Below are positions 1-64,000 of a stretch of DNA of 64,000 nt, piece by piece. A program made the position numbers and the translations under genes. The notes under the pieces were generated by a model, which did not search any database, had not been told where the DNA came from, and was given only the letters and a program-made list of their open reading frames with translations. Position 1 is the first letter of the stretch, and each line of letters opens with the position of its first letter. Origin of the DNA: an uncultured Proteiniphilum sp. (GTDB taxonomy: Bacteria; Bacteroidota; Bacteroidia; Bacteroidales; Dysgonomonadaceae); contig CAKMJT010000002.1 in the NCBI GenBank assembly GCA_927407015.1, positions 62,001-126,000 on the forward strand. Reading direction: 5' to 3'.

Positions 1-6
1 TGTGGA

Positions 7-567
7 TCAGCTGTATCTCACATCCTCCAGTCTATAGTTTGTCTCCAGCATTTCTTTGAACAGCTTCCGCGCCCTGAAGAGTTTTACCTTCACATTCGGT
101 TCGTTTAAACCGGTGATCTGGGCAATCTCTTTCACCGGGTTGTCTTCCATATAGTACAAAGTGAGCAACAGTGCATCACCCTGCGGCATCTTCTGTAACA
201 GATCCGAAACCACCGCTTTGCGGTCCATCTCATCCAGATCAATCTCCATCCTGTTTTCTCCCAGGTCGAATGCATTTTCAATCGCTGTCTCCTGAATGCC
301 TGTCCACATTCTGGCTTTTGAGTGTGTGATTGCTGTGTTATAGACAATCCGGTAAAGCCAGGTCGAGAATTTGCTCTCAGCGCGAAAACTATGCATATTC
401 CGGTATGCTTTCACATAGCTCTCCTGCACGACATCTTCCGCATCCTGCATATTGCCGCAAATCCGGTAAGCGATCGTGATCGCCATATCCTGATAGGCAT
501 CGACAAAATATGCGAACGCGGAAGTGTTGCCGGAAAGCACCTGTTGCACACGTTGATTCTCGTTCAT
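7..567 (-). CDS. ECF-type RNA polymerase sigma factor
   Basis: This 186-residue protein has the two-domain layout of group 4 (ECF) sigma factors. Region 2 spans about residues 10-85, with the GNMQDAEDVVQESYVKAYRN core and a FSTWLYRIVYN stretch. Region 4 spans about 120-175, with a helix-turn-helix containing VKEIAQITGLNEPNVKVKLF. It should direct core polymerase to a small regulon. It begins only 9 nt after the DUF6249 gene stop, so the two are probably cotranscribed, DUF6249 first. No FecR-type anti-sigma is adjacent, so the neighbouring membrane protein is a candidate regulator; that is inference. The gene ends 6 nt from the window edge, so further operon members may lie outside. Confidence 0.93.
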   Translation of the reverse strand: MNENQRVQQVLSGNTSAFAYFVDAYQDMAITIAYRICGNMQDAEDVVQESYVKAYRNMHSFRAESKFSTWLYRIVYNTAITHSKARMWTGIQETAIENAFDLGENRMEIDLDEMDRKAVVSDLLQKMPQGDALLLTLYYMEDNPVKEIAQITGLNEPNVKVKLFRARKLFKEMLETNYRLEDVRYS

Positions 568-576
568 CGCAAGCGG

Positions 577-969
577 TTATTCCTGTTCTGTCTCTTCCTT
601 CTGTGCCGTGAGCGGCATTCTTTGTGTCACCAGAAAATAAACCAGATAACCTATCCCCAGGAAGAAGACCACGCTGGCTCCGGTCACCCAGAACTCATTT
701 CCCTGACCAATCACCAGATATTCGGAGCATAGGAATCCGACGATGATCCCAATTCCCAGTGCTACCAGTACAATCCCGTTTCTTAATGATACAAACCGGT
801 TAGGATTGCTTTTTTGTTTGCTTCTGTTAGGCGGAATAATTCCCTGACTGATCAGTCCCATTCTTTCCTTATGGTCGTTTCTCACTGCATTGAGTCCTAT
901 AACCAGTCCTGCAGTGATGGGTAACCCGATGGTACAGAGAATGGCAATAATTGGTATTAAATCTTCCAT
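577..969 (-). CDS. DUF6249 family inner-membrane protein
   Basis: A 130-residue membrane protein with three hydrophobic segments, at about residues 5-27, 62-83 and 91-113. A basic linker containing NRSKQKSNPNR lies between the first two. The N-terminal helix followed by a conserved-looking RMGLISQGIIP stretch fits the DUF6249 family, which is often found beside ECF sigma genes in Bacteroidetes. Its biochemical role is not known to me. It lies immediately upstream of the sigma gene in the same direction, so a membrane-linked regulatory role is plausible but unproven. A possible -7 box (TATTTTTG read on the minus strand, 1039-1046) lies 70 nt upstream without a clear -33 TTG. Confidence 0.8.
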   Translation of the reverse strand: MEDLIPIIAILCTIGLPITAGLVIGLNAVRNDHKERMGLISQGIIPPNRSKQKSNPNRFVSLRNGIVLVALGIGIIVGFLCSEYLVIGQGNEFWVTGASVVFFLGIGYLVYFLVTQRMPLTAQKEETEQE

Positions 970-1200
970 ATTCGTATGCGTTTAATGAGTGAATAATTTG
1001 TTATCATTCATAGGACACGCACAGATCACTATCGGTTACAAAAATAGTAAAACTTTCCGGGAAATATTTTCATAGCAGAGCGTAAAACAGGGTCTTTCCC
1101 GGTGATACCGGGTGAAAAGGTAATCCGCCTGTGGTATTGTTAATCAGACGGTTCAAAAACTTGTCAACAACACCCTCTTTACATCACTTAAAAGAAATGC

Positions 1201-1623
1201 CTACTTGTTTTTCAACAGATCGCGAATTTCAGTCAGGAGTGTTTCTTCTTTGGAGGGTTCCGGAGCTGCTTCCGGTGCGGGAACTTCCTCTTTCTTCCGT
1301 TTCATGCTGTTCATCGCCCTGATCACCATGAAAATAGATACACCAATGATCAGAAAATCGATGACAGCCTGGATAAAGGCTCCGTAGTTCCAGGTAATGG
1401 CCGGAGTAGTCACCTCTGTTCCACTCATCACCGCTTCTCTCAGCACTACTTTGAGTTCAGTGAACTGTCCCTGTCCAAACAACAAGGCGATAGGGGGCAT
1501 CAAAATATCGTTCACAAAGGAGGTGACGATCTTACCGAAGGCACCACCAATCACAATACCCACGGCCATGTCCACGACGCTGCCGCGCATTAAGAATTCT
1601 TTCAGTTCTGATTTAAACGACAT
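1201..1623 (-). CDS. mscL: Large-conductance mechanosensitive channel MscL
   Basis: MscL opens under membrane tension to release solutes during hypo-osmotic shock. The protein is 140 residues, the normal family length. It starts with the amphipathic N-terminal helix (SELKEFLMRGSVVDMAVG), followed by the pore-lining first membrane helix (VGIVIGGAFGKIVTSFVNDI). A periplasmic loop with GTEVTTPAITWNYG and a second membrane helix (about 86-106) follow. The tail is a charged, proline- and alanine-rich linker ending in the cytoplasmic helix TLLTEIRDLLKN. It is a single gene with its own upstream region and no functional link to its neighbours. Confidence 0.97.
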   Translation of the reverse strand: MSFKSELKEFLMRGSVVDMAVGIVIGGAFGKIVTSFVNDILMPPIALLFGQGQFTELKVVLREAVMSGTEVTTPAITWNYGAFIQAVIDFLIIGVSIFMVIRAMNSMKRKKEEVPAPEAAPEPSKEETLLTEIRDLLKNK

Positions 1624-1731
1624 AGTTTTTTTGATTAAGGGTTGAAAAATCTTCCTTCTGCAAAGGAAATGAAATTTATGTAAATAAACACTTTTCAGTC
1701 ATCAATTTATCCTCGTTGAGGATGATTTACC

Positions 1732-2634
1732 CTAATGAAATAATTCAGCCAGCATACAGCGTGCCGATCCTCCGCCATTTGTCTCAATCGTCTGCAGGTC
1801 GGTAGAAACGATCTGACTGAAGGTAGCGATGGTGTTCTCCTGCTCCGGCATTAAGGCATGGCGCGCAGATGCAGACATCACCATGAAGGGGTGACCGTTC
1901 CTGCTCTTCACTTCGAGCATATTGCCGGTAAACTGTGCTATCTGATCCAAAGTGATATCCACAATGATTTTACCGGTCGATGTGAGCCTCGCGACCACCT
2001 TGCGGCGTTCGTTCTCCTCCCTGATCGCTTCCAGGCAGATCACCGCTACCTGTGTGCCCACCTCCATCATCACGTTGGTGTGGTAGATCTGGTTCCCGTT
2101 TTGATCGGTGGCATCGAAAAGCGCGGCATCGTAGTTCATCCGTGAGCAGAAATCGGCCAGCACCTTCTCAGATGTGCGGGGTGAACGGCAGCAGTAAGCG
2201 ATCTGCTTGTCACGGTCCAGAACCATGCTGCCTGTCCCTTCCAGAAACTGACCCTCCTTCTCCCAGTATGTCAGATCAATCAGTTTACGGTGATTCATCT
2301 TCCGGCGGAGCAGGTCCATGATCTCCGGCTTTCTTTCCAGACGGCGGTTTTCGGCAAACATGGGATAGAGCACCAGTTCCCCTGACAAATGAGAGGAAAA
2401 CCAGTTGTTGGGAAAAATGGAATCAGGCGTCCATGGCACCGGACTGTCCTGCACCACTGTCACATCGATATCCTTGCCACGCAACAGGTGGACGAGCGCG
2501 TCGAATTCTTCTGTCGCCTTCTCCGCTACGGTGCCGGAGGCTGACTGATGCTGAAAGAAGTTATTCTGCGCTGTTTCCTCATTGAATCCGAACCGTGCCG
2601 GACGGATCATCAGCAGCTTTGATGTTGTTTGCAT
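1732..2634 (-). CDS. ctlX: Citrulline hydrolase (CtlX-type amidinotransferase-fold enzyme)
   Basis: A 300-residue protein of the guanidine-group-modifying (arginine deiminase/amidinotransferase) fold. Visible landmarks are PWTPDSIFPNNWFS near residue 68, the His motif IYHTNVMMEVG around 183, and a C-terminal nucleophile in GGGSARCMLAELF (Cys293). This arrangement matches the CtlX group, which splits L-citrulline to ornithine, ammonia and CO2. The next gene upstream in the transcript is ornithine aminotransferase, which would consume the ornithine, and that pairing supports the call. An N-dimethylarginine or arginine deiminase activity cannot be excluded from sequence. The 254-nt leader holds copy 1 of the GCTGA-type repeat family. 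Confidence 0.85.
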   Translation of the reverse strand: MQTTSKLLMIRPARFGFNEETAQNNFFQHQSASGTVAEKATEEFDALVHLLRGKDIDVTVVQDSPVPWTPDSIFPNNWFSSHLSGELVLYPMFAENRRLERKPEIMDLLRRKMNHRKLIDLTYWEKEGQFLEGTGSMVLDRDKQIAYCCRSPRTSEKVLADFCSRMNYDAALFDATDQNGNQIYHTNVMMEVGTQVAVICLEAIREENERRKVVARLTSTGKIIVDITLDQIAQFTGNMLEVKSRNGHPFMVMSASARHALMPEQENTIATFSQIVSTDLQTIETNGGGSARCMLAELFH

Positions 2635-2648
2635 AGTTTTTATTTTTT

Positions 2649-2788
2649 AGCGGTCAGCTATCAGCTATCAGCAGTCATCAGTCATCAGTCATCAGTCATC
2701 AGTCAGCTCTTTAGAAGTAAGCTTTGTACAGGCAGCGGTTAGCGATCAGCTTTCAGCATTCAGCTGTTTGTTGTAAGTTGTAAGCTAA
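2649..2788 (-). repeat. GCTGA-type leader repeat, copy 1 (upstream of ctlX)
   Basis: On the minus strand this stretch is built from degenerate 7-nt units of the form GCTGAnn. It includes an uninterrupted run in which the plus strand reads AGTCATC four times (about 2672-2702). It also contains the conserved core found in the other copies: ACCGCTGC, a few bases, TACAAAG, then CTTCTAAAGAGCTGA. It ends about 15 nt before the ctlX start codon and reads in the coding direction. I do not recognise it as a known element. Confidence 0.8.
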
Positions 2789-2888
2789 TACAAATTCAGA
2801 ATGGAAACACAGGGACTAAACTTACAGCCCGAATACTGCATCCTGAAACATACTGACATCTGTGCCTGCAAAGAGCGAAAACCAAAAC

Positions 2889-4118
2889 TTATTCCAGTGA
2901 TTGAATCGATATTTTGATGATTTGGATGGCTTCTCTCAGTTCTTCTTCCGTGATCACCAGTGGAGGAGCAAAGCGAATGATATAGTGATGCGTGGGTTTT
3001 GCCAGCAATCCGTTCTCAGCCATCGCAAGGCAAACATCCCATGCTTCTTTACCCTGATGAGGTACGATGACGATGGCATTGAGCAGCCCTTTTCCACGTA
3101 CCTCTCTGATAAAGGGACTCTTTATCCTCCCCATTTCTTCACGGAATATTTTACCCAGACGCTCCGCTTTCTCTGCCAGGTGCTCCTCCCTGACCACCTC
3201 CAGCGCCGCCATGGCCACCCGGCATGCCAGCGGGAACCCGCCAAAGGTAGAACCGTGCTGCCCCGGGTGGATGGTGAGCATGATCTCATCATCCGCCAGT
3301 ACGGCTGAGACGGGTAATACCCCTCCCGAAAGGGCTTTCCCCAGGATCACAATGTCGGGACGCACCCCCTCGTGATCGCAGCAAAGCATCTTCCCGGTAC
3401 GGGCGATACCGGTCTGTACCTCATCGGCAATGAAGAGAACATTGTGTTTTTTGCAGAGGTTGTAACAGGCTTTCAGATACCCGTCATCCGGCACACGTAC
3501 CCCTGCCTCTCCCTGTATGGGTTCCACAAGAAATCCGGCAATGGTACCGGCTTTTTTCTCCAGCAGCGCTGCAAGTGCCTCCACATCATTGTACGGGATT
3601 ATTTCAAGGCCGCCTGTGTAGGGGCCGTAACCTCCACGTGCCTCGGGATCGGCAGAGATGGAGACGATGGTGATGGTCCTGCCGTGGAAGTTGCCTTCAC
3701 AGCCCACTATCACCGCTTCATTTTCGGGGATGCCTTTTATCTGGTAACCCCACTTACGGGCAAGCTTCAGCGCTGTCTCCACCGCCTCGGCACCCGAATT
3801 CATCGGAAGCACCCTGTCGTAGCCGAAGTAGTCATGGATATATTTCTCATAAGGACCAAGTGAGTCATTATAAAAAGCGCGCGAGGTGAGGCAGAGTCTC
3901 TCAGCCTGTTCCTTAAGGGCCCCGACAATAGCCGGATGGCAGTGACCCTGGTTAACGGCCGAATAGGCTGACAAGAAATCAAAATACCGCTTACCGTCCA
4001 CGTCCCACACGAAGCACCTTTCACCGCGCGATAAAACGACCGGCAGGGGGTGATAATTGTGGGCCCCGTAATTCTCTTCCAGATCCATAAATGCTTTGGC
4101 CTCTGATGTTACCTTCAT
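2889..4118 (-). CDS. rocD: Ornithine--oxo-acid aminotransferase
   Basis: A PLP-dependent class III aminotransferase that converts ornithine plus 2-oxoglutarate to glutamate-5-semialdehyde and glutamate. From the ATG at 4118 it is 409 residues, close to the family norm; an in-frame GTG at 4148 would add ten. Motifs include the substrate-pocket [31 protein letters not shown], the cofactor Asp in [15 protein letters not shown], and the Schiff-base lysine in [12 protein letters not shown]. It lies between the DUF1080 gene (56 nt upstream) and ctlX, all read on the minus strand. Together with ctlX it completes a citrulline to ornithine to glutamate semialdehyde route. Confidence 0.96.
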
Positions 4119-4174
4119 AATGATGGATGTTTGGTTATTTTCTTTCACCGACGATGGCCCTTTTTTTCAGGGCA

Positions 4175-4813
4175 TTAAGCCGGACTCAGGACAAGGTTCC
4201 GGAATTGTATCTCTTTTCCTTCACTCTGCAGCCCGATATGTCCTTCTTTTACTTCACTGGTGGCGTTGTTTTGCAGGACGTCGTTGATATAAATCCCGAT
4301 GGCACCTTCATTCACCGTGATCTTTACGCTATTCCACTCTCCGGGACTCTTTTCACCCGTCGGCCCTGCTTTGCCGATTACCGGAAATGCGGGACGTTCC
4401 GTCACTCCTGCGGGAAGCTGGTATTCGTTGAGATCAGCACCGGCCAGCATGACGAGATCACCGGCTTTTCCTGCCTTAAGCTGACATTCAATCCCTTTGG
4501 GGAAGGGCTTTGACGGATCTTCAATCAGAAAGAAAACGCCGCTGTTACTCTCTTCCCCGGCCCACCTGTACTCCAGATGGAGCGTGAAATTGCGGTATTT
4601 CTCTTTCGTGTACATATAACCGAGTGGCTCACCCTTCACGGAGATAACACCTTCCCGCGCAGTGAATACCTCTTCAGCCGGAACCGCATCGTTCTCAACT
4701 ACAAAGTTCCAGCCGGATAAATCCTTGCCGTTAAAAATCTTTTCTGATTGCTGTGAGCAACCGGCTGCGAAAACGGCCAATAATAAAACTGCTGATAGGA
4801 TAGACTTTTGCAT
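4175..4813 (-). CDS. DUF1080 (3-keto-disaccharide hydrolase fold) lipoprotein
   Basis: A 212-residue lipoprotein. The signal peptide ends in a lipobox with Cys19 (VFAAGCSQQ). One DUF1080 domain follows, recognisable from IFNGKDLSGWNF at its start, YRNFTLHLEYRW, SNSGVFFL in the middle and GHIGLQSEGKEIQFRNL near the end. The fold is a concanavalin-like jelly roll, and members act on or bind sugars, some as 3-keto-glycoside hydrolases. It probably faces the periplasm or cell surface. It is the first gene of an apparent run with rocD and ctlX, although no metabolic link is obvious. A promoter with both Bacteroidetes boxes lies at 4851-4884. Confidence 0.88.
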   Translation of the reverse strand: MQKSILSAVLLLAVFAAGCSQQSEKIFNGKDLSGWNFVVENDAVPAEEVFTAREGVISVKGEPLGYMYTKEKYRNFTLHLEYRWAGEESNSGVFFLIEDPSKPFPKGIECQLKAGKAGDLVMLAGADLNEYQLPAGVTERPAFPVIGKAGPTGEKSPGEWNSVKITVNEGAIGIYINDVLQNNATSEVKEGHIGLQSEGKEIQFRNLVLSPA

Positions 4814-4850
4814 TCGTTGTGTATGTATTAGTTAAAAAATATCTGCTGTA

Positions 4851-4884
4851 CAAATATATACTTTTTATGCCTATTCCGAAACAA
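4851..4884 (-). promoter_or_regulatory. Predicted Bacteroidetes promoter for the DUF1080-rocD-ctlX run
   Basis: On the minus strand a TATATTTG (4858-4851) fits the -7 consensus TAnnTTTG exactly. A TTG (4884-4882) lies 23 nt upstream of it. The box is 38 nt before the DUF1080 start codon. Confidence 0.45.
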
Positions 4885-4992
4885 ATATGCCCTGAATTAT
4901 GATGAGGATGGCAGATCTGCTGACAAGCCGTTTATGCATCAATCTGCGAAGCGGTGACCATGGAAATCCGTCTCCTAAAAAAGTAAAAAAGA

Positions 4993-5023
4993 TTGTGAGA
5001 TAGAGCGGAAATAGATACATTTG
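4993..5023 (+). promoter_or_regulatory. Predicted Bacteroidetes promoter for porX-tsaE
   Basis: TTG at 4993-4995, a 20-nt spacer, and TACATTTG at 5016-5023, a perfect TAnnTTTG. Transcription would begin about 35 nt before the porX start codon. Confidence 0.55.
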
Positions 5024-5064
5024 CCCAATTTTCTGACAGCAAGCGGATAAGGAGATACAGAATA

Positions 5065-6609
5065 ATGAACAAAGCACATTTCCTCTGGGTAGATGATGAG
5101 ATTGACCTTCTGAAACCCTATGTACTTTTTTTGAATGAGAAGGGATACAGGATGGAGTGTGTCAATAACGGACGAGATGCCATTGAACTGTGCCGTAGCC
5201 AGTTGTTCGATATCATCTTCCTGGATGAGCATATGCCGGGATTATCGGGGCTCGAAACCCTCACGGAACTGCATGCTTCTCAGCCGGATGTACCAGTGGT
5301 GATGATCACGAAAAGTGAGGATGAAGGAATGATGAATCAGGCTATCGGAAAGAAAATTGCCGATTACCTGATTAAACCGGTGAATCCGAACCAGGTACTG
5401 CTGACCATCAAGAAACTGCTGGACAAGAAACAATTGATTGCAGAGGCAACATCGGTGAACTACCGCGATGAATTCAGTCAGTTAACGGGGGCGATGGAGC
5501 GTTGTCGCTCTGCCGGCGACTGGAAGGATCTGTATAAAAAACTGGTATACTGGGAACTGGAGCTGGATCAGACGCAGAGCCTGATGAAAGAGATGCTGGT
5601 CATGCAGAAGGCGGAAGCCAACAAGGCTTTCGCAAGGTTCATCCGGGGAAACTATGAAAACTGGATGATCCACTGCGATGGACGTCCCGTGATGAGTCCT
5701 GACTTGTTTGAGCGATTTGTTTCTCCGGCACTCAAAAAAGGGAAAAAACTCTTTTTTATCCTGATCGATAATTTCCGTTTCGATCAGTGGCAGGTGATCA
5801 AGGACATTGTCAGCGAGAACTTCACCTGTAACGAAGAGCTCTATTTCAGTATCCTGCCCACGGCCACTCCCTATGCCCGGAACAGTCTGTTCTCCGGATT
5901 GATGCCCCGGCAGCTGGCGGAACGTTATCCCGATATATGGGTGAATGAAACGGAGGATGAAGGGAAAAACCTGCTGGAGGAACCGCTTATTCAACATCAA
6001 CTGAACAGAATGGGCATAAACAGCAGCCTCTCCTATCAGAAAATAAATACAAACTACGAAGGGGTTAAACTGGCAGCCCGTTTTTCGGAACTGGAGAAAT
6101 CTGATCTGAACGTGTGGGTATTCAACTTCATCGATATGCTGTCACATGCCAGGACAGAATCGAAAATGATTCGTGAGCTGACGGCCGATGAGGCTGCCTA
6201 CCGCTCACTTACCCGCTCCTGGTTTTTGCATTCCCCGTTGCCATTCCTGTTGGGAAAGATAGCGCAAAACGGGTATAAGGCGGTTCTCACGACCGATCAC
6301 GGCTCCATACGGGTGCAAAACGGGGTAAAGGTGATAGGTGACAAGGAATCAAGTGTCAATCTTCGGTATAAGCTGGGGAAAAATCTGGGATATGACCCAC
6401 GAAGGCTGTTCGAGGTCATTCATCCCGAAAATCTGGGATTGCCCTCTCCCAATATGAGCACACGTTATATCTTTGCGCTGAACAGTGATTTTTTTGCTTA
6501 CCCCAATCAGTACAACCATTACGTGTCGTACTACGAGAACAGTTTCCAACATGGAGGCGTTTCCATGGAAGAGATGTTGATCCCATTCATTACGCTCACG
6601 GCTAAATAA
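5065..6609 (+). CDS. porX: T9SS response regulator PorX (receiver plus PglZ domain)
   Basis: A 514-residue two-domain regulator. The CheY-like receiver (about 1-120) has the acidic pair D10/D11, phospho-acceptor D54 in FLDEHMPGLSG, and the conserved Lys in DYLIKPVNP. A helical linker follows. From about 195 there is an alkaline-phosphatase-superfamily PglZ domain with FILIDNFRFDQW, NFIDMLSH and the metal-binding VLTTDHGSIRV. This architecture defines PorX, which with the kinase PorY controls type IX secretion genes and binds T9SS components. Its partner PorY is not in the window, but PorW is (40.7-42.9 kb). tsaE follows after 6 nt, suggesting one transcript. Confidence 0.93.
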   Translation: MNKAHFLWVDDEIDLLKPYVLFLNEKGYRMECVNNGRDAIELCRSQLFDIIFLDEHMPGLSGLETLTELHASQPDVPVVMITKSEDEGMMNQAIGKKIADYLIKPVNPNQVLLTIKKLLDKKQLIAEATSVNYRDEFSQLTGAMERCRSAGDWKDLYKKLVYWELELDQTQSLMKEMLVMQKAEANKAFARFIRGNYENWMIHCDGRPVMSPDLFERFVSPALKKGKKLFFILIDNFRFDQWQVIKDIVSENFTCNEELYFSILPTATPYARNSLFSGLMPRQLAERYPDIWVNETEDEGKNLLEEPLIQHQLNRMGINSSLSYQKINTNYEGVKLAARFSELEKSDLNVWVFNFIDMLSHARTESKMIRELTADEAAYRSLTRSWFLHSPLPFLLGKIAQNGYKAVLTTDHGSIRVQNGVKVIGDKESSVNLRYKLGKNLGYDPRRLFEVIHPENLGLPSPNMSTRYIFALNSDFFAYPNQYNHYVSYYENSFQHGGVSMEEMLIPFITLTAK

Positions 6610-6615
6610 CCATTT

Positions 6616-7029
6616 ATGAGGATAGAGATCAATAATTTAACGGACTTACCGCCAGCCGCCCGTGCATTCATCGGAAATATGGGGGAGAGTAAGGTTTTCG
6701 CTTTTTACGGGAGCATGGGCGCCGGCAAGACCACCTTCATCAAGGCTGTATGTGAGGAGCTGGGTGTGAAGGAAACGGTGGCAAGCCCCACCTTCGCCAT
6801 CATCAATGAATACAGGGACAAAAAGGGTGATTCCATTTATCATTTCGATTTCTACCGCATCAACAAGCTTGAGGAGGCGTTCGATTTCGGTTATGAGGAT
6901 TATTTTTACAGCGGGAATATATGCTTTATCGAATGGCCGGAGCTGATAGAGGCCGTATTGCCGGATGATACCGTGAAGATAGCTATCCGGGAAGAACCCT
7001 CCGGAGGCCGGATCGTAGAGCGTATCTGA
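6616..7029 (+). CDS. tsaE: tRNA t6A37 threonylcarbamoyladenosine biosynthesis ATPase TsaE
   Basis: A 137-residue P-loop protein of the expected size. Walker A is [12 protein letters not shown] (about 33-44), and the Walker B-like and family-specific motifs are YHFDFYRI and [10 protein letters not shown]. Between them lies [11 protein letters not shown], a switch-like element typical of TsaE. It works with TsaD and TsaB to install t6A at position 37 of ANN-decoding tRNAs in the cytoplasm. It directly follows porX. TsaE has no known link to type IX secretion, so this is probably shared transcription only. Confidence 0.96.
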
Positions 7030-7142
7030 CAAGATTTTGCCACGAACCGTTAAACGTATTGGGAAAGAATCACTCTTAATGAGAGGAATTGTAAAACTAA
7101 ATACAGAAAATTCCATATATTCGCATATCCAAAAAAACGAAG

Positions 7143-9203
7143 ATGAAAAAAATAATCATAGCAGCCTTCTTAATGCTCTCTGCCCTGTCGGCATCAACTC
7201 AGGTCAATACCGACCGGGTGATGATGATCGGCAAGAATGCGCTCTATTTTGAGGATTATGTGCTGGCCATTCAATACTTCAATCAGGTGATTACGGCCAA
7301 ACCGTATCTTGCAGACCCCTACTATTTCAGGGCGATGGCAAAATTCCTGCTCGATGATTTCAAGGGTGCCGAAGAGGACGCCTCGGAATGCCTGACACGT
7401 AACCCTTATTACACGGCGGCTTATCAGCTGCGCGGCGCGGCACGGCAGAATCAGGAGAAGTATGAGCTGGCTGCCACCGATTACCAGCGAAGCCTGGAGT
7501 TCTTCCCTGAGGACAGACTCACGCTCGTCAACATGGGTATCGTCAATATCGAGATGGAGCATTATGACGTCGCAGAGAAATTCTTCGATGTGTTGCTTCG
7601 CCGTTTTCCCGATTATACACCCGGATACCTTACCCGTGCCCAGATGTACCTGGAGCTGAAAGATACCACCAATGCGATGGCCGACTTGAATAAGGCAATC
7701 GAAATAGACCCGTATACCTCTCACTCTTTCTCTGCCCGCGGACTTCTTTATTTCCAGCAGAAAGAATACAACAAAGCACTGGCAGACCTGGATGAAGCTA
7801 TCCGCCTCGATCCCTATTTCGAGGGCAACTATATCAACAGGGGCCTTGTCAAGTATCACCTGAACGACCTCCGTGGCGCAATGGCCGACTACGACAGGGT
7901 GATTGAGATGGATGAAAACAACCTGATCGCCCGCTTTAACCGGGGATTATTGCGTGCACAGGTAGCCGACAACAACCGGGCGATACGCGATTTCGACAAG
8001 GTGATCGAGCTGGAGCCGGACAATACCATAGCCTACCTCAACAGGGCAATGCTGAACAATGAGATCGGCAATACAGCCGGCGCACTCGAGGATCTGAACG
8101 TGGTACTCGAGGCTCATCCCGATTTTTTCAGCGGCTATTACATGCGTTCGCAATTGAAGCGTCAGCTGAACGACCTGCGTGGTGCTGAAAGAGATTACAC
8201 CCTGGCCCGGGCCGAAGAGTCGAAAGCCCGGAAAGTGGCGACAAAGAACCCCGAACCTCTGGCCCGTACTCATGTGCAGGGTGATGCCAAAGATACCAGG
8301 GAAGAAGCCGATCAGGATATCGAGAAGTTCAATCTGCTGGTGGTCGCCGGTGATGACGACTCCCAGAATACCAAATATCAGCGGCAGAGCAGGGGCAAGG
8401 TGCAGAACATGAATGCCCCTGTAGCGCCGGAACCGAAGTTCGTGCTGACCTATTATGAACAGGAGTATGAGGTACGCCGCCCAGTTTATTACTCCGAGAC
8501 GATGGAGATGGCGAACAACGAGCTGGCACTCTCCTGGATGCTCAAGGTGACCAACAATGAAGCTCCGTTGAATGAACTGCAGGTTCAGACACATTTCCGC
8601 TCCATCGACAACTATTCCAGGAAGCTGGAGGCTGAGCCCGGCAATGCAGCGTTTTATTTTGGCAGAGGGATGGACTTCATGCTGGTACAGGATTATGAGA
8701 ACGCACTGAGAGACATCAACAAGGTGCTTGAACTTAATCCCGGCATGCTGGTGGCTCATTTTGCCCGTGCAGTTGTCCGTTCCAAACAGCTGGAATATGA
8801 TCGTTTACAGTCCGATCCTGTCCTGATGGATGAAGACTCCGGCATTGAACTGCCGGCATTGGACAAAATAACCGGAAAAGCCAGGTTACCCGAGAACGCT
8901 GCAAAATCGGTCGATTATGAAGAGATCCTGAAAGAGTATGAAAAGATTATTCAGCTCAACCCCGGTTTTATCTACGCCTATTACAACCGGGCAGAGATAT
9001 TCAGCATCGAAAAGGATTACCGAGCGGCGATTGCCGATTATACGAAGGCCATTGAACTGGAACCGCAATTTGCGGAAGCCTATTTCAACCGCGGTATTGC
9101 CCGTCTGTCCATCGGTGAGACAGCACAAGGACTCGATGATCTGCGTAAAGGAGGTGAGCTGGGCATTGTGCAGGCATACAGTATCATCAAGCGGATGCAG
9201 TAA
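7143..9203 (+). CDS. Secreted or periplasmic tetratricopeptide-repeat protein
   Basis: A 686-residue protein with a signal peptide (about 1-20, MKKIIIAAFLMLSALSAS). It consists largely of TPR units. At least nine clear 34-residue repeats span about 25-355, with hallmarks such as AYQLRGAARQNQEKYELAATDYQ and FNRGLLRAQVADNNRAI. Further repeats lie at about 485-540 and 590-680. A non-repeat insert of about 130 residues (355-480) separates the blocks. TPR arrays bind partner proteins, but no partner can be named from sequence. The start at 7143 is chosen because it opens directly into the signal peptide. A weak -7 box (TATATTCG) lies at 7116-7123. Confidence 0.85.
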   Translation: MKKIIIAAFLMLSALSASTQVNTDRVMMIGKNALYFEDYVLAIQYFNQVITAKPYLADPYYFRAMAKFLLDDFKGAEEDASECLTRNPYYTAAYQLRGAARQNQEKYELAATDYQRSLEFFPEDRLTLVNMGIVNIEMEHYDVAEKFFDVLLRRFPDYTPGYLTRAQMYLELKDTTNAMADLNKAIEIDPYTSHSFSARGLLYFQQKEYNKALADLDEAIRLDPYFEGNYINRGLVKYHLNDLRGAMADYDRVIEMDENNLIARFNRGLLRAQVADNNRAIRDFDKVIELEPDNTIAYLNRAMLNNEIGNTAGALEDLNVVLEAHPDFFSGYYMRSQLKRQLNDLRGAERDYTLARAEESKARKVATKNPEPLARTHVQGDAKDTREEADQDIEKFNLLVVAGDDDSQNTKYQRQSRGKVQNMNAPVAPEPKFVLTYYEQEYEVRRPVYYSETMEMANNELALSWMLKVTNNEAPLNELQVQTHFRSIDNYSRKLEAEPGNAAFYFGRGMDFMLVQDYENALRDINKVLELNPGMLVAHFARAVVRSKQLEYDRLQSDPVLMDEDSGIELPALDKITGKARLPENAAKSVDYEEILKEYEKIIQLNPGFIYAYYNRAEIFSIEKDYRAAIADYTKAIELEPQFAEAYFNRGIARLSIGETAQGLDDLRKGGELGIVQAYSIIKRMQ

Positions 9204-9246
9204 AGGAGTCCCTTTTCAACTCTGACGATTACAATTTTCTTGTGAA

Positions 9247-9281
9247 TTTGCCGCGCATAAATCACAAAATCACTACATTTG
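9247..9281 (+). promoter_or_regulatory. Predicted Bacteroidetes promoter for thrS-infC
   Basis: TTTG at 9247-9250, a 23-nt spacer, and TACATTTG at 9274-9281. It lies 40 nt before the thrS start codon, leaving a leader too short for an elaborate riboswitch. Confidence 0.5.
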
Positions 9282-9321
9282 CAGTCAATTCAGAAAAAAG
9301 GTATATTAAGAACTACATAGC

Positions 9322-11277
9322 ATGATAAAAATTACATTTCCCGATGCGTCTGTAAGGGAATATGAAAAAGGAGTTTCAGCATTAGACATAGCACAAAGTA
9401 TCAGTCAGCGGCTCGCACAGGAGGTGCTTGCCGCAAGCGTGAACGGTGAGACATGGGATCTGACACGCCCTATTGAAAACGATGCCACGGTAAACCTGTT
9501 GAAATGGGAGGATGAAGAGGGGAAGCATGCCTACTGGCATTCCTCGGCACACCTGATGGCCGAAGCCCTGCAGGAGCTCTATCCGGGTATCAAATTCGGT
9601 ATAGGGCCGGCCATAGAGAACGGTTTCTACTACGATGTGGACCCGGGTGAGGGTGTCACCATCAAAGAGGCCGATTTCCCCGCCATCGAGGAGAAGATGA
9701 TGGAGCTGATCGCCGCGAAGGAGGAGATTCAACGAAAAAATATTTCCAAGACTGATGCTGTAAAGATGTTCTCCGAGAGGGATGAGCACTACAAGGTAGA
9801 GCTGATCAGCGAGCTGGAAGACGGCACCATCACCACCTATACACAGGGCCGATTTACCGATTTGTGCCGCGGGCCCCATCTACCCAACACTTCCTATATC
9901 AAGGCAGTGAAGGTATTGTCATCGGCAGGAGCCTACTGGCGCGACGATGAGAACAGGCCCCAGCTTACCCGTCTCTATGGCATCACCTTCCCGAAAAGGA
10001 AGATGCTCGACGATTATCTGGTGATGCTCGAAGAGGCGAAGAAACGTGACCACCGGAAGATAGGGAAGGAGTTACAGCTCTTTGCCTTCTCACAGAAAGT
10101 GGGTGCAGGGCTCCCCTTATGGTTGCCTAAAGGAACCCAGTTGCGGCTGCGCCTGGAAGATTTCCTGAAGAAGATCCAGCGTGAGTTTGATTATGATCAG
10201 GTGATCACACCGCATATCGGACACAAGCAGTTGTACATCACCTCCGGGCATTACGCCAAGTACGGGAAAGATTCGTTTCAGCCGATACATACCCCTGAGG
10301 AGGGAGAAGAGTTCCTGTTGAAACCGATGAACTGTCCCCACCACTGCGAGATCTATAAAACATTTCCACGCTCTTACAAGGAGCTGCCACTGCGGCTGGC
10401 GGAATTTGGCACCGTCTATCGGTATGAACAGAGTGGTGAACTCCACGGGCTGACCCGTGTCCGGGGTTTCACGCAGGATGATGCCCACATCTTCTGTACA
10501 CCCGATCAGGTGAAAGAGGAGTTCCTGAAAGTGATGGATATCATCTTCATCATTTTTAAAGCACTCGATTTCGATAATTTCGAGGCCCAGATATCGCTGC
10601 GTGATCCGGAGAACAAGGAGAAGTATATCGGTTCCGATGAGAACTGGGAGAAGGCTGAACGTTCCATCGTGGAGGCATGTCAGGAGAAAGGCCTGAAAAC
10701 AAAGGTTGTGTTGGGCGAAGCCGCTTTTTACGGGCCTAAGCTCGATTTCATGGTGAAGGATGCCCTCGGACGCCGCTGGCAGCTGGGTACCATTCAGGTG
10801 GACTATAACCTGCCTGAACGGTTCGAGCTGGAGTACACCGGCGCAGATAACCAGAAACACCGCCCCGTGATGATTCACAGGGCACCCTTCGGCTCCATGG
10901 AGCGTTTTGTAGCCGTACTTATTGAACATACTGCCGGTAAATTCCCGCTGTGGCTGGCACCTACACAGGCGGTGGTTTTGCCGGTGAGCGAAAAATTCAA
11001 CGATTACGCCCAGGGTGTGGTAAAAGTACTGAAGAAATTCGATATCCGTGCCGAGGTGGACGACCGCAACGAGAAGGTGGGACGCAAGATCCGGGATAAC
11101 GAACTGAAACGCATCCCTTATCAGTTGATCGTGGGTGAGAAAGAGGCAGAAAATGAAGAGGTTTCCGTAAGAAAACAGGGCGGAGACGACAAAGGTTCCG
11201 TAAAATTACTTACATTTGCAGAAGGGATCGTCCGTGAGGTGGAAGAGATGATGAACCCCGGGTTGAAGAATAGTTAA
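9322..11277 (+). CDS. thrS: Threonine--tRNA ligase
   Basis: A class II aminoacyl-tRNA synthetase of 651 residues, the usual bacterial length. It has an N-terminal TGS domain (1-62) and the editing domain with [12 protein letters not shown] (about 73-84). The catalytic core has zinc ligands in [11 protein letters not shown], motif 2 in [26 protein letters not shown] (positions about 373-398), and motif 3 in [16 protein letters not shown]. The C-terminal anticodon-binding domain begins at about 545. It charges tRNA-Thr in the cytoplasm. It heads the conserved thrS-infC-rpmI-rplT block; infC begins 66 nt after its stop. Confidence 0.99.
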
Positions 11278-11343
11278 ACATCTGTTATACAACGAATTTA
11301 AAATATTAATCAGTCAAAAAGAGAAAACATTAACAACATCTGA

Positions 11344-11898
11344 ATGAGAAAAGACTCAAAAGACCAGCACCGGATCAATGAACGTATACGGGTACCGGAA
11401 GTCCGATTAGTAGGTGACAACGTAACTGAAGGGATTTATACCGTTAGAGAAGCGTTGAAGATTGCCGAAGAGCAGGAATTGGACCTTGTTGAAATTGCAC
11501 CCACGGCCAAACCTCCCGTATGCAGGATCATCGATTACAAGAAATTTGTCTATCAGCAGAAGAAAAAGCTGAAAGAGCAGAAAGCGAAAGCGGTTAAGGT
11601 AACCGTGAAGGAGATCCGGTTCGGTCCGCAAACAGACGATCACGATTATAATTTTAAGATGAAGCATGCGATCAACTTCCTGGCTGAAGGCTCTAAAGTG
11701 AAAGCGTATGTATTTTTCAGAGGTCGGTCCATTCTCTTCAAGGAACAGGGTGAAGTGTTGTTACTGCGTTTTGCCAACGACCTGGAAGAGTATGCGAAGG
11801 TAGAACATATGCCTATCATGGAAGGGAAGCGTATGTCTATCATGCTGACACCCAAGAAAGGAGCTCCGGCACCGAAGAAAGAAACCAAAGAGGAGTAA
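11344..11898 (+). CDS. infC: Translation initiation factor IF-3
   Basis: A 184-residue IF-3. The N-terminal domain (about 10-80) contains [17 protein letters not shown] and the hallmark [20 protein letters not shown] basic linker ([13 protein letters not shown]) follows. The C-terminal domain carries [18 protein letters not shown] and a [16 protein letters not shown] segment. It binds the 30S subunit and checks start-codon pairing. The gene starts with ATG, whereas enterobacterial infC starts with AUU, so the classic start-codon autoregulation is not expected here. A strong terminator follows the gene. Confidence 0.99.
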
Positions 11899-11934
11899 GG
11901 GAATCGATGGATTACTTCCTGTATGGAAAATAGG

Positions 11935-11963
11935 GCCGGCTAAAATCCTTAGCCGGCTTTTTT
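11935..11963 (+). terminator. Intrinsic terminator after infC
   Basis: A perfect 9-bp stem (GCCGGCTAA at 11935-11943 with TTAGCCGGC at 11949-11957), a 5-nt AATCC loop, and a run of six T. It separates thrS-infC from rpmI-rplT, which have their own promoter. Confidence 0.9.
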
Positions 11964-12052
11964 AGTATGTCGACGGGCTTATTATTACACCCGGATGTCT
12001 CAATCAGATGAACGAAAAAAGGTTATTAACCAAATAAGTATGGTGATTATTG

Positions 12053-12084
12053 TTTGTATAACTCAACTATTATCATTACTTTTG
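12053..12084 (+). promoter_or_regulatory. Predicted Bacteroidetes promoter for rpmI-rplT
   Basis: TTTG at 12053-12056, a 20-nt spacer, and TACTTTTG at 12077-12084, a perfect -7 match. The start site would be near 12091, giving a leader of about 60 nt before rpmI. Confidence 0.6.
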
Positions 12085-12151
12085 CAAACTTTTTCGCTTC
12101 ATGGCGGAAGTAAATGACTATTATAATAATAACAAATTCGAGGACAGCAAA

Positions 12152-12349
12152 ATGCCAAAAATGAAGACTAATTCCGGTGCCAAAAAGAGGTTTACCCTTA
12201 CCGGAACAGGAAAAATCAAACGGAAACATGCGTACAAAAGTCACATTTTGACGAAGAAGACCAAAAAGCAGAAGAGAAACCTCACGCAGATGGGTCTTGT
12301 GCACAAATCTGACTTAAACAGTATCAAACAGCTGTTGGCGTTGAAATAA
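12152..12349 (+). CDS. rpmI: 50S ribosomal protein L35
   Basis: A 65-residue, strongly basic protein with the L35 signature [20 protein letters not shown] at the start and [15 protein letters not shown] in the middle. An in-frame ATG at 12101 would add 17 acidic/asparagine-rich residues unlike L35, so the start at 12152 is preferred. The upstream codons are best read as 5' leader. It is a structural component of the large ribosomal subunit. rplT follows after 100 nt. Confidence 0.97.
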
Positions 12350-12449
12350 CTGACGCAAGCAGGATTCCGAAAAAAAGATTGATTAACAGGATGTATGCTC
12401 CGAAGAGCTCTGCACGACAGAGACGCTATCATTCAAAACAAGTAACATT

Positions 12450-12794
12450 ATGCCAAGATCAGTAAATCATGTTGCATCGCGCAACCGCAGAAAAAAAGTG
12501 CTGAAATTAACCAGAGGCTATTACGGTGCCCGCAAAAATGTGTGGACAGTAGCTAAGAACACGTGGGAAAAAGGTCTTACCTATGCCTATCGTGACCGTA
12601 AAAACAAAAAACGCAACTTCCGCGCTTTGTGGATTCAGCGTATCAACGCCGCCGCCCGCGATAACGGTATGTCTTACTCCCGTTTGATGGGTGCGTTGCA
12701 CAAAAATGAAATTGACATCAACCGTAAGGTGCTTGCCGACCTGGCAATGAACCATCCTGAAGCTTTCAAGGCCATCGTGGATAAAGTAAAATAA
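12450..12794 (+). CDS. rplT: 50S ribosomal protein L20
   Basis: A 114-residue L20, the standard length. It opens with [20 protein letters not shown] and contains [36 protein letters not shown] and the C-terminal [19 protein letters not shown]20 is a primary 23S rRNA-binding protein needed early in 50S assembly. In other bacteria it represses its own operon. The 100-nt rpmI-rplT gap and the 60-nt leader are the places to look for such control, but I cannot point to a specific structure. A weak GC-poor hairpin with T-runs (12829-12855) follows. Confidence 0.99.
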
Positions 12795-12828
12795 CCTGAC
12801 GTCCGTTGATGAAAGATAGAAGGGGAGA

Positions 12829-12855
12829 ACCTGCACAGGGTTTTTCCTTTTTTTA
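12829..12855 (+). terminator. Possible weak terminator after rplT
   Basis: A short AACC...GGTT inverted repeat around a CACA loop, followed by TTTTTCC and a seven-T run. The stem is short, so the call is tentative. Confidence 0.35.
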
Positions 12856-12967
12856 TTTATCTTTGTGCCGACAGAATAGCGTTGTGCGTGACATACTGCG
12901 AAAGGCAGACCATTCTTTCCGGTATAAGACGCGATGAATAACTGTCGGACCATAACAATAAGACTGC

Positions 12968-14095
12968 ATGAAGATAAATCAGTTATGTAAAGGGGTGATG
13001 ACCCTGTGCATGGTGTCCGCCATTTTAGCGGGTTGCCATTCTACTTCAAAATCTTCCCGGGAGCCGGTTACTTATACGAATCCGCTACCAGTAGCTTTGG
13101 GCGATCCGTTCATGCTCTCCGCCTCCGACGGGAAATATTACATGTACGGCACTGGCGGAGTGGAGAAAGGATTCGGGGCCTACAGCTCCGACAACCTGGC
13201 CGACTGGCAGTACGAGGGGCAGGTTTATTCCGGGGACAACCCGCAGTCATGGACCCTGAAAAACTACTGGGCGCCCGAAGTGTACGAGATAGACGGTAAA
13301 TATTACCTGTTCTTCAGCGCCGACTGGAAGGTGAATCCCACCGATGAGCTGGAGAACTTCCGGATTGGTGTCGCCGTAGCCGATCAACCGACGGGTCCCT
13401 TTCGGGAAGTGTCCGACAAGCCGTTGTTCGACCCGGGTTATCCCATTATCGATGCTAATATCCTGCGTCACGACGGTAAAACCTATCTCTACTACTCCCG
13501 CTGCTGTTACAAGAACCCTGTGGAGAGTGAAGTGGCTGACTGGGCGAGGGCCCGGAAGCTGTTCGATGAGATTGAAGAGAGCTGGGTCTATGGTGTGGAG
13601 ATTGCAAACGATTTCACCACCGTCATCGGTGAGCCGGTCCTCCTGCTGCAACCTCCTTCCGGGATGAGTGATCTGCAGACAGAGTGGGAGAGCCGCTCCG
13701 TCACCAGCGGTGAGGTGAACCGCCGCTGGACCGAAGGCTCTTTTGCATTCGAACACGGTGATAAGATTTATATGATGTATTCTGCCAATTATTTCGGCGG
13801 TCAGCACTACGCCGTGGGTTATGCCACCTCCGATCATCCGCTGGGGCCTTTCACCAAGGCACCCAACAATCCGGTGCTGGAGAAGAACACCGCAGCCGGC
13901 GGCGAGGTGACCGGCACAGGGCATAATATGGTACTACGGCCCAAAGAGGGAGAGAAAATGTATACTGTGTATCACGGACGCACCGTAAAGACGGGTGATG
14001 AACGGGTAGTGTTTATCGATGAGCTGAAGATCGATGAGCAGGGAGTGCTCACTGTTGACGGCCCATCTACCACGGAGAAAGAATTACAGGAATAA
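12968..14095 (+). CDS. Glycoside hydrolase family 43 lipoprotein
   Basis: A 375-residue lipoprotein with a lipobox Cys near residue 23 (VSAILAGCHSTS). A five-bladed beta-propeller GH43-type domain follows. The general-base Asp is in NPLPVALGDPFML, the modulating Asp is probably in DANILRHDGKTYLYYS, and the acid Glu is a candidate in RRWTEGSFAFEH. The late GTGHNMVLRP motif is typical. Family members are arabinofuranosidases, xylosidases or arabinanases; the substrate cannot be assigned here. It is not beside SusC/SusD genes, so it seems to act alone on extracellular or periplasmic oligosaccharides. A -7-like box (TATCTTTG, 12858-12865) lies upstream. Confidence 0.9.
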   Translation: MKINQLCKGVMTLCMVSAILAGCHSTSKSSREPVTYTNPLPVALGDPFMLSASDGKYYMYGTGGVEKGFGAYSSDNLADWQYEGQVYSGDNPQSWTLKNYWAPEVYEIDGKYYLFFSADWKVNPTDELENFRIGVAVADQPTGPFREVSDKPLFDPGYPIIDANILRHDGKTYLYYSRCCYKNPVESEVADWARARKLFDEIEESWVYGVEIANDFTTVIGEPVLLLQPPSGMSDLQTEWESRSVTSGEVNRRWTEGSFAFEHGDKIYMMYSANYFGGQHYAVGYATSDHPLGPFTKAPNNPVLEKNTAAGGEVTGTGHNMVLRPKEGEKMYTVYHGRTVKTGDERVVFIDELKIDEQGVLTVDGPSTTEKELQE

Positions 14096-14105
14096 AATAA
14101 ATGGG

Positions 14106-14609
14106 ATGAAAACTTATTCGGTGGAGGAACAGGAACGTGTGGAGGGATTGATTCGATCCTGTCCGTTGTGTTACGTGGGGATGGCCGATGAAGACGGGAT
14201 ACCCTATGTGTTGCCGATGAACTTCGGCTATGAGGACGACGTCATTTATCTGCATTCGGCACAGGAAGGCCATTCCATCTCCATCCTCGAAAAAAATCCC
14301 CACCTCTGCATCACCTTCTGCACCCATCCCACCCTGGTATGGCAGAATGAAGAAGTGGCCTGCAGTTACCGTATGCGCTCCGACAGCGTGATTTGTCACG
14401 GTAAGGTCTCCTTCGAAGAAGATTTCGATGAGAAGGTAAAAGCGCTGCAACTCATCATGCGGCAATATTCCGGCAGGGAGTTCACTTATTCGGCTCCTTC
14501 TGTCAGGAACGTGAAGATATGGAAGGTAGCTGTTGAAAAGGTCTCTGCCCGGGAGTTCGGTGTCCCCAACAAGAATGTGGTTGCCTACAAGGACCGGCCC
14601 ATTTTTTAG
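14106..14609 (+). CDS. Pyridoxamine 5'-phosphate oxidase-like flavin-binding protein (NimA-type)
   Basis: A 167-residue split-barrel protein. Landmarks are the N-terminal helix (EEQERVEGLIRSC), LCYVGMADEDGIPYVLPMNFGYED, the FMN-contacting YLHSAQEGHSISILEKNP and the ICHGKVSFEEDFDEK region. The group includes 5-nitroimidazole reductases and heme or flavin-binding proteins of unknown substrate. The start at 14106 is chosen over an upstream in-frame ATG at 14034, which would lie inside the GH43 coding end. It begins 10 nt after the GH43 stop, so cotranscription is likely though no functional tie is evident. Confidence 0.88.
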   Translation: MKTYSVEEQERVEGLIRSCPLCYVGMADEDGIPYVLPMNFGYEDDVIYLHSAQEGHSISILEKNPHLCITFCTHPTLVWQNEEVACSYRMRSDSVICHGKVSFEEDFDEKVKALQLIMRQYSGREFTYSAPSVRNVKIWKVAVEKVSAREFGVPNKNVVAYKDRPIF

Positions 14610-14707
14610 CGTGAGAAGGGAAACAGGGCGTTCAGCAAACATTTGCCGCCTTCAGACTGTTTATAAGGAACATTTTAAAAAATCACAACGATAACGCTTT
14701 TTGGATA

Positions 14708-15169
14708 ATGAAGAAATTAACAACCCTCCTTGCGGTGCTGCTGATTGTGCTTACCGCAAACGCTGCCGAACCGCAGGATAATAAAACCGTCAAACCGATA
14801 GAACTGACCAGGGCAACCTTCCTGGAGAAGGTTTTCAATTACGAGAACAACCCCGAGGTGTGGAAATACAACGGTGACAAGCCGGCTATCGTCGATTTCT
14901 ACGCTACCTGGTGCGGCCCCTGCAGGATTACCTCACCCATCCTGGCAGATCTGGCGGCAGAATACGGAGAAGAGATCTATGTGTATAAGATCGATGTGGA
15001 CAAAGAGCCTGAGCTGGCAAGAATGTTTGGTGTGCAAAGCATTCCGATGTTCCTTTTTATTCCCATGAACGAGCAGCCGCAGGTAGCGATGGGTGCCCTG
15101 CCTAAGAAATCGTTCAAGGAAGCTATCGATACCTTTCTGCTGAAAAAGGAAGATCTGAAAGACCTTTAA
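14708..15169 (+). CDS. Exported thioredoxin-family protein
   Basis: A 153-residue thioredoxin fold with a signal peptide (about 1-20, ending TANAAE), so it probably works in the periplasm. The redox motif is FYATWCGPCRITSP (WCGPC, about residues 65-69), and the cis-proline loop is VQSIPMFLF. The intact CGPC suggests a disulfide reductase or thiol-maintenance role rather than an oxidase. It lies in a plus-strand series with no obvious partner, and the TrmH-type gene follows 13 nt later. A second, membrane-anchored thioredoxin is at 43374. Confidence 0.92.
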   Translation: MKKLTTLLAVLLIVLTANAAEPQDNKTVKPIELTRATFLEKVFNYENNPEVWKYNGDKPAIVDFYATWCGPCRITSPILADLAAEYGEEIYVYKIDVDKEPELARMFGVQSIPMFLFIPMNEQPQVAMGALPKKSFKEAIDTFLLKKEDLKDL

Positions 15170-15182
15170 CACTTCTCCCCTT

Positions 15183-15968
15183 ATGATCACCAGCCTGCAG
15201 AACCCGGCCATCAGGAATATCGTGAAGCTGTCGAAAAGCAAAGAGAGACGGGAACAACATCTTTTTGTCATCGAAGGAGCCCGTGAGCTGTCGCTGGCAC
15301 TGCAGAGCGGTTACCGGGTAGAATCGGTGTACGTCTGCCGTGAACTGTTCGATAAGACCAAATATCCCGGTGTGCTCGATGCATTGCCCGACACAGCGTT
15401 GTTCGACATTTCCCCTGCTGTCTTCGGGAAGATCGCCTACCGCGAGAATTCCGACGGTATCGTCGCGCTGGCTATACCCAAATCACATCGTCCGGGCGAT
15501 CTCAGGCTCTCCGACAATCCTTTTGTCATCCTTCTCGAGACAGTGGAGAAGCCGGGCAACCTGGGGGCTGTCCTGCGTACGGCCGACGCTGCCGCGGTTG
15601 ATGCCGTGATCATCTGCGATCCGCAGACCGACCTCTACAATCCCAACGTGATCCGCTCCGGGGTGGGTGGCCTCTTTACCGTGCAGACGGCTGTCTGCAC
15701 CTCCGAAGAAGCACTGACGTGGCTGCAGCAGCATCAGATCAGTATTTATGCCGCGGAACTGCAGGCTGCCGATTTTTATCAGGATATCGATTACCGGCAA
15801 CCCTCAGCCATCGTGATGGGCACCGAGGCTGAAGGATTGACTGAATTCTGGCTGCACAACGCCACAAAGCGAATCAAAATCCCCATGCGCGGTAAGATTG
15901 ATTCGCTGAATGTCTCTGTCTCCACCGCTGTCATCACCTTCGAGGCGATGCGGCAGCGCGGATTCTGA
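15183..15968 (+). CDS. TrmH/SpoU-family RNA 2'-O-methyltransferase
   Basis: A 261-residue SPOUT methyltransferase. An N-terminal substrate-binding region (MITSLQNPAIRNIVKLSKSKERR) precedes the knotted domain. That domain carries motif 1 GNLGAVLRTADAA, NPNVIRSGVGGLFTV, motif 2 IVMGTEAEGL and motif 3 SLNVSVSTAVITFEAMRQRG. It methylates a ribose 2'-OH in rRNA or tRNA using SAM; the target cannot be told from sequence. The length and N-terminal domain fit the rRNA-type (RlmB-like) branch. It ends at a terminator shared with the convergent GH16 gene. Confidence 0.93.
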   Translation: MITSLQNPAIRNIVKLSKSKERREQHLFVIEGARELSLALQSGYRVESVYVCRELFDKTKYPGVLDALPDTALFDISPAVFGKIAYRENSDGIVALAIPKSHRPGDLRLSDNPFVILLETVEKPGNLGAVLRTADAAAVDAVIICDPQTDLYNPNVIRSGVGGLFTVQTAVCTSEEALTWLQQHQISIYAAELQAADFYQDIDYRQPSAIVMGTEAEGLTEFWLHNATKRIKIPMRGKIDSLNVSVSTAVITFEAMRQRGF

Positions 15969-15972
15969 GCAC

Positions 15973-16008
15973 AAAAAAAACAGGCTCTGTATCCTTACAG
16001 CCTGCTTT
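15973..16008. terminator. Bidirectional terminator between the TrmH-type gene and the GH16 gene
   Basis: A hairpin of CAGG...CCTG and CTGTA...TACAG (15981-16004, 4-nt TCCT loop, 2-nt bulge). It is flanked by eight A on the left, which read as T on the minus strand, and by TTTT on the right. It serves two convergent genes. Confidence 0.7.
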
Positions 16009-16037
16009 TAATGATGGATGACCGGTATGTTGTACTG

Positions 16038-16865
16038 TTAATTCATTTTTTGATATACCCTTACGTAGTCAATCTGAAAATGATGCGGGAACAAGGCATC
16101 ATCGATTCCTTTCTGTCCGCCCCAGTTCCCTCCAATGGCCAGGTTCAGCAGGAGATGGAACCTTTTGTCGAAAGGCCATTCGGCAAATCCGGTGCCTTCA
16201 TTTTCGAAAGTGAAATAGAGGTTATCATCCACATAAACCCGGTACGCATCCTTTTCCCACTCAAGAGTATAGAGGTGAAAATCAGTGTAGGAGGTGGGAA
16301 CGTATATCTTTGCATTTTTCTGTGTCCCCTGCACATGGTTGTAGCTTTGGGTATGTGCTGAGCCTACAATGGTGTCGGGGTCATAACCCACATTTTCCAT
16401 GATGTCTATTTCACCGCTGGCAGGCCAGCCACCGTATTCCCAGTCGGTGGAAAGCATCCAGATAGCCGGCCATGTTCCTAATCCTGTGGGGAGCTTAGCC
16501 CTTATTTCAAAACGGCCGTAGAGCCAGTCTCCTTTCTCTTTGGTGATCAGCCTGGCTGATGTATATCGCTTACCTCCCATGCTGTCGATACGGGCGGTGA
16601 TGGTCAGCAGTCCATCCCTGACATAGGCGTTGGCTGAATCACCGGTCGTATAATACTGGGCTTCGTTGTTGCCCCAGCCCCAGCTGTTCCCTTCCGTGTC
16701 GTAGCTCCACAGGGTGGTGTCGGGTAGTCCGGTGTAGTCGAATTCTTCGTCCCACACCAGTTGCCACGTTCCCGTGGGGGTTGTAATCGTCTCATACGAT
16801 TTACCATTTTTACAGCTGGTGATGCCAATGGCCAGCAGGATAAACAGGAATAATTTGTTTCTCAT
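16038..16865 (-). CDS. Glycoside hydrolase family 16 lipoprotein (endo-beta-glucanase-like)
   Basis: A 275-residue lipoprotein with a lipobox Cys at 18 (AIGITSCKNG). The GH16 jelly roll starts at about 35 (WQLVWDEEFDYTGLPD). The catalytic ExDxxE motif is visible in SGEIDIMENVGY, and aromatic subsite residues occur in LYTLEWEKDAYRVYVDD. The family includes laminarinases, lichenases, agarases and endo-O-glycanases. The pattern is laminarinase-like, so a beta-1,3- or mixed-linkage glucan is the best guess. It is the last gene of the susC-susD run, 59 nt after susD, and should cut polymer at the surface before import. The start at 16865 is chosen for the lipoprotein signal; the longer frame to 16940 lacks one. 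Confidence 0.92.
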   Translation of the reverse strand: MRNKLFLFILLAIGITSCKNGKSYETITTPTGTWQLVWDEEFDYTGLPDTTLWSYDTEGNSWGWGNNEAQYYTTGDSANAYVRDGLLTITARIDSMGGKRYTSARLITKEKGDWLYGRFEIRAKLPTGLGTWPAIWMLSTDWEYGGWPASGEIDIMENVGYDPDTIVGSAHTQSYNHVQGTQKNAKIYVPTSYTDFHLYTLEWEKDAYRVYVDDNLYFTFENEGTGFAEWPFDKRFHLLLNLAIGGNWGGQKGIDDALFPHHFQIDYVRVYQKMN

Positions 16866-16924
16866 AGGTTTGTCATTAAATCGCTTGTTGCCACTATGAC
16901 AACAAGCGATACTGAATGAAAAGT

Positions 16925-18460
16925 TTATTTTAATACCCACATTATTTTATTGATCTCATCGTAACCGTCATACTGACGATTCAGTGCCTCTTCCAGATTC
17001 TCCCTGTTGTAGTTTGATTCTGCTCCCGGATACAACCAGCGCATCGGGATACCGTTCCTGTTGTTCTCATTGAGACTGGTAGCAGGATTAATCGGAAACA
17101 CGGGATACTTGTTCCTTCTGTATTCGAAAAAACTGGTTTCTGCATCCTGCATGAACTGAAGGATATAGCGCTGCATCCAGATCTGTTTCAGCTGCTCGGC
17201 GGCTGTGGTTTTGAAGGCGGCCTCACCGGTGAAATAACCGGCAATGTAATCCGCGGTAACCGGCATCTCATGGGCGTAGCTTGCCGTTGCCTGCGTCATG
17301 ACATCGGTCAGTGCTGCTTTCACACCGGATTCATAATAGGCTTTGGCGTCACCGGTAATCCATCCTTTCAATACTGCCTCAGCCATGATCAACTGTTGTT
17401 CGGCAAAAGTGACCACTCTCAATGGTTCGCATGCCTCCTGCTGCAGATACCTTTTGTTGAGCAGCGAGTAGAGGTTGTTGCTGTGTCCCGAGTTCATCAT
17501 GGCATACTCGATATCCACATCCACGCCCACATAGGCAGCGGTGTCAGAAGGTGTCATTCCTTCAGCTATGCTGGCCCCTGCCGGTTCCCCGTAATAGAAG
17601 AGTCGCCGGTCGTTGAGCGATTTTAACTGGTTGACGAACAAAGAACTGAGAATCGTTCTGCTGGTGAACAGGTCGTTCGTGCCGGAAAGGGGATGTCTGT
17701 TTTTCGAGGAGTACATCAGTCCGTAATACCCCGTAGAAGCATCCATGATATTGCCGGCAGAAACGATCTCTGCAAACCGGGTCTTCAGATTGATGCCGCC
17801 GATCGTCTCTTTTTTACTGACCGTCATCAGCACTTTGATTGCAAATGCGTTGACTGCCTTTCTCCACTTCACAGGGTCGCCCTTGTAGGGTGTGGGATCG
17901 CCGTCAAATGTCCTTCCATTGGCAAAATACTGATCGGCTGCCTGAAGCTCATCCAGCACACCTTTCAGCACCTGTTCCTGTGTGTCGTACTTCACTTTAT
18001 ACAACCCATCGGCACCCAACCCTGCTTCACTGTAGGGGATATCTCCCATTTTCATGGTGAGCGTGTAAAAGGTGTATGCCTTGGCAAACGCTCCCACACC
18101 CCGATAGGAGTCTTCCATCACTCCGCCTTGGGCATATTCAATCATTTTCTGAATATTGGGTAGAATCGTCATCCCGTCAAAATAGCTGCTCCCTATTTTG
18201 TTGTATTGCTGGTCCATTTGTCCCTCGTTCGCATAACCCACATATTTGGGCAGGGCATTGTCGGCGATCAAGGATTTTCCGTCTCTGCCGGCAAATTTTG
18301 TATAATGGAGTATCACGTTGGTTGCCAGAAGAGAAGCGCTGACAGTAGTTGTGTCGTCGGGATTGGTGTTGATCTCTTCAAAATTGTTGCAACCCAAAAG
18401 CAGGAAGAGCGATAGAAGCGATAATCCCGCACGGTATAAATATTTGTTTATTTTTTTCAT
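16925..18460 (-). CDS. SusD/RagB-family glycan-binding outer-membrane lipoprotein
   Basis: A 511-residue lipoprotein. The signal peptide ends at a Cys near residue 24 (LFLLLGCNNFEEINTNPD). A helical SusD-like fold with TPR-type helices follows, resembling the SusD-like_2 group; the NNFEEINTNPD opening and a DPTPYKGDPVKWRKAVNAFAIKVL helix pair are characteristic. SusD forms the lid over its SusC channel and binds the oligosaccharide. It starts 34 nt after the susC stop, so the pair is cotranscribed. The start at 18460 is chosen because it begins the signal peptide. Confidence 0.93.
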   Translation of the reverse strand: MKKINKYLYRAGLSLLSLFLLLGCNNFEEINTNPDDTTTVSASLLATNVILHYTKFAGRDGKSLIADNALPKYVGYANEGQMDQQYNKIGSSYFDGMTILPNIQKMIEYAQGGVMEDSYRGVGAFAKAYTFYTLTMKMGDIPYSEAGLGADGLYKVKYDTQEQVLKGVLDELQAADQYFANGRTFDGDPTPYKGDPVKWRKAVNAFAIKVLMTVSKKETIGGINLKTRFAEIVSAGNIMDASTGYYGLMYSSKNRHPLSGTNDLFTSRTILSSLFVNQLKSLNDRRLFYYGEPAGASIAEGMTPSDTAAYVGVDVDIEYAMMNSGHSNNLYSLLNKRYLQQEACEPLRVVTFAEQQLIMAEAVLKGWITGDAKAYYESGVKAALTDVMTQATASYAHEMPVTADYIAGYFTGEAAFKTTAAEQLKQIWMQRYILQFMQDAETSFFEYRRNKYPVFPINPATSLNENNRNGIPMRWLYPGAESNYNRENLEEALNRQYDGYDEINKIMWVLK

Positions 18461-18494
18461 ATCTGTTGTTATTATAAACCTGTTTGACCGATGA

Positions 18495-21400
18495 TTAAAA
18501 CACAACCTTTACATTGAATCCCAGGTAACGGATGGAGGGATCACTAAAGTTTTCATAACCACCATCCGGATCGGAGTACTTGAACTGCCGGGCCCATAAA
18601 AATACATTTTGTCCCACCGCTGATATGGACGCGCTCCTGGCTTTGAATCTGCTGCTCAGACTTGCCGGCAGGTTATAGGTGAGTGAGACCTCCCGCACCT
18701 TGAAGAAGGTGGTTGAATAGGCATCCAGCGTAGAGGGAGAACCACCCCAGGCTGTTCCCCGGTGCAGGTTGTTGATGTATGTCTGATAGGTTACGGCCAC
18801 ATCATTGGGTGCGTAGGTCCTGTTATCGCTGGTGATGTTGCCATAGGTATCATACGTGGCTTCACCGGAGACCACTTTGACTCCTTCACCGGTATAATTT
18901 AGTGAACCGGGATCGTTGGCATCGAGGAATCTCTCGGGAACGACCGAATTGGGATGCGAACCGGCTCTCCACATGTACATCTCGGTGGTTGTCTGCGCAA
19001 TACCACCCACCCGTCCGTCGAGTGAAATGGCAAAAGTGAAGTCCTTGAAACGTAGTGAACTGTTTATTCCCCACAACCAGTCGGGGTCGGCATAACCAAA
19101 CAAGGAGGGATATTTCGAGTAGATGGGTAACCCATTGTTGTGGATGATATTTCCTTCCGGATCTTTCTGATAATCGTTCAGGATGTAATGATCCACTCGC
19201 TCTCCAACGGCTACCCAGGGTTTATCGGTGGAGTAAACGGAGTCGAGTTGTGTATAGTATCGGGCATATTTTGACCAGTTCAGCGAGAGATCCCATTGCA
19301 GATCTTTGGTTTTCACCGGTATCCCGGCAGCTGTTATTTCAACACCTTTGCGGGTAATTTCTTCATCAATGTTTACATAATTGTTGTAATATCCGGAAGC
19401 CGGACTTATTGCCGCAGACCTGAGGAAATCGTACATTCTTTTCTCGTAGTAGGAAACATCCAGTGATGCCCTGTTCTTGAGAAAATTGATCGCTGTTCCC
19501 ACTTCAAAAGTGGATGCCGACTCAGGCAGCACATCACTACCCTTGATGGTGGATGGATAGGATGCTGAACTTAAATCACCCCATGCATTCGATGTGATGG
19601 AATAGACAGAGTTGATCGAATAGATACTGGCCGGTGTTTTGGACGATGTCCATGAGCCTCTGAGCTTCCAGAGGGACAGCCAATCGTATGCAGGTAGTAA
19701 TTCAGATACAATGAAACTGCCCGAAACCGAAGGATAGAGATAGGAACGGGTGGTTTCCGAGAGAGTGGAGCTCCAGTCGTTACGGAAGGTGGCTTCTGCA
19801 TACAGCAGACTTTTCCAGGAAAATCCCACTCTTCCATACAAGCTGTTTACCTGTTGCTTGAAGATGACTGACCGGACGGCTGCCGGATTCACTGATGCCT
19901 TCAGGGAGTAGAAAGCCGGGATGGTGAGTCCGCCCTGCGTACGTGCTTCCATACCATCGTCCTGACGGTAGTAGATGGTACCTCCCACCAAACTTTCCAT
20001 GCGGAAATCACCGAAAGATTTGTCTGCAGATAGCAGGAAATCATTATTCAGGCTGTATCCCCGTCCCAGTCCGATATTGTAGGAGCCTCTCTGCGATTCA
20101 CCCCATACCTGTGTGCCGCCATTCAGCACGGTCGAGCTGCCGGCACCCTGGAAGGATCCTTTGGAGACGGTGATATCCTGCCTGTCGCTGTAGATGTCGA
20201 AACCACTGCGTGCCGTGGCTTTCAGCCACTCGGTGAAGTTGTAGTCGATGGAGACCGACCCGTTAAAGATGTCCCTGTCCTGACTGTGTGTTCTCTCATA
20301 ACTGTCGAAGTAGGGGTTGTTGTTGGTGGAGGTATAGCTGCTGTTCTGCACCTCGTTGGGTATCACCCAGTAATCCCGGTATTGCCTGATATCCCAGTCG
20401 GGGGCTGACCAGATTAACATGGAGTACATGGGATCATATCCCGTATATCCCCTGAAACCGGTGTTGGGGGTGGTCTGCTTATTGTAGGTCATGGAAGCGG
20501 ACAGCAGTAGTTTGTCGATTTTCATGTCACCACCCAGTCCAAAAGTCAGTTTGTCATAGGTTGAATTGGGATATTGTCCCTTGTTGTTCACCCATGTGAC
20601 AGAGGTGCGAAAACTCCCGAAATCGCCCTGCTGTGCAATATTCACGTTGTTGTTGAGGATGTAACCCGTTTCCAGGAAATTTTGAAAATTATCCTTCCCG
20701 ATGGGGAGATAGGGCATCGGCTGCATCGATTTGGAAACAGGATCCCATTGGATGATCTCCCTGCCATCCAGGGGCACGCCCCAGGATCCATCACCCGAGC
20801 GCACATATTCCAGGTTGCCCTCCGCATTCTTTCGTACGACCCTGCCAAAGCTCGACTGCATCTCCGGAATCGCCAGGTAACCGGCGGCAAACATCGTTCC
20901 TGAATTGACGGAGACAGAGAGGCCCTTGGCCGATAATCCCTTTTTGGTGGTCACCATGATCGCACCGCTGGACCCCCTGTACCCGTAGAGGGCAGATGCG
21001 GTGGCACCCTTCAGCACACTGAGGCTTTCCACATCATCCGATGGAATATCGCGCAATGTCATATTGGCATAAGGCACACCATCGATCACCAGCAGCGGTT
21101 CCTCACCGCGGATCTGAATAGAGGGTGCCTCGGTAAATTCCGTACTGTTGCGTACCAACAGACCGGCCACCTTCCCTGAGAGAGAGGTGCCTACATCCAC
21201 TCCCTTCACTGTCTGCAGTCCGTCACCTTCAACCGATTGAACGGAATAGCCCAGTGCTTTCTCCTCTCTTTTGATGCCCAGCGCCGTGACGACCACTTCG
21301 CTCAGCATCTCCGTGTTTTCCTCCATCACCACCTCGAAAGAAGTTCTTCCGGCAGTATTTAGGATCACATCCGCATAGCCCAGATAGGATATTTTCAGGG

Positions 21401-21899
21401 TCGCGTTCCGGTTTACACTCAGGGAGAAATTTCCGTTGTAATCGGTGATGGTGCCGTTGCCCGGTGTACCTTCTTCAATGATATTTGCCCCGATTATAGG
21501 GATTCCATTGACATCCAGCACCTGGCCTCTGACGGTCACCCTGTTTTGCTGTGCCTGGTTTGCTGATGGATTGTCCTCTTCCTTTACCGTTAATGCGATA
21601 ATGTTGTTTTCACTGATCCGGTAAGCAATATTCACTCCGGAAAGCAGTTGTTGCATGGCGACATCGATCGTGGCATTGGTGAGCCGAAGGGTGCTGTTTT
21701 TTTCCAATCCGGTGAGAGATTCATTATAAAAAAACTTGTAGTTACTCACTCTCTCAATCTCTTTCAAAGCTTCACGCAACGGTCTGTTCTGGATATTCAC
21801 GGTTATCTGCGCAAAAGCCTGTGTTGTTACAAACAGCAAAAGCAAGAGCACGACAAGTTTTGCCTTTGAATACTTCTTCAAAAAATGTTTTTGCCTCAT
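18495..21899 (-). CDS. SusC/RagA-family TonB-linked outer-membrane transporter with STN signalling domain
   Basis: A 1134-residue TonB-dependent transporter. The signal peptide (about 10-33, ending QAFAQ) is followed by a secretin/TonB short N-terminal (STN) domain (about 35-100, VNIQNRPLREALKEIERVSN). A carboxypeptidase-regulatory-like beta-sandwich (about 120-200, VRGQVLDVNGIPIIGANI) and a plug with SIQIRGEEPLLVIDGVPYA and VLKGATASALYGYRG come next. A 22-strand barrel ends in FNVKVVF. STN-containing SusC proteins both import oligosaccharides and signal to a FecR anti-sigma, which lies just upstream. The start at 21899 is chosen because it opens the signal peptide. The 238-nt fecR-susC gap probably contains a separate, sigma-dependent promoter. 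Confidence 0.95.
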   Translation of the reverse strand: MRQKHFLKKYSKAKLVVLLLLLFVTTQAFAQITVNIQNRPLREALKEIERVSNYKFFYNESLTGLEKNSTLRLTNATIDVAMQQLLSGVNIAYRISENNIIALTVKEEDNPSANQAQQNRVTVRGQVLDVNGIPIIGANIIEEGTPGNGTITDYNGNFSLSVNRNATLKISYLGYADVILNTAGRTSFEVVMEENTEMLSEVVVTALGIKREEKALGYSVQSVEGDGLQTVKGVDVGTSLSGKVAGLLVRNSTEFTEAPSIQIRGEEPLLVIDGVPYANMTLRDIPSDDVESLSVLKGATASALYGYRGSSGAIMVTTKKGLSAKGLSVSVNSGTMFAAGYLAIPEMQSSFGRVVRKNAEGNLEYVRSGDGSWGVPLDGREIIQWDPVSKSMQPMPYLPIGKDNFQNFLETGYILNNNVNIAQQGDFGSFRTSVTWVNNKGQYPNSTYDKLTFGLGGDMKIDKLLLSASMTYNKQTTPNTGFRGYTGYDPMYSMLIWSAPDWDIRQYRDYWVIPNEVQNSSYTSTNNNPYFDSYERTHSQDRDIFNGSVSIDYNFTEWLKATARSGFDIYSDRQDITVSKGSFQGAGSSTVLNGGTQVWGESQRGSYNIGLGRGYSLNNDFLLSADKSFGDFRMESLVGGTIYYRQDDGMEARTQGGLTIPAFYSLKASVNPAAVRSVIFKQQVNSLYGRVGFSWKSLLYAEATFRNDWSSTLSETTRSYLYPSVSGSFIVSELLPAYDWLSLWKLRGSWTSSKTPASIYSINSVYSITSNAWGDLSSASYPSTIKGSDVLPESASTFEVGTAINFLKNRASLDVSYYEKRMYDFLRSAAISPASGYYNNYVNIDEEITRKGVEITAAGIPVKTKDLQWDLSLNWSKYARYYTQLDSVYSTDKPWVAVGERVDHYILNDYQKDPEGNIIHNNGLPIYSKYPSLFGYADPDWLWGINSSLRFKDFTFAISLDGRVGGIAQTTTEMYMWRAGSHPNSVVPERFLDANDPGSLNYTGEGVKVVSGEATYDTYGNITSDNRTYAPNDVAVTYQTYINNLHRGTAWGGSPSTLDAYSTTFFKVREVSLTYNLPASLSSRFKARSASISAVGQNVFLWARQFKYSDPDGGYENFSDPSIRYLGFNVKVVF

Positions 21900-22118
21900 A
21901 CCTGTAAATTTTAAGGGTTGATTTATTTCCTGGAACAAAAAACCGGATTTTTCGATTCTTCTTTGTCTGTGGATGCGGGAAAGAAGAATAGCCGTTTTTT
22001 CTCTCATGTGTTTATTCACTCTGTTAATAAGTATACAAGAGAGGCGGTATAAACCACTATCCGTTAATAAAGATTAACTATAATTTTCTTGTAAATAAAA
22101 CTGCCGGATAAGGGCAAG

Positions 22119-22132
22119 AGCACTTAAGTGCT
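22119..22132. repeat. Perfect 14-nt palindrome between fecR and susC
   Basis: AGCACTTAAGTGCT, directly after the fecR stop codon. There is no T-run on the minus strand, so it is not a typical terminator. It could be an operator or an mRNA stem; its function is unknown. Confidence 0.5.
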
Positions 22133-22137
22133 GGTTC

Positions 22138-23112
22138 TTAATCCCGATAATAGAGTTCGATGACCGTTCCGTTCATCTCGTAATGCATGGCGGATGTCAG
22201 TGAGAGGATATCGAGCGCATTGCGTATGCTGCTGTTGCCGAGTGTGCCGGTAAAACGGAGAGGACGCAGTTTCTCTGAAGCGAAGCGGATTTCGACATTG
22301 AAAACACGGGAAAGTGTATTGGCTATCTCATCAAACGAACTATTTTCGAAATAAAGGTTCCCGTCCTTCCACTGTATAAAATCAGATGCATAGACCCTGT
22401 CCGTTGTAAGGGTGTGGCTGGCCTTGTCGACAATTGCCCGTTCATTTTCGGTGAGTATCTCTACCTGTCCCCCTGTATTTACTTTTATTTTCCCTTCCAC
22501 GAGCACGGTGGAGGCGTAATTTTCATCACTGTAAGCACTCACGTTAAAAGCGGTGCCAAGTGCCAGGATATCCATTTCACGGGTATGCACGATAAAAGGG
22601 CGTTGCGTGTCTTTTGCCACCTCGAAATAGGCTTCACCATCCAGCGATACCTTTCGGTCGTGACGATTAAAATCGTTGCCGTAGGTAAGCGCCGAGCCGG
22701 AGTTGATCCACACACGGCTGCCGTCGGCCAGGGTGACGATGGCCTTCTCTCCATTGGGTGCGGTGATGGTTACACGATTGTTCCCCGGCAGTTGATCGGA
22801 TGTGATGAGATAGACCAATAGCGCTGACAGCAGGGGGAGGACAATCATGGCAGCCCACTGCATGGCCCTGCGCAGGGATGCTGTTCTCAGGGAACGTTTT
22901 CTTCCCTGTGCGATGGTTGAACGAATCTGTGCGTGCATCCGCTGCGCCGTTTGCTCATCTATTTCCGGGTGCGACTGATCAAGCCTCCTTTCCAAATACT
23001 GATCCAGATCCTTATCCTTGCGAAGCAAACTGAGCAGGAGTTGAGTCTCTTCCTCCGAAGCTTCATTGCGCAGATACTTCTCAAACAGTACGATGTAGTT
23101 CTTATTTTCCAT
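22138..23112 (-). CDS. FecR-family anti-sigma factor
   Basis: A 324-residue single-pass membrane protein. The N-terminal cytoplasmic part (1-85) is the sigma-binding region with LRNEASEEETQLLLSLL. One membrane helix (about 88-107) follows, then the periplasmic FecR domain (about 115-210) with APNGEKAIVTLADGSRVWIN and LDGEAYFEVAKD. The C-terminal DUF4974 domain (about 253-322) has FENSSFDEIANTLSRVFNVE. It should hold the adjacent ECF sigma inactive until the SusC STN domain touches it. The ATG at 23112 gives the usual N-terminus; an upstream in-frame ATG at 23145 is less likely. It begins 74 nt after the sigma stop. Confidence 0.94.
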   Translation of the reverse strand: MENKNYIVLFEKYLRNEASEEETQLLLSLLRKDKDLDQYLERRLDQSHPEIDEQTAQRMHAQIRSTIAQGRKRSLRTASLRRAMQWAAMIVLPLLSALLVYLITSDQLPGNNRVTITAPNGEKAIVTLADGSRVWINSGSALTYGNDFNRHDRKVSLDGEAYFEVAKDTQRPFIVHTREMDILALGTAFNVSAYSDENYASTVLVEGKIKVNTGGQVEILTENERAIVDKASHTLTTDRVYASDFIQWKDGNLYFENSSFDEIANTLSRVFNVEIRFASEKLRPLRFTGTLGNSSIRNALDILSLTSAMHYEMNGTVIELYYRD

Positions 23113-23186
23113 TATTCTCTTTTCGGGATCGTATAAATGATACAATTAAAGGGCCTGATTCCCTGAAGGGGTTGCCAATTATTATG

Positions 23187-23765
23187 TTAAATTAACAGGG
23201 TGAGGCACAAGAGAAACAATTTATCGTAATTTTTCTCCAGTTGCCGGCGCATAAACCGGGTGGCCAGTGAGAGTTGGGTCTCCACGGTGCTGACCGAAAT
23301 ATGCATGATTTCAGCTATTTGTTTGGTGGACAAGTCTTCTTTTCGGCTTAGGATGAAGATTCTCTTCCTTGAAGGGGGTAACTGGTCGATAAGCTCATCA
23401 ATAAAATCTTCCAGCCACTTACGTTCCAGTTCTTTTTCGGTTGCCGTATCGAGAGGAGACTGTTCCCGCAGGATATACTCCTGGTATACAAATTCTATCG
23501 TCTGTCGTTGGTACCTGTTCAGCAACATGTTTTTCGCAATGACGGAGAGATAGGAGAGAACGGATTTTTCCGGATGAATCTGTTCCCGCACTTCCCACAG
23601 TTTCACGAAGACCGATTGTACAATCTCCTCTGCCGTGTAGCGGTCGCCGTGCGACAGGGTCATGATGAAGTTAAAAAGCTTTCCCGCATAACGCTTGTAG
23701 ATGGTTCCGAAAGCTTTCTCAGAACCGTTTCTCAGTGCGATCAATTCTTTTTCCTCATCAGACAT
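23187..23765 (-). CDS. ECF sigma factor of the SusC/FecR signalling locus
   Basis: A 192-residue RpoE-like sigma factor. Region 2 (about 10-85) has FGTIYKRYAGKLFNFIM and EEIVQSVFVKLWEVREQI. Region 4 (about 125-180) has LPPSRKRIFILSRKEDLSTK and the helix-turn-helix QIAEIMHISVSTVETQLSLA. Gene order sigma, FecR, SusC, SusD, GH16 is the standard trans-envelope relay of Bacteroidales: ligand on SusC, then STN contact with FecR, then release of sigma, then transcription of the uptake genes. Its target promoter is probably in the fecR-susC gap. Confidence 0.95.
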   Translation of the reverse strand: MSDEEKELIALRNGSEKAFGTIYKRYAGKLFNFIMTLSHGDRYTAEEIVQSVFVKLWEVREQIHPEKSVLSYLSVIAKNMLLNRYQRQTIEFVYQEYILREQSPLDTATEKELERKWLEDFIDELIDQLPPSRKRIFILSRKEDLSTKQIAEIMHISVSTVETQLSLATRFMRRQLEKNYDKLFLLCLTLLI

Positions 23766-23907
23766 CTTTGTAAAATATGAATTGTCTACAATTGAAAACG
23801 TTTTATCCTGTACCCTCTTATACCCGCTCTCCCAGCATCAACTGATTTCTGAGTTGTTGCAGGTCTCCTGTTGAGGTAATCCCAGCAATCTCCCCGCAAA
23901 GGTTCCA

Positions 23908-26682
23908 TCACTTGTCTGTTTCGTACCCCCATGTCTTGCCCTTTTCAGTGGCCGGCACCCCTTTTGTCATCCATACCGGTGCAGGATCGCCTTTGAGGTA
24001 ATGGTCGAAGAACTGCTGCAATCGGATGGAGAGGTCTTTGCTGTTGCGGCGGTGTACCAGATTGTGATCCTCACCGTTGTATTGCAGCATCCAGACGGGT
24101 TTCCCCAATCGTCTGAGCGTCATGAAGAGTTCAATCCCCTGGTACCAGGGAACAGCTCCGTCCTTGTCGTTGTGCATAATCAGCAGCGGTGTCTCTACTT
24201 TATCGGCAAAGAAAACGGGGGAGTTGTCTATGTAGCGCCGGAGCGAATCGCTCATCGGCACACCGATACGCGACTGCGTCTGTTCATACTGAAACTGCCG
24301 GCTGCGGCCCGACTCCCAGCGGATTCCCCCGTAGGCACTGGTCATGTTCGACACCGGCGCACCGGCTCCTGCCGCTTTGAATATGTTTGTCTTCGTCACC
24401 AGGTAAGCCACCTGGTAACCCCCCCAGCTCTGTCCCTGTATCGCCATATGCTCCTTGTCCACCCAATTGTTTTTTGCCAGTGCCCCGGCACCCGCTACCA
24501 CCGCATTGTAGGCATCCATCCCCGGGTTTCCGACGGTATACCGGATGTCTGGTGTGAAAACGATATAACCTCGGCTCACGAAGAAAGGGATATTAATGAC
24601 CGAACGGCTTGGGGCGGGTGTGAACCAGCGGTAGAGCTCATCGGAATGCTTCTCGTAGAAGTAGATTATTACGGGGTATTTTCTGGCCGGATCAAAATCC
24701 TCCGGTTTGTAGAGGATTCCTTGCAGCGGGATGCCGGTGAAGGAGGTCCAGGAGAAGAGTTCTGCCGTTCCCCAGTTATAGTCTTCTTTCTGTGGATTGA
24801 TATGCGTCAGTTTGTCCGCTGATTTCCAGTAATCGCCGGTCACATACAGATCGGGTGAGGTATGGAAGTTGCTTCTCTGAAAGAGAAAGAGATCCTTTTC
24901 CTTTGCTTTTGTCACCGATGAGAAGGTGAAGCCTCCCAGCACTCTTCTCTTCAGCGGCTGACGCCCTTTCTGTGCCAGCGTGTAGAAGCCCGCCTCCTTG
25001 CTCCTGTTGTCGAAAGCGGTGAGCAGCAGAAGATCGTCGGGTGCTATGAATCGTTTTTCGGGATCGGTGTTGAGATACCTGAAGGTGATGGAGTCGCTGC
25101 GTCCTGTATGACGGGTGATGTTTTCCGCTTTTTTCTCCCCTTTGGGGTCAATTTTCCAGATATCGAACGCATCGTTCAGGAGCAGGTAGGCATCGTCCTC
25201 TCCCCAGGCGGCAATACCGTACGATCCCGGTTCGGAAGGAATGTCGTTTTTTTCATTCCAGAAGTTTACGGGAATATCCCGGGTTAGGTTCTTCATCGTC
25301 TTGTCCCGGTTGTCGTAAGCAAACCAGTGACGCTGAGCGGCATCCCACCAGAGTGTGTAATTCCCCTTCGGTGAGAGCATCGGCCTTCCCGGCAACGGTT
25401 TGCCGACGGGATGCAGGCTGTTGTCCTCCAGGTTCATGATCCAAACATCGTATCTGGGTGAACTATCCCACTGGCTCTCCGTCTGATAGGGAAGATCGGA
25501 CCAGAGCAGTGCGTATCGGCCGTTGCCTTCATCGGATACAACTACGGAAGGCATTTGCACTCCTGCCACCGGCAGAAAATGATCCTTCCGCATCGGATCC
25601 ACCACACCGGTGTAGGTTCGTTTCTCTTCCTGCTTCAGCTCCGCCAGCTGCTGTGGCGGGATCAGACGGTCCTGCCAGTGCCAGATATCCAGGGCAGCCA
25701 TCTCAAAATCGACCAGTGTGGTATCCTTGGGTTTTTGCTGCGGTGCGGCACCGATCAGAATTCTTTTGCCATCTTTGCTGAATGAAGGGGCAGCATGTTC
25801 ATTGAAAATCCATCCTTCCGGTATTCCCGATGAGTTTCTGTCGGCAATGATTAACGCTGAATCGGATCCACTTTTAAAATAACGCAGATCAAACACTTGC
25901 TGTTTCACTTTTGAGGTGTCGCTTGTAGCAAGGTAAGTGAGTTGACTGCCCGGTTCATCGAACGAGAGTGACTTGTAGATTTTCTTTTCTTTTGAGATGA
26001 CTTTCTGTACGTGGTGTATCAAATCGAAAAAGAGTACCCGTGGAATATCCTTAGAATCTTTTTGTTCCGGTTCGATGGATACTGCAAACACATTTCCGAA
26101 TGTATTGAAGAGGTGTTCTTTGGCATTGCGGATGGTATCTTCGCGCTGTGAAAGAAGATCTCGTAAAATCAGCAACTCTTTGGGTTTCTCCTTTTTCTCC
26201 GCTTTCTTCGTAGTATCTTTCGGCAGGGTGATCGTGTAGGCTACATGTGTATCCGACTCCCTGGCTGTTTTGAATGACTTCACACGGGCGATTTTTTGCA
26301 CCGCAAAGGTCCGGTTGTCGACAATCACCAGCGAATCTTTCGGCATATCTTCCGTTTTTTTCTTGTCGATACGCGCCTGCCGCCGTTCAGCAAACGGAGT
26401 TCTGAGCAGTCCTACCGTCCATTTGCCGTCTGTGGACAGCTTGTAACTGTTTACCCTCTCCAGCGTGAGCGATCGTTTACCGGCGAGATCCCTGATTAAT
26501 AAGGATGTATCTCCTTCCTGCGGACTGATCAGTGTGGCTGCAATTTTCCCGTCGTGGGCGACCGAGATATGGTTGAGGCTCTTCCAGCTGTCATAAACCG
26601 AATGATCGAGGGGTTTCTTTTGCCCATGGAGCATCGTTGTCAGCAAAAGGCAGATGAGTGTCAGGTGAAAGGTTTGATGCAT
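23908..26682 (-). CDS. Exported S9-family (prolyl oligopeptidase-type) serine peptidase
   Basis: A 924-residue exported enzyme with a signal peptide (about 1-20, LTLICLLLTTMLHGQ). A long beta-propeller region (about 30-640) contains an inserted Lys-rich stretch near 165. The C-terminal alpha/beta-hydrolase domain (about 650-900) carries the nucleophile in GQSWGGYQVAYL, the acid in LLIMHNDKDGAVPW and the His in YNGEDHNLVHRR. The order Ser-Asp-His and the propeller identify clan SC family S9, which cleaves short peptides. The organisation suggests periplasmic peptide breakdown. It is longer than typical DPP-IV relatives (about 720), mostly through propeller insertions. Confidence 0.93.
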   Translation of the reverse strand: MHQTFHLTLICLLLTTMLHGQKKPLDHSVYDSWKSLNHISVAHDGKIAATLISPQEGDTSLLIRDLAGKRSLTLERVNSYKLSTDGKWTVGLLRTPFAERRQARIDKKKTEDMPKDSLVIVDNRTFAVQKIARVKSFKTARESDTHVAYTITLPKDTTKKAEKKEKPKELLILRDLLSQREDTIRNAKEHLFNTFGNVFAVSIEPEQKDSKDIPRVLFFDLIHHVQKVISKEKKIYKSLSFDEPGSQLTYLATSDTSKVKQQVFDLRYFKSGSDSALIIADRNSSGIPEGWIFNEHAAPSFSKDGKRILIGAAPQQKPKDTTLVDFEMAALDIWHWQDRLIPPQQLAELKQEEKRTYTGVVDPMRKDHFLPVAGVQMPSVVVSDEGNGRYALLWSDLPYQTESQWDSSPRYDVWIMNLEDNSLHPVGKPLPGRPMLSPKGNYTLWWDAAQRHWFAYDNRDKTMKNLTRDIPVNFWNEKNDIPSEPGSYGIAAWGEDDAYLLLNDAFDIWKIDPKGEKKAENITRHTGRSDSITFRYLNTDPEKRFIAPDDLLLLTAFDNRSKEAGFYTLAQKGRQPLKRRVLGGFTFSSVTKAKEKDLFLFQRSNFHTSPDLYVTGDYWKSADKLTHINPQKEDYNWGTAELFSWTSFTGIPLQGILYKPEDFDPARKYPVIIYFYEKHSDELYRWFTPAPSRSVINIPFFVSRGYIVFTPDIRYTVGNPGMDAYNAVVAGAGALAKNNWVDKEHMAIQGQSWGGYQVAYLVTKTNIFKAAGAGAPVSNMTSAYGGIRWESGRSRQFQYEQTQSRIGVPMSDSLRRYIDNSPVFFADKVETPLLIMHNDKDGAVPWYQGIELFMTLRRLGKPVWMLQYNGEDHNLVHRRNSKDLSIRLQQFFDHYLKGDPAPVWMTKGVPATEKGKTWGYETDK

Positions 26683-26822
26683 AAGGGAATGTATTTTGGC
26701 TGTTTGAACCTGCTGTTCCTGTAACTACCAGCGGATTGTTGGCAAAAATAGTATTTTTTTTGATGATGGGAACCTGAAAACAGATTTATGAACATCATTC
26801 CGGTTCATTTGTTTGTATACAT

Positions 26823-29240
<2,418 letters not shown>

Positions 29241-29322
29241 GAGAGAGCACTTCCTGGAAAATAAATTCCCGGAAGAGGGATACAAAGGCCTTGTGCTGCC
29301 TTTTAAATCCGTTAAGTGTCTG

Positions 29323-29736
29323 CTAAAAGACTACACCGACCGGATGGTGGGACAAGATCTGTATCCCCAGGACATGCTCTACATATTGAAAATAGTAAAA
29401 CAGTTTGTGATTCAGCTCAAACCCGTAATCCACACCCGGCTCATACCCTATAATAGGTTCAAAGAATGATCTTTTCCGGGGTTGGGTGGCCAGGTAATTC
29501 CAGGCTGACACATACTGATGGTTCCAGCCCTCATAGTACTGCTGGGACCGGTATCTGGCCGGTGAGTCCTGAAGCAGGTACCATGTTTCGAATCCCGTAT
29601 CGAATACAATCAGTTCATATTCCACGGAATCTTCCCGAGCTTCATTGTCGTTCGGTTCAATCTTGACCATCCCTTTCGGACCCGAGCAGGCTGCGAGGAA
29701 TGATACCACAGCGAATAAAAGAAAAATCTTTTTCAT
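29323..29736 (-). CDS. DUF6146 family lipoprotein
   Basis: A 137-residue lipoprotein with lipobox Cys17 (VVSFLAACSGPKG). It is followed by a compact domain rich in aromatic residues: YELIVFDTGFETWYLL, YRSQQYYEGWNHQYVSAWN, and DYGFELNHKLFYYFQYVE, ending HHPVGVVF. This pattern matches DUF6146, a Bacteroidetes family without a known role. It converges on copA, with an 82-nt gap. The start at 29736 is chosen for the signal peptide; the longer in-frame start at 29769 is unlikely. A -7-like box (TACCTTTG on the minus strand, 29765-29758) lies 21 nt upstream. Confidence 0.85.
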   Translation of the reverse strand: MKKIFLLFAVVSFLAACSGPKGMVKIEPNDNEAREDSVEYELIVFDTGFETWYLLQDSPARYRSQQYYEGWNHQYVSAWNYLATQPRKRSFFEPIIGYEPGVDYGFELNHKLFYYFQYVEHVLGIQILSHHPVGVVF

Positions 29737-29769
29737 ATGATTAAAACTATTTATTTTCAAAGGTATCAT

Positions 29770-30209
29770 ATGGAACTCGCTTTAATCATGCACGTGGGTG
29801 CAAATGGTTTACATGCTCGTTTCATACGATTATATTTTATTTATACTTACGTCAGCCTTTTGCGTGTTTTATTTCTCCCGTTTCTTTATTCAACCATATA
29901 CAGTTTAACATCGATTTTCAGTCATTTGTTTATTCGGAGGTGTTTCACACGATATCACCGAGAATTGCTCCAAGCATATGATACGATTATATAGCATTCA
30001 TTTTCATCGGTAAAATTATAAAAAATATTTGATCGTCAGGAAGATATCTTCATCCTATTATTATGGTTGATTCAGCGCTGCTCATGGAAAATGCATCCCG
30101 GAGGTAAAAAAAATGAACAAAAACGCCTGAAGTTTGTCTTTAATGCAGGGCCGTTGCCGATCAGCAGGCGGCGAAAAATAACAGATTATATGTTAGGAGT
30201 AAAATAAAA
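29770..30209. other. AT-rich intergenic region with a 12-nt direct repeat
   Basis: I see no convincing gene in these 440 nt. A 12-nt direct repeat, ATACGATTATAT, occurs at 29824-29835 and 29981-29992. An 85-codon plus-strand frame here looks random in composition. The last 30 nt hold the leader of the HMA gene, including a GGAG at 30196-30199. Confidence 0.5.
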
Positions 30210-30419
30210 ATGGAAACAATCAAATTCAAAACAAATATCAATTGCACCAATTGTCTGGCCAAGGTTACCCCCTTTCTAGATAAAAAAGAGGGCATACAAT
30301 CCTGGAAAGTGGATATAGATAATCCCGATAAGATACTGACAGTGGAAACGGAAACCCTTACTGCGGATGATATTGTGAAGACTATCAAACGTACAGGGTT
30401 TGAGGCAGAACTGATGTGA
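30210..30419 (+). CDS. Small HMA-domain metallochaperone
   Basis: A 69-residue single heavy-metal-associated domain. The metal site is INCTNCLAKV (Cys13 and Cys16), and the rest follows the beta-alpha-beta-beta-alpha-beta pattern (SWKVDIDNPDKILTVETE, then IVKTIKRTGFEAEL). The usual Met before CxxC is replaced by Asn, which may alter affinity. It could carry Cu(I) to the CopA ATPase 970 nt upstream; that is inference from proximity and family. GGAG at 30196-30199 is a plausible ribosome-binding site. Its stop overlaps the next gene's GTG start by 4 nt, indicating coupled translation. Confidence 0.88.
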   Translation: METIKFKTNINCTNCLAKVTPFLDKKEGIQSWKVDIDNPDKILTVETETLTADDIVKTIKRTGFEAELM

Positions 30420-30634
30420 TCAACAGGAAAGCACTCATATTGTCCATTCTCATTTTGCTGGTAGGAGCAATCGTCCTTTATATCAACCCCGAATCAGTAT
30501 GGAACAGGTATATTTTCTTCCTGTTGGTCGGATGTTCAGTAGGAGCATTTTTATACGGCATCGGTATCGGACGATACGGAGGAAGCAAAAAAGAGAGAAA
30601 AAAGGAGAATCATTCAGATCGTTATCGAAAATAA
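30416..30634 (+). CDS. Small two-helix membrane protein
   Basis: A 72-residue protein with two hydrophobic segments (about 5-24 and 31-50) joined by a short NPESVWNRY turn. A very basic tail contains GGSKKERKKE. It begins with GTG overlapping the HMA stop codon, so it is almost certainly translated with the metallochaperone. I do not recognise a family. A role in metal handling at the membrane would fit the context but is not shown by sequence. Confidence 0.6.
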   Translation: MINRKALILSILILLVGAIVLYINPESVWNRYIFFLLVGCSVGAFLYGIGIGRYGGSKKERKKENHSDRYRK

Positions 30635-30657
30635 TTATGTTAAAAAGAAGGAAAGAG

Positions 30658-30688
30658 TTGCACTTTAATTTCAAATGTTATTTCTTTG
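30658..30688 (+). promoter_or_regulatory. Predicted promoter of the trp operon
   Basis: TTG at 30658-30660, a 20-nt spacer, and TTTCTTTG at 30681-30688, which matches TAnnTTTG at five of six fixed positions. Transcription would begin near 30695, about 12 nt before the leader-peptide ATG and 150 nt before the attenuator's T-run. Confidence 0.6.
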
Positions 30689-30706
30689 CATTCAATTGAT
30701 AGAAAA

Positions 30707-30766
30707 ATGACAAACTTATTAATGAACGGATATTGGTGGCGCTGCTTACAACTCACAAAGTCGTAA
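30707..30766 (+). CDS. trpL: trp operon leader peptide with tandem Trp codons
   Basis: A 19-codon ORF (MTNLLMNGYWWRCLQLTKS) with two adjacent TGG codons at 30734-30739. It lies between a predicted promoter and an intrinsic terminator, 176 nt before trpB. Trp is rare, so two in a row in a 19-residue peptide upstream of Trp synthesis genes is the hallmark of a ribosome-sensed attenuator. There is no strong Shine-Dalgarno, as is usual in Bacteroidetes. The peptide itself would have no function beyond stalling when charged tRNA-Trp is scarce. Confidence 0.8.
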   Translation: MTNLLMNGYWWRCLQLTKS

Positions 30767-30845
30767 GGAGAAGAATCATGCTTTTATAATTCATTGAAAA
30801 ATATATAAAGAGCCTGTCGCAAATCCTGCGACGGGCTTTTTAAGT
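30760..30845 (+). promoter_or_regulatory. trp attenuator: competing antiterminator and terminator
   Basis: The segment at the leader stop codon, GTCGTAAGGA (30760-30769), can pair with TCCTGCGAC (30824-30832) through nine base pairs with one bulged A and one G-U pair. That second segment is the loop and 3' arm of the terminator, so the two structures exclude each other. A ribosome reaching the stop codon would cover 30760-30769 and let the terminator form. A ribosome stalled at the Trp codons would leave it free. This is a by-eye folding; energies were not computed. Confidence 0.6.
30812..30841 (+). terminator. Intrinsic terminator of the trp leader
   Basis: A 10-bp stem of GCCTGTCGCA (30812-30821) with TGCGACGGGC (30827-30836), one G-U pair, a 5-nt AATCC loop, then five T. 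It sits between the leader peptide and trpB. Confidence 0.88.
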
Positions 30846-30942
30846 TTTGACAGCCTCTACCGGCAGGCCGGCAAATGAATGAAAAGTGATTCAATGCAGG
30901 TTCAGAAAACCATATCAGCATACAATTTAAACAGAACGACAT

Positions 30943-32127
30943 ATGCAGCAAATTTCAATCAGTGAGAAAGGATATTACGGGGAGTTCGGCGGAGCCTACA
31001 TCCCCGAGATCCTGCACAAGTGCGTGACAGATCTCGGGGAGGCTTACCTGCGGATTATCGGAAGTAAACGGTTTCAGGAGGATTTTGACTCACTGTTGCG
31101 TGACTATGTGGGGCGCCCTTCACCGCTCTATCTCTCCCGGCAACTGTCGGAGCGTTACGGGGCGAAGATCTACCTGAAGAGAGAGGATCTGAACCACACG
31201 GGTGCACACAAGATCAACAACACCATCGGGCAGATACTGATCGCCCGTGAGATGGGCAAGACACGGATCATCGCTGAGACAGGCGCCGGGCAGCACGGGG
31301 TGGCTACCGCCACCGTCTGCGCGCTGATGCAGATGCCCTGTACCGTCTATATGGGGAAAACGGATGTGGAACGCCAGCAGGTGAACGTGAAGAAGATGGA
31401 GATGCTGGGCGCCACAGTGGTGCCTGTCACTTCGGGCAATATGACACTGAAGGATGCCACCAATGAGGCGATCCGCGACTGGTGCAGTCACCCTGCCGAT
31501 ACCCATTATATCATCGGATCGACCATCGGGCCGCATCCCTATCCCGACCTGGTGGCCCGGCTGCAGTCGGTGATCAGCAAGGAGATCAGGGTGCAACTGA
31601 CGGAGAAGGAGGGACGTGACTATCCCGACTGGCTGGTGGCCTGCGTGGGTGGCGGCAGCAATGCCGCGGGAACCATTTACGAATATCTGAATAATGACAA
31701 GGTGCGTATCCTTCTTGCGGAGGCAGGTGGCAAAGGAGTGGATAGCGGTGAGTCGGCTGCAACCATCCACCTGGGTAAACCGGGGGTGCTCCATGGCTGC
31801 AAAACATTGCTGATGCAGACCGACGACGGGCAGATCACGGAGCCTTACTCCATCTCAGCCGGATTGGATTATCCCGGTATCGGCCCCATCCACGCCTACC
31901 TGGCACAGATAAAACGTGCTCAGGTGCTGGCCATCACCGATGATGAGGCACTCCGTGCGGCGTTCGAACTTACCCGTCACGAAGGCATTATCCCCGCGCT
32001 GGAGTCGGCACATGCGCTGGCTGCACTGGAGAAGGTGACCTTCGCTCCAGGTGATGTGGTGGTCGTCACGCTCTCGGGAAGAGGGGATAAGGATCTGGAG
32101 ACCTATTTCAAGTATAAAAGCTATTAA
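30943..32127 (+). CDS. trpB: Tryptophan synthase beta chain
   Basis: A 394-residue PLP enzyme, standard TrpB length. It joins indole with serine to make tryptophan in an alpha2beta2 complex with TrpA. Signature regions are GEFGGAYIPEIL at the start, the Schiff-base lysine in LNHTGAHKINNTIGQ, the ETGAGQHGVATAT loop, CVGGGSNAAGTIY binding the phosphate, and VVTLSGRGDKD near the end. It is the first structural gene of the operon B-E-G-D-C-F-A, the order found in Bacteroides relatives. Expression is probably set by the leader attenuator upstream. Confidence 0.98.
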   Translation: MQQISISEKGYYGEFGGAYIPEILHKCVTDLGEAYLRIIGSKRFQEDFDSLLRDYVGRPSPLYLSRQLSERYGAKIYLKREDLNHTGAHKINNTIGQILIAREMGKTRIIAETGAGQHGVATATVCALMQMPCTVYMGKTDVERQQVNVKKMEMLGATVVPVTSGNMTLKDATNEAIRDWCSHPADTHYIIGSTIGPHPYPDLVARLQSVISKEIRVQLTEKEGRDYPDWLVACVGGGSNAAGTIYEYLNNDKVRILLAEAGGKGVDSGESAATIHLGKPGVLHGCKTLLMQTDDGQITEPYSISAGLDYPGIGPIHAYLAQIKRAQVLAITDDEALRAAFELTRHEGIIPALESAHALAALEKVTFAPGDVVVVTLSGRGDKDLETYFKYKSY

Positions 32128-32137
32128 TAAAACAAAA

Positions 32138-32199
32138 CCGCTGATGCTGCAAAGCCTGCTCCTAAAGAGCTGATCGCTGAAAGCTGACTGCTGAGAGCC
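32138..32199 (+). repeat. GCTGA-type leader repeat, copy 2 (trpB-trpE gap)
   Basis: GCTGAnn units with the family core CTCCTAAAGAGCTGATCGCT followed by GAAAGCTGACTGCTGAGAGCC. It fills most of the 79-nt gap and ends 7 nt before the trpE start codon, reading in the coding direction. Confidence 0.75.
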
Positions 32200-32206
32200 A
32201 AAAAAT

Positions 32207-33613
32207 ATGCAATACAAATTTCAAACCAACAGCAAAAAGATCATGGGCGACCTCCATACACCCGTGAGTGTCTACCTGAAAGTGAGGGATACTTTCCCCC
32301 AGTCGGCACTACTGGAAAGCTCCGACTTCCACGCCAACGAGAACAGCATCTCTTACCTGGCGCTGAAACCAATCGCACGCATCGAGGTGAACAGAGGTAT
32401 CTGCCGGTCATTTTACCCCGACGGGGAGGAGGAACAGCAACCACTCGCGGAAGATTTCACCGTCTCCGATGCACTGAACCGGTTTATCTCCTGCTTTGAG
32501 GTCACCGGTGAGGAGCAGAAGGAGTGCGGACTCTTCGGATACACTACCTTCAACTGCGTGAAGTACACCGAGAATATTGCCATCCGTGAAAGCCGGGAGG
32601 AGCGCAATGATGCCCCCGACCTGCTCTATATCCTCTATAAGTATGTGCTGGTGTTCAATCACTTTACGGATGAAATCACACTTATTGAGCTCCAGGGGGA
32701 GAACGAGGTGAGTCACATGATGAAAGTGGAGTCGCTGATCAACCAGCGCAACTTCGCCACCTACAACTTCTTCACCGAAGGTGAGGTGTACAGCACCATC
32801 AGTGATGAAGAGTACAAACGGTATGTACGCGAAGGCGTGCAGCACTGCCTCCGCGGCGATGTGTTCCAGATCGTGCTCTCACGAAGGTTTGTGCAGCCTT
32901 TCTCGGGTGACGACTTCAAGGTCTACCGTTCGCTGCGTTCCATCAATCCCTCACCCTACCTCTTCTATTTCGATTTCGGTGGATACCGCATCTTCGGCTC
33001 ATCACCCGAGACACACTGCCGGATCAGCGGTACCCGCATCAGCATCGACCCGATAGCGGGAACGACTAAACGTACCGGCAATCACCAGGAAGATATGAAG
33101 GCGGTCGAGTTTCTGCTGAATGATCCCAAGGAGAACGCAGAGCATGTGATGCTGGTCGACCTGGCACGCAACGACCTGAGCAGGAACGCCCACGATGTGA
33201 AGGTGGATTTCTACAAGGAGCCGCAGTTCTATTCGCATGTGATCCACCTGGTTTCACGCGTGAGTGGCACGCTCCACAAGGATGCCGATCCCATCAGGGC
33301 TTTCTTCGATACCTTCCCTGCCGGCACCCTTTCAGGAGCACCCAAAGTGCGGGCTATGCAGCTCATCTCGGAGATCGAGTCGCACAACCGCGGTGCCTAT
33401 GGCGGATGCATCGGCTTCATCGGGCTGAACGGCGATCTGAACCAGGCCATCACCATCCGCACCTTCGTCAGCCGCAACAACGAGCTCTGGTATCAGGCCG
33501 GTGCGGGTGTCGTCTCACAGAGCAGCGACGAGTATGAGCTGCGGGAAGTGAACAGTAAGCTGGGAGCACTGAAAAAAGCGATCGACAAGGCTGCCACATT
33601 GTATAATACCTAA
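32207..33613 (+). CDS. trpE: Anthranilate synthase component I
   Basis: A 468-residue chorismate-utilising enzyme that, with TrpG, makes anthranilate from chorismate and glutamine. The N-terminal part (1-150) carries the allosteric Trp-binding region, with the element LLESSDFHANENSISYLAL. The C-terminal catalytic domain has FQIVLSRRFVQPFSG, GSSPETHCR, DPIAGTTKRTG, LVDLARNDLSRN and PAGTLSGAPKVRAMQLI. Trp feedback inhibition is expected from the conserved LLESS element. The gene is preceded by repeat copy 2, and trpG starts right at its stop codon, so the two subunits are translationally coupled. Confidence 0.98.
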   Translation: MQYKFQTNSKKIMGDLHTPVSVYLKVRDTFPQSALLESSDFHANENSISYLALKPIARIEVNRGICRSFYPDGEEEQQPLAEDFTVSDALNRFISCFEVTGEEQKECGLFGYTTFNCVKYTENIAIRESREERNDAPDLLYILYKYVLVFNHFTDEITLIELQGENEVSHMMKVESLINQRNFATYNFFTEGEVYSTISDEEYKRYVREGVQHCLRGDVFQIVLSRRFVQPFSGDDFKVYRSLRSINPSPYLFYFDFGGYRIFGSSPETHCRISGTRISIDPIAGTTKRTGNHQEDMKAVEFLLNDPKENAEHVMLVDLARNDLSRNAHDVKVDFYKEPQFYSHVIHLVSRVSGTLHKDADPIRAFFDTFPAGTLSGAPKVRAMQLISEIESHNRGAYGGCIGFIGLNGDLNQAITIRTFVSRNNELWYQAGAGVVSQSSDEYELREVNSKLGALKKAIDKAATLYNT

Positions 33614-34195
33614 ATGAACGCTGCAATGAAGAAAATACTGATATTCGACAACTACGACTCCTTCACCTATAACCTGCTCCATGCGGTAAAGTCGCTGGGA
33701 TACACCGAGGTGGAGGTGATCCGTAACGACAGGATTGACCTGGCGTCGGTGGAGCAATACGATAAGATCATCCTCTCCCCCGGCCCCGGTCTACCCGAGG
33801 AGGCGGGACTGCTGATCCCCCTCATCGAACAGTATGCCGCCACCAAAAGCATCCTGGGTGTCTGTCTCGGCCATCAGGCCATCGGGATGGTTTTTGGTGC
33901 CGCACTGGAGAACATACCCTTTGTCTTTCACGGTGTACAGACTCCGGCCCGGATTATTGCAGAGGACTATCTCTTTACCGGATTGCCGGAAGAGATCCTG
34001 GTGGGGCGTTATCACTCCTGGATTGTCTCGAAAGAGAATTTCCCGTCCGAACTCGAGATCACCGCGGTGGACAAGGCCGGTGATATCATGGCGCTGAAGC
34101 ACAGGCACCTCGATGTACATGGTGTGCAGTTTCACCCCGAATCGATCCTCACCCCTGAAGGAATGACCATGATGGAACAATTTTTAAAAGGATAA
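33614..34195 (+). CDS. trpG: Anthranilate synthase component II (glutamine amidotransferase)
   Basis: A 193-residue class I amidotransferase that supplies ammonia to TrpE. The triad is the nucleophile Cys84 in ILGVCLGHQAIG plus His and Glu in VQFHPESILTPEG. The N-terminus ILIFDNYDSFTYNL and the oxyanion region ILSPGPGLP are typical. The ATG at 33614 touches the trpE stop; a second ATG at 33626 would give the more usual MKKIL start. It is not fused to trpD, unlike enterobacteria. It could also serve 4-amino-4-deoxychorismate synthase, as in organisms with one shared subunit. Confidence 0.97.
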   Translation: MNAAMKKILIFDNYDSFTYNLLHAVKSLGYTEVEVIRNDRIDLASVEQYDKIILSPGPGLPEEAGLLIPLIEQYAATKSILGVCLGHQAIGMVFGAALENIPFVFHGVQTPARIIAEDYLFTGLPEEILVGRYHSWIVSKENFPSELEITAVDKAGDIMALKHRHLDVHGVQFHPESILTPEGMTMMEQFLKG

Positions 34196-34296
34196 TGGCG
34201 GAAGCAGGATAATTGACATTATGCAGCCCACAAGCAGTTCCCGGTGACGATAATGCCATTGATCCATTGATTCCGGTTTTACTTAATAGCATCACA

Positions 34297-35292
34297 ATGA
34301 AAGAAATACTCTATAAACTGTTCGATTATCAGTACCTCACCCGCGATGAAGCCAGAGAGGTGCTCTTCACCATCGTGAAGGGGGATGTACCCGAGACGCA
34401 GATTGCCTCTCTGATCACCTCCTTTTTAATGCGTAGCATCTCAGTGGATGAGATCCTCGGCTTCCGTGATGCACTCCTCGATATGCGGGTGCAGGCGGAT
34501 CTCTCCGATTATGCTCCGCTCGATATCGTAGGTACGGGCGGCGACGGGAAGAACACCTTCAATATCTCCACCACCGCTTGTTTCGTGGTCGCCGGTGCCG
34601 GGTACAACGTGGTGAAGCATGGCAATTACGGCGCCACCTCCATCAGCGGGGCGAGCAACGTGATGGAGCAACAGGGGGTGCGGTTCACTACCGACAACGA
34701 CCGGCTGCGCAGAAGCCTCGATGCCTGCCATCTTGCCTACCTGCATGCACCCTTGTTCAGTCCCGCACTGAAGGCAGTAGCCCCGGTACGGAAGAGCCTG
34801 GGTGTGCTTAATTTCTTCAATGTGCTGGGGCCGCTGGTGAACCCCGTGCAACCCGAATACCAGATGCTGGGGGTTTATAGCTTGGCTATGTTGAGGTTAT
34901 ACAGTTATATCTATCAGGAGGAGAACAAGAAGTTCAGCATCGTCCACAGCATGGATGGCTATGATGAGATCTCGCTGACAAGCCAGTTTAAGGTGGTGTC
35001 GAACAGAGGTGAGCAGCTCTTTATGCCGGCTGATCTCGGTTTCAGCACCCTGACACAGCAGGAGCTGTCCGGGGGTGATACCGTTGAAGATGCCTCGCTG
35101 ATCTTCCGCCAGGTGCTGAGCGCTGAGGGAACCGAAGCGCAGATGAATGCAGTGCTGGCCAATGCGGCATTCGGTATTCAGATCATCGAACAGGAAAAAA
35201 CAATCGAAGAGTGTCTGGAGATTGCGAAAGATGCACTTTACGGAAAGAAAGCATTGCGCACGCTGGAGAAATTTGTGGAATTGAATCAATAA
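34297..35292 (+). CDS. trpD: Anthranilate phosphoribosyltransferase
   Basis: A 331-residue enzyme that transfers phosphoribose from PRPP to anthranilate. Motifs are the PRPP-binding VGTGGDGKNTFNIST, the anthranilate and metal region VKHGNYGATSISGASNVME, and LGPLVNPVQPEYQMLGVY. The helical N-terminal domain begins MKEILYKLFDYQYLTRDEA, which fixes the start at 34297. The longer in-frame ORF from 34213 adds 28 residues unlike the family. The 101-nt trpG-trpD gap has no repeat of the GCTGA type, unlike three other junctions of the operon. Confidence 0.97.
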   Translation: MKEILYKLFDYQYLTRDEAREVLFTIVKGDVPETQIASLITSFLMRSISVDEILGFRDALLDMRVQADLSDYAPLDIVGTGGDGKNTFNISTTACFVVAGAGYNVVKHGNYGATSISGASNVMEQQGVRFTTDNDRLRRSLDACHLAYLHAPLFSPALKAVAPVRKSLGVLNFFNVLGPLVNPVQPEYQMLGVYSLAMLRLYSYIYQEENKKFSIVHSMDGYDEISLTSQFKVVSNRGEQLFMPADLGFSTLTQQELSGGDTVEDASLIFRQVLSAEGTEAQMNAVLANAAFGIQIIEQEKTIEECLEIAKDALYGKKALRTLEKFVELNQ

Positions 35293-35330
35293 GAAATTAG
35301 AACGTAGGTGTAGCATTCTGAAGCAGCATC

Positions 35331-35406
35331 CAAGCTTATCGCTTACAGCTTACAGCTTACAGCTTACAGCTAATTGCTTACTACTTAAAGCTTACCGCTA
35401 AAAGCT
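35331..35406 (+). repeat. GCTTA-type leader repeat, copy 3 (trpD-trpC gap)
   Basis: A run of 7-nt units, AGCTTAC repeated about four times (35344-35371), then more degenerate units ending TACCGCTAAAAGCT. It ends 7 nt before the trpC start. The units have GCTTA rather than GCTGA but the same period and position as the other copies. Confidence 0.75.
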
Positions 35407-35413
35407 ATTTCTA

Positions 35414-36205
35414 ATGAAAGATATTTTAAGTGAGATTATCGCACATAAAAAAAACGAAGTTGCCGGCCGGAAAGCAGAGATCCCTTTTGCGATGCTGGAG
35501 AAACGACTCACAGCGAAAACGATTCTTTTTCACTCATTGAATGAGGCACTGGTGCAATCAACCACAGGGATTATCGCCGAGTTCAAACGCCGTTCTCCCA
35601 GCAAGGGGTGGATCAACCGGCCGGCCGATGCGGCAGAGGTGACAAAAGCCTATGCGGCCGCGGGTGCTGCGGCTTTGTCGGTGCTGACCGATGAGGAATA
35701 TTTCGGAGGGACGCTTGCCGACCTGCGGTTAGCGGTGGAGACCGTGCAGATTCCGGTGATACGCAAAGAGTTTATCGTGGATGAGTACCAACTGTTCGAG
35801 GCGAAGCTGGCAGGCGCCGACGCCATCCTGCTGATCGCCGCCGCCATCACGAAGGAGGAGTCGAACCGATTCACGGTGCTGGCGCATCAGCTGCAGCTGG
35901 ATGTCCTGCTGGAACTGCATGATGAGCGGGAGACGGATTATATCACACCGCTCAACACACTTATCGGCATCAATAACCGCAACCTGGGGAGCTTCGTGAC
36001 CGATGTGGATAAATCGTTCCGGATGATTGACCTGATCCCGAAGGAAGCGGTCCTGGTATCCGAAAGCGGTATCTCAGACCCGGGAATGGTCCGTGAACTG
36101 AGAGAGGCGGGCTACAGGGGTTTTTTGATCGGCGAGAATTTTATGAAAACCGCCGATCCGGGTGAGAGTCTCAGAAGGTTTTTGGGTGAAATTGAAAGAA
36201 ATTGA
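35414..36205 (+). CDS. trpC: Indole-3-glycerol-phosphate synthase
   Basis: A 263-residue TIM barrel that closes the indole ring with loss of CO2 and water. Key motifs are IIAEFKRRSPSKGWI with the catalytic Lys (about residue 58), ALSVLTDEEYFGGTL, VIRKEFIVDEYQL with the second catalytic Lys, IGINNRNLGSFVTD and LVSESGISDPGMV. It is a stand-alone protein, not fused to TrpF as in E. coli. The following gene, trpF, lies 154 nt downstream across repeat copy 4. Confidence 0.97.
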   Translation: MKDILSEIIAHKKNEVAGRKAEIPFAMLEKRLTAKTILFHSLNEALVQSTTGIIAEFKRRSPSKGWINRPADAAEVTKAYAAAGAAALSVLTDEEYFGGTLADLRLAVETVQIPVIRKEFIVDEYQLFEAKLAGADAILLIAAAITKEESNRFTVLAHQLQLDVLLELHDERETDYITPLNTLIGINNRNLGSFVTDVDKSFRMIDLIPKEAVLVSESGISDPGMVRELREAGYRGFLIGENFMKTADPGESLRRFLGEIERN

Positions 36206-36230
36206 GGAAGATTGATTTAAATTGAAAGTG

Positions 36231-36350
36231 AACAGTTCATAGTTCAAAGCTGACCGCTGAAAGCTGAGAGCTGAACGTTTAAAAACTTACCGCTGCAAGT
36301 ACAAAGTTTCCTTCTAAAAAGCTGAAAGCTGACCGCTGATCGCTAAAAAC
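36231..36350 (+). repeat. GCTGA-type leader repeat, copy 4 (trpC-trpF gap)
   Basis: Two blocks of GCTGAnn units (36248-36275 and 36320-36353) flank the shared core ACCGCTGCAAGTACAAAGTT then TCCTTCTAAAAAGCTGA. It is upstream of trpF in the coding direction and closely resembles copy 5 at 57.5 kb. A different short repeat (ATTGAAAG and variants) lies just before it at 36188-36230. Confidence 0.8.
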
Positions 36351-36359
36351 GAAAAGAAT

Positions 36360-36974
36360 ATGTTGATAAAAGTATGTGGCATGCGTGATGAACGCAACAT
36401 CCGTGCAGTAGAGCAGCTGGATATCGACTGGATGGGATTTATCTTCCATCCGTTGTCGTCCCGTTACGTGGGAGAACAACTGAGCTATCTGCCGGAGAAG
36501 GTAACAAGGGTAGGTGTCTTTGTGGACGAACAGCCGGAGATAGTACGCGAACGGGCGGAGCAGAACCGGTTACAGATCCTCCAGCTGCACGGGAAGGAAT
36601 CGCCGGCGTATTGTCGGGAATTTAAAAAACAGGGTTACCGCGTGATAAAGGTGTTCGGCATTGAAACAGATCAATCCTTTCCGACAGAGATTGTACAGCG
36701 TTACGAAGGGTGTTGCGACTACTTTCTGTTCGACACGAAGACACCGATGCACGGTGGTTCCGGACAAAAATTCAACTGGGAGGTGCTTGCCGGTTACCGC
36801 GGCGAAACTCCTTTTCTGTTAAGTGGTGGCCTCTCTCCCACCGTTGTGGCGGCCGTCAGGGCGTTCTCTCATCCAAAATGGGTGGGCATCGACCTGAACA
36901 GCGGTTTTGAGACATCACCCGCAATCAAGGATACAACGTTATTGCAACCATTTATTGAACAGCTATTGCGCTAA
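36360..36974 (+). CDS. trpF: Phosphoribosylanthranilate isomerase
   Basis: A 204-residue TIM barrel performing the Amadori rearrangement of phosphoribosylanthranilate. The catalytic Cys is in LIKVCGMRDERN (Cys6) and the Asp is in FLFDTKTPMHGGSGQKFNW. The phosphate-binding end is FLLSGGLSPTVV and GIDLNSGFETSPAIKD. It is a separate gene from trpC. The ATG at 36360 follows directly after repeat copy 4. Confidence 0.97.
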   Translation: MLIKVCGMRDERNIRAVEQLDIDWMGFIFHPLSSRYVGEQLSYLPEKVTRVGVFVDEQPEIVRERAEQNRLQILQLHGKESPAYCREFKKQGYRVIKVFGIETDQSFPTEIVQRYEGCCDYFLFDTKTPMHGGSGQKFNWEVLAGYRGETPFLLSGGLSPTVVAAVRAFSHPKWVGIDLNSGFETSPAIKDTTLLQPFIEQLLR

Positions 36975-37048
36975 TCCAAACGTCAGAGCGCGAACAGGTT
37001 TCACCGATGTCACAACGGACAATAGTCTAACTTTTTTGAAAATCAGAT

Positions 37049-37819
37049 ATGAACAGGATTGATCAATTATTTCAGGAAACAAAAGAGCGTATCTTATCGG
37101 TCTACTTCACCGCCGGTTATCCCGCACTCAATGACACGGTCAGGGTGATCAACGCCCTGGAAAAGGCGGGAGTGGATATGATCGAGATCGGTGTACCCTT
37201 CAGCGACCCGATGGCCGACGGGCCGGTCATTCAGGCGTCAGGCGCGAAAGCACTGCAGAACGGGATGAGTGTGAAAACGCTATTCACCCAGCTGGCCGGG
37301 GTAAGGTCGACGGTCTCCATCCCACTGGTGCTGATGAGCTATCTGAACCCCATCATGCAGTTCGGTTTTGAACATTATTGTGAAGAAGCGGCCCGGTGTG
37401 GTATCGACGGGCTGATCATTCCCGATCTCCCTTTTTCCGAATACCTGGAGAGCTACAAACCGATCGCCGACAGGCATGGGCTGCACGTGATCATGCTGAT
37501 CACGCCCGAGACATCGGAAGAACGGATCAGGCTGATCGACGAGCACACCTCCGGATTTATCTATATGGTCTCTTCGGCCTCGGTGACAGGTGCCAAAAGT
37601 GCGTTCAGCGATGTCAACATCGATTACTTCCGGCGTGTGAACGCCATGCAGCTGAAGATTCCCCGGCTGATCGGCTTTGGCATCTCCAACAAAGAGACCT
37701 TCGATGCCGCATGCCGCGAAGCATCGGGAGCCATTATCGGCAGCAGGTTCATCACATTGCTGGGGAGTGAAGATTCCATTGAAGAGGCTGCAAAAAAATT
37801 GACCGATGCCATTCGCTGA
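37049..37819 (+). CDS. trpA: Tryptophan synthase alpha chain
   Basis: A 256-residue TIM barrel that splits indole-3-glycerol phosphate to indole, which is channelled to TrpB. Catalytic Glu46 and Asp57 lie in MIEIGVPFSDPMADGPVIQ. YFTAGYP at 19-25, LIIPDLPFSE, and the phosphate-binding GFGISNKETF are also present. It is the last gene of the operon and is separated from trpB by five genes, unlike the adjacent trpBA of many bacteria. No clear terminator follows; the EamA-type gene has its own -7 box. Confidence 0.98.
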   Translation: MNRIDQLFQETKERILSVYFTAGYPALNDTVRVINALEKAGVDMIEIGVPFSDPMADGPVIQASGAKALQNGMSVKTLFTQLAGVRSTVSIPLVLMSYLNPIMQFGFEHYCEEAARCGIDGLIIPDLPFSEYLESYKPIADRHGLHVIMLITPETSEERIRLIDEHTSGFIYMVSSASVTGAKSAFSDVNIDYFRRVNAMQLKIPRLIGFGISNKETFDAACREASGAIIGSRFITLLGSEDSIEEAAKKLTDAIR

Positions 37820-37894
37820 GGAGTATCTTTTCAGGAAATTTCCCGTACATTTGCAGCTCGTTTTCAGAGACACTAACAGAGACGAATTCTTTTA

Positions 37895-38779
37895 ATGCCT
37901 TTTCAGTCGCACATTGGTGAAATAGCCTCACTCGTGACCGCTGTATGCTGGACACTGAGTGCCATCTTCTTCGAGAAAGCCGGCCGTCGTGTAGGTTCCC
38001 TGTCGGTGAACATCATCCGCATCTTCCTGGGGATCCTCTTCCTGGGCATCACCACACTGTTCACCCGCGGCATGTTCTTCCCGATGGATGCCACTCCCTA
38101 CAACTGGTTCTGGCTGGGTCTCTCGGGTGTCATTGGTTTTTTCCTGGGCGATCTCTTCCTCTTCAAATCCTATATCATCATCGGTTCACGCACCTCACAG
38201 CTGGTGATGAGCCTGGCACCCATGATCACTGCCATCATCGGCTGGTTTTTCCTGTATGAGATCCTCCCCATGAAAAGCATACTGGGTATCGTGGTGAGTG
38301 TCGCGGGAATCATGATCGCCGTGGCAGGTAAGCGACTGAAGCTGAATGTGCCGCTACGCGGTTTTCTCTATGCCCTGGGAGGAGCGCTGGGACAAGCCGT
38401 GGGGCTCATCCTCAGCAAGAAGGGGATGGGCGATTACGACGCGGTGGCCGCCACACAGATACGCGCCATCTTCGGATTTGCCTCTTTCGCCCTGCTGGTG
38501 ACCGTTTTCCATCGCTGGAAGAGGGTGATCAGCACGGCCAAAGATAGAGTGGGGATGAAAGCGATCACCATCGGTGCCATTTTCGGGCCTTTCATCGGTG
38601 TAGCCCTCTCTCTCTACGCCGTACAGCATACCGAGACAGGTATCGCATCGGCACTGATGGCGCTGACACCCATTTTCATTATCCTGCCCACGGCCATCAT
38701 GTTCAAAGAGAAAATCACCGCCCAACAGGTGATTGGAGCGGTGATCAGCATCGCCGGAGCGACAATCTTCTTTTTATAA
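37895..38779 (+). CDS. EamA/DMT-superfamily transporter
   Basis: A 294-residue membrane protein with about ten helices in two EamA repeats (about 8-142 and 152-292). The repeats are recognisable from SLVTAVCWTLSAIFFEKAG at the start and GVALSLYAVQHTETGIASAL in the second half. Members export amino acids, metabolites or nucleotide sugars, and the substrate cannot be told here. Its place after the trp operon might hint at an amino-acid exporter, but a perfect -7 box (TACATTTG, 37846-37853) suggests separate expression. Confidence 0.9.
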   Translation: MPFQSHIGEIASLVTAVCWTLSAIFFEKAGRRVGSLSVNIIRIFLGILFLGITTLFTRGMFFPMDATPYNWFWLGLSGVIGFFLGDLFLFKSYIIIGSRTSQLVMSLAPMITAIIGWFFLYEILPMKSILGIVVSVAGIMIAVAGKRLKLNVPLRGFLYALGGALGQAVGLILSKKGMGDYDAVAATQIRAIFGFASFALLVTVFHRWKRVISTAKDRVGMKAITIGAIFGPFIGVALSLYAVQHTETGIASALMALTPIFIILPTAIMFKEKITAQQVIGAVISIAGATIFFL

Positions 38780-38923
38780 GGGTAATATCTGTTTCAAGTA
38801 ACCCCTGAATATGATTCTCACCCCTGGAGCTGCTGAAGGTGGGTGCCTGTTGACATGGTACAAAACACACCTGTTCCCCCGATGACTTTGGGCAGGTTGA
38901 CTGCTGCCTTTTACGCAAGACCC

Positions 38924-39985
38924 TTATTGGACTTCAATGGTTCTCTTCTCCCTGCTGCTCCGGAAAGCCAGTTCGATGATCTGCATCACGTTGCGAGCCT
39001 CTTCCGGTTTCACGGCGATGACCGTTTTACCCTGGATGGCATCACGCAGGTTGATGAAGTAGTCGCGGTAATCACCCTGTTCACTCTCCAGTTTACCCTG
39101 TAACTTCACCCCTTTGTACTCCGCATTGATTGTTCCCCAGATGCTCTCCGGCTCACGTCCCCAATCCTTCCCCTGCGGTATGGCACCACCGTCGAGGGTC
39201 GCCTCCTGTACATCGAGACCATACTTCACGAACGATCCGTGGGTTCCGTGCAACAGGTAGGTGGGCCCCGGTATGCGGCAGATCATGCCAGACTTCAGCG
39301 TGGCTGTGAAGGCAGGGTAGTGCAGGCGCACATCGAAATGGTCGTCAGCTTTTGCCCACGCACGTTGCGAATTTATTTCGGCCGTCACAGCCTCCGGCAT
39401 GCCGAAGAACCAGAGTGCCTGGTCGATCAGATGAGACCCCAGGTCGTAGAAGATACCCGATCCGGGTAGTGGCTGCTCACGCCATGCCCCGTTGGGACGG
39501 GGGTTGGTGCGATAGCGGTCGAAATGAGACTCGTAATCCACGATCTCCCCCAGCAGGCCGCTGTCGAGCAGTTTTTTCACTGTCCGGGTGTCGCTGGTGA
39601 AACGGCGGTTGTGATAAACGGTAAGGATCTTCTGTTGTCTTCCGGCAATCTCAATCAGCTCATCGGCCTCCTCCACACTCACGGTGAAAGGTTTCTCCAC
39701 CACCACGTGCTTCCCCGCGAGCAGTGCCTCACGCGACCAGCGGAAGTGATCGGTGTTGGGTGAGGTGACGATGACCAGATCGATCTCCGGATCGTCAATG
39801 ATACTTTTACCGTCGGGCACAACGGCCGTAACCGGATAACGCTCTTCAATCAGTGCGATGCTTTCGGGTCTGGAAGTACTGATCTTTGTTAAATCATATC
39901 CCTCCACCACGTCGATAAAGGGGGCATGAAATACACGGCCGGAAAGACCGTAGCCGATGATGCCTGTGCGGATGTTGACTGACAT
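38924..39985 (-). CDS. Gfo/Idh/MocA-family NAD(P)-dependent oxidoreductase
   Basis: A 353-residue two-domain oxidoreductase. The N-terminal Rossmann fold (1-120) has IGYGLSGRVFHAPFI, the GxGxxG-like nucleotide loop, and the hallmark GKHVVVEKPFTV with the catalytic-region Lys. The C-terminal substrate domain follows, with GIFYDLGSHLIDQALWFFG carrying the conserved Asp and His. It likely oxidises or reduces a sugar or inositol-like compound. It is a single gene convergent with the EamA-type gene. A -7-like box (TATCTTTG on the minus strand, 40021-40014) lies 28 nt upstream. Confidence 0.92.
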   Translation of the reverse strand: MSVNIRTGIIGYGLSGRVFHAPFIDVVEGYDLTKISTSRPESIALIEERYPVTAVVPDGKSIIDDPEIDLVIVTSPNTDHFRWSREALLAGKHVVVEKPFTVSVEEADELIEIAGRQQKILTVYHNRRFTSDTRTVKKLLDSGLLGEIVDYESHFDRYRTNPRPNGAWREQPLPGSGIFYDLGSHLIDQALWFFGMPEAVTAEINSQRAWAKADDHFDVRLHYPAFTATLKSGMICRIPGPTYLLHGTHGSFVKYGLDVQEATLDGGAIPQGKDWGREPESIWGTINAEYKGVKLQGKLESEQGDYRDYFINLRDAIQGKTVIAVKPEEARNVMQIIELAFRSSREKRTIEVQ

Positions 39986-40068
39986 AGGTATTATTTTTTT
40001 TCTGGTTTGCGTTCAAAGATAATTATTTTTTTCGTTCCCCGGTCATCTTTTACCGGGAGGGGAGTCCT

Positions 40069-40647
40069 TTATTTTTTCATCAGGAAGGCAATCAGCTGCT
40101 CTGTGGCCAGTGCCCGGTGACTGATCCTGTTCTTGATGTCGTTGCCCAGCTCGGCGAAGGTCTGGCGATATCCCGCGGGCATGAAAACGGGATCGTAACC
40201 GAAGCCGCTGTCGCCTCTCTTCTCCTCAATGATCAACCCATTGACAACCCCTTCAAAGAGATGCTCTTCGCCATTGATCAGCAGGGCAATCACGGTACGA
40301 AACCGGGCATGACGGTTCTCCACACCCTGCAATTCCGACAGCAGCTTCCGGATATTGTCTTCCGGGTTGCAATCGTCACCGGCATAGCGTGCCGAGTAAA
40401 CACCGGGTCCCCCGTCCAGGGCTTCCACCTCCAGGCCGGTATCATCGGCAAAACAGTCGTACCCGGTCTGATCCTTCACATAACGTGCTTTGATCAGTGC
40501 ATTCTCCTCCAGTGTAACCCCTGTTTCATCAATCTCATCATTACAGTGAAAATCTGAGAGACTGAGAATCTGTACCTGATCATTCGCTATCCTGCGAATC
40601 TCATCGAGCTTGTGCTTATTGTTTGTGGCGAAAACGATTTTTTTCAC
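40069..40647 (-). CDS. rdgB: Non-canonical purine NTP pyrophosphatase (RdgB/HAM1)
   Basis: A 192-residue HAM1-type enzyme that hydrolyses dITP, XTP and similar nucleotides to keep them out of DNA and RNA. Motifs are [14 protein letters not shown] at the start, [24 protein letters not shown] and [11 protein letters not shown], then [10 protein letters not shown] chose the GTG at 40647 because it gives the normal N-terminus and no overlap. An ATG at 40752 would add 35 atypical residues and overlap porW by 59 nt. It follows porW in the same direction. Confidence 0.94.
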
Positions 40648-40693
40648 TTGACGATTGTTTATCTTTTGATTGATCTTGCTTACAGGGGACCCG

Positions 40694-42910
40694 TCATTTC
40701 TCCTTACTGATCTGCCCCTGCCCGCTGATATGTTGTTCTCTTTCTCTTTCACGCTGCCTGAGCGCTTCCTCCCGCCTGCGTGCCCTATCCTTCAACTCCG
40801 TCTCTCTTTGCCGGATCTTCTGCTGCCGCAGCCGTTCACGCTCTTTCAACAGTTCTTTCCTGCTTTTCACTGACCCACGCTCCCGGTCCTGCTGCAACAG
40901 ATCTGCCGCTTTGCGTTCAAGATCCCGTTGCAGTTCTTCAGGAGTGAGTTGCCTTTCAACCGGAACGGGCTGTGGGTGAATGATTTCGCTTTGTCGTTGC
41001 GGTGCAGCTACTGCTGGCGTTTCCAAAGATACAATCTTTTCCTGTTTTTGCCCAACAGATTCATCATTCTCCGTAGCAGCTACAGTCGCTGAGGGCTGAA
41101 TCTTCCCCGGGAGAGGCCCGTAGTACTGCGTGAAGAAGGCGTTATATGCTTCCGTCGTTCCGCGGCTCTGCAGCAGGAGGAGATTCTCTTCTGAGATGAG
41201 GATAGGTTCCAATTCCCCGGTCATGCTTTCCATGAACAGAGAATCCGATCGCAACAGCTGCAGATAACGTGTGCCCTCATCAAAGGAATGAAAGGGCTGT
41301 ATACTCAGTGCATCCGCATCAGGGAGAGTGAGGTAGGAGAAATCGAAGGTGCGAAGCCTGAAACGGGAGAAATTAAAGTTCGCCGTGGAGAAAAGGAGCT
41401 TGTTTTTATCGGTGCTGTGGGGTGAGAAAGTGAGGAGGAGCCTGTGAGGAACGTCCTGGTTAGCACTGAATAATAAATCCTTACCCCATTTTTCTGCCGG
41501 GTCACGGATAACGGATGAGAACAACCCCCCAGGACTGTTCAGGGTGTCTTTCCCTGCCAGCATTTTTCCCTGTGACAGCCCTTCCTTGATGCTTTGTGCC
41601 AGCGAAGCGGCATCCGATTCGGGAAATCTTTCCAGCAGCTCGCTGAGCAAACGCCCTGTTTGTTCCGCACTGCCGCCATGTGCGGCGGATAAGGCATGCA
41701 GCAACTGGATTTGGGGCATCAACCCGGAGCCGGAAAATCTTTCCCGAAATGTCTCAAATGTGGATGCTACCAACCCGCTGTCTCCTTTCAGATAAGCCCG
41801 GTACGCCTGCTGGTAAAGCGAATCGTGCAACACGGCAGCCCTGCGGAGCGAGTCAGTCAGGATTGTATCGGATTCTGTCAGGGCGGTTACCGGCTTCGTG
41901 TACCCTGACCGATTCGGGTGGTCCGTTTGCGTCGTTTCAGGGGCCGTTTGAATCTCTTCTGTGTTGTTTTCGTTTTGTGACTTCCTGCGCATCTTCTCCA
42001 TCGCTCTCCTGACGGCCGGCTGTTGTGTTTCAGCAGCGACATCCAGCTGGCTGATGGTGGCCTGCATCATAAACTCATTGGGGGTGCTGAGTCCTTTCAC
42101 CGTTTCAAAGGCGCGGTAAGCCTCTTCTTTATCTCCCGTGATCGTTAAGACCTGCCCGAGAAGAAATTGAAGGCGTCTCTTTTGCCCGGGGTTTTTCTCC
42201 GTTTCAATGGTTTTTTTTAGCCATGGAATCGCTTCGGCATAGGATTCTTTCCGAAGCAGGTACTGTGTATAGGTTTCATGGAACAGATCGTGCAGGTGAT
42301 CCGGTAATGCTTTGGTGTTCAGGATATAGTTGATATCTGCTGCCTCATGCATTCTGTCCTGTTCCGTATAGGCCCGCATTATCCATATCTCAGTCTCGGT
42401 AATCAGGTCGGCCTCATTTTTATAGATACGCTGTATATGAGAGAATACGGCCAGTGCCTCCGCATAATCACCGTTCTGCAGGTGTGCTTTTCCCAGGAGG
42501 AGCCAGGCGCTTTTCAGCAACGGATTAAACTCCTCCTGCTGCAGCCATTGCCGGTAGGCCGCTGTCTGCCGCTGTGCGGGGTCTCTCCTGGGTTTTGCCG
42601 TGATGGAGTGTTCCTGAATGGCCCGTGATGCCTTGTCGACGACAGCATCAAACGGTCCACCGGGTTGTGATTTCTCCGCTGCGGGTGCAACGGGGTAGAA
42701 GGGAAGTAACCCGGAGTAGTTGTCTGTATAACTCACCGTCTGACGCTCCAGTATCTCTTTGTAGGCCTCATCCGCGTTGAATAGGAGGTTATACCGGGTC
42801 GTGAAGATATGATAGGCGCGCGTGCCGGACGTGTTCCTTCGGGTGGAGCATCCCACACAAAGCAGAACGCAGAACCATACTGTCAGCATAAACCTGATTA
42901 TCTTCTTCAT
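40694..42910 (-). CDS. porW: T9SS-associated TPR lipoprotein PorW/SprE
   Basis: A 738-residue lipoprotein with a lipobox Cys near residue 21 ([16 protein letters not shown]). A conserved N-terminal block ([21 protein letters not shown] and [10 protein letters not shown]) matches the PorW/SprE family needed for type IX secretion and gliding. TPR-like helices span about 130-320, with another helical block at about 370-440. The last 90 residues are extremely charged, Arg/Glu/Gln-rich coiled coil. PorW tethers the PorKN rings and the translocon in the periplasm. It supports the T9SS inferred from PorX. A pseudogene lies upstream. Confidence 0.8.
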
Positions 42911-42990
42911 CGGTACCTCTTATCATTCTACACGGGAGATATCCACACCTGATATAACTCTAAAAAGAGGTTTTTATTGTTTACTGTGCC

Positions 42991-43259
42991 CTACGCAGCA
43001 TCCCATGCCACCTCCTCCATGATGGTATAGGTCGGATTTCCCCCGTTCAACTCCACCTGTACCGTTCCGGTAGGATAATCCACCCGTTCTATAAGATGGC
43101 CAATATCATATCTCCCGAAGGATCATTTCCCACGGCACTGATGACGTAACTTTCTGCTCCCATCCGGGAGGCGTGATAGACAAAGTTAACAGGCGCTCCT
43201 CCCACCTTCTTTCCTGAGGGAAGCATGTCCCACAGCAATGCAAAGTTAATATTTTTCAA
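42991..43259 (-). pseudogene. Truncated and frameshifted fructokinase-like (PfkB) gene
   Basis: On the minus strand, a frame from 43259 to 43089 gives 56 residues, including LLWDMLPSGKKVGGAPVNF and MGAESYVISAVGNDPSGDM, then stops. A second frame, 43092 to 42991, continues with VDYPTGTVQVELNGGNPTYT and MEEVAWDAA before a stop. These are consecutive parts of the N-terminal third of PfkB-family fructokinases. About ten residues and the reading frame are lost between them, and the whole C-terminal ATP-binding part is missing. The initiator codon has become TTG. It cannot encode an active kinase. Confidence 0.85.
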
Positions 43260-43313
43260 TGAAAAAACTGACCAATCTCAGCCAGACAGCTGTCGGATGG
43301 TGTGCTGAATCTC

Positions 43314-43344
43314 TTTGTACATCGGGCTGCAGGATGTAATTTTG
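43314..43344 (+). promoter_or_regulatory. Predicted Bacteroidetes promoter for the membrane-anchored thioredoxin
   Basis: TTTG at 43314-43317, a 19-nt spacer, and TAATTTTG at 43337-43344, 30 nt before the start codon. Both boxes match consensus. Confidence 0.6.
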
Positions 43345-43373
43345 CAATCACAAATCATGAATCATCGGATATT

Positions 43374-43790
43374 ATGCAAACAGTACTGATAATCACAGGG
43401 CTCCTCATAGCCGCATTCGTCTTCTACCTATACAGGATGCAGCGAAAAATAAAAAATACGCCCATGGTGGCCGATCATGAAAAGATCATCACCCTTACAT
43501 CCCAAAACTTTAAACATCAGACAAAGAACAGAATCGTACTGATCGACTTCTGGGCAGGTTGGTGTGTGCCCTGCCGCATGATGGCACCGGTACTCAATGA
43601 GGTGGCCGGAGAGCTTGGGGGAGAAGCCTTTGTCGGGAAGGTGGATATCGAACAAAATCAATCCCTTGCCGGTCAGTATAATATACGCAGTATCCCGACA
43701 ATGATTATTTTAAAGAATGGAAAGGAAGTAAACCGGATTGTAGGTGTCAAAAACAAGGATTTTCTACTGCAACAGATTAAAAACGCGTAA
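43374..43790 (+). CDS. Membrane-anchored thioredoxin
   Basis: A 138-residue thioredoxin with an N-terminal hydrophobic anchor (about 3-20, VLIITGLLIAAFVFYLY). The fold carries FWAGWCVPCRMMAPVL, a WCVPC redox motif instead of the usual WCGPC, and the cis-proline loop IRSIPTMIIL. The Val in the active site should shift its redox potential slightly. Whether the domain faces the periplasm or the cytoplasm depends on anchor orientation. The start at 43374 is preferred because it follows the predicted promoter; an upstream in-frame ATG at 43302 would precede the promoter's start site. Confidence 0.9.
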   Translation: MQTVLIITGLLIAAFVFYLYRMQRKIKNTPMVADHEKIITLTSQNFKHQTKNRIVLIDFWAGWCVPCRMMAPVLNEVAGELGGEAFVGKVDIEQNQSLAGQYNIRSIPTMIILKNGKEVNRIVGVKNKDFLLQQIKNA

Positions 43791-43941
43791 GAGATGGAAA
43801 GAATGATTATTCCCTATGCCGATATCCTGGCCAAGGTCGTAGAGACGGAAGAGATTTAACTGAACCATCTGCATTACCGGTCGTTTCAATTTTTCTGGTA
43901 CTCTTTACGTGGGTGAGATTATCCCGGAAGAGACTGAACGG

Positions 43942-44763
43942 TTACGATCGGTTTTGTTTTGTAAATGCCTTTACAGCCCTGGCCAAAAAGAACATCACGA
44001 TCAGCACAAAAATAATGAATGCCCCGGATGGAACGTTCAGGTAATAGGAGAGGAGCAATCCTGCCACGCAACCCACAAAACTGAACAGAACGGAAAGAGA
44101 GATGATCTTTGCATAGTTCACGGTGAACAGGTTGGCTGTCATCTGCGGAACGGTGATGAGCGACATCAGCAGTACAATACCCACCAGTCGGATGCTCAGC
44201 ACGATGGTGACGGCAATAAAGAGCATCATCGCATACTCGGTAAACTGAGTGGGGATACGTCTGGTACGGGCAAACTCTGTGTCGAACGATACGGAGACAA
44301 TGGTGTGGTAAAACAAGGCAAAGAAGAGCAGGAGAAACAGTGACAAAAAAAGCAGTGCAACGATATCGCCCTGTGTGATGGTAAGGATATTCCCGAAAAG
44401 ATATTCAGACAGATTGGGTGCATAACCCGGCGTAAGGAAGGTGAGTACGATGCCGATCGCCATACCCAGTGACCAGAAGACGGCAATAGCCGAATCTTCC
44501 CTCACTCCCTGTTTACGGGATAACCATTGAATGCCGAAAGCAGAGAACACCGAAAAGGCCATGGCCGACAAAATAGGTGGCAGACTAAAATAAAACCCGA
44601 TTCCCAACCCCCCGAAAGAGGCGTGCGTGATGCCGCCACTGATAAATACCAGCCTCCTGGTTACAATATAAGTACCTATAATCCCGCAGGCTATGCTAGC
44701 GAAAAGGCTTCCTAAAAGCGCATTTCGAAAGAATGCGTACTGAAGTAATTCTGGGATGTCCAT
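43942..44763 (-). CDS. Metal ABC transporter permease (ZnuB/TroC-type)
   Basis: A 273-residue ABC-3 family permease with about eight membrane helices. Typical stretches are ALLGSLFASIACGIIGTYIV, FISGGITHASFGGLGIGFY (the conserved HASFGGLG motif), and SIRLVGIVLLMSLITVPQMTA. It would import Zn(II), Mn(II) or Fe(II), with an ATPase and binding protein that are not encoded next to it. The gene upstream encodes a membrane-anchored protein with a cysteine/histidine cluster (15-nt gap) and aroA precedes that. The partners must lie elsewhere in the genome. Confidence 0.92.
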   Translation of the reverse strand: MDIPELLQYAFFRNALLGSLFASIACGIIGTYIVTRRLVFISGGITHASFGGLGIGFYFSLPPILSAMAFSVFSAFGIQWLSRKQGVREDSAIAVFWSLGMAIGIVLTFLTPGYAPNLSEYLFGNILTITQGDIVALLFLSLFLLLFFALFYHTIVSVSFDTEFARTRRIPTQFTEYAMMLFIAVTIVLSIRLVGIVLLMSLITVPQMTANLFTVNYAKIISLSVLFSFVGCVAGLLLSYYLNVPSGAFIIFVLIVMFFLARAVKAFTKQNRS

Positions 44764-44778
44764 CGGTGGTGATTGCCT

Positions 44779-45213
44779 TCAGGCATGCATTTTGTGGGCC
44801 CTTAAGTCGTTCACAATCATCAGCACCTCATCTTTCAGCTGATCTGGAATAGAGATATCTCTCATCTGGAGGCTTCTGATCCAGCGCGGTTTCTCTTCAT
44901 CGAGAACGGAGTAAAAGACATCCCTGAATTCATCTACTTCATGGGATGTATATCTCGCTGAATCACGGCGTGCATATTTATCCAGGTCTTCATCGTCGAA
45001 GTATTCCGTTTTTTCCGTAAAAGCTGCGATGAGGCTGTCTTTTTCGCACACCTCGTGTGCACCGCAACAACCCCCGCTGGTGCTCAGGTCGATTGAGGGA
45101 GGAGCTGTCTCACGCTCTCTGTTGTTCCCCTTTTTACGCTGAATATAATTGGAGAGCGTGAGTGCCAGTATAAAAAAGGCAATGATAGCGATAAATAAAA
45201 ATAAACTTTGCAT
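44779..45213 (-). CDS. Membrane-anchored protein with a CCGAHxxC motif
   Basis: A 144-residue protein with one N-terminal membrane helix (about 3-22). A basic linker and a cysteine/histidine cluster, GGCCGAHEVCEKDSL (about residues 47-61), follow, then an acidic helical domain (TEYFDDEDLDKYARRDSARY and EVDEFRDVFYSVLDE). I recognise it as a conserved Bacteroidetes protein without assigned function. The three Cys and one His resemble a small metal or Fe-S site. Its position 6 nt after aroA and 15 nt before a metal-permease gene makes a metal-handling role attractive but unproven. Confidence 0.7.
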   Translation of the reverse strand: MQSLFLFIAIIAFFILALTLSNYIQRKKGNNRERETAPPSIDLSTSGGCCGAHEVCEKDSLIAAFTEKTEYFDDEDLDKYARRDSARYTSHEVDEFRDVFYSVLDEEKPRWIRSLQMRDISIPDQLKDEVLMIVNDLRAHKMHA

Positions 45214-45219
45214 AATCTT

Positions 45220-46449
45220 TTAACTTTCTTCCAAACTAAATCCGGCTTGTCTCAAATCTTTCCAGAAATGGGGATATGATTTCGATACCACATGGGGATC
45301 ATTGATCCTCACTGACCGGTAAACAATGGTTCCCGGCGCGAAGGACATCGCCATACGATGGTCGTCGTAGGTATCAATGGCGGGCTCTTGTTCCGGGAAA
45401 CAACGTTCCCCGTCCCATTCCAACATGCCAATACCGTTTTCCCTGAGTACGAACCCCAGCTTCTTCAGCTCGTTCATCAATGCCTGCACACGGTCTGTCT
45501 CCTTGATCTTCAGACTCTGGATGCCGGAAAAAAGGAACGGCACACCAATAAAACAACAGGTTGTCGCAAATGTTTGCGCCAGATCGGGTTCGTTGACAAA
45601 ATCGTGGAAGAATTTCCTTGTTCTTTTTTTTGCATGCCGGATAATGACACCGTCCTCCACATATTCCGTGGTTACTCCCAGGTCGATGAAGAGGTTGGCT
45701 ACATTGGCATCCCCCTGGAGGCTTTTCTTCTTCAGCCCTTCCAGTTTCACTTCCGATCCGGGCATCAGTGAGACGATTTCATACCAATAGGAGGCTGCCG
45801 ACCAGTCTGTCTCCACATCCAGCTCTGCTGCCCGGTACTTCTGTGGTTTCACCGTTATATCGTTTTTCTCCCATTTGGCAGACACCCCGTAATGCTCCAT
45901 CATGCTTAGGGTGAGGCTGATGTAGGGTTTCGAGACGATCTCCTTCTCGATATGCATGATGAGTCCGTATTCCATCAGCGGAGCAATCATCAGCAGAGCC
46001 GAAATGAACTGTGAACTAATATTGCCGGAGAGATAAACCTCCCCGCCCCTGAGCGGCCTGCCTTTTATTCTGAGCGGGGGAAAGCCCTCTTTCTCCAGAT
46101 AGTCAATCTCTGCTCCCAGCGCAATCAGTGTTTCCACCAAAGGATGAATGGGGCGCTCATGCATCCGTTTGGATCCCCTGATGATCCATTCTCCCTCCAT
46201 ACCCGCGAGAAAAGCTGTCAAAAACCGCATGGCGGTACCTGCTCCCCTGATATCGAACACGTTTGAATCGGAATTAAAGGCATCGATGATTACCTGTGTG
46301 TCTTCACAATCCGACAGGTTCCCGATGGGGTAGGTGCTCAGACTTAATGCGTTAAGAATGAGGGCCCTGTTGCTGATGCTTTTGGATGCAGGAAGCTGCA
46401 CACTGGTCTGAATTGTAGAAGGCGGACAGAGTTTATATTGTAATTGCAT
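45220..46449 (-). CDS. aroA: 3-phosphoshikimate 1-carboxyvinyltransferase (EPSP synthase)
   Basis: A 409-residue EPSP synthase, sixth step of the shikimate pathway, joining shikimate-3-phosphate with PEP. It feeds chorismate to the trp enzymes encoded in this window. Motifs include LPASKSISNRALILNAL, RGAGTAMRFLTAFL with the phosphate-binding Arg, SSQFISALLMIAPLM, KIKETDRVQALMNELKKLG and TYDDHRMAMSFAP. It is somewhat shorter than E. coli AroA (427). The fold's two halves are both present. A perfect -7 box (TATTTTTG on the minus strand, 46477-46470) lies upstream without a clear -33 element. Confidence 0.96.
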   Translation of the reverse strand: MQLQYKLCPPSTIQTSVQLPASKSISNRALILNALSLSTYPIGNLSDCEDTQVIIDAFNSDSNVFDIRGAGTAMRFLTAFLAGMEGEWIIRGSKRMHERPIHPLVETLIALGAEIDYLEKEGFPPLRIKGRPLRGGEVYLSGNISSQFISALLMIAPLMEYGLIMHIEKEIVSKPYISLTLSMMEHYGVSAKWEKNDITVKPQKYRAAELDVETDWSAASYWYEIVSLMPGSEVKLEGLKKKSLQGDANVANLFIDLGVTTEYVEDGVIIRHAKKRTRKFFHDFVNEPDLAQTFATTCCFIGVPFLFSGIQSLKIKETDRVQALMNELKKLGFVLRENGIGMLEWDGERCFPEQEPAIDTYDDHRMAMSFAPGTIVYRSVRINDPHVVSKSYPHFWKDLRQAGFSLEES

Positions 46450-46625
46450 CTTTGTGAGGCATTTTTATACAAAAATAATACTTTAAAACGAAGGTCAGGC
46501 AGTTTCTTTTCGCTTTTACTTTGTTTAATGTCATTTAATCTTTTTTCTGCCAACGGATACTGATTATCCGTCATTGTCACTGCATCCCATGCTGTTTGCT
46601 CAGAATGGTTCCTTCTTATCCGGAA

Positions 46626-47960
46626 TCATCCTGCCAGTCCGTAGATAAAAATAGCCAGCATGGCAACGGGAGCCACATAGCGCAGCAGGAAGATATAGGT
46701 TTTCAGAAAACCGGTGCTGAATTGCAATGTCCCCTCATTCGTTAACTCTGCATATACCATTCCCTTATCGAGATACCATCCGACAAACAGACTGATGAAG
46801 AGGCCCCCTATGGGAAGCATAATCTTGGCAGAAGCGATGTCGAGCAACTGAAAGAAGGGTGCTGAAATCGACGATATCGTGCCCAGCATAACGACTGCGG
46901 CGGTGACCAGGAGGGTGCTTTTGCGGCGTGAGATGCGGTATTCCTCATGAATATACACCGTGACCACCTCCATCAGTGAGATGGTGGAGGTGAGTGCTGC
47001 CAGTGACAACAGACAAAAGAAGAGCGTTGCCCATACCATCGATGCCGGCATCTGGTTGAACAGCCCGGGCAGGGTGATGAACAGAAGTCCCGGCCCGCCG
47101 GCCACGAGCTCATCGACAACGGTCCCGGGATTGGTGGTCAGTGCAAATGCCGACGGGAAGATGATGACACCGGCAAGAATAGCTACCAGCGTATCCAGGA
47201 GGGAGACATGCACGGCAGTCTTCAAGAAATGGGTGTTGTTGTTGAAATAGGATCCGTAGGTGATCATACAGCCCATGCCGATCGAGAGAGAGAAGAAAGC
47301 CTGTCCCATCGCATCCAGGAAAAGGGTCGGTTTCACCTGTGCCAAATCAGGTTTAAAGAGGAAGTTCAGCCCCTGTGCCGATCCTTCCAGTAAAACTGAA
47401 CGTACGGCAAGTATGATGAGCAGCAGAAAAAGAAGGGGCATCATGATTTTTGAAGATTGCTCAATCCCTTTCTTCACCCCCGACAGAATGAAAAAAGCAG
47501 TCAGCAGCGTAAAAAGAATCATCCAGCCAATCTGCCTCAATGGGCTATATAACAGGTTGTTGAAATTTTCTGAGAAGTCGGTCACCCTGTGCAGGCTCCC
47601 GGAGAGCGATTGAAAGAAATAGTCGAGTGTCCAGCCACATACCACCATGTAAAAGCCCAGGATGACGAAGCCGGTGAGTACGCCCAGCCGGCCTACCCAT
47701 TTCCAGGGTGTCCCCGGGGCCAGCTTGTGGAATGCGCCGGCGGTATTGGCCCTGGCGGCCCTTCCAATCATGAATTCGCTCACCATGAGCGGTATCCCGA
47801 AGAAGAGAATGCATCCGAGGTAGACGAGGATGAAGAGAGCACCTCCGCCGTCGGCTGTCTGGCTGGGGAAACGCCATATGTTTCCCAGTCCAACGGCAGA
47901 CCCTGCTGCCGCAGCCACTATCCCTATCTTTGAAACAAATGTTACCCGTTTATCATTCAT
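46626..47960 (-). CDS. Sodium-dependent transporter of the neurotransmitter:sodium symporter family
   Basis: A 444-residue LeuT-fold transporter with about eleven membrane helices. The sodium- and substrate-binding first helix contains AAGSAVGLGNIWRFPSQTADGGGALF. IPLMVSEFMIGRAARAN follows, and helix 6 has AFFSLSIGMGCMITYGSY. Bacterial members import amino acids such as leucine, tryptophan or tyrosine with sodium. The substrate here is not clear from sequence. An inverted repeat lies between this gene and aroA without a T-run, so readthrough into aroA is possible. Confidence 0.93.
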   Translation of the reverse strand: MNDKRVTFVSKIGIVAAAAGSAVGLGNIWRFPSQTADGGGALFILVYLGCILFFGIPLMVSEFMIGRAARANTAGAFHKLAPGTPWKWVGRLGVLTGFVILGFYMVVCGWTLDYFFQSLSGSLHRVTDFSENFNNLLYSPLRQIGWMILFTLLTAFFILSGVKKGIEQSSKIMMPLLFLLLIILAVRSVLLEGSAQGLNFLFKPDLAQVKPTLFLDAMGQAFFSLSIGMGCMITYGSYFNNNTHFLKTAVHVSLLDTLVAILAGVIIFPSAFALTTNPGTVVDELVAGGPGLLFITLPGLFNQMPASMVWATLFFCLLSLAALTSTISLMEVVTVYIHEEYRISRRKSTLLVTAAVVMLGTISSISAPFFQLLDIASAKIMLPIGGLFISLFVGWYLDKGMVYAELTNEGTLQFSTGFLKTYIFLLRYVAPVAMLAIFIYGLAG

Positions 47961-48159
47961 TGTTATCTGTTTTTAACGTACAAAGACCCATGCATCCTCT
48001 TTCGACAGGGCCGGATAATAGAAGTAACCCTCCGGCAGACCGCGATCAGCTCTTTTGTCTTCTTCGGAAAAAGCGGCTTCGTCGTGCGGATATCACCCCG
48101 GAGACGGTAAAATCCATCAGTTTGGCAGGTGACTGTATGATTTGCATCGGATGTTTGCG

Positions 48160-49638
48160 CTAAATGGTCCACTCCACACCATCCCTGGTGTCCTTGATCT
48201 CTATGCCTGCCTCTTTCAGTCTGTCGCGTATCTTGTCGGAGGTTGCCCAGTCCTTGTTTTCCCGTGCCGTACGACGGATCTCCAGGATCAGTGACATTAA
48301 CCCTTCCATCACATCACTCCCGGCATTGTTTTTTGTCTCATCAAGTAATCCCAGAATCTCGAATATAAAGGTATGCATCACCCTCTTCAGCTCTTTCAGA
48401 TCGTCAGCCGTCAGCGTCTCCTTTTGATCCCTGGCGGAATTGATGATACGTACTGCCTCGAAGAGATGGGCGATCAGCATCGGACTGTTGAAATCGTCGT
48501 TCATCGCGGCATAGCATCTCTCCTCCAGCAGGTGAATGTTTGCCGATGAAGTGGGTGAGGGGTCAATCTTATCAATTGCGGAGAGGCTCTCCATCAGCTT
48601 TTTATACCCTTTCTCCGCTGCCTGCAGCGCTTCATTGGAGAAATCAAGCGTGCTCCGGTAGTGTGACTGAGCCATGAAGAAACGTACGGTCATGGGTGAA
48701 TAACCTTTTTCCAGCAGAGGGTGTTCACCGGTAAAAAGCTCTCTGGGCAGGAAACCGTTGCCGGCGCTCTTCGACATGCGCGCACCATTCACGGTGAGCA
48801 TGTTGGTGTGCATCCAGTATTTAACGGGGGCCGTATGGTTGCAGGCCTGCGACTGTGCAATCTCATTGGTGTGGTGTGTTGCCTGCAGGTCCATCCCTCC
48901 GCCGTGAATGTCGAAAGTAGTACCCAGGTATTTGGTGCTCATGGCAGAGCATTCTATGTGCCAGCCCGGGAAACCCCATCCCCAGGGTGAGGGCCACTGC
49001 ATCAGCGTTTCGGCTTTCGCTTTGATCCAGAGCGCGAAATCGAGACGTCCCCGTTTCTCATCCTGGCCGTCCAGTTGGCGTGTACCCTCCAGCAGGTCTT
49101 CCAGCTTCCGGTTGGTCAGCGTGCCGTAGTCGTACTCCCGGCTGTATTTTTCCACGTCAAAATAAACCGATCCGTTGATCTCGTAGGCATAGCCTTCGGC
49201 CAGGATCTGTCTGATCATTTCTATCTGTTCCAGGATATGTCCTGTAGCGGTAGGTTCAATGCTCGGGGGAAGGGCGTTGAACCGGGATAAAACGTCATGG
49301 AAACCGAGCGTATACTTCTGGACGATCTCCATCGGTTCAAGCTCCTCCAGCCTGGCTTTCTTGGCAAACTTGTCGTCACCTTCATCCCTGTCGCCCTCCA
49401 GATGCCCCGCATCAGTGATATTGCGTACATAACGGACCTTGTAGTCAAGATGAAGCAGGTACCTGTATATCAGGTCGAAGGAGATGAACGTGCGGCAATT
49501 TCCCAGATGGATATCGCTATAGACTGTGGGGCCGCAAACATACATCCCTACCAGCGGCGGATGCAGCGGTTCAAAGACCTCTTTTTCCCGGGTGAGGGTA
49601 TTAAAAATGACCAAACTGTTAGCCCTATCTTCGTTCAT
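48160..49638 (-). CDS. cysS: Cysteine--tRNA ligase
   Basis: A 492-residue class I synthetase. The HIGH motif appears as YSDIHLGNCRTF and KMSKS appears as GARMSKSAGN. Zinc ligands include the Cys in MYVCGPTVYSD and those in FPGWHIECSAMS and the HHTNEIAQSQA region. The C-terminal helical DALR-type anticodon domain begins at about 355. It attaches cysteine to tRNA-Cys in the cytoplasm. It is a single gene with its own predicted promoter at 49664-49696. Confidence 0.98.
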   Translation of the reverse strand: MNEDRANSLVIFNTLTREKEVFEPLHPPLVGMYVCGPTVYSDIHLGNCRTFISFDLIYRYLLHLDYKVRYVRNITDAGHLEGDRDEGDDKFAKKARLEELEPMEIVQKYTLGFHDVLSRFNALPPSIEPTATGHILEQIEMIRQILAEGYAYEINGSVYFDVEKYSREYDYGTLTNRKLEDLLEGTRQLDGQDEKRGRLDFALWIKAKAETLMQWPSPWGWGFPGWHIECSAMSTKYLGTTFDIHGGGMDLQATHHTNEIAQSQACNHTAPVKYWMHTNMLTVNGARMSKSAGNGFLPRELFTGEHPLLEKGYSPMTVRFFMAQSHYRSTLDFSNEALQAAEKGYKKLMESLSAIDKIDPSPTSSANIHLLEERCYAAMNDDFNSPMLIAHLFEAVRIINSARDQKETLTADDLKELKRVMHTFIFEILGLLDETKNNAGSDVMEGLMSLILEIRRTARENKDWATSDKIRDRLKEAGIEIKDTRDGVEWTI

Positions 49639-49663
49639 ATTCGTAGTGATTTTTCCGAAAAGA

Positions 49664-49696
49664 CAAAATTACAAATTTAAGCGGTATTTACGGCAA
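49664..49696 (-). promoter_or_regulatory. Predicted Bacteroidetes promoter for cysS
   Basis: On the minus strand TAATTTTG (49671-49664) is a perfect -7 match, with a TTG (49696-49694) 22 nt upstream of it. It lies 25 nt before the cysS start codon. Confidence 0.5.
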
Positions 49697-49802
49697 TCTG
49701 TACAAATAAAGAGAAAATAGTACCTTCCGTGGGTGTCTGTTTTGTATATTTTTAATACTTTTGTCGTTTCTTTGAATTAACTAAACTTTAAACTCATTCT
49801 TT

Positions 49803-50513
49803 ATGTTACGAAAAATCCTGCTCTCTCTCGCAATTACCTGTACCATAGCAGCTATACAGGCTCAGAACCTGCAACTGCATTTCGATCCGCGCCATACCAT
49901 GTACGGTGACGAAGTCTCTTCCTCGAATTATCTGACGGCAACCTTTGAGATGTACAAACCGGATAAGTGGGGTAATACTTTTTTGTTCGCAGATTTCGAC
50001 TTCAATCACAATAAGAAAAATATTGGGCTTGTCTATGCTGAGATTGCCCGTGAGTTTAAGCTGGGTGATTTTCCCCTTTTGCCCCACATCGAGTACAACG
50101 GAGGCCTGGGACTTGTGAAAGGTACCGGCAGCGGCTTCTCCATCCCCAGCTCCTATATGGCCGGCTTTGGCTATCCTTTTCAGCTGGGTAATTTTTACAT
50201 GAGCACCTATCTGGCCTATAAGCTGAATGCATTTCAGGAAGTGAGCAACGACGCCCAGTGGACAGTCACCTGGAACGCCACCCTGGCAGAAGGGAAGCTT
50301 TCTTTAGGCGGCTTTTTCGATCTCTGGAGTGAAAACGAAGACCGTACCGGTGTGGAGTCGGGCAAGAAACTGGTGATGCTGAGTGAACCGCAGATATGGT
50401 ACAATATCACACCCAACTTCTCCCTGGGAAGCGAGGTTGAGGTCAGCTACCATTTTGCCGGTGCCGGGAATTTCTATGCCATCCCCACCGTGGCGACCAA
50501 ATGGACTTTTTAA
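49803..50513 (+). CDS. DUF5020 family outer-membrane protein (nucleoside-channel-like)
   Basis: A 236-residue exported protein with a signal peptide (about 1-20, ending AAIQAQ). Alternating beta-strands of an outer-membrane barrel follow (YLTATFEMYKPDKWGNTFLF, LGSEVEVSYHF, ending in VATKWTF with a terminal Phe). It fits DUF5020, related to Tsx-like nucleoside channels. It is followed 19 nt later by a purine permease, which suggests the pair moves nucleobases or nucleosides across both membranes; that is inference. A -7 box (TACTTTTG, 49756-49763) lies 40 nt upstream. Confidence 0.82.
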   Translation: MLRKILLSLAITCTIAAIQAQNLQLHFDPRHTMYGDEVSSSNYLTATFEMYKPDKWGNTFLFADFDFNHNKKNIGLVYAEIAREFKLGDFPLLPHIEYNGGLGLVKGTGSGFSIPSSYMAGFGYPFQLGNFYMSTYLAYKLNAFQEVSNDAQWTVTWNATLAEGKLSLGGFFDLWSENEDRTGVESGKKLVMLSEPQIWYNITPNFSLGSEVEVSYHFAGAGNFYAIPTVATKWTF

Positions 50514-50532
50514 TGTTTAACATCGGATGATT

Positions 50533-51843
50533 ATGCTGGAAAAGATTTTCAGGTTAAAACAAAATAACACGACAGTACGTGTTGAGATCGTAGCAGGGAT
50601 TATCACTTTCCTCACCATGTCCTATATCCTGGTGGTGAACCCCAATATCCTGAGTGCGTCGGGAATGGATAAGGCGGCGCTTTTCACAGCGACGGCACTG
50701 GCCAGTGTGCTGGGTACCCTCTTTATGGCTTTCATCCCCAACCTGCCCATCGCGCAGGCGCCGGGCATGGGTCTGAACTCCTTCTTCGCCTTTTCTGTGG
50801 TCCTTGGTCTGGGATACTCATGGCAGATGGCACTCACGGCCGTTTTCATCGAAGGGATCATCTTCGTGCTCCTCACCTTCTTCAATGTACGGGAGCTGAT
50901 CGTGAAGAGCATTCCTGCCTCCATCAAAAATGCGATTCCGGTAGGTATCGGCCTCTTCATTACCTTCCTTGGCCTGCAGAATGGCGGCCTCATCGTGAAA
51001 GATGAGAACACTATGCTTACGTTGGGTGAGATCTCCAACCCGCATATCTGGGTGGCTCTGCTCGGATTGATCCTTACGGCCGTTTTGTACTTCAAAAAGG
51101 TACACGGCGCATTTCTTATCGGTATCGTGGCAGCCACCATCTTCGCTACCATCCTGGGACTGGTTCATCTCCCCGAAGGAAACCTTGTGTCGATGCCTCC
51201 CGACATCTCACCTGTCTTCATGCAGTTCGAGTGGCATAACCTCTTTACGCTTGACATGCTGATCGTGGTGTTCACCTTCCTCTTCGTGAACCTGTTCGAT
51301 ACCATTGGTACACTTTTGGGTGTGGCCTCCAAGATAGGGATCACCGACAAGAGCGGCAGCTTCCCCCAAATCAAGAAAGCGCTTTTTGCAGATGCGCTCG
51401 GAACAACATTCGGAGCGGTGCTGGGTACCAGTACTGTCACCTCCTATGTGGAGAGTGCATCGGGAGTGGCCGTCGGCGGACGTACAGGCTTAACAGCTCT
51501 CTCCACTGCAGGAATGTTCGTGCTGGCACTGTTCCTCGCACCCCTCTTCCTGATGGTGCCTGCTTCTGCCACCGCTCCCGCACTCATCCTGGTGGGGCTG
51601 TTTATGATTACGTCGGTGGTACGGATCAATTTCGAAGATATGACGGAGGCATTGCCCGCCTTCCTCACCATCGTGATGATGCCATTTGCCTTCAGTATTG
51701 CCCAGGGGATCGTATTCGGGATGCTCTCGTTTGTGTTTCTGAAAGCATTGTCAGGCCAGTTCAAACATATCACCGTCACGATGTGGGTGATCTTTGTACT
51801 GTTCGTTCTCAAGATGGTACTGGACGGTATGCAGCTCATGTAA
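50533..51843 (+). CDS. NCS2-family purine (AzgA-type) permease
   Basis: A 436-residue transporter with about 12-14 helices. Typical motifs are TVRVEIVAGIITFLTMSYIL, VVNPNIL, AQAPGMGLNSFFAF, NLFDTIGTLLGVA and TSTVTSYVESASGVAVGGRTG. This is the AzgA-like branch, usually importing hypoxanthine, guanine or adenine with protons. The start is at 50533 (MLEKIF); an in-frame ATG 6 nt upstream is also possible. It pairs with the DUF5020 outer-membrane protein just upstream and is followed by a strong terminator. Confidence 0.94.
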   Translation: MLEKIFRLKQNNTTVRVEIVAGIITFLTMSYILVVNPNILSASGMDKAALFTATALASVLGTLFMAFIPNLPIAQAPGMGLNSFFAFSVVLGLGYSWQMALTAVFIEGIIFVLLTFFNVRELIVKSIPASIKNAIPVGIGLFITFLGLQNGGLIVKDENTMLTLGEISNPHIWVALLGLILTAVLYFKKVHGAFLIGIVAATIFATILGLVHLPEGNLVSMPPDISPVFMQFEWHNLFTLDMLIVVFTFLFVNLFDTIGTLLGVASKIGITDKSGSFPQIKKALFADALGTTFGAVLGTSTVTSYVESASGVAVGGRTGLTALSTAGMFVLALFLAPLFLMVPASATAPALILVGLFMITSVVRINFEDMTEALPAFLTIVMMPFAFSIAQGIVFGMLSFVFLKALSGQFKHITVTMWVIFVLFVLKMVLDGMQLM

Positions 51844-51857
51844 AAAAATCTTTTTCG

Positions 51858-51900
51858 AAAGTAAGTCCCGTTAAATTCGGTTTAATGGGACTTACTTTTT
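51858..51900 (+). terminator. Intrinsic terminator after the NCS2 permease
   Basis: A long stem of AAAGTAAGTCCCGTTAAA (51858-51875) with TTTAATGGGACTTACTTT (51881-51898), one G-U pair, and a 5-nt loop, ending in a T-run. The stem's own A and T tracts make it active-looking in both directions. Confidence 0.88.
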
Positions 51901-51923
51901 ATTTTTGCACAAAATAATCACTC

Positions 51924-53633
51924 ATGTACCATCCCGTAACAGCATATCCCATAAAACCGGGACGTCTCTTCCAGCTCCTTCTTATGGCCTGGTTCCTGCT
52001 GAATATTGTTCAGTCACTCTTCACAGAGATAGGGAATGACGAGTCTTACTACTGGGTATACGCACAGCTGCCGGCGTGGGGCTACTACGATCATCCGCCA
52101 CTGGTGGCTCTGATAATCAGGGCAGGTACATGGCTGGCCGGCGATACCACGCTGGGTGTACGCCTTTTCGTGATGGTGATGCAGCTCCTCTTCCTGTGGG
52201 TACTCTACAGGCTTTCTGCGGTGGAGCATTCCCGTCATCACATCCTGTTGTTCTTTCTCGTGTCCTTCTCGGTGGTGATGCTGCAGGTCTATGGTTTCGT
52301 GGCGACACCCGATGCGCCGCTGTTGCTCTTCACGGTGCTGTTCCTGTGGAGTTACCGCTATTTTCTCGATACGGACTACTCACTTGCCGGAGCACTGCTG
52401 ATGGCTTTTTGTATGGCGGGACTGATGTACAGCAAGTATCACGGGGCGCTGGTGATCCTGTTCGTGATCTTCTCCAATCTGAAACTATTCACCAAACCCG
52501 CTTTTTATCTCTCCGTGGCAGCCGCTGTGGTATTATTCCTACCCCATATCCTGTGGCAGTTCAACAACGATTTTCCCTCGTTGAAGTACCACCTGGTGGA
52601 AAGATCGAAAGGATTCCGATGGTCCTATTTCCCCGATTTTCTGGTGAACCAGCTGCCCGTCTTCAACCCGTTTACGCTGGGAGCGGGTGTGTATGTCCTT
52701 TTCCGGAGAAACGAAAAAGATACCTTTGAGCGGGCCCTTAAGTTTGTCTTCGCCGGCTTTCTTCTTTTTTTCACCCTGTGGAACTTCAAGGAACGTGTGG
52801 AACCACACTGGACCATCGCGGCAGCTGTACCCATGGTCATCCTCATCGTCCGCGAGGCCACGGGTAATCAGAAACTGATGAACTATATCCGTAAGGTGAT
52901 CACCCCCTCCCTGGTACTGATTCTGCTTGCCCGTCTTTTCCTGATCGCGGTTATCCTGCCCCTGCGTACTGAATGGCATGGCGACAGGCAACGGGTGGCT
53001 GATCTGGAGGCCATCGCCGGCGACCGCCCCGTGGTCTTTCTCTCCGGTTTCCAGCTGTCGTCGAAGTACCGTTTCTATACGGGTAAGGAGGCTCATACGA
53101 TGGGAGCGCTGAACTACCGAAACACGCAATACGATCTATGGAACTTCGATGAAAGCTACCGGGGGAAGCCCGTGATCATCGACCTCAGGAATGATACTTC
53201 GGTGGTTGCTCCTACCGTTAGCGGTGAATCGGTCTTCTATCTGAAGGAGATGGAGCAGTATCAGCCCTATAAACGACTGCGGGTGATCCCCCTGCTGTCC
53301 GGCAGTACATTCCCCACCGGCAGGGAACATGCCGTCATGGTGGATGTGATAAACCCCTATCCTGCAACCTATGTCATTGATCATCCCTCCATGCCGCTGG
53401 AGATTTCGCTGGTGTTCCTGGTGAAGAGGGACGGACGTTACAGGCGGGAAAGAATCACCACCCGTTCCCTTTTCGAGTGGCATGAGATAGCTCCGGGCGG
53501 AAAAGTGACCGGACAGATTCGTTTTGCACTGCCCGATCTTCCCCCGGGTGAGTATGATGTTCACTTTGCTGCGGGTACACCCGGCATATATCCCGCCTCC
53601 CTGGAGAAACCGGTTAAAATATTTTTTGAATGA
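51924..53633 (+). CDS. Family 39-type (ArnT/PMT-like) membrane glycosyltransferase
   Basis: A 569-residue membrane enzyme. About ten to twelve helices occupy the first 360 residues, and a soluble domain with beta-strands ends the protein. The first periplasmic loop has the acidic catalytic-type pair GNDESYYWVYAQ followed by WGYYDHPPLVALIIR, as in GT39/ArnT-like transferases using polyprenyl-phosphate sugars. It would decorate lipid A, glycan or protein on the periplasmic side. GtrA overlaps its stop codon by 4 nt. GtrA proteins flip such lipid-linked sugars, so they likely work together. A -7 box (TATTTTTG, 51900-51907) lies upstream. Confidence 0.9.
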   Translation: MYHPVTAYPIKPGRLFQLLLMAWFLLNIVQSLFTEIGNDESYYWVYAQLPAWGYYDHPPLVALIIRAGTWLAGDTTLGVRLFVMVMQLLFLWVLYRLSAVEHSRHHILLFFLVSFSVVMLQVYGFVATPDAPLLLFTVLFLWSYRYFLDTDYSLAGALLMAFCMAGLMYSKYHGALVILFVIFSNLKLFTKPAFYLSVAAAVVLFLPHILWQFNNDFPSLKYHLVERSKGFRWSYFPDFLVNQLPVFNPFTLGAGVYVLFRRNEKDTFERALKFVFAGFLLFFTLWNFKERVEPHWTIAAAVPMVILIVREATGNQKLMNYIRKVITPSLVLILLARLFLIAVILPLRTEWHGDRQRVADLEAIAGDRPVVFLSGFQLSSKYRFYTGKEAHTMGALNYRNTQYDLWNFDESYRGKPVIIDLRNDTSVVAPTVSGESVFYLKEMEQYQPYKRLRVIPLLSGSTFPTGREHAVMVDVINPYPATYVIDHPSMPLEISLVFLVKRDGRYRRERITTRSLFEWHEIAPGGKVTGQIRFALPDLPPGEYDVHFAAGTPGIYPASLEKPVKIFFE

Positions 53634-54019
53634 TGATTGAGTTGATTGGGCAGTTTCTGAAATTTGGCGTGGTAGGGTTACTGGGTACGGTGATCGATTT
53701 CTTCTTCACCTGGCTCTGTAAGGAAAAGCTGAAGTGGAACAAGTTTCTGGCCAACTCGATTGGCTTTATGCTTGCCGCTACCTCCAATTATATACTGAAT
53801 CGTATCTGGACGTTCGAGAGCGATAATCCCGATGTGGGACGCGAATACTTCTCTTTTTTTATCGTTTCCGTCATCGGCCTGGGACTGAACAACCTGATTC
53901 TGTTTCTGCTCCATGAAAAAGGGAAGATGAATTTCTACCTGGCAAAAGCATTCGCCATCGCACTGGTAACCCTCTGGAACTTCGTGGCCAACTATTTCTT
54001 CACCTTTCATCGAGCCTGA
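53630..54019 (+). CDS. GtrA-family membrane protein
   Basis: A 129-residue protein with four membrane helices. The GtrA pattern is visible in FLKFGVVGLLGTVIDFFFTWL, NSIGFMLAATSNYILNRIWTF and the C-terminal LVTLWNFVANYFFTFHR. GtrA proteins are thought to flip polyprenyl-phosphate-linked glucose or related sugars to the periplasm. The start ATG overlaps the GT39-type stop (ATGA), so translation is coupled and a donor-supply role for that enzyme is the natural reading. Confidence 0.94.
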   Translation: MMIELIGQFLKFGVVGLLGTVIDFFFTWLCKEKLKWNKFLANSIGFMLAATSNYILNRIWTFESDNPDVGREYFSFFIVSVIGLGLNNLILFLLHEKGKMNFYLAKAFAIALVTLWNFVANYFFTFHRA

Positions 54020-54030
54020 AGCAGAATCAT

Positions 54031-54061
54031 TTGCATTTTACGGATGAAATAGCTACTTTTA
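54031..54061 (+). promoter_or_regulatory. Predicted Bacteroidetes promoter for efp
   Basis: TTG at 54031-54033, a 20-nt spacer, and TACTTTTA at 54054-54061 (one mismatch to TAnnTTTG). The expected leader to efp is about 95 nt. Confidence 0.45.
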
Positions 54062-54164
54062 CGCTCACAAAATAGTATCAACGATTTCGTTAAGCGATAG
54101 GTGCAGGGGCAAATTCTACCGTCTTCTGTCATTGCGGGAAACGAGTAAATTTATTGAATCATTT

Positions 54165-54731
54165 ATGGCAACAACTGCTGACTTCAGAAACGGAATGTGC
54201 ATCGATCTGGATGGACAATATTACTTTATTGTAGAATTTCTTCATGTGAAACCCGGTAAAGGTGGAGCCTTCGTCCGTACCAAGCTGAAGAATGTAACTA
54301 CGGGACGGATACTCGAGAAAACATTCAACTCGGGTGTACGGGTCGACGAAGTGCGTATTGAACGCCGTTCGTTTCAGTACCTCTATCGCGATGATATGGG
54401 TTATAACTTCATGAATACCGAGACCTTTGAACAGATCCCCATCCCTGAAGAACAAATTGAAGGGGTGCATTTCCTGAAAGAGGGCGATGTGGTGGAAGTG
54501 CAGATCCATGCCGAAAGCGGAACGATCCTGACCGCCGAAATGCCGACGCATGTGATCCTCGAGATCACCTACACCGAGCCCGGCATCAAGGGTGATACGG
54601 CTACCAACACGCTGAAGCCTGCCACCGTGGAGACAGGTGCAGAGGTACGTGTGCCGCTCTTTATCAATGCTGGAGAGAAAATAAAGATCGATACACGTAA
54701 CGGATCCTACGTGGAACGCGTCAGGGAGTAA
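54165..54731 (+). CDS. efp: Translation elongation factor P
   Basis: A 188-residue EF-P of normal length with three beta-barrel domains: KOW-like (1-62), S1-like (about 65-125) and the C-terminal OB (about 130-188). The loop that reaches the peptidyl-transferase centre is [13 protein letters not shown], with Lys32 in the position that is modified in several bacteria. The C-terminus has the signature [17 protein letters not shown]. It relieves ribosome stalling at polyproline. The start at 54165 is chosen; an upstream in-frame ATG at 54132 adds 11 atypical residues. A terminator follows. Confidence 0.98.
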
Positions 54732-54763
54732 CCGATAAACAGTTTTTTTTAAGATACGATGTG

Positions 54764-54798
54764 AGGACGGGCATGCAACAGGATGTTCGTCCTTTTTT
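54764..54798 (+). terminator. Intrinsic terminator after efp
   Basis: AGGACGGGCAT (54764-54774) pairs with ATGTTCGTCCT (54783-54793) through 11 bp including two G-U pairs, with an 8-nt loop and a T-run. Confidence 0.85.
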
Positions 54799-54869
54799 GT
54801 ATGTCAGCTACTTTCTATTCTCATTATTCTTTGTATATTTGCTTTGTTTTACTCCTGAAAGGAACCGTC

Positions 54870-55559
54870 ATGGGCAAGTTAAGTATCAAACAATGGGCGG
54901 AGGAAGACCGCCCGCGGGAGAAACTGTTGCTGAAAGGTGTCTCCACCCTTTCCGATTCCGAGTTGATTGCTATTTTAATCGGCTCGGGCAACGACAGGGA
55001 GAGTGCGGTGGAGCTGAGCAAGCGGATTTTGCTCAAAGCAGAGAACGACCTGAACAAGCTGGGGCGGATGAGCGTGTCCGACCTGGTACAAAACTTCAGG
55101 GGTATAGGTGAAGCAAAGGCCGTCACGGTGATCGCCGCCCTGGAGCTGGGCCGGCGCAGGAGAACCACTGAGACGAACGACCGGAGGAAGATCACCTCCT
55201 CGCACGATGCCTACGACCATTTCTTTCCCATCCTGTCCGATCTCAATCACGAAGAGACGTGGGCGATGCTGACCGACCGGTCGAACAAGGTGCTCAGCAC
55301 CCTGCAGGTGAGCCGCGGCGGTATCTCGGGAACAGTCGTGGATATCCGTCTGATCCTGCGGGAGGCCCTGGGACATTATGCATCGGGCATCATCCTGGCG
55401 CACAACCACCCTTCCGGCAACTGCAGCCCCAGCACGCAGGACACGCATATCTCGAAGAAGCTGAAGGAGGCTGCACAGTGGATGGATATTACGCTGCTTG
55501 ACCATATTATCGTGTGTGTCGACAGCTATTACAGTTTCGCGGATGAAGGGATCATCTGA
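54870..55559 (+). CDS. radC: RadC-family JAB-domain protein
   Basis: A 229-residue RadC homologue. An N-terminal UPF0758 helix-hairpin-helix region (1-90, with GVSTLSDSELIAILIGSG and NFRGIGEAKAVTVIAALEL) precedes a JAB1/MPN metalloprotease-like domain. The metal-site motif is ILAHNHPSGNCSPSTQDTHIS (His-x-His...Asp). Despite its name, a direct DNA repair role is not established. The start at 54870 follows a GAAAGGAA ribosome-binding-like stretch and gives the family N-terminus; the longer ORF to 54783 reads hydrophobic noise. A -7 box (TATATTTG, 54834-54841) is upstream. Confidence 0.94.
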   Translation: MGKLSIKQWAEEDRPREKLLLKGVSTLSDSELIAILIGSGNDRESAVELSKRILLKAENDLNKLGRMSVSDLVQNFRGIGEAKAVTVIAALELGRRRRTTETNDRRKITSSHDAYDHFFPILSDLNHEETWAMLTDRSNKVLSTLQVSRGGISGTVVDIRLILREALGHYASGIILAHNHPSGNCSPSTQDTHISKKLKEAAQWMDITLLDHIIVCVDSYYSFADEGII

Positions 55560-55601
55560 GCGGGGTAAACAATATGCAGGAAAATAGGGTTAATAAGCAT
55601 A

Positions 55602-55661
55602 CAGGGTGCTTGTTGCTGAACGGTTGCTCTCCGGCAGAGCCTGTTTCCTTTGAACACCCTG
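55602..55661 (+). other. Long inverted repeat upstream of the DUF59 gene
   Basis: CAGGGTG (55602-55608) can pair with CACCCTG (55655-55661), enclosing 46 nt that contain smaller GC-rich hairpins, and is followed by an A-rich stretch leading to the gene. It could be a structured leader or the remains of a terminator for radC. Confidence 0.3.
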
Positions 55662-55723
55662 CAATAAAAATAAAAAATGAAAAGCGGATTCAACATAATG
55701 ATTCAGAATTATTTGAATTTTAA

Positions 55724-56053
55724 ATGAAAGAGATTATGAACAACGAATTACAGGCTTTACAAGATAAGATAGTGGTGATGCTCCGCACAGTATACGATCC
55801 GGAAATCCCCGTGAACATCTATGATCTGGGAATGATTTACGATGTGGATATCGATGAGAATAACAATGTCACCGTGGAGATGACCTTCACATCGCCCAGC
55901 TGCCCTGCATCCGATTTCATCCTGATGGATGTGCAGCTGAAGGTGGAGTCGATCCCCGAGGTGAACAATGTGGATATCAATCTCACGTTCGACCCGCCGT
56001 GGGACCGCTCGATGATGAGCGAAGAGGCGATGCTGGAGCTGGGGATGATGTGA
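55724..56053 (+). CDS. DUF59/MIP18-family iron-sulfur cluster assembly protein
   Basis: A 109-residue DUF59 protein. The domain fills almost the whole chain: LRTVYDPEIPVNIYDLGMIY, then VEMTFTSPSCPASDFIL with the conserved Cys, and NLTFDPPWDRSMMSEEAM at the end. Members such as SufT and the MIP18 group help mature Fe-S proteins. ATG codons at 55724 and 55736 are both possible starts. The lpxH-type gene follows closely, with its first possible GTG start overlapping this gene's stop. No suf genes are in the window, so its partners are elsewhere. Confidence 0.9.
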   Translation: MKEIMNNELQALQDKIVVMLRTVYDPEIPVNIYDLGMIYDVDIDENNNVTVEMTFTSPSCPASDFILMDVQLKVESIPEVNNVDINLTFDPPWDRSMMSEEAMLELGMM

Positions 56054-56085
56054 TCGGGGGAAGATACTACGCTGAAAAAAGTACC

Positions 56086-56829
56086 GTGAGTAAAAAAGTC
56101 TATTTCCTCTCCGACGCCCATCTGGGATCAAAGTCGCATACCAGCTCCATCGATACGGAGCGAAAGCTCTGCCGGTGGCTCGACAGCTTGAAGAACGACG
56201 CAGCGGCAATATATCTGCTGGGTGACATCTTCGATTACTGGTATGAGTACAGGTATGTGGTGCCGAAAGGATTCACCCGCCTTCTCGGTAAGATATCTGA
56301 GCTAACTGACAGCGGCGTAGAAGTACATTTCTTCATCGGCAACCACGATATCTGGCTTACCGACTATCTCACCACAGAGTGCGGGATGATCCTGCATTTT
56401 GGTCCCTGGATCACCGAAATCGGCGGAAAGAATTTTTTTCTTGCCCATGGCGACGGTCTGGGGGATGAATCCCTGTCGTTTCATTTTCTGCGAAGAATCT
56501 TTCACAGCAGGTTTCTGCGTAAATGTTTCTCGGCCGTCCATCCGCGATGGACGATACCGTTGGCGCATGTATGGTCGAACAGTAGCCGTGAGAACGGTGG
56601 AGTGCAGGATTACCTGGGCGAGGAGAAGGAGTACCTGATCCGATTCTCGAAGCAAAAACAGAAAGAGATGCCTGACATCAACTATTTTATCTACGGGCAT
56701 CGTCATCTTCTCCTCGATCTGCCCATTGCAGCACAGACACATGTCATCATGCTGGGCGACTGGATCACCCTCTTCTCCTATGCGGTGTTCGACGGGGAAA
56801 GCCTCAGGCTGGAAACATGGGAGGAGTGA
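56086..56829 (+). CDS. lpxH: UDP-2,3-diacylglucosamine diphosphatase (LpxH-type metallophosphoesterase)
   Basis: A 247-residue calcineurin-like phosphoesterase with the full set of metal-binding motifs: FLSDAHLGS (DxH), GDIFDYWYEY, FFIGNHDIWL (GNHD), LAHGDGLGD and YFIYGHRHL (GHxH). The GDxFDxW pattern and the helical insertion at about 125-170 fit LpxH, which cleaves UDP-2,3-diacylglucosamine to lipid X in lipid A synthesis on the inner face of the inner membrane. The GTG at 56086 gives the normal start; a GTG at 56050 overlapping the previous stop is an alternative. Confidence 0.88.
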   Translation: MSKKVYFLSDAHLGSKSHTSSIDTERKLCRWLDSLKNDAAAIYLLGDIFDYWYEYRYVVPKGFTRLLGKISELTDSGVEVHFFIGNHDIWLTDYLTTECGMILHFGPWITEIGGKNFFLAHGDGLGDESLSFHFLRRIFHSRFLRKCFSAVHPRWTIPLAHVWSNSSRENGGVQDYLGEEKEYLIRFSKQKQKEMPDINYFIYGHRHLLLDLPIAAQTHVIMLGDWITLFSYAVFDGESLRLETWEE

Positions 56830-56914
56830 TTCACTCTATTTTTGTAAGACTTTATGTAATTTTCGGGATTCAGGACAGGAATACCGGCCGAATGCCGTTG
56901 CCGCCTTTTTTTGG

Positions 56915-57460
56915 TCAGATCATCTCCTTTTTTAATCTTCCGGAGAAATCCCATATGACGATGCCTGCTGTCACCGACACGTTGAGTGAGTGTTTGGTGC
57001 CATATTGCGGAATCTCGATACAACCGTCGGAAGCATCAATCACCGATTGTTGAACACCATGCACTTCGTGACCGAAGATCATGGCATATTTTTTGTTTTG
57101 CTCCAGGGTGAGTGATTCCAGCGAGAGGCTGTTCTCTGCCTGTTCTACCGAGTAAACCAAATACCCTTCCGCCTTTAGCGCTTCAACGGCTTTCAGGGTA
57201 TCCTCAAAATAGCGCCAATTGACCGCGTCCTCAGCCCCAAGGGCCGTTTTGTGCATCTCTGCGTTGGGCGGTGTCGCGGTGATGCCGCACAGGATGATCT
57301 CTTCCACCCGAAAAGCGTCCCCCGTGCGAAATACCGATCCGATGTTGTGCTGGCTGCGTACGTTGTCGAGTACCACTACCAGCGGCATCTTCTCCGCCTC
57401 CTGAAACTCCGCCACACTGATGCGGTTGAGTTCCTCCAGTTTGAGTTTTCTTCTTTTCAT
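56915..57460 (-). CDS. TrmH/SpoU-family RNA 2'-O-methyltransferase (short form)
   Basis: A 181-residue SPOUT methyltransferase without an N-terminal RNA-binding domain. Knot motifs are DNVRSQHNIGSVFRTGDAF, MIFGHEVHGVQQSVIDA and IPQYGTKHSLNVSVTAGIVIWDF. Its length and the HKTALGAEDAV segment point to the tRNA-directed TrmH/TrmL-like branch, but the modified nucleotide cannot be determined here. It is convergent with lpxH. Its leader carries copy 5 of the GCTGA-type repeat. Confidence 0.92.
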   Translation of the reverse strand: MKRRKLKLEELNRISVAEFQEAEKMPLVVVLDNVRSQHNIGSVFRTGDAFRVEEIILCGITATPPNAEMHKTALGAEDAVNWRYFEDTLKAVEALKAEGYLVYSVEQAENSLSLESLTLEQNKKYAMIFGHEVHGVQQSVIDASDGCIEIPQYGTKHSLNVSVTAGIVIWDFSGRLKKEMI

Positions 57461-57468
57461 TGATTTGT

Positions 57469-57569
57469 TATCAGCTTTCAGCAGTCAGCTTTTTAGAATT
57501 AAACTTTGTAAGTGCAACGGTTGGAGTTTAGCTCTCAGCTCTCTCAGTTTTCAGCTCTCAGTTTGAAGC
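57469..57569 (-). repeat. GCTGA-type leader repeat, copy 5 (upstream of the TrmH-type gene)
   Basis: Read on the minus strand it has GCTGAnn units, the shared core ACCGTTGCACTTACAAAGTT then AATTCTAAAAAGCTGA, and a second block of GCTGAAAGCTGAT. It ends 9 nt before the start codon. The core closely matches copy 4 in the trp operon, 21 kb away on the other strand. Confidence 0.8.
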
Positions 57570-57619
57570 ATACAAAAGTATAAACTTCCCAGCCTGCCAA
57601 CCAATCAATCCATATCCTA

Positions 57620-58345
57620 TTAAAAAACCGTGCGCACCACGAACCACAGATGGTGTAAAAAGGTTGAGAGCGCTCCGTAATGGTTGGTCATGATGCGGTA
57701 GCGTTCCTTCAGCGACGCTTTTCGGTTGGTAGTGGTCATCCCTTCATTCAGGTAGTTGATCAGCGTGAGTCGGGTATTGTGAATCAATGATGCTTTCTTC
57801 ATCATGCGGATACACCAATCGAAATCGGAAGAAAAACGGTACGACAGATCGTACGGTTCAAAGAGCTCTTTTTTGACGATAAATGCCTGATGACAAACCA
57901 CCATTCCTTGTTGAAAGCTTTTCCAGGTGAGTATTTCCGGTGCCTTCAGCCGTCGCATGGAAAGAAAGACCCCTCTTTCATCCACGATGGCCGTTTCACC
58001 GTAGATAATATCGGGAGCGTTTTCGGGTTCCACAGTATGCATCATCTTTTCCACACTGTCGGGTGCGAAAAAAGTATCCCCCGCGTTCAGGAAGCAGAGA
58101 TAGTCGCCTGAAGCCAGCCCGGCCGCTTTATTCATGGCGTCGTAGAGCCCTTTGTCCGTTTCGCTCACCCAGACCATCTTCTCATGCGCATACTGACGGA
58201 TAAGCGCTACCGTGTTGTCTTTCGATTCCCCATCCACAATCAGATGCTCGATATGAGGGTATGTCTGCTCCCTGACGCTCTTCAGCGTCCTCTCCAGTGT
58301 GTGGGCGGCATTATAGGTGACAGTGATGACGGATATTGATTTCAT
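57620..58345 (-). CDS. Family 2 glycosyltransferase
   Basis: A 241-residue GT-A fold transferase. The N-terminal nucleotide-sugar-binding region reads SISVITVTYNAAHTLERTL and IEHLIVDGESKDNTV, and the metal-binding DxD-like element is FLNAGDTFFAPD. The middle has SDFDWCIRMMK, which holds the likely catalytic acid. It resembles WcaE/WcaA-like enzymes that add hexoses to surface polysaccharide. The start at 58345 overlaps the methyltransferase stop by 4 nt (ATGA). The longer in-frame ORF to 58471 lies inside that neighbour and is rejected. Confidence 0.93.
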   Translation of the reverse strand: MKSISVITVTYNAAHTLERTLKSVREQTYPHIEHLIVDGESKDNTVALIRQYAHEKMVWVSETDKGLYDAMNKAAGLASGDYLCFLNAGDTFFAPDSVEKMMHTVEPENAPDIIYGETAIVDERGVFLSMRRLKAPEILTWKSFQQGMVVCHQAFIVKKELFEPYDLSYRFSSDFDWCIRMMKKASLIHNTRLTLINYLNEGMTTTNRKASLKERYRIMTNHYGALSTFLHHLWFVVRTVF

Positions 58346-59064
58346 TTGCGGGCGTATATGGCGATGAAGGGTGATAACATCCTGCCCCGGAAGGGAAACA
58401 GTTTGATGGCGTAGCTCAATGCCTTCACCCATTTTCGCAGGCTTTTGTTTTCGGGTTTCGGCTCCAGCCATACCATGGGTTTACCAATGTATTCCACTGA
58501 CACATCCCGAAGGTTGAATGTCTGCATGATCTCTTTCAGGTAGGGTATTTCCATCGATTTCAGGTTGTGTGCTTCGAGGTTCTCCCGGTCCAGACTCCCC
58601 TGTATCATTCCGTTCAGGCCCAGAAAATTGGGAATGAGGATCAGCAGTTGACCGCCATCCGACAGCAGATCGACATGTCTTTTAATCACATCAGTTGTGT
58701 CTTCAAAATGCTCGATAAATCCCGAGGAAAAGACCACATCATATCTTCTCTCCGGTGTAAAGGAGAAAAAATCGGTGTGAATACACTGGATGCTGTTTTC
58801 CGGCAATCCATTGATCTTCTCGAAATTGCGTATAATGTCCCTGTTCATGTGAAAATCCAGCACGGTCACATCGGTGATGCCGTGTTTGTAAAACCAGGCT
58901 GCGAACACACCGGGAAACCCGCCGATATCAATGAGGCTCTTTCCCTGGCTCAACTGCTGCATAAATGGTTGAAAAACCACCTTGCCGGGAATCTTATCGT
59001 ACCTGTAATGGGCCCAGTACTCATCCCAGTGGGCCTGGTCGGTGATGTTGTTATTCGTTTGCAT
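58342..59064 (-). CDS. SAM-dependent class I methyltransferase
   Basis: A 240-residue methyltransferase. The SAM-binding glycine loop is LIDIGGFPGVFAAWFY, the following acidic residue is in VTVLDFHMN, and motif IV is VVFSSGFIEHFEDT, with the post-motif LSDGGQLLILIPN. It sits between glycosyltransferases with 4-nt and about 14-nt overlaps, so it probably methylates a sugar in the surface glycan or its carrier. An ATG at 59088 is an alternative start with a larger overlap. Confidence 0.9.
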   Translation of the reverse strand: MQTNNNITDQAHWDEYWAHYRYDKIPGKVVFQPFMQQLSQGKSLIDIGGFPGVFAAWFYKHGITDVTVLDFHMNRDIIRNFEKINGLPENSIQCIHTDFFSFTPERRYDVVFSSGFIEHFEDTTDVIKRHVDLLSDGGQLLILIPNFLGLNGMIQGSLDRENLEAHNLKSMEIPYLKEIMQTFNLRDVSVEYIGKPMVWLEPKPENKSLRKWVKALSYAIKLFPFRGRMLSPFIAIYARK

Positions 59065-60283
59065 AGAGTTGTATGTAACGTTGTGCAATTATTTCCTGAC
59101 GGTATTCCGACAACACTTTACGGCGTGCTTCCGAAGAAAGCAGCCCTGCATCATTCCCGTACAATATCCGGAGAATGCCTTCTGCCAGGTCATCGGCATC
59201 TCTGTACGCCGCCACGTAACCGTTTGAACCGTGCGAGATCATCTCGGGGATGCCACCGGTATGAAACCCGACACAGGGTGTGCCGCAGGCCATCGCCTCC
59301 ATGATGGTATTGGGCAGGTTCTCCTGCAGTGAGGGCGTCACGAACAGGTCGGCAGCATTGTAGACGCCGGGCATATCCTGCGGCGCTACATATCCCAGAC
59401 TCCTCGCAGGTAGCGAGAGGCGTTTCCCCGCCTCCTCCCCTTCGTTGCCGGCAATCAAAAAGAGGATATCGTCGTGTTGCTGCGCCATGATGCGGCTCGC
59501 TTCCGCCAGATAATCCATCCCCTTGCGCGGATCAGAAGCCTTTACGGCCGCAAAGAGCACTATTTTTTTATCCTCCGGCAGATTCAGCCGGTGGCGTGCC
59601 TCTCTTTTATCCATGGGAATATAGACAGTGGTGTTTATGGGGTTGGGAATGGAGACTACCTGATGACCTGCCGTGAGCGGACTTTTTGTTGCCAGCTCCC
59701 TGAGCCAGTTGCTGCAGGCAACGAAAGTGATCCTTCCCCTGGTATAGACAGCCTGCTTTGAAAGAAACAGCTGATGTGACAGGTCGTTGCGTGAAGGTGT
59801 CCTGAGCCAGGGACATTCCCCGCATGATCTTTCATAGCGGGTACACCCGGCAGCATGATGACAGATACCGGTGAAGGGCCACATGTCGTGCATCGTCCAG
59901 ACAATTTTCCTGCCGGAGGCAATGATGCGGCCGATTTCATCCAGGGAGAGCATCCCCTGGTTGATCCAGTGCAGGTGAACCACATCGGCCTCCCTGAATG
60001 CGGGCAGATCAGTAATAGAGAGACCCCTGTTGGCGATGGAGATATCAAACAGGTATTGTTTCGTGAATCCATTGCGGAGAAAGATGACACCCCGTTCCAA
60101 GTAGAAGTTAAGCCTGTTCTGCAGCTTGCCGCCGGCAGTGATGACACCCGGGTGATCGGCTTGTTTATCGCGCACGAGCATCTTCACGTTCTCTCCTTCC
60201 CGAAGCAGCGCGTTCATCAGTCGGAAGGCAGCAATGGCTGCTCCCCCGTGCATATCGGATGTGTTGACGATGAGGATGTTCAT
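59051..60283 (-). CDS. Family 4 glycosyltransferase with a Cys-rich insert
   Basis: A 410-residue GT-B enzyme. The N-terminal acceptor domain has NTSDMHGGAAIAAFRLMNALL and a cysteine-rich insert (CHHAAGCTRYERSCGECPWL, about 142-161), typical of WcaC-like transferases. The C-terminal donor domain has LFAAVKASDPRKGMDYL, SLGYVAPQDMPGVYNAADLF and the EX7E-type region SLQENLPNTIMEAMACG. It should extend a surface polysaccharide from a nucleotide sugar. It overlaps both neighbours by a few bases, showing tight cotranslation in the cluster. Confidence 0.94.
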   Translation of the reverse strand: MNILIVNTSDMHGGAAIAAFRLMNALLREGENVKMLVRDKQADHPGVITAGGKLQNRLNFYLERGVIFLRNGFTKQYLFDISIANRGLSITDLPAFREADVVHLHWINQGMLSLDEIGRIIASGRKIVWTMHDMWPFTGICHHAAGCTRYERSCGECPWLRTPSRNDLSHQLFLSKQAVYTRGRITFVACSNWLRELATKSPLTAGHQVVSIPNPINTTVYIPMDKREARHRLNLPEDKKIVLFAAVKASDPRKGMDYLAEASRIMAQQHDDILFLIAGNEGEEAGKRLSLPARSLGYVAPQDMPGVYNAADLFVTPSLQENLPNTIMEAMACGTPCVGFHTGGIPEMISHGSNGYVAAYRDADDLAEGILRILYGNDAGLLSSEARRKVLSEYRQEIIAQRYIQLYANE

Positions 60284-61485
60284 AAAATAATTTTTCGAAA
60301 GGCATCCAGATAGCGGTCGCTGACGCTCTCCAGGTTGATCCTTTCTTGAATCACGCGGAGAGAAGCTTCACCCATTCGCTCTCTCAGTGCAGGGTCTCTG
60401 AGTAAGAGGGATATTTTTTCAGACAGGTCATCCGCATTGTTTTCCCGGAAGAAGAGGCCGTTACCATTGTGGGTAACCAGATCGCGTTCAGTACCGTCGC
60501 AGACAGAACAGATCACCGGCAAGCCGTAAGCCATCGCATCGTTGATGGACAGCCCGCCCATACCCGCCAGCACGTAGACAGATGATACGCTCAGGTAGGC
60601 GCCGATTGTCTTTGGGTCGTACACCCCGCCGGTAAAGACTACCCTTTCCGTGATACCCAGTGCCATTGCCTGTCTTCCGAGGGGTTCTCTTTCAGGTCCG
60701 TCACCCACCACCACCAGTTCAGCGTCGGGAAACTCATTTAAAACCTTTGCAAAAGCATCCATCAGTAAATCAACTCTTTTCCATTTAACCAGCCGTCCAA
60801 TATGAATAATTCTGCGGCTGTTTTCAGGGAGGATGGGAGGCTCCTGCAGGAGCAGTTGTTTTTCGTGCAACAGGGCTTCACTGTTACCGGTATTGTAAGT
60901 GACGAAGACCCGCTCCTCACGGATACCGTAGGTGGGCATGATGGTTCTCCCCAGCGATGCATAGGCCAAAGCGCCATCGGCCCTGGCATAACAATATCTT
61001 CTTATCTGCATGGTGGCCCACTGCCTGATAAGGAAGGGAAGCCCCCTGCTTAGCAGTTTCATATCCTCGTTGTACATCGGGTGTTCCCTGAAGTAGGCAC
61101 GTATCTTTCCGTACGGTGGCACCTGGAACGGGATCTCGCGGATCACAAAACGGACTCCGTTTTGATGGAGTGCCTTCCGGAGCCTGCGGTATTTGAAGAA
61201 CTGCAGAAAGTAAGGCCAGCCGGCGACAAGGATGTCGGGCTGTTCTCTTTCAATGATTTCCGGCAGATCGGGGAAATAATTCTTGCCGAAAAGTGTTTTT
61301 TGCTCCCTGCTGTCGATGATCGTGTATGCTGCCTGTCTTTCATCAATCACTTTCACCCCTTTGCCCAGCACCTTACTCCTGCCTGCAGGGATCACTGCGA
61401 CGATCTCCGCATTCTTTTCGACCAGCCTGTTGAGCATCGCGTTCGCATAGGGGGGAATACCGCCGAAGACAAAGAGTATTTTCAT
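60280..61485 (-). CDS. Family 4 glycosyltransferase
   Basis: A 401-residue GT-B transferase. It opens with KILFVFGGIPPYANAMLNRL. A donor-binding C-terminal half contains RIIHIGRLVKWKRVDLLMDAF, ELVVVGDGPEREPLGRQ, the loop VVFTGGVYDPKTIGAYLSVS and NDAMAYGLPVICS. It is the first gene of the four-gene glycosyltransferase run 61485-57620, all on the minus strand. The next gene overlaps it by 4 nt. The sugar and acceptor cannot be assigned. Confidence 0.93.
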   Translation of the reverse strand: MKILFVFGGIPPYANAMLNRLVEKNAEIVAVIPAGRSKVLGKGVKVIDERQAAYTIIDSREQKTLFGKNYFPDLPEIIEREQPDILVAGWPYFLQFFKYRRLRKALHQNGVRFVIREIPFQVPPYGKIRAYFREHPMYNEDMKLLSRGLPFLIRQWATMQIRRYCYARADGALAYASLGRTIMPTYGIREERVFVTYNTGNSEALLHEKQLLLQEPPILPENSRRIIHIGRLVKWKRVDLLMDAFAKVLNEFPDAELVVVGDGPEREPLGRQAMALGITERVVFTGGVYDPKTIGAYLSVSSVYVLAGMGGLSINDAMAYGLPVICSVCDGTERDLVTHNGNGLFFRENNADDLSEKISLLLRDPALRERMGEASLRVIQERINLESVSDRYLDAFRKIIL

Positions 61486-62310
61486 TCAGAACTCTGTTTT
61501 TTCCGATAGGATATTTCTCTGCAGTACATGCAGCGCCACATGCTGACCCACTTCAATCCCCTTCCGTGAAAGATGATCCTTTATCGTGTTGTAGGCCAGC
61601 TCGGGGTTATTGTTGTCGCCGCTCAGATGGCAGAGCCATATATTACGCAGATCGGTGGTGTAGTTGTTTGCCAGGAACTCAGCTGTCTGCCGGTTGCTCA
61701 GGTGTCCGTTGCCGGAGGTGATCCTGCGTTTCAGGTGATAGGGGTAACGTCCGTTTTGCAACAGTTCCTCGTCATAATTGCTCTCGATGACCAGGTGGTT
61801 CGCCTTGCCGATAAAATAGGCCACCTCATCGGTGATGGTGCCCACATCGGTTGCCAGCGTCATTCTCTGACCGTCGAACTCGAAGAAATAGCCCGCGTTG
61901 TCGTTGCTGTCATGTGGCACGTCGAATGCCGTAATGCGAAAATCTTCAATCTGAAAAGGGACTCCTTTCTCGATATATTTGGTGGAGCCGTTGAGGTTGT
62001 TGTGTATCATCGGGCAGTTGGCAATGCCGCGGTGCACCTCGCGGGTGGCATAGACGGGGATATGCATTTTCTCTCCCAGATAACCGGCCGATTTAATGTG
62101 GTCGTAATGATCGTGCGTGATCAGGATGGCCATGATGGAGGATAGCTCTATGCCGTGTTCGGCAAGTCGTTTCCTGATCACACGGGGGCCAAGGCCGGCA
62201 TCGACCAGGATGCCGTAGTGCGCGTTGCCCAGGTAGTAACAGTTACCGCAACTGCCACTGCTGAGGCTGAAGAAGGAGATGCGGTCCGCCGGAAATAGTT
62301 TGTATTGCAT
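61486..62310 (-). CDS. MBL-fold metallo-hydrolase (YycJ/WalJ-like)
   Basis: A 274-residue metallo-beta-lactamase-fold protein. The metal-binding HxHxDH motif is in AILITHDHYDHIKSAGYLG, and other ligands are the Asp in LATDVGTITDEV and the His in IWLCHLSGDNNNPELA. The start FFSLSSGSCGNCYYLG matches the YycJ/WalJ group of putative exonucleases. It begins 67 nt after the DPP-IV-type stop, and its stop abuts the start of the glycosyltransferase run. A -7-like box (TATCTTTG on the minus strand, 62326-62319) lies 9 nt before its start, which leaves almost no leader. Confidence 0.92.
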   Translation of the reverse strand: MQYKLFPADRISFFSLSSGSCGNCYYLGNAHYGILVDAGLGPRVIRKRLAEHGIELSSIMAILITHDHYDHIKSAGYLGEKMHIPVYATREVHRGIANCPMIHNNLNGSTKYIEKGVPFQIEDFRITAFDVPHDSNDNAGYFFEFDGQRMTLATDVGTITDEVAYFIGKANHLVIESNYDEELLQNGRYPYHLKRRITSGNGHLSNRQTAEFLANNYTTDLRNIWLCHLSGDNNNPELAYNTIKDHLSRKGIEVGQHVALHVLQRNILSEKTEF

Positions 62311-62377
62311 AGTGAATGCAAAGATAATAAGATTTTAGGATTTTCGGGGGAGAACGCTAATCTCCTCACCCCCGTCC

Positions 62378-64000
62378 TCACTCCTTCCGGATGAAATCCT
62401 CAAAATAACGGGTGATATGTTCATGCAGATGTACCCTGTCGTGCCCTGTCATATTGTGTCCGTGTCCCGGATAGAGGAAGAGGTCGGGATGTGTCCCTGC
62501 CCCGATACTCGCTTTCAGAAACTGCAGCGTGTGTTGCATCACCACGGTGGGGTCCTCATCGCCGTGGATAATGAGCAGGCGCGACTGCAGGCGGTCCGCC
62601 TTGTTCAGCAGGCTGCTCTCCTCATACCCTTCGGGGTTCTCCTGCGGCGTGTCCATATATCGTTCACCGTACATCACCTCATAATATTTCCAGTCGATGA
62701 CGGGTCCGCCAGCCACACCCACCCTGAATACACCGGGGTAACGCAGCAGCATGTTGATGGTCATAAACCCGCCGTAGCTCCAGCCGTGGATACCCATCCG
62801 TTCACTGTCGACATAGGGCAGTGACTTAAGGAACTCCACACCCCTCATCTGGTCTTCGGCTTCCACCACCCCCAGACGGCGATGGGTGACCTGCTCGAAG
62901 GCGGAACCTCTGTAGGATGTACCCCGGTTATCCATCACGAAGACAATATATCCTTTCTGGGCCATATAGGTCTCCCAGCCCCCCGAGCCGTAGCGCCAGC
63001 GGTTGCTCACCATCTGTGAATGGGGCCCGCCATAGACGTAGACGGCCACCGGGTATTTCTTCAACGCATCGAAAACGGCCGGTTTAATCAGACGGTAGTA
63101 GAGGTCGGTCACCTTGTCCGCCGCCTTCACCCTGCCGAGCTCAACCGTAGGCATATTGTTCCCCCCGAACGGGTTTTCAGCCCGCGAGAGGAGGGTGGCC
63201 TTGCCGCTGCTGGTATCTATCAGGTCGATCCTCCCCGGGTTGTCGTGCGCGGTATAGCGGTCGGTCAGATACCTGCCCGATGCACTCAGCATGGCGGTAT
63301 GCATCCCCGGCAGGGTGTTATGCTGCGTAATCCTGCCGCTCTTCAATGCCACACTGCAAATGTGACGATCCAGCGGCGAGGGAAGGGTAGAGATGAAGTA
63401 GAGATGCTCCCCCTTCTCGTCGAATCCGGTCACTTCAGTCACCTCCCAGGTACCGTCCGTCAGCTGTTTGAGCATCTTCCCCGTGATATCGTAGAGGTAG
63501 AGATGATTGTAGCCGTTGCGCCTGCTCTGCCAGATAAACTGTTCCTCGTTTCCTTTCACGAAGAGCACGGGGTTCTCAGGCTCCACATAGGCAGAGTGAT
63601 TCTCTTCGAAGAGAGTTTGGTCGAAATGCCCCGTTGAGGCATCGTACCGGTTGAGCTGCATCCTGTTTTGTGCCCTGTTGAGTTCGGCAACGTATACCGA
63701 CTTCCCGTCGGGGCTCCACGCTATGTTGGTGAGATAGTGATCGTCCGGTTCTCCTGTTTTCAGCCAGATAGTCTCTTTCGTCGTCGTGTCGAAAACACCG
63801 ATGGTGACGCGGTGGCTGGTCATTCCCGCCATCGGGTACTTGCTGTTCTTCACATTGGCAACCCTTGCCGACACGTCCACCAGCGGGTAATCGCTCACCA
63901 TGGTCTCGTCCATCCGGTAGAATGCCATTTTCCTGCCGGAGGGCGACCAGAAGATGCCGCCGTTGATGCCGAACTCGTTTCGGTGAACCGCTTGTCCGTA
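62378..64000 (-). CDS. Dipeptidyl-peptidase IV-type S9 peptidase (N-terminus beyond window)
   Basis: The frame is open from 64000 to the stop at 62378, giving at least 540 residues; the N-terminal signal and first propeller blades lie beyond the right edge. Visible are propeller repeats (IAWSPDGKSVYVAELNRAQN), then the catalytic domain with YVYGGPHSQMV, the nucleophile in GIHGWSYGGFMTIN, the Asp in LLIIHGDEDPTVV and the His in LFLYPGHGHNM. This is the DPP-IV/S9B type, which removes Xaa-Pro or similar dipeptides from oligopeptides in the periplasm. It is the second S9 peptidase in the window. Confidence 0.95.
   Translation of the reverse strand, partial: YGQAVHRNEFGINGGIFWSPSGRKMAFYRMDETMVSDYPLVDVSARVANVKNSKYPMAGMTSHRVTIGVFDTTTKETIWLKTGEPDDHYLTNIAWSPDGKSVYVAELNRAQNRMQLNRYDASTGHFDQTLFEENHSAYVEPENPVLFVKGNEEQFIWQSRRNGYNHLYLYDITGKMLKQLTDGTWEVTEVTGFDEKGEHLYFISTLPSPLDRHICSVALKSGRITQHNTLPGMHTAMLSASGRYLTDRYTAHDNPGRIDLIDTSSGKATLLSRAENPFGGNNMPTVELGRVKAADKVTDLYYRLIKPAVFDALKKYPVAVYVYGGPHSQMVSNRWRYGSGGWETYMAQKGYIVFVMDNRGTSYRGSAFEQVTHRRLGVVEAEDQMRGVEFLKSLPYVDSERMGIHGWSYGGFMTINMLLRYPGVFRVGVAGGPVIDWKYYEVMYGERYMDTPQENPEGYEESSLLNKADRLQSRLLIIHGDEDPTVVMQHTLQFLKASIGAGTHPDLFLYPGHGHNMTGHDRVHLHEHITRYFEDFIRKE

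Follow-up and report, generated by a model that had tools for sequence, protein, structure and literature searches.

The genes of a trpBEGDCFA operon in the window (the whole 64-kb stretch of DNA that was analysed) are preceded by a short Trp-rich open reading frame (ORF) and a terminator, raising the question of whether transcription of the operon is set by a ribosome translating this leader and, if so, which part of the terminator the antiterminator captures. An earlier note, made from the sequence alone, had proposed a trp attenuator of a compact three-segment design in which the terminator loop and 3' arm are taken up directly.

The trp operon and its leader region

The first gene after the putative attenuator is trpB (30943–32127, forward strand; TIGR00263, 579.9 bits, cut-off 392.45), and it is followed on the same strand by trpE, trpG, trpD, trpC, trpF and trpA in that order (32207–37819), which were identified as ORFs with Pfam domains above gathering. 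TrpE scored 408.5 against NCBIfam TIGR00564, below the cut-off of 517.7. Among the best 80 TrpB loci, the named relatives with the two closest TrpB are both Proteiniphilum (88 and 86% identical to that in the window), which makes Proteiniphilum or a near relative within Dysgonomonadaceae the probable source of the window. An EamA-family transporter is encoded directly 3' of trpA (37895–38779 in the window), and its similarity to the aromatic amino-acid exporter YddG is weak and far below cut-off.

Direct reading of the bases at 30658–30845 agreed with the earlier description of a promoter, a 19-codon ORF with two adjacent TGG codons and a terminator before trpB. The candidate promoter is of the Bacteroidota type (30658–30688, forward strand), with a -33 TTG at 30658–30660, a 20-nucleotide spacer and the -7 element TTTCTTTG at 30681–30688, which is one base off TAnnTTTG. 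Of 122 related leaders (not deduplicated), 100 carry an exact copy of TAnnTTTG, the Bacteroidota -7 promoter motif, at some position in the 75 nt that precede the ATG, and none of 94 control 75-nt stretches 3' of the terminator has one; a sigma-70 promoter scan is ill-suited to Bacteroidota. The ORF encoding the leader peptide MTNLLMNGYWWRCLQLTKS (30707–30766, forward strand) has its ATG at 30707–30709, 19 codons and a TAA stop codon at 30764–30766. The tandem Trp codons, read in the sequence at 30734–30739 (forward strand), are the predicted sensor, and the leaders of relatives carry WW or WWW.

The terminator, also on the forward strand, folds into 16 pairs over 30806–30842 (-24.1 kcal/mol), a longer stem than the 10 bp given in the earlier note. 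Its 5' arm (segment 3) is at 30806–30821, its loop at 30822–30826 and its 3' arm (segment 4) at 30827–30842, with a U tract at 30837–30841. The fold of 30695–30845 had a z score of -4.56, and none of 200 shuffles was equally stable. The hairpin was absent from the output of a simple terminator scan of 29000–38000, probably because the stem absorbs the U tract.

Three competing helices can be drawn from the forward-strand segments between the Trp codons and the end of the terminator. Segment 1 (CUUACAACU; 30745–30753), just 3' of the Trp codons, forms a protector hairpin with bases 30759–30767 of segment 2 (AGUCGUAAGGA; 30759–30769, also called 2a), which holds the leader stop codon and is the common partner of segment 1 and of the terminator loop plus 3' arm. 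As the earlier note had it, GUCGUAAGGA (30760–30769) can pair with UCCUGCGAC (30824–30832), giving nine pairs with one bulged A at -12.1 kcal/mol; duplex prediction and comparison place the antiterminator target as a whole in the loop plus the initial bases of the 3' arm (30822–30832, forward strand). This duplex alone was equalled by 13 of 2000 shuffles of 30746–30800, and conservation is therefore the stronger evidence against chance. Further 3', a candidate segment 2b (30777–30785, forward strand) pairs weakly with the terminator 5' arm, at -6.5 kcal/mol in the window compared with -12.1 kcal/mol for the loop plus 3' arm.

Relationship to the Bacteroid-trp family

The only Rfam model matched at gathering in the 64-kb window was RF01692 (Bacteroid-trp), which covers 30684–30818 on the forward strand over the full model (1–131) at 51.6 bits, against a gathering threshold of 49. 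As this match is above the cut-off, the element is of a known kind, and the match to this published family is an addition to the earlier account. No T-box, riboswitch or TRAP-type leader was matched at gathering; RF04312 (trpB) reached 27.4 of the 59 bits needed, and four others were also below their cut-offs. The leader region, the Trp codons within its ORF and the trp operon that follows are all shared with the family. However, the RF01692 model stops within the terminator 5' arm and includes neither the terminator hairpin nor an antiterminator.

Weinberg 2010 classes the Bacteroid-trp motif of Bacteroidetes as probably a cis-regulatory RNA (PMC2864571). A later text places it upstream of the Flavobacterium psychrophilum trp operon and compares it to the E. 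coli leader (PMC6414381), and a transcriptome study of the same species finds 'strong clues' that amino-acid operons are attenuated through leader peptides (PMC9723704). The position upstream of the trp operon is thus common to F. psychrophilum and the window, but an antiterminator geometry is absent from the main-text passages on it in the two papers (PMC6414381, PMC9723704). Leader-peptide-like sORFs are mentioned for B. thetaiotaomicron in another report (PMC7366714), and a 2010 paper states that, before its own Firmicutes case, no leader-peptide system was known to its authors to have been demonstrated outside Proteobacteria and Actinobacteria (PMC2965389). Pairing of an antiterminator with the loop and 3' arm was not found in the Rfam model or in the literature search, though supplements and subscription papers, notably Lopatovskaya 2010, could contain it. 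The earlier note had read largely correctly an element that belongs to a known family and whose antiterminator geometry was not found in print; the comparison presented here supplies the missing half of a family known since 2010, together with compensatory changes.

Leaders in related genomes

Relatives of TrpB (best 80 kept) and RF01692 loci (27) gave 107 starting loci, and a tandem-Trp leader plus terminator was found by a fixed rule in 63 of them. These yielded alignment A1 of 62 distinct leaders, L038 being dropped as a duplicate of L020. The set was then enlarged by genus and family loci (31 of 32 further ones), by all 28 loci that a phylum search provided, and finally by 40 of 40 weaker matches of a leader plus terminator model in the order, hand-chosen from the listing. 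Of the 28 phylum-search loci, 27 belong to a second family within the class (probably Flavobacteriaceae) and one, L164, to the window's order. The resulting 162 leaders collapsed to 142 distinct ones from Bacteroidales and one family of the same class. L013 and L116 were left out, having no complete leader and terminator, and 18 further stretches were kept outside the 142. The rule that gathered most relatives demanded WW or WWW, and as leaders were collected via their Trp codons and terminators, the joint presence of both is partly circular.

Among the best 80 trpB loci, 51 were taken as Bacteroidales from their titles; 37 of these met the rule, six more were accepted by eye and kept outside the 142 (L033, L039, L047, L069, L078 and L080), and eight were without the element. 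In five of these eight, the stretch before trpB reads, by eye, as the end of trpA, and in L049 the terminator is kept and the contig is cut 74 nt upstream, before a leader would show. For the other 29 of these 80 loci, the 500 nt preceding trpB never satisfied the rule. The earlier note had regarded a terminator kept without a Trp-rich ORF as speaking against attenuation; among the best 80 trpB loci one, L039, was seen by eye to have a leader with a single Trp codon (ACLWRFLQLQKS) while retaining segment 2 and the terminator.

With RF01692, the element is detected in 17 of the 39 genomes of the genus and, under stricter filters, in 27 of the 295 of the order. A new leader plus terminator model, R1, had matches at E <= 1e-3 in 37 of the 39 genus and 193 of the 295 order genomes, and at E < 1e-16 in 30 of the 39 (counted from the listing). 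As leaders for Phe and others, and reverse-strand hits beside a trp match, are among the weak R1 matches, 193 is not a count of trp attenuators; only the best matches were taken as loci from the genome searches with either model.

In the first set, the switch of most loci from the window's order lies ahead of trpB, and in the 27 loci from the other family of the class it lies ahead of trpE. Downstream of the Trp-rich leader and terminator of the 40 divergent loci, the next gene is trpE in 27 and trpB in 13. The attenuator thus keeps its place close to the start of the operon even as the leading gene varies.

Conservation and covariation of the helices

All three helices were conserved in A1. 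The terminator was paired in 96.6% of cells, with double changes at 12 of 13 pairs; helix 1:2 was paired in 83.9% of cells (6 of 9 pairs doubly changed), and the antiterminator of segment 2 with the loop plus 3' arm in 90.2% (5 of 8 pairs doubly changed, 38 such cells). For the antiterminator, none of 500 shuffles was as good, and versions slid along the alignment of the 62 leaders paired at 18.9–55.3%. RNAalifold returned the terminator only, an expected outcome because the helices compete.

Changes of both partners on the same branch were counted on a TrpB tree of 57 leaders, five of the 62 having no TrpB in the locus and being omitted. The terminator had 43 such changes (4.57 expected), 42 of which keep a standard pair, and helix 1:2 had 10 (1.54 expected), with 7 keeping one. 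The earlier note had made its reading depend on segment 2 and the terminator changing in a compensatory way, and such changes were present: 6 same-branch changes against 1.12 expected, all 6 keeping a standard pair, compared with 2, 0 and 1 for the antiterminator slid by +1, -1 and +2 on the same tree. Just these 6 events on the tree support the antiterminator helix, and the terminator stem places its own constraint on part of the 3' arm.

The second base of the stop codon (usually TAA or TGA), which lies in segment 2, goes with both of its partners. Across the 62 leaders, the bases in segment 1, segment 2 and the terminator form the triple U-A-U in 24, U-G-C in 18, C-G-C in 9, C-G-U in 8 and another combination in 3. 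The ribosome geometry set out in the earlier note also holds: relative to the first base of segment 2, the stop codon of 128 of the 142 leaders falls between -6 and +14 nt. These sequence comparisons support three mutually exclusive helices and the position of the stop codon relative to segment 2.

The pairs wholly in the loop (67:156 and 68:155) showed no double change in A1; they are unpaired in 17 and 11 leaders, and are conserved on the segment-2 side. This absence of double change slightly lowers confidence in the mechanism proposed below. The lack of double change, together with the resemblance of segment 2 to the terminator 5' arm (GUCG) in many leaders, would suit an origin of the match as the leftover of a duplicated stem without functional pairing. 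This is quite improbable, given that joint changes on three branches (p = 0.0004) were seen for pair 66:159, in which the terminator-side base lies in the loop or closes it, and that divergent loci differ in sequence yet by eye are still complementary (L274, GUUGCCGCUA / UAGCGGCGAC; L272, CGGGAG / CUCCCG; also L281), with the swap test described below holding there. L260 had no good match to its loop plus 3' arm.

Partner preference of segment 2

In textbook attenuators, the terminator is prevented from closing because its 5' arm is sequestered. The window resembles the E. coli trp leader in having tandem Trp codons within a leader peptide and an intrinsic terminator behind it, in a protector hairpin 1:2 that competes with the antiterminator, and in its control logic. 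However, segment 2 was not found to pair with the terminator 5' arm in the window, where the main helix is that with the loop plus 3' arm. In a like duplex test, the E. coli leader (trpL from NC_000913.3; L285) preferred its 5' arm with upstream bases, at -12.1 versus -4.9 for the loop plus 3' arm, the reverse of the window.

Own and swapped partners were compared across the 142 leaders in permutations that ignore kinship among the leaders. An earlier version of the test with segment 2a had chosen the segment by its own best pairing, which favoured own partners, and an unselected 41-nt segment was used afterwards. With this segment, the leader's own loop plus 3' arm averaged -10.33 kcal/mol versus -8.00 kcal/mol when swapped, and none of 5000 swaps was as good; in the 38 most divergent leaders the values were -8.88 versus -6.71 kcal/mol (0/5000). 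Set C (23 leaders) gave 224/5000, the test being low-powered there because its sequences are nearly alike. Pairing of the loop plus 3' arm at -6 kcal/mol or better was found in 137 of the 142, and at least two loop pairs in 133. There was no own-partner preference of segment 2a for the 5' arm (4584/5000) or of segment 2b for the loop.

A classic attenuator of the E. coli type, in which segment 2b (or 2) with the 5' arm is the working antiterminator and the match to the loop and 3' arm is secondary, would account for several of the results. Segment 2b paired better with its own 5' arm than with swapped ones over the 142 leaders (-6.25 versus -5.64 kcal/mol, 0/5000), and the 5' arm was an equal or stronger partner in 29 of them, including L034, L036, L037 and L042 from Bacteroides, with 2b:5' arm duplexes of -11.5 in L034 and -12.5 in L036. 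The 5' arm is also usually part of unrestricted duplexes, which tend to extend from the loop into it via a stretch 3' of segment 2; with 2b allowed to join, only 7 of 154 were classified as loop plus 3' arm alone. Yet the loop plus 3' arm was the stronger partner in 113 of the 142, as it is in the window, and in the 38 most divergent leaders the preference of 2b for its 5' arm fades and becomes unclear (415/5000) while that of segment 2 for the loop plus 3' arm holds. The classic arrangement thus appears unlikely, and the comparisons suggest that the antiterminator takes the terminator loop and 3' arm, not the 5' arm.

Segment 2b may instead be an auxiliary helix able to hold the 5' arm, making for a layout richer than three segments. 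The ribosome-sensed trp attenuator of the earlier note fits the comparisons, while its compact three-segment design is not supported: the protector hairpin 1:2 is present and covaries, and 2b can pair with the 5' arm in many relatives.

Folding of growing transcripts and proposed mechanism

Growing transcripts were modelled as equilibrium folds with assumed ribosome and polymerase footprints. For a ribosome at the Trp codons of the window, which leaves RNA free from 30751 onwards, 8.9 antiterminator pairs and no terminator pairs were predicted at exposed ends 30832–30833, and at 30836 the terminator gained the lead. It was already ahead from 30829–30831 when the ribosome was placed at the stop codon or left out. 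The same competition was counted over the 142 leaders, taking any RNA upstream of the terminator as partner and not segment 2 alone. When exposure ended five bases short of the last G/C of the 3' arm, this RNA was predicted to outpair the terminator for the loop and 3' arm in 126 leaders with the ribosome at the Trp codons, 3 with it at the stop codon and 32 with no ribosome. The corresponding counts were 128, 15 and 45 at six bases, 110, 1 and 25 at four, and 98, 1 and 18 at three, so that the modelled outcome is dependent on the assumed exposure. These folds lend support to the proposed order of events by agreeing with it, short of proof.

At equilibrium, the finished terminator was the most stable fold of the window in every ribosome state. 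Such stability would also be expected of a constitutive intrinsic terminator of upstream transcription lying beside a chance Trp-rich ORF, with no switch. That reading is hardly credible, as segment 1, segment 2 and the terminator covary, and a Trp-rich leader and terminator stand ahead of trpB or trpE in all 40 of the chosen divergent model matches, the model selecting the leader and terminator and not the gene behind them. For an attenuator, the greater stability of the finished terminator in the window means that the choice of the switch must be kinetic; likewise, as the loop and 3' arm are made last, an antiterminator of this type could work only kinetically.

The element is probably a ribosome-mediated transcription attenuator of the trpBEGDCFA operon in which segment 2 captures the terminator loop and 3' arm; that the ribosome stalls, that transcription terminates in vivo and that trp expression responds are steps that we infer. 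When Trp is short, the leader ribosome would stall at the Trp codons and cover segment 1, leaving segment 2, with the leader stop codon, free. Segment 2 would pair with the loop and the beginning of the 3' arm on their exit from RNA polymerase, before the terminator closes, and transcription would continue; the loop emerges first and may seed the antiterminator ahead of stem closure. When Trp is plentiful, a ribosome at the stop codon would cover segment 2 and the terminator would form, and without translation segments 1 and 2 would pair, likewise allowing the terminator to form.

We lean towards extending this arrangement to the class Bacteroidia as a loop-anchored antiterminator, in which segment 2 nucleates on the emerging loop, zips into the 3' arm and wins by time, not stability. 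If so, what stays constant would be the loop as target; in a small number of lineages (L025, L254 and L278, by eye), segment 2 seems to pair with the loop in a helix that extends into the 5' arm and not the 3' arm.

Other leader-peptide units in Bacteroidota

Further units seen in the course of the searches hint that leader-peptide control (Trp, Phe and perhaps Cys) is common in Bacteroidota. A Phe-rich leader (NNSVFAFSFWFYFYFSR; V/MNNSVFAFSFWFYFYFSR) and terminator in the same genome (L227:1389–1531; G000:C18:6388–6530) lie directly before a prephenate-dehydratase-like gene (198.7 bits, under the model cut-off of 219). In this leader, the segment 3' of the stop codon prefers the 5' arm, at -13.7 versus -4.5 for the loop plus 3' arm. 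As the Phe leader is of the 5'-arm type and the trp leader of the loop/3'-arm type, both designs seem to coexist in one genome. Similar Phe leaders were seen in L228–L231, and the 5' arm was preferred in three relatives of L227; no Rfam model was matched at gathering by L227 or L228.

A Cys-rich leader (NCCWCCENTSKCKQ) and terminator were located before an ORF starting MKIYNNITELIGNTPL in L237 (G129:C131:15465–15594), where no Rfam model was matched at gathering. The ORF is presumably cysteine-synthase-like, and the unit is a possible Cys attenuator.

In L232, L233, L234, L235 and L236, two Trp leader/terminator units were seen by eye in tandem, suggesting a possible double trp attenuator in Bacteroidales. 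The ORF directly behind the double unit in L232 is one that we take to be trpE-like, and one of the leaders in L234 reads WHWH.
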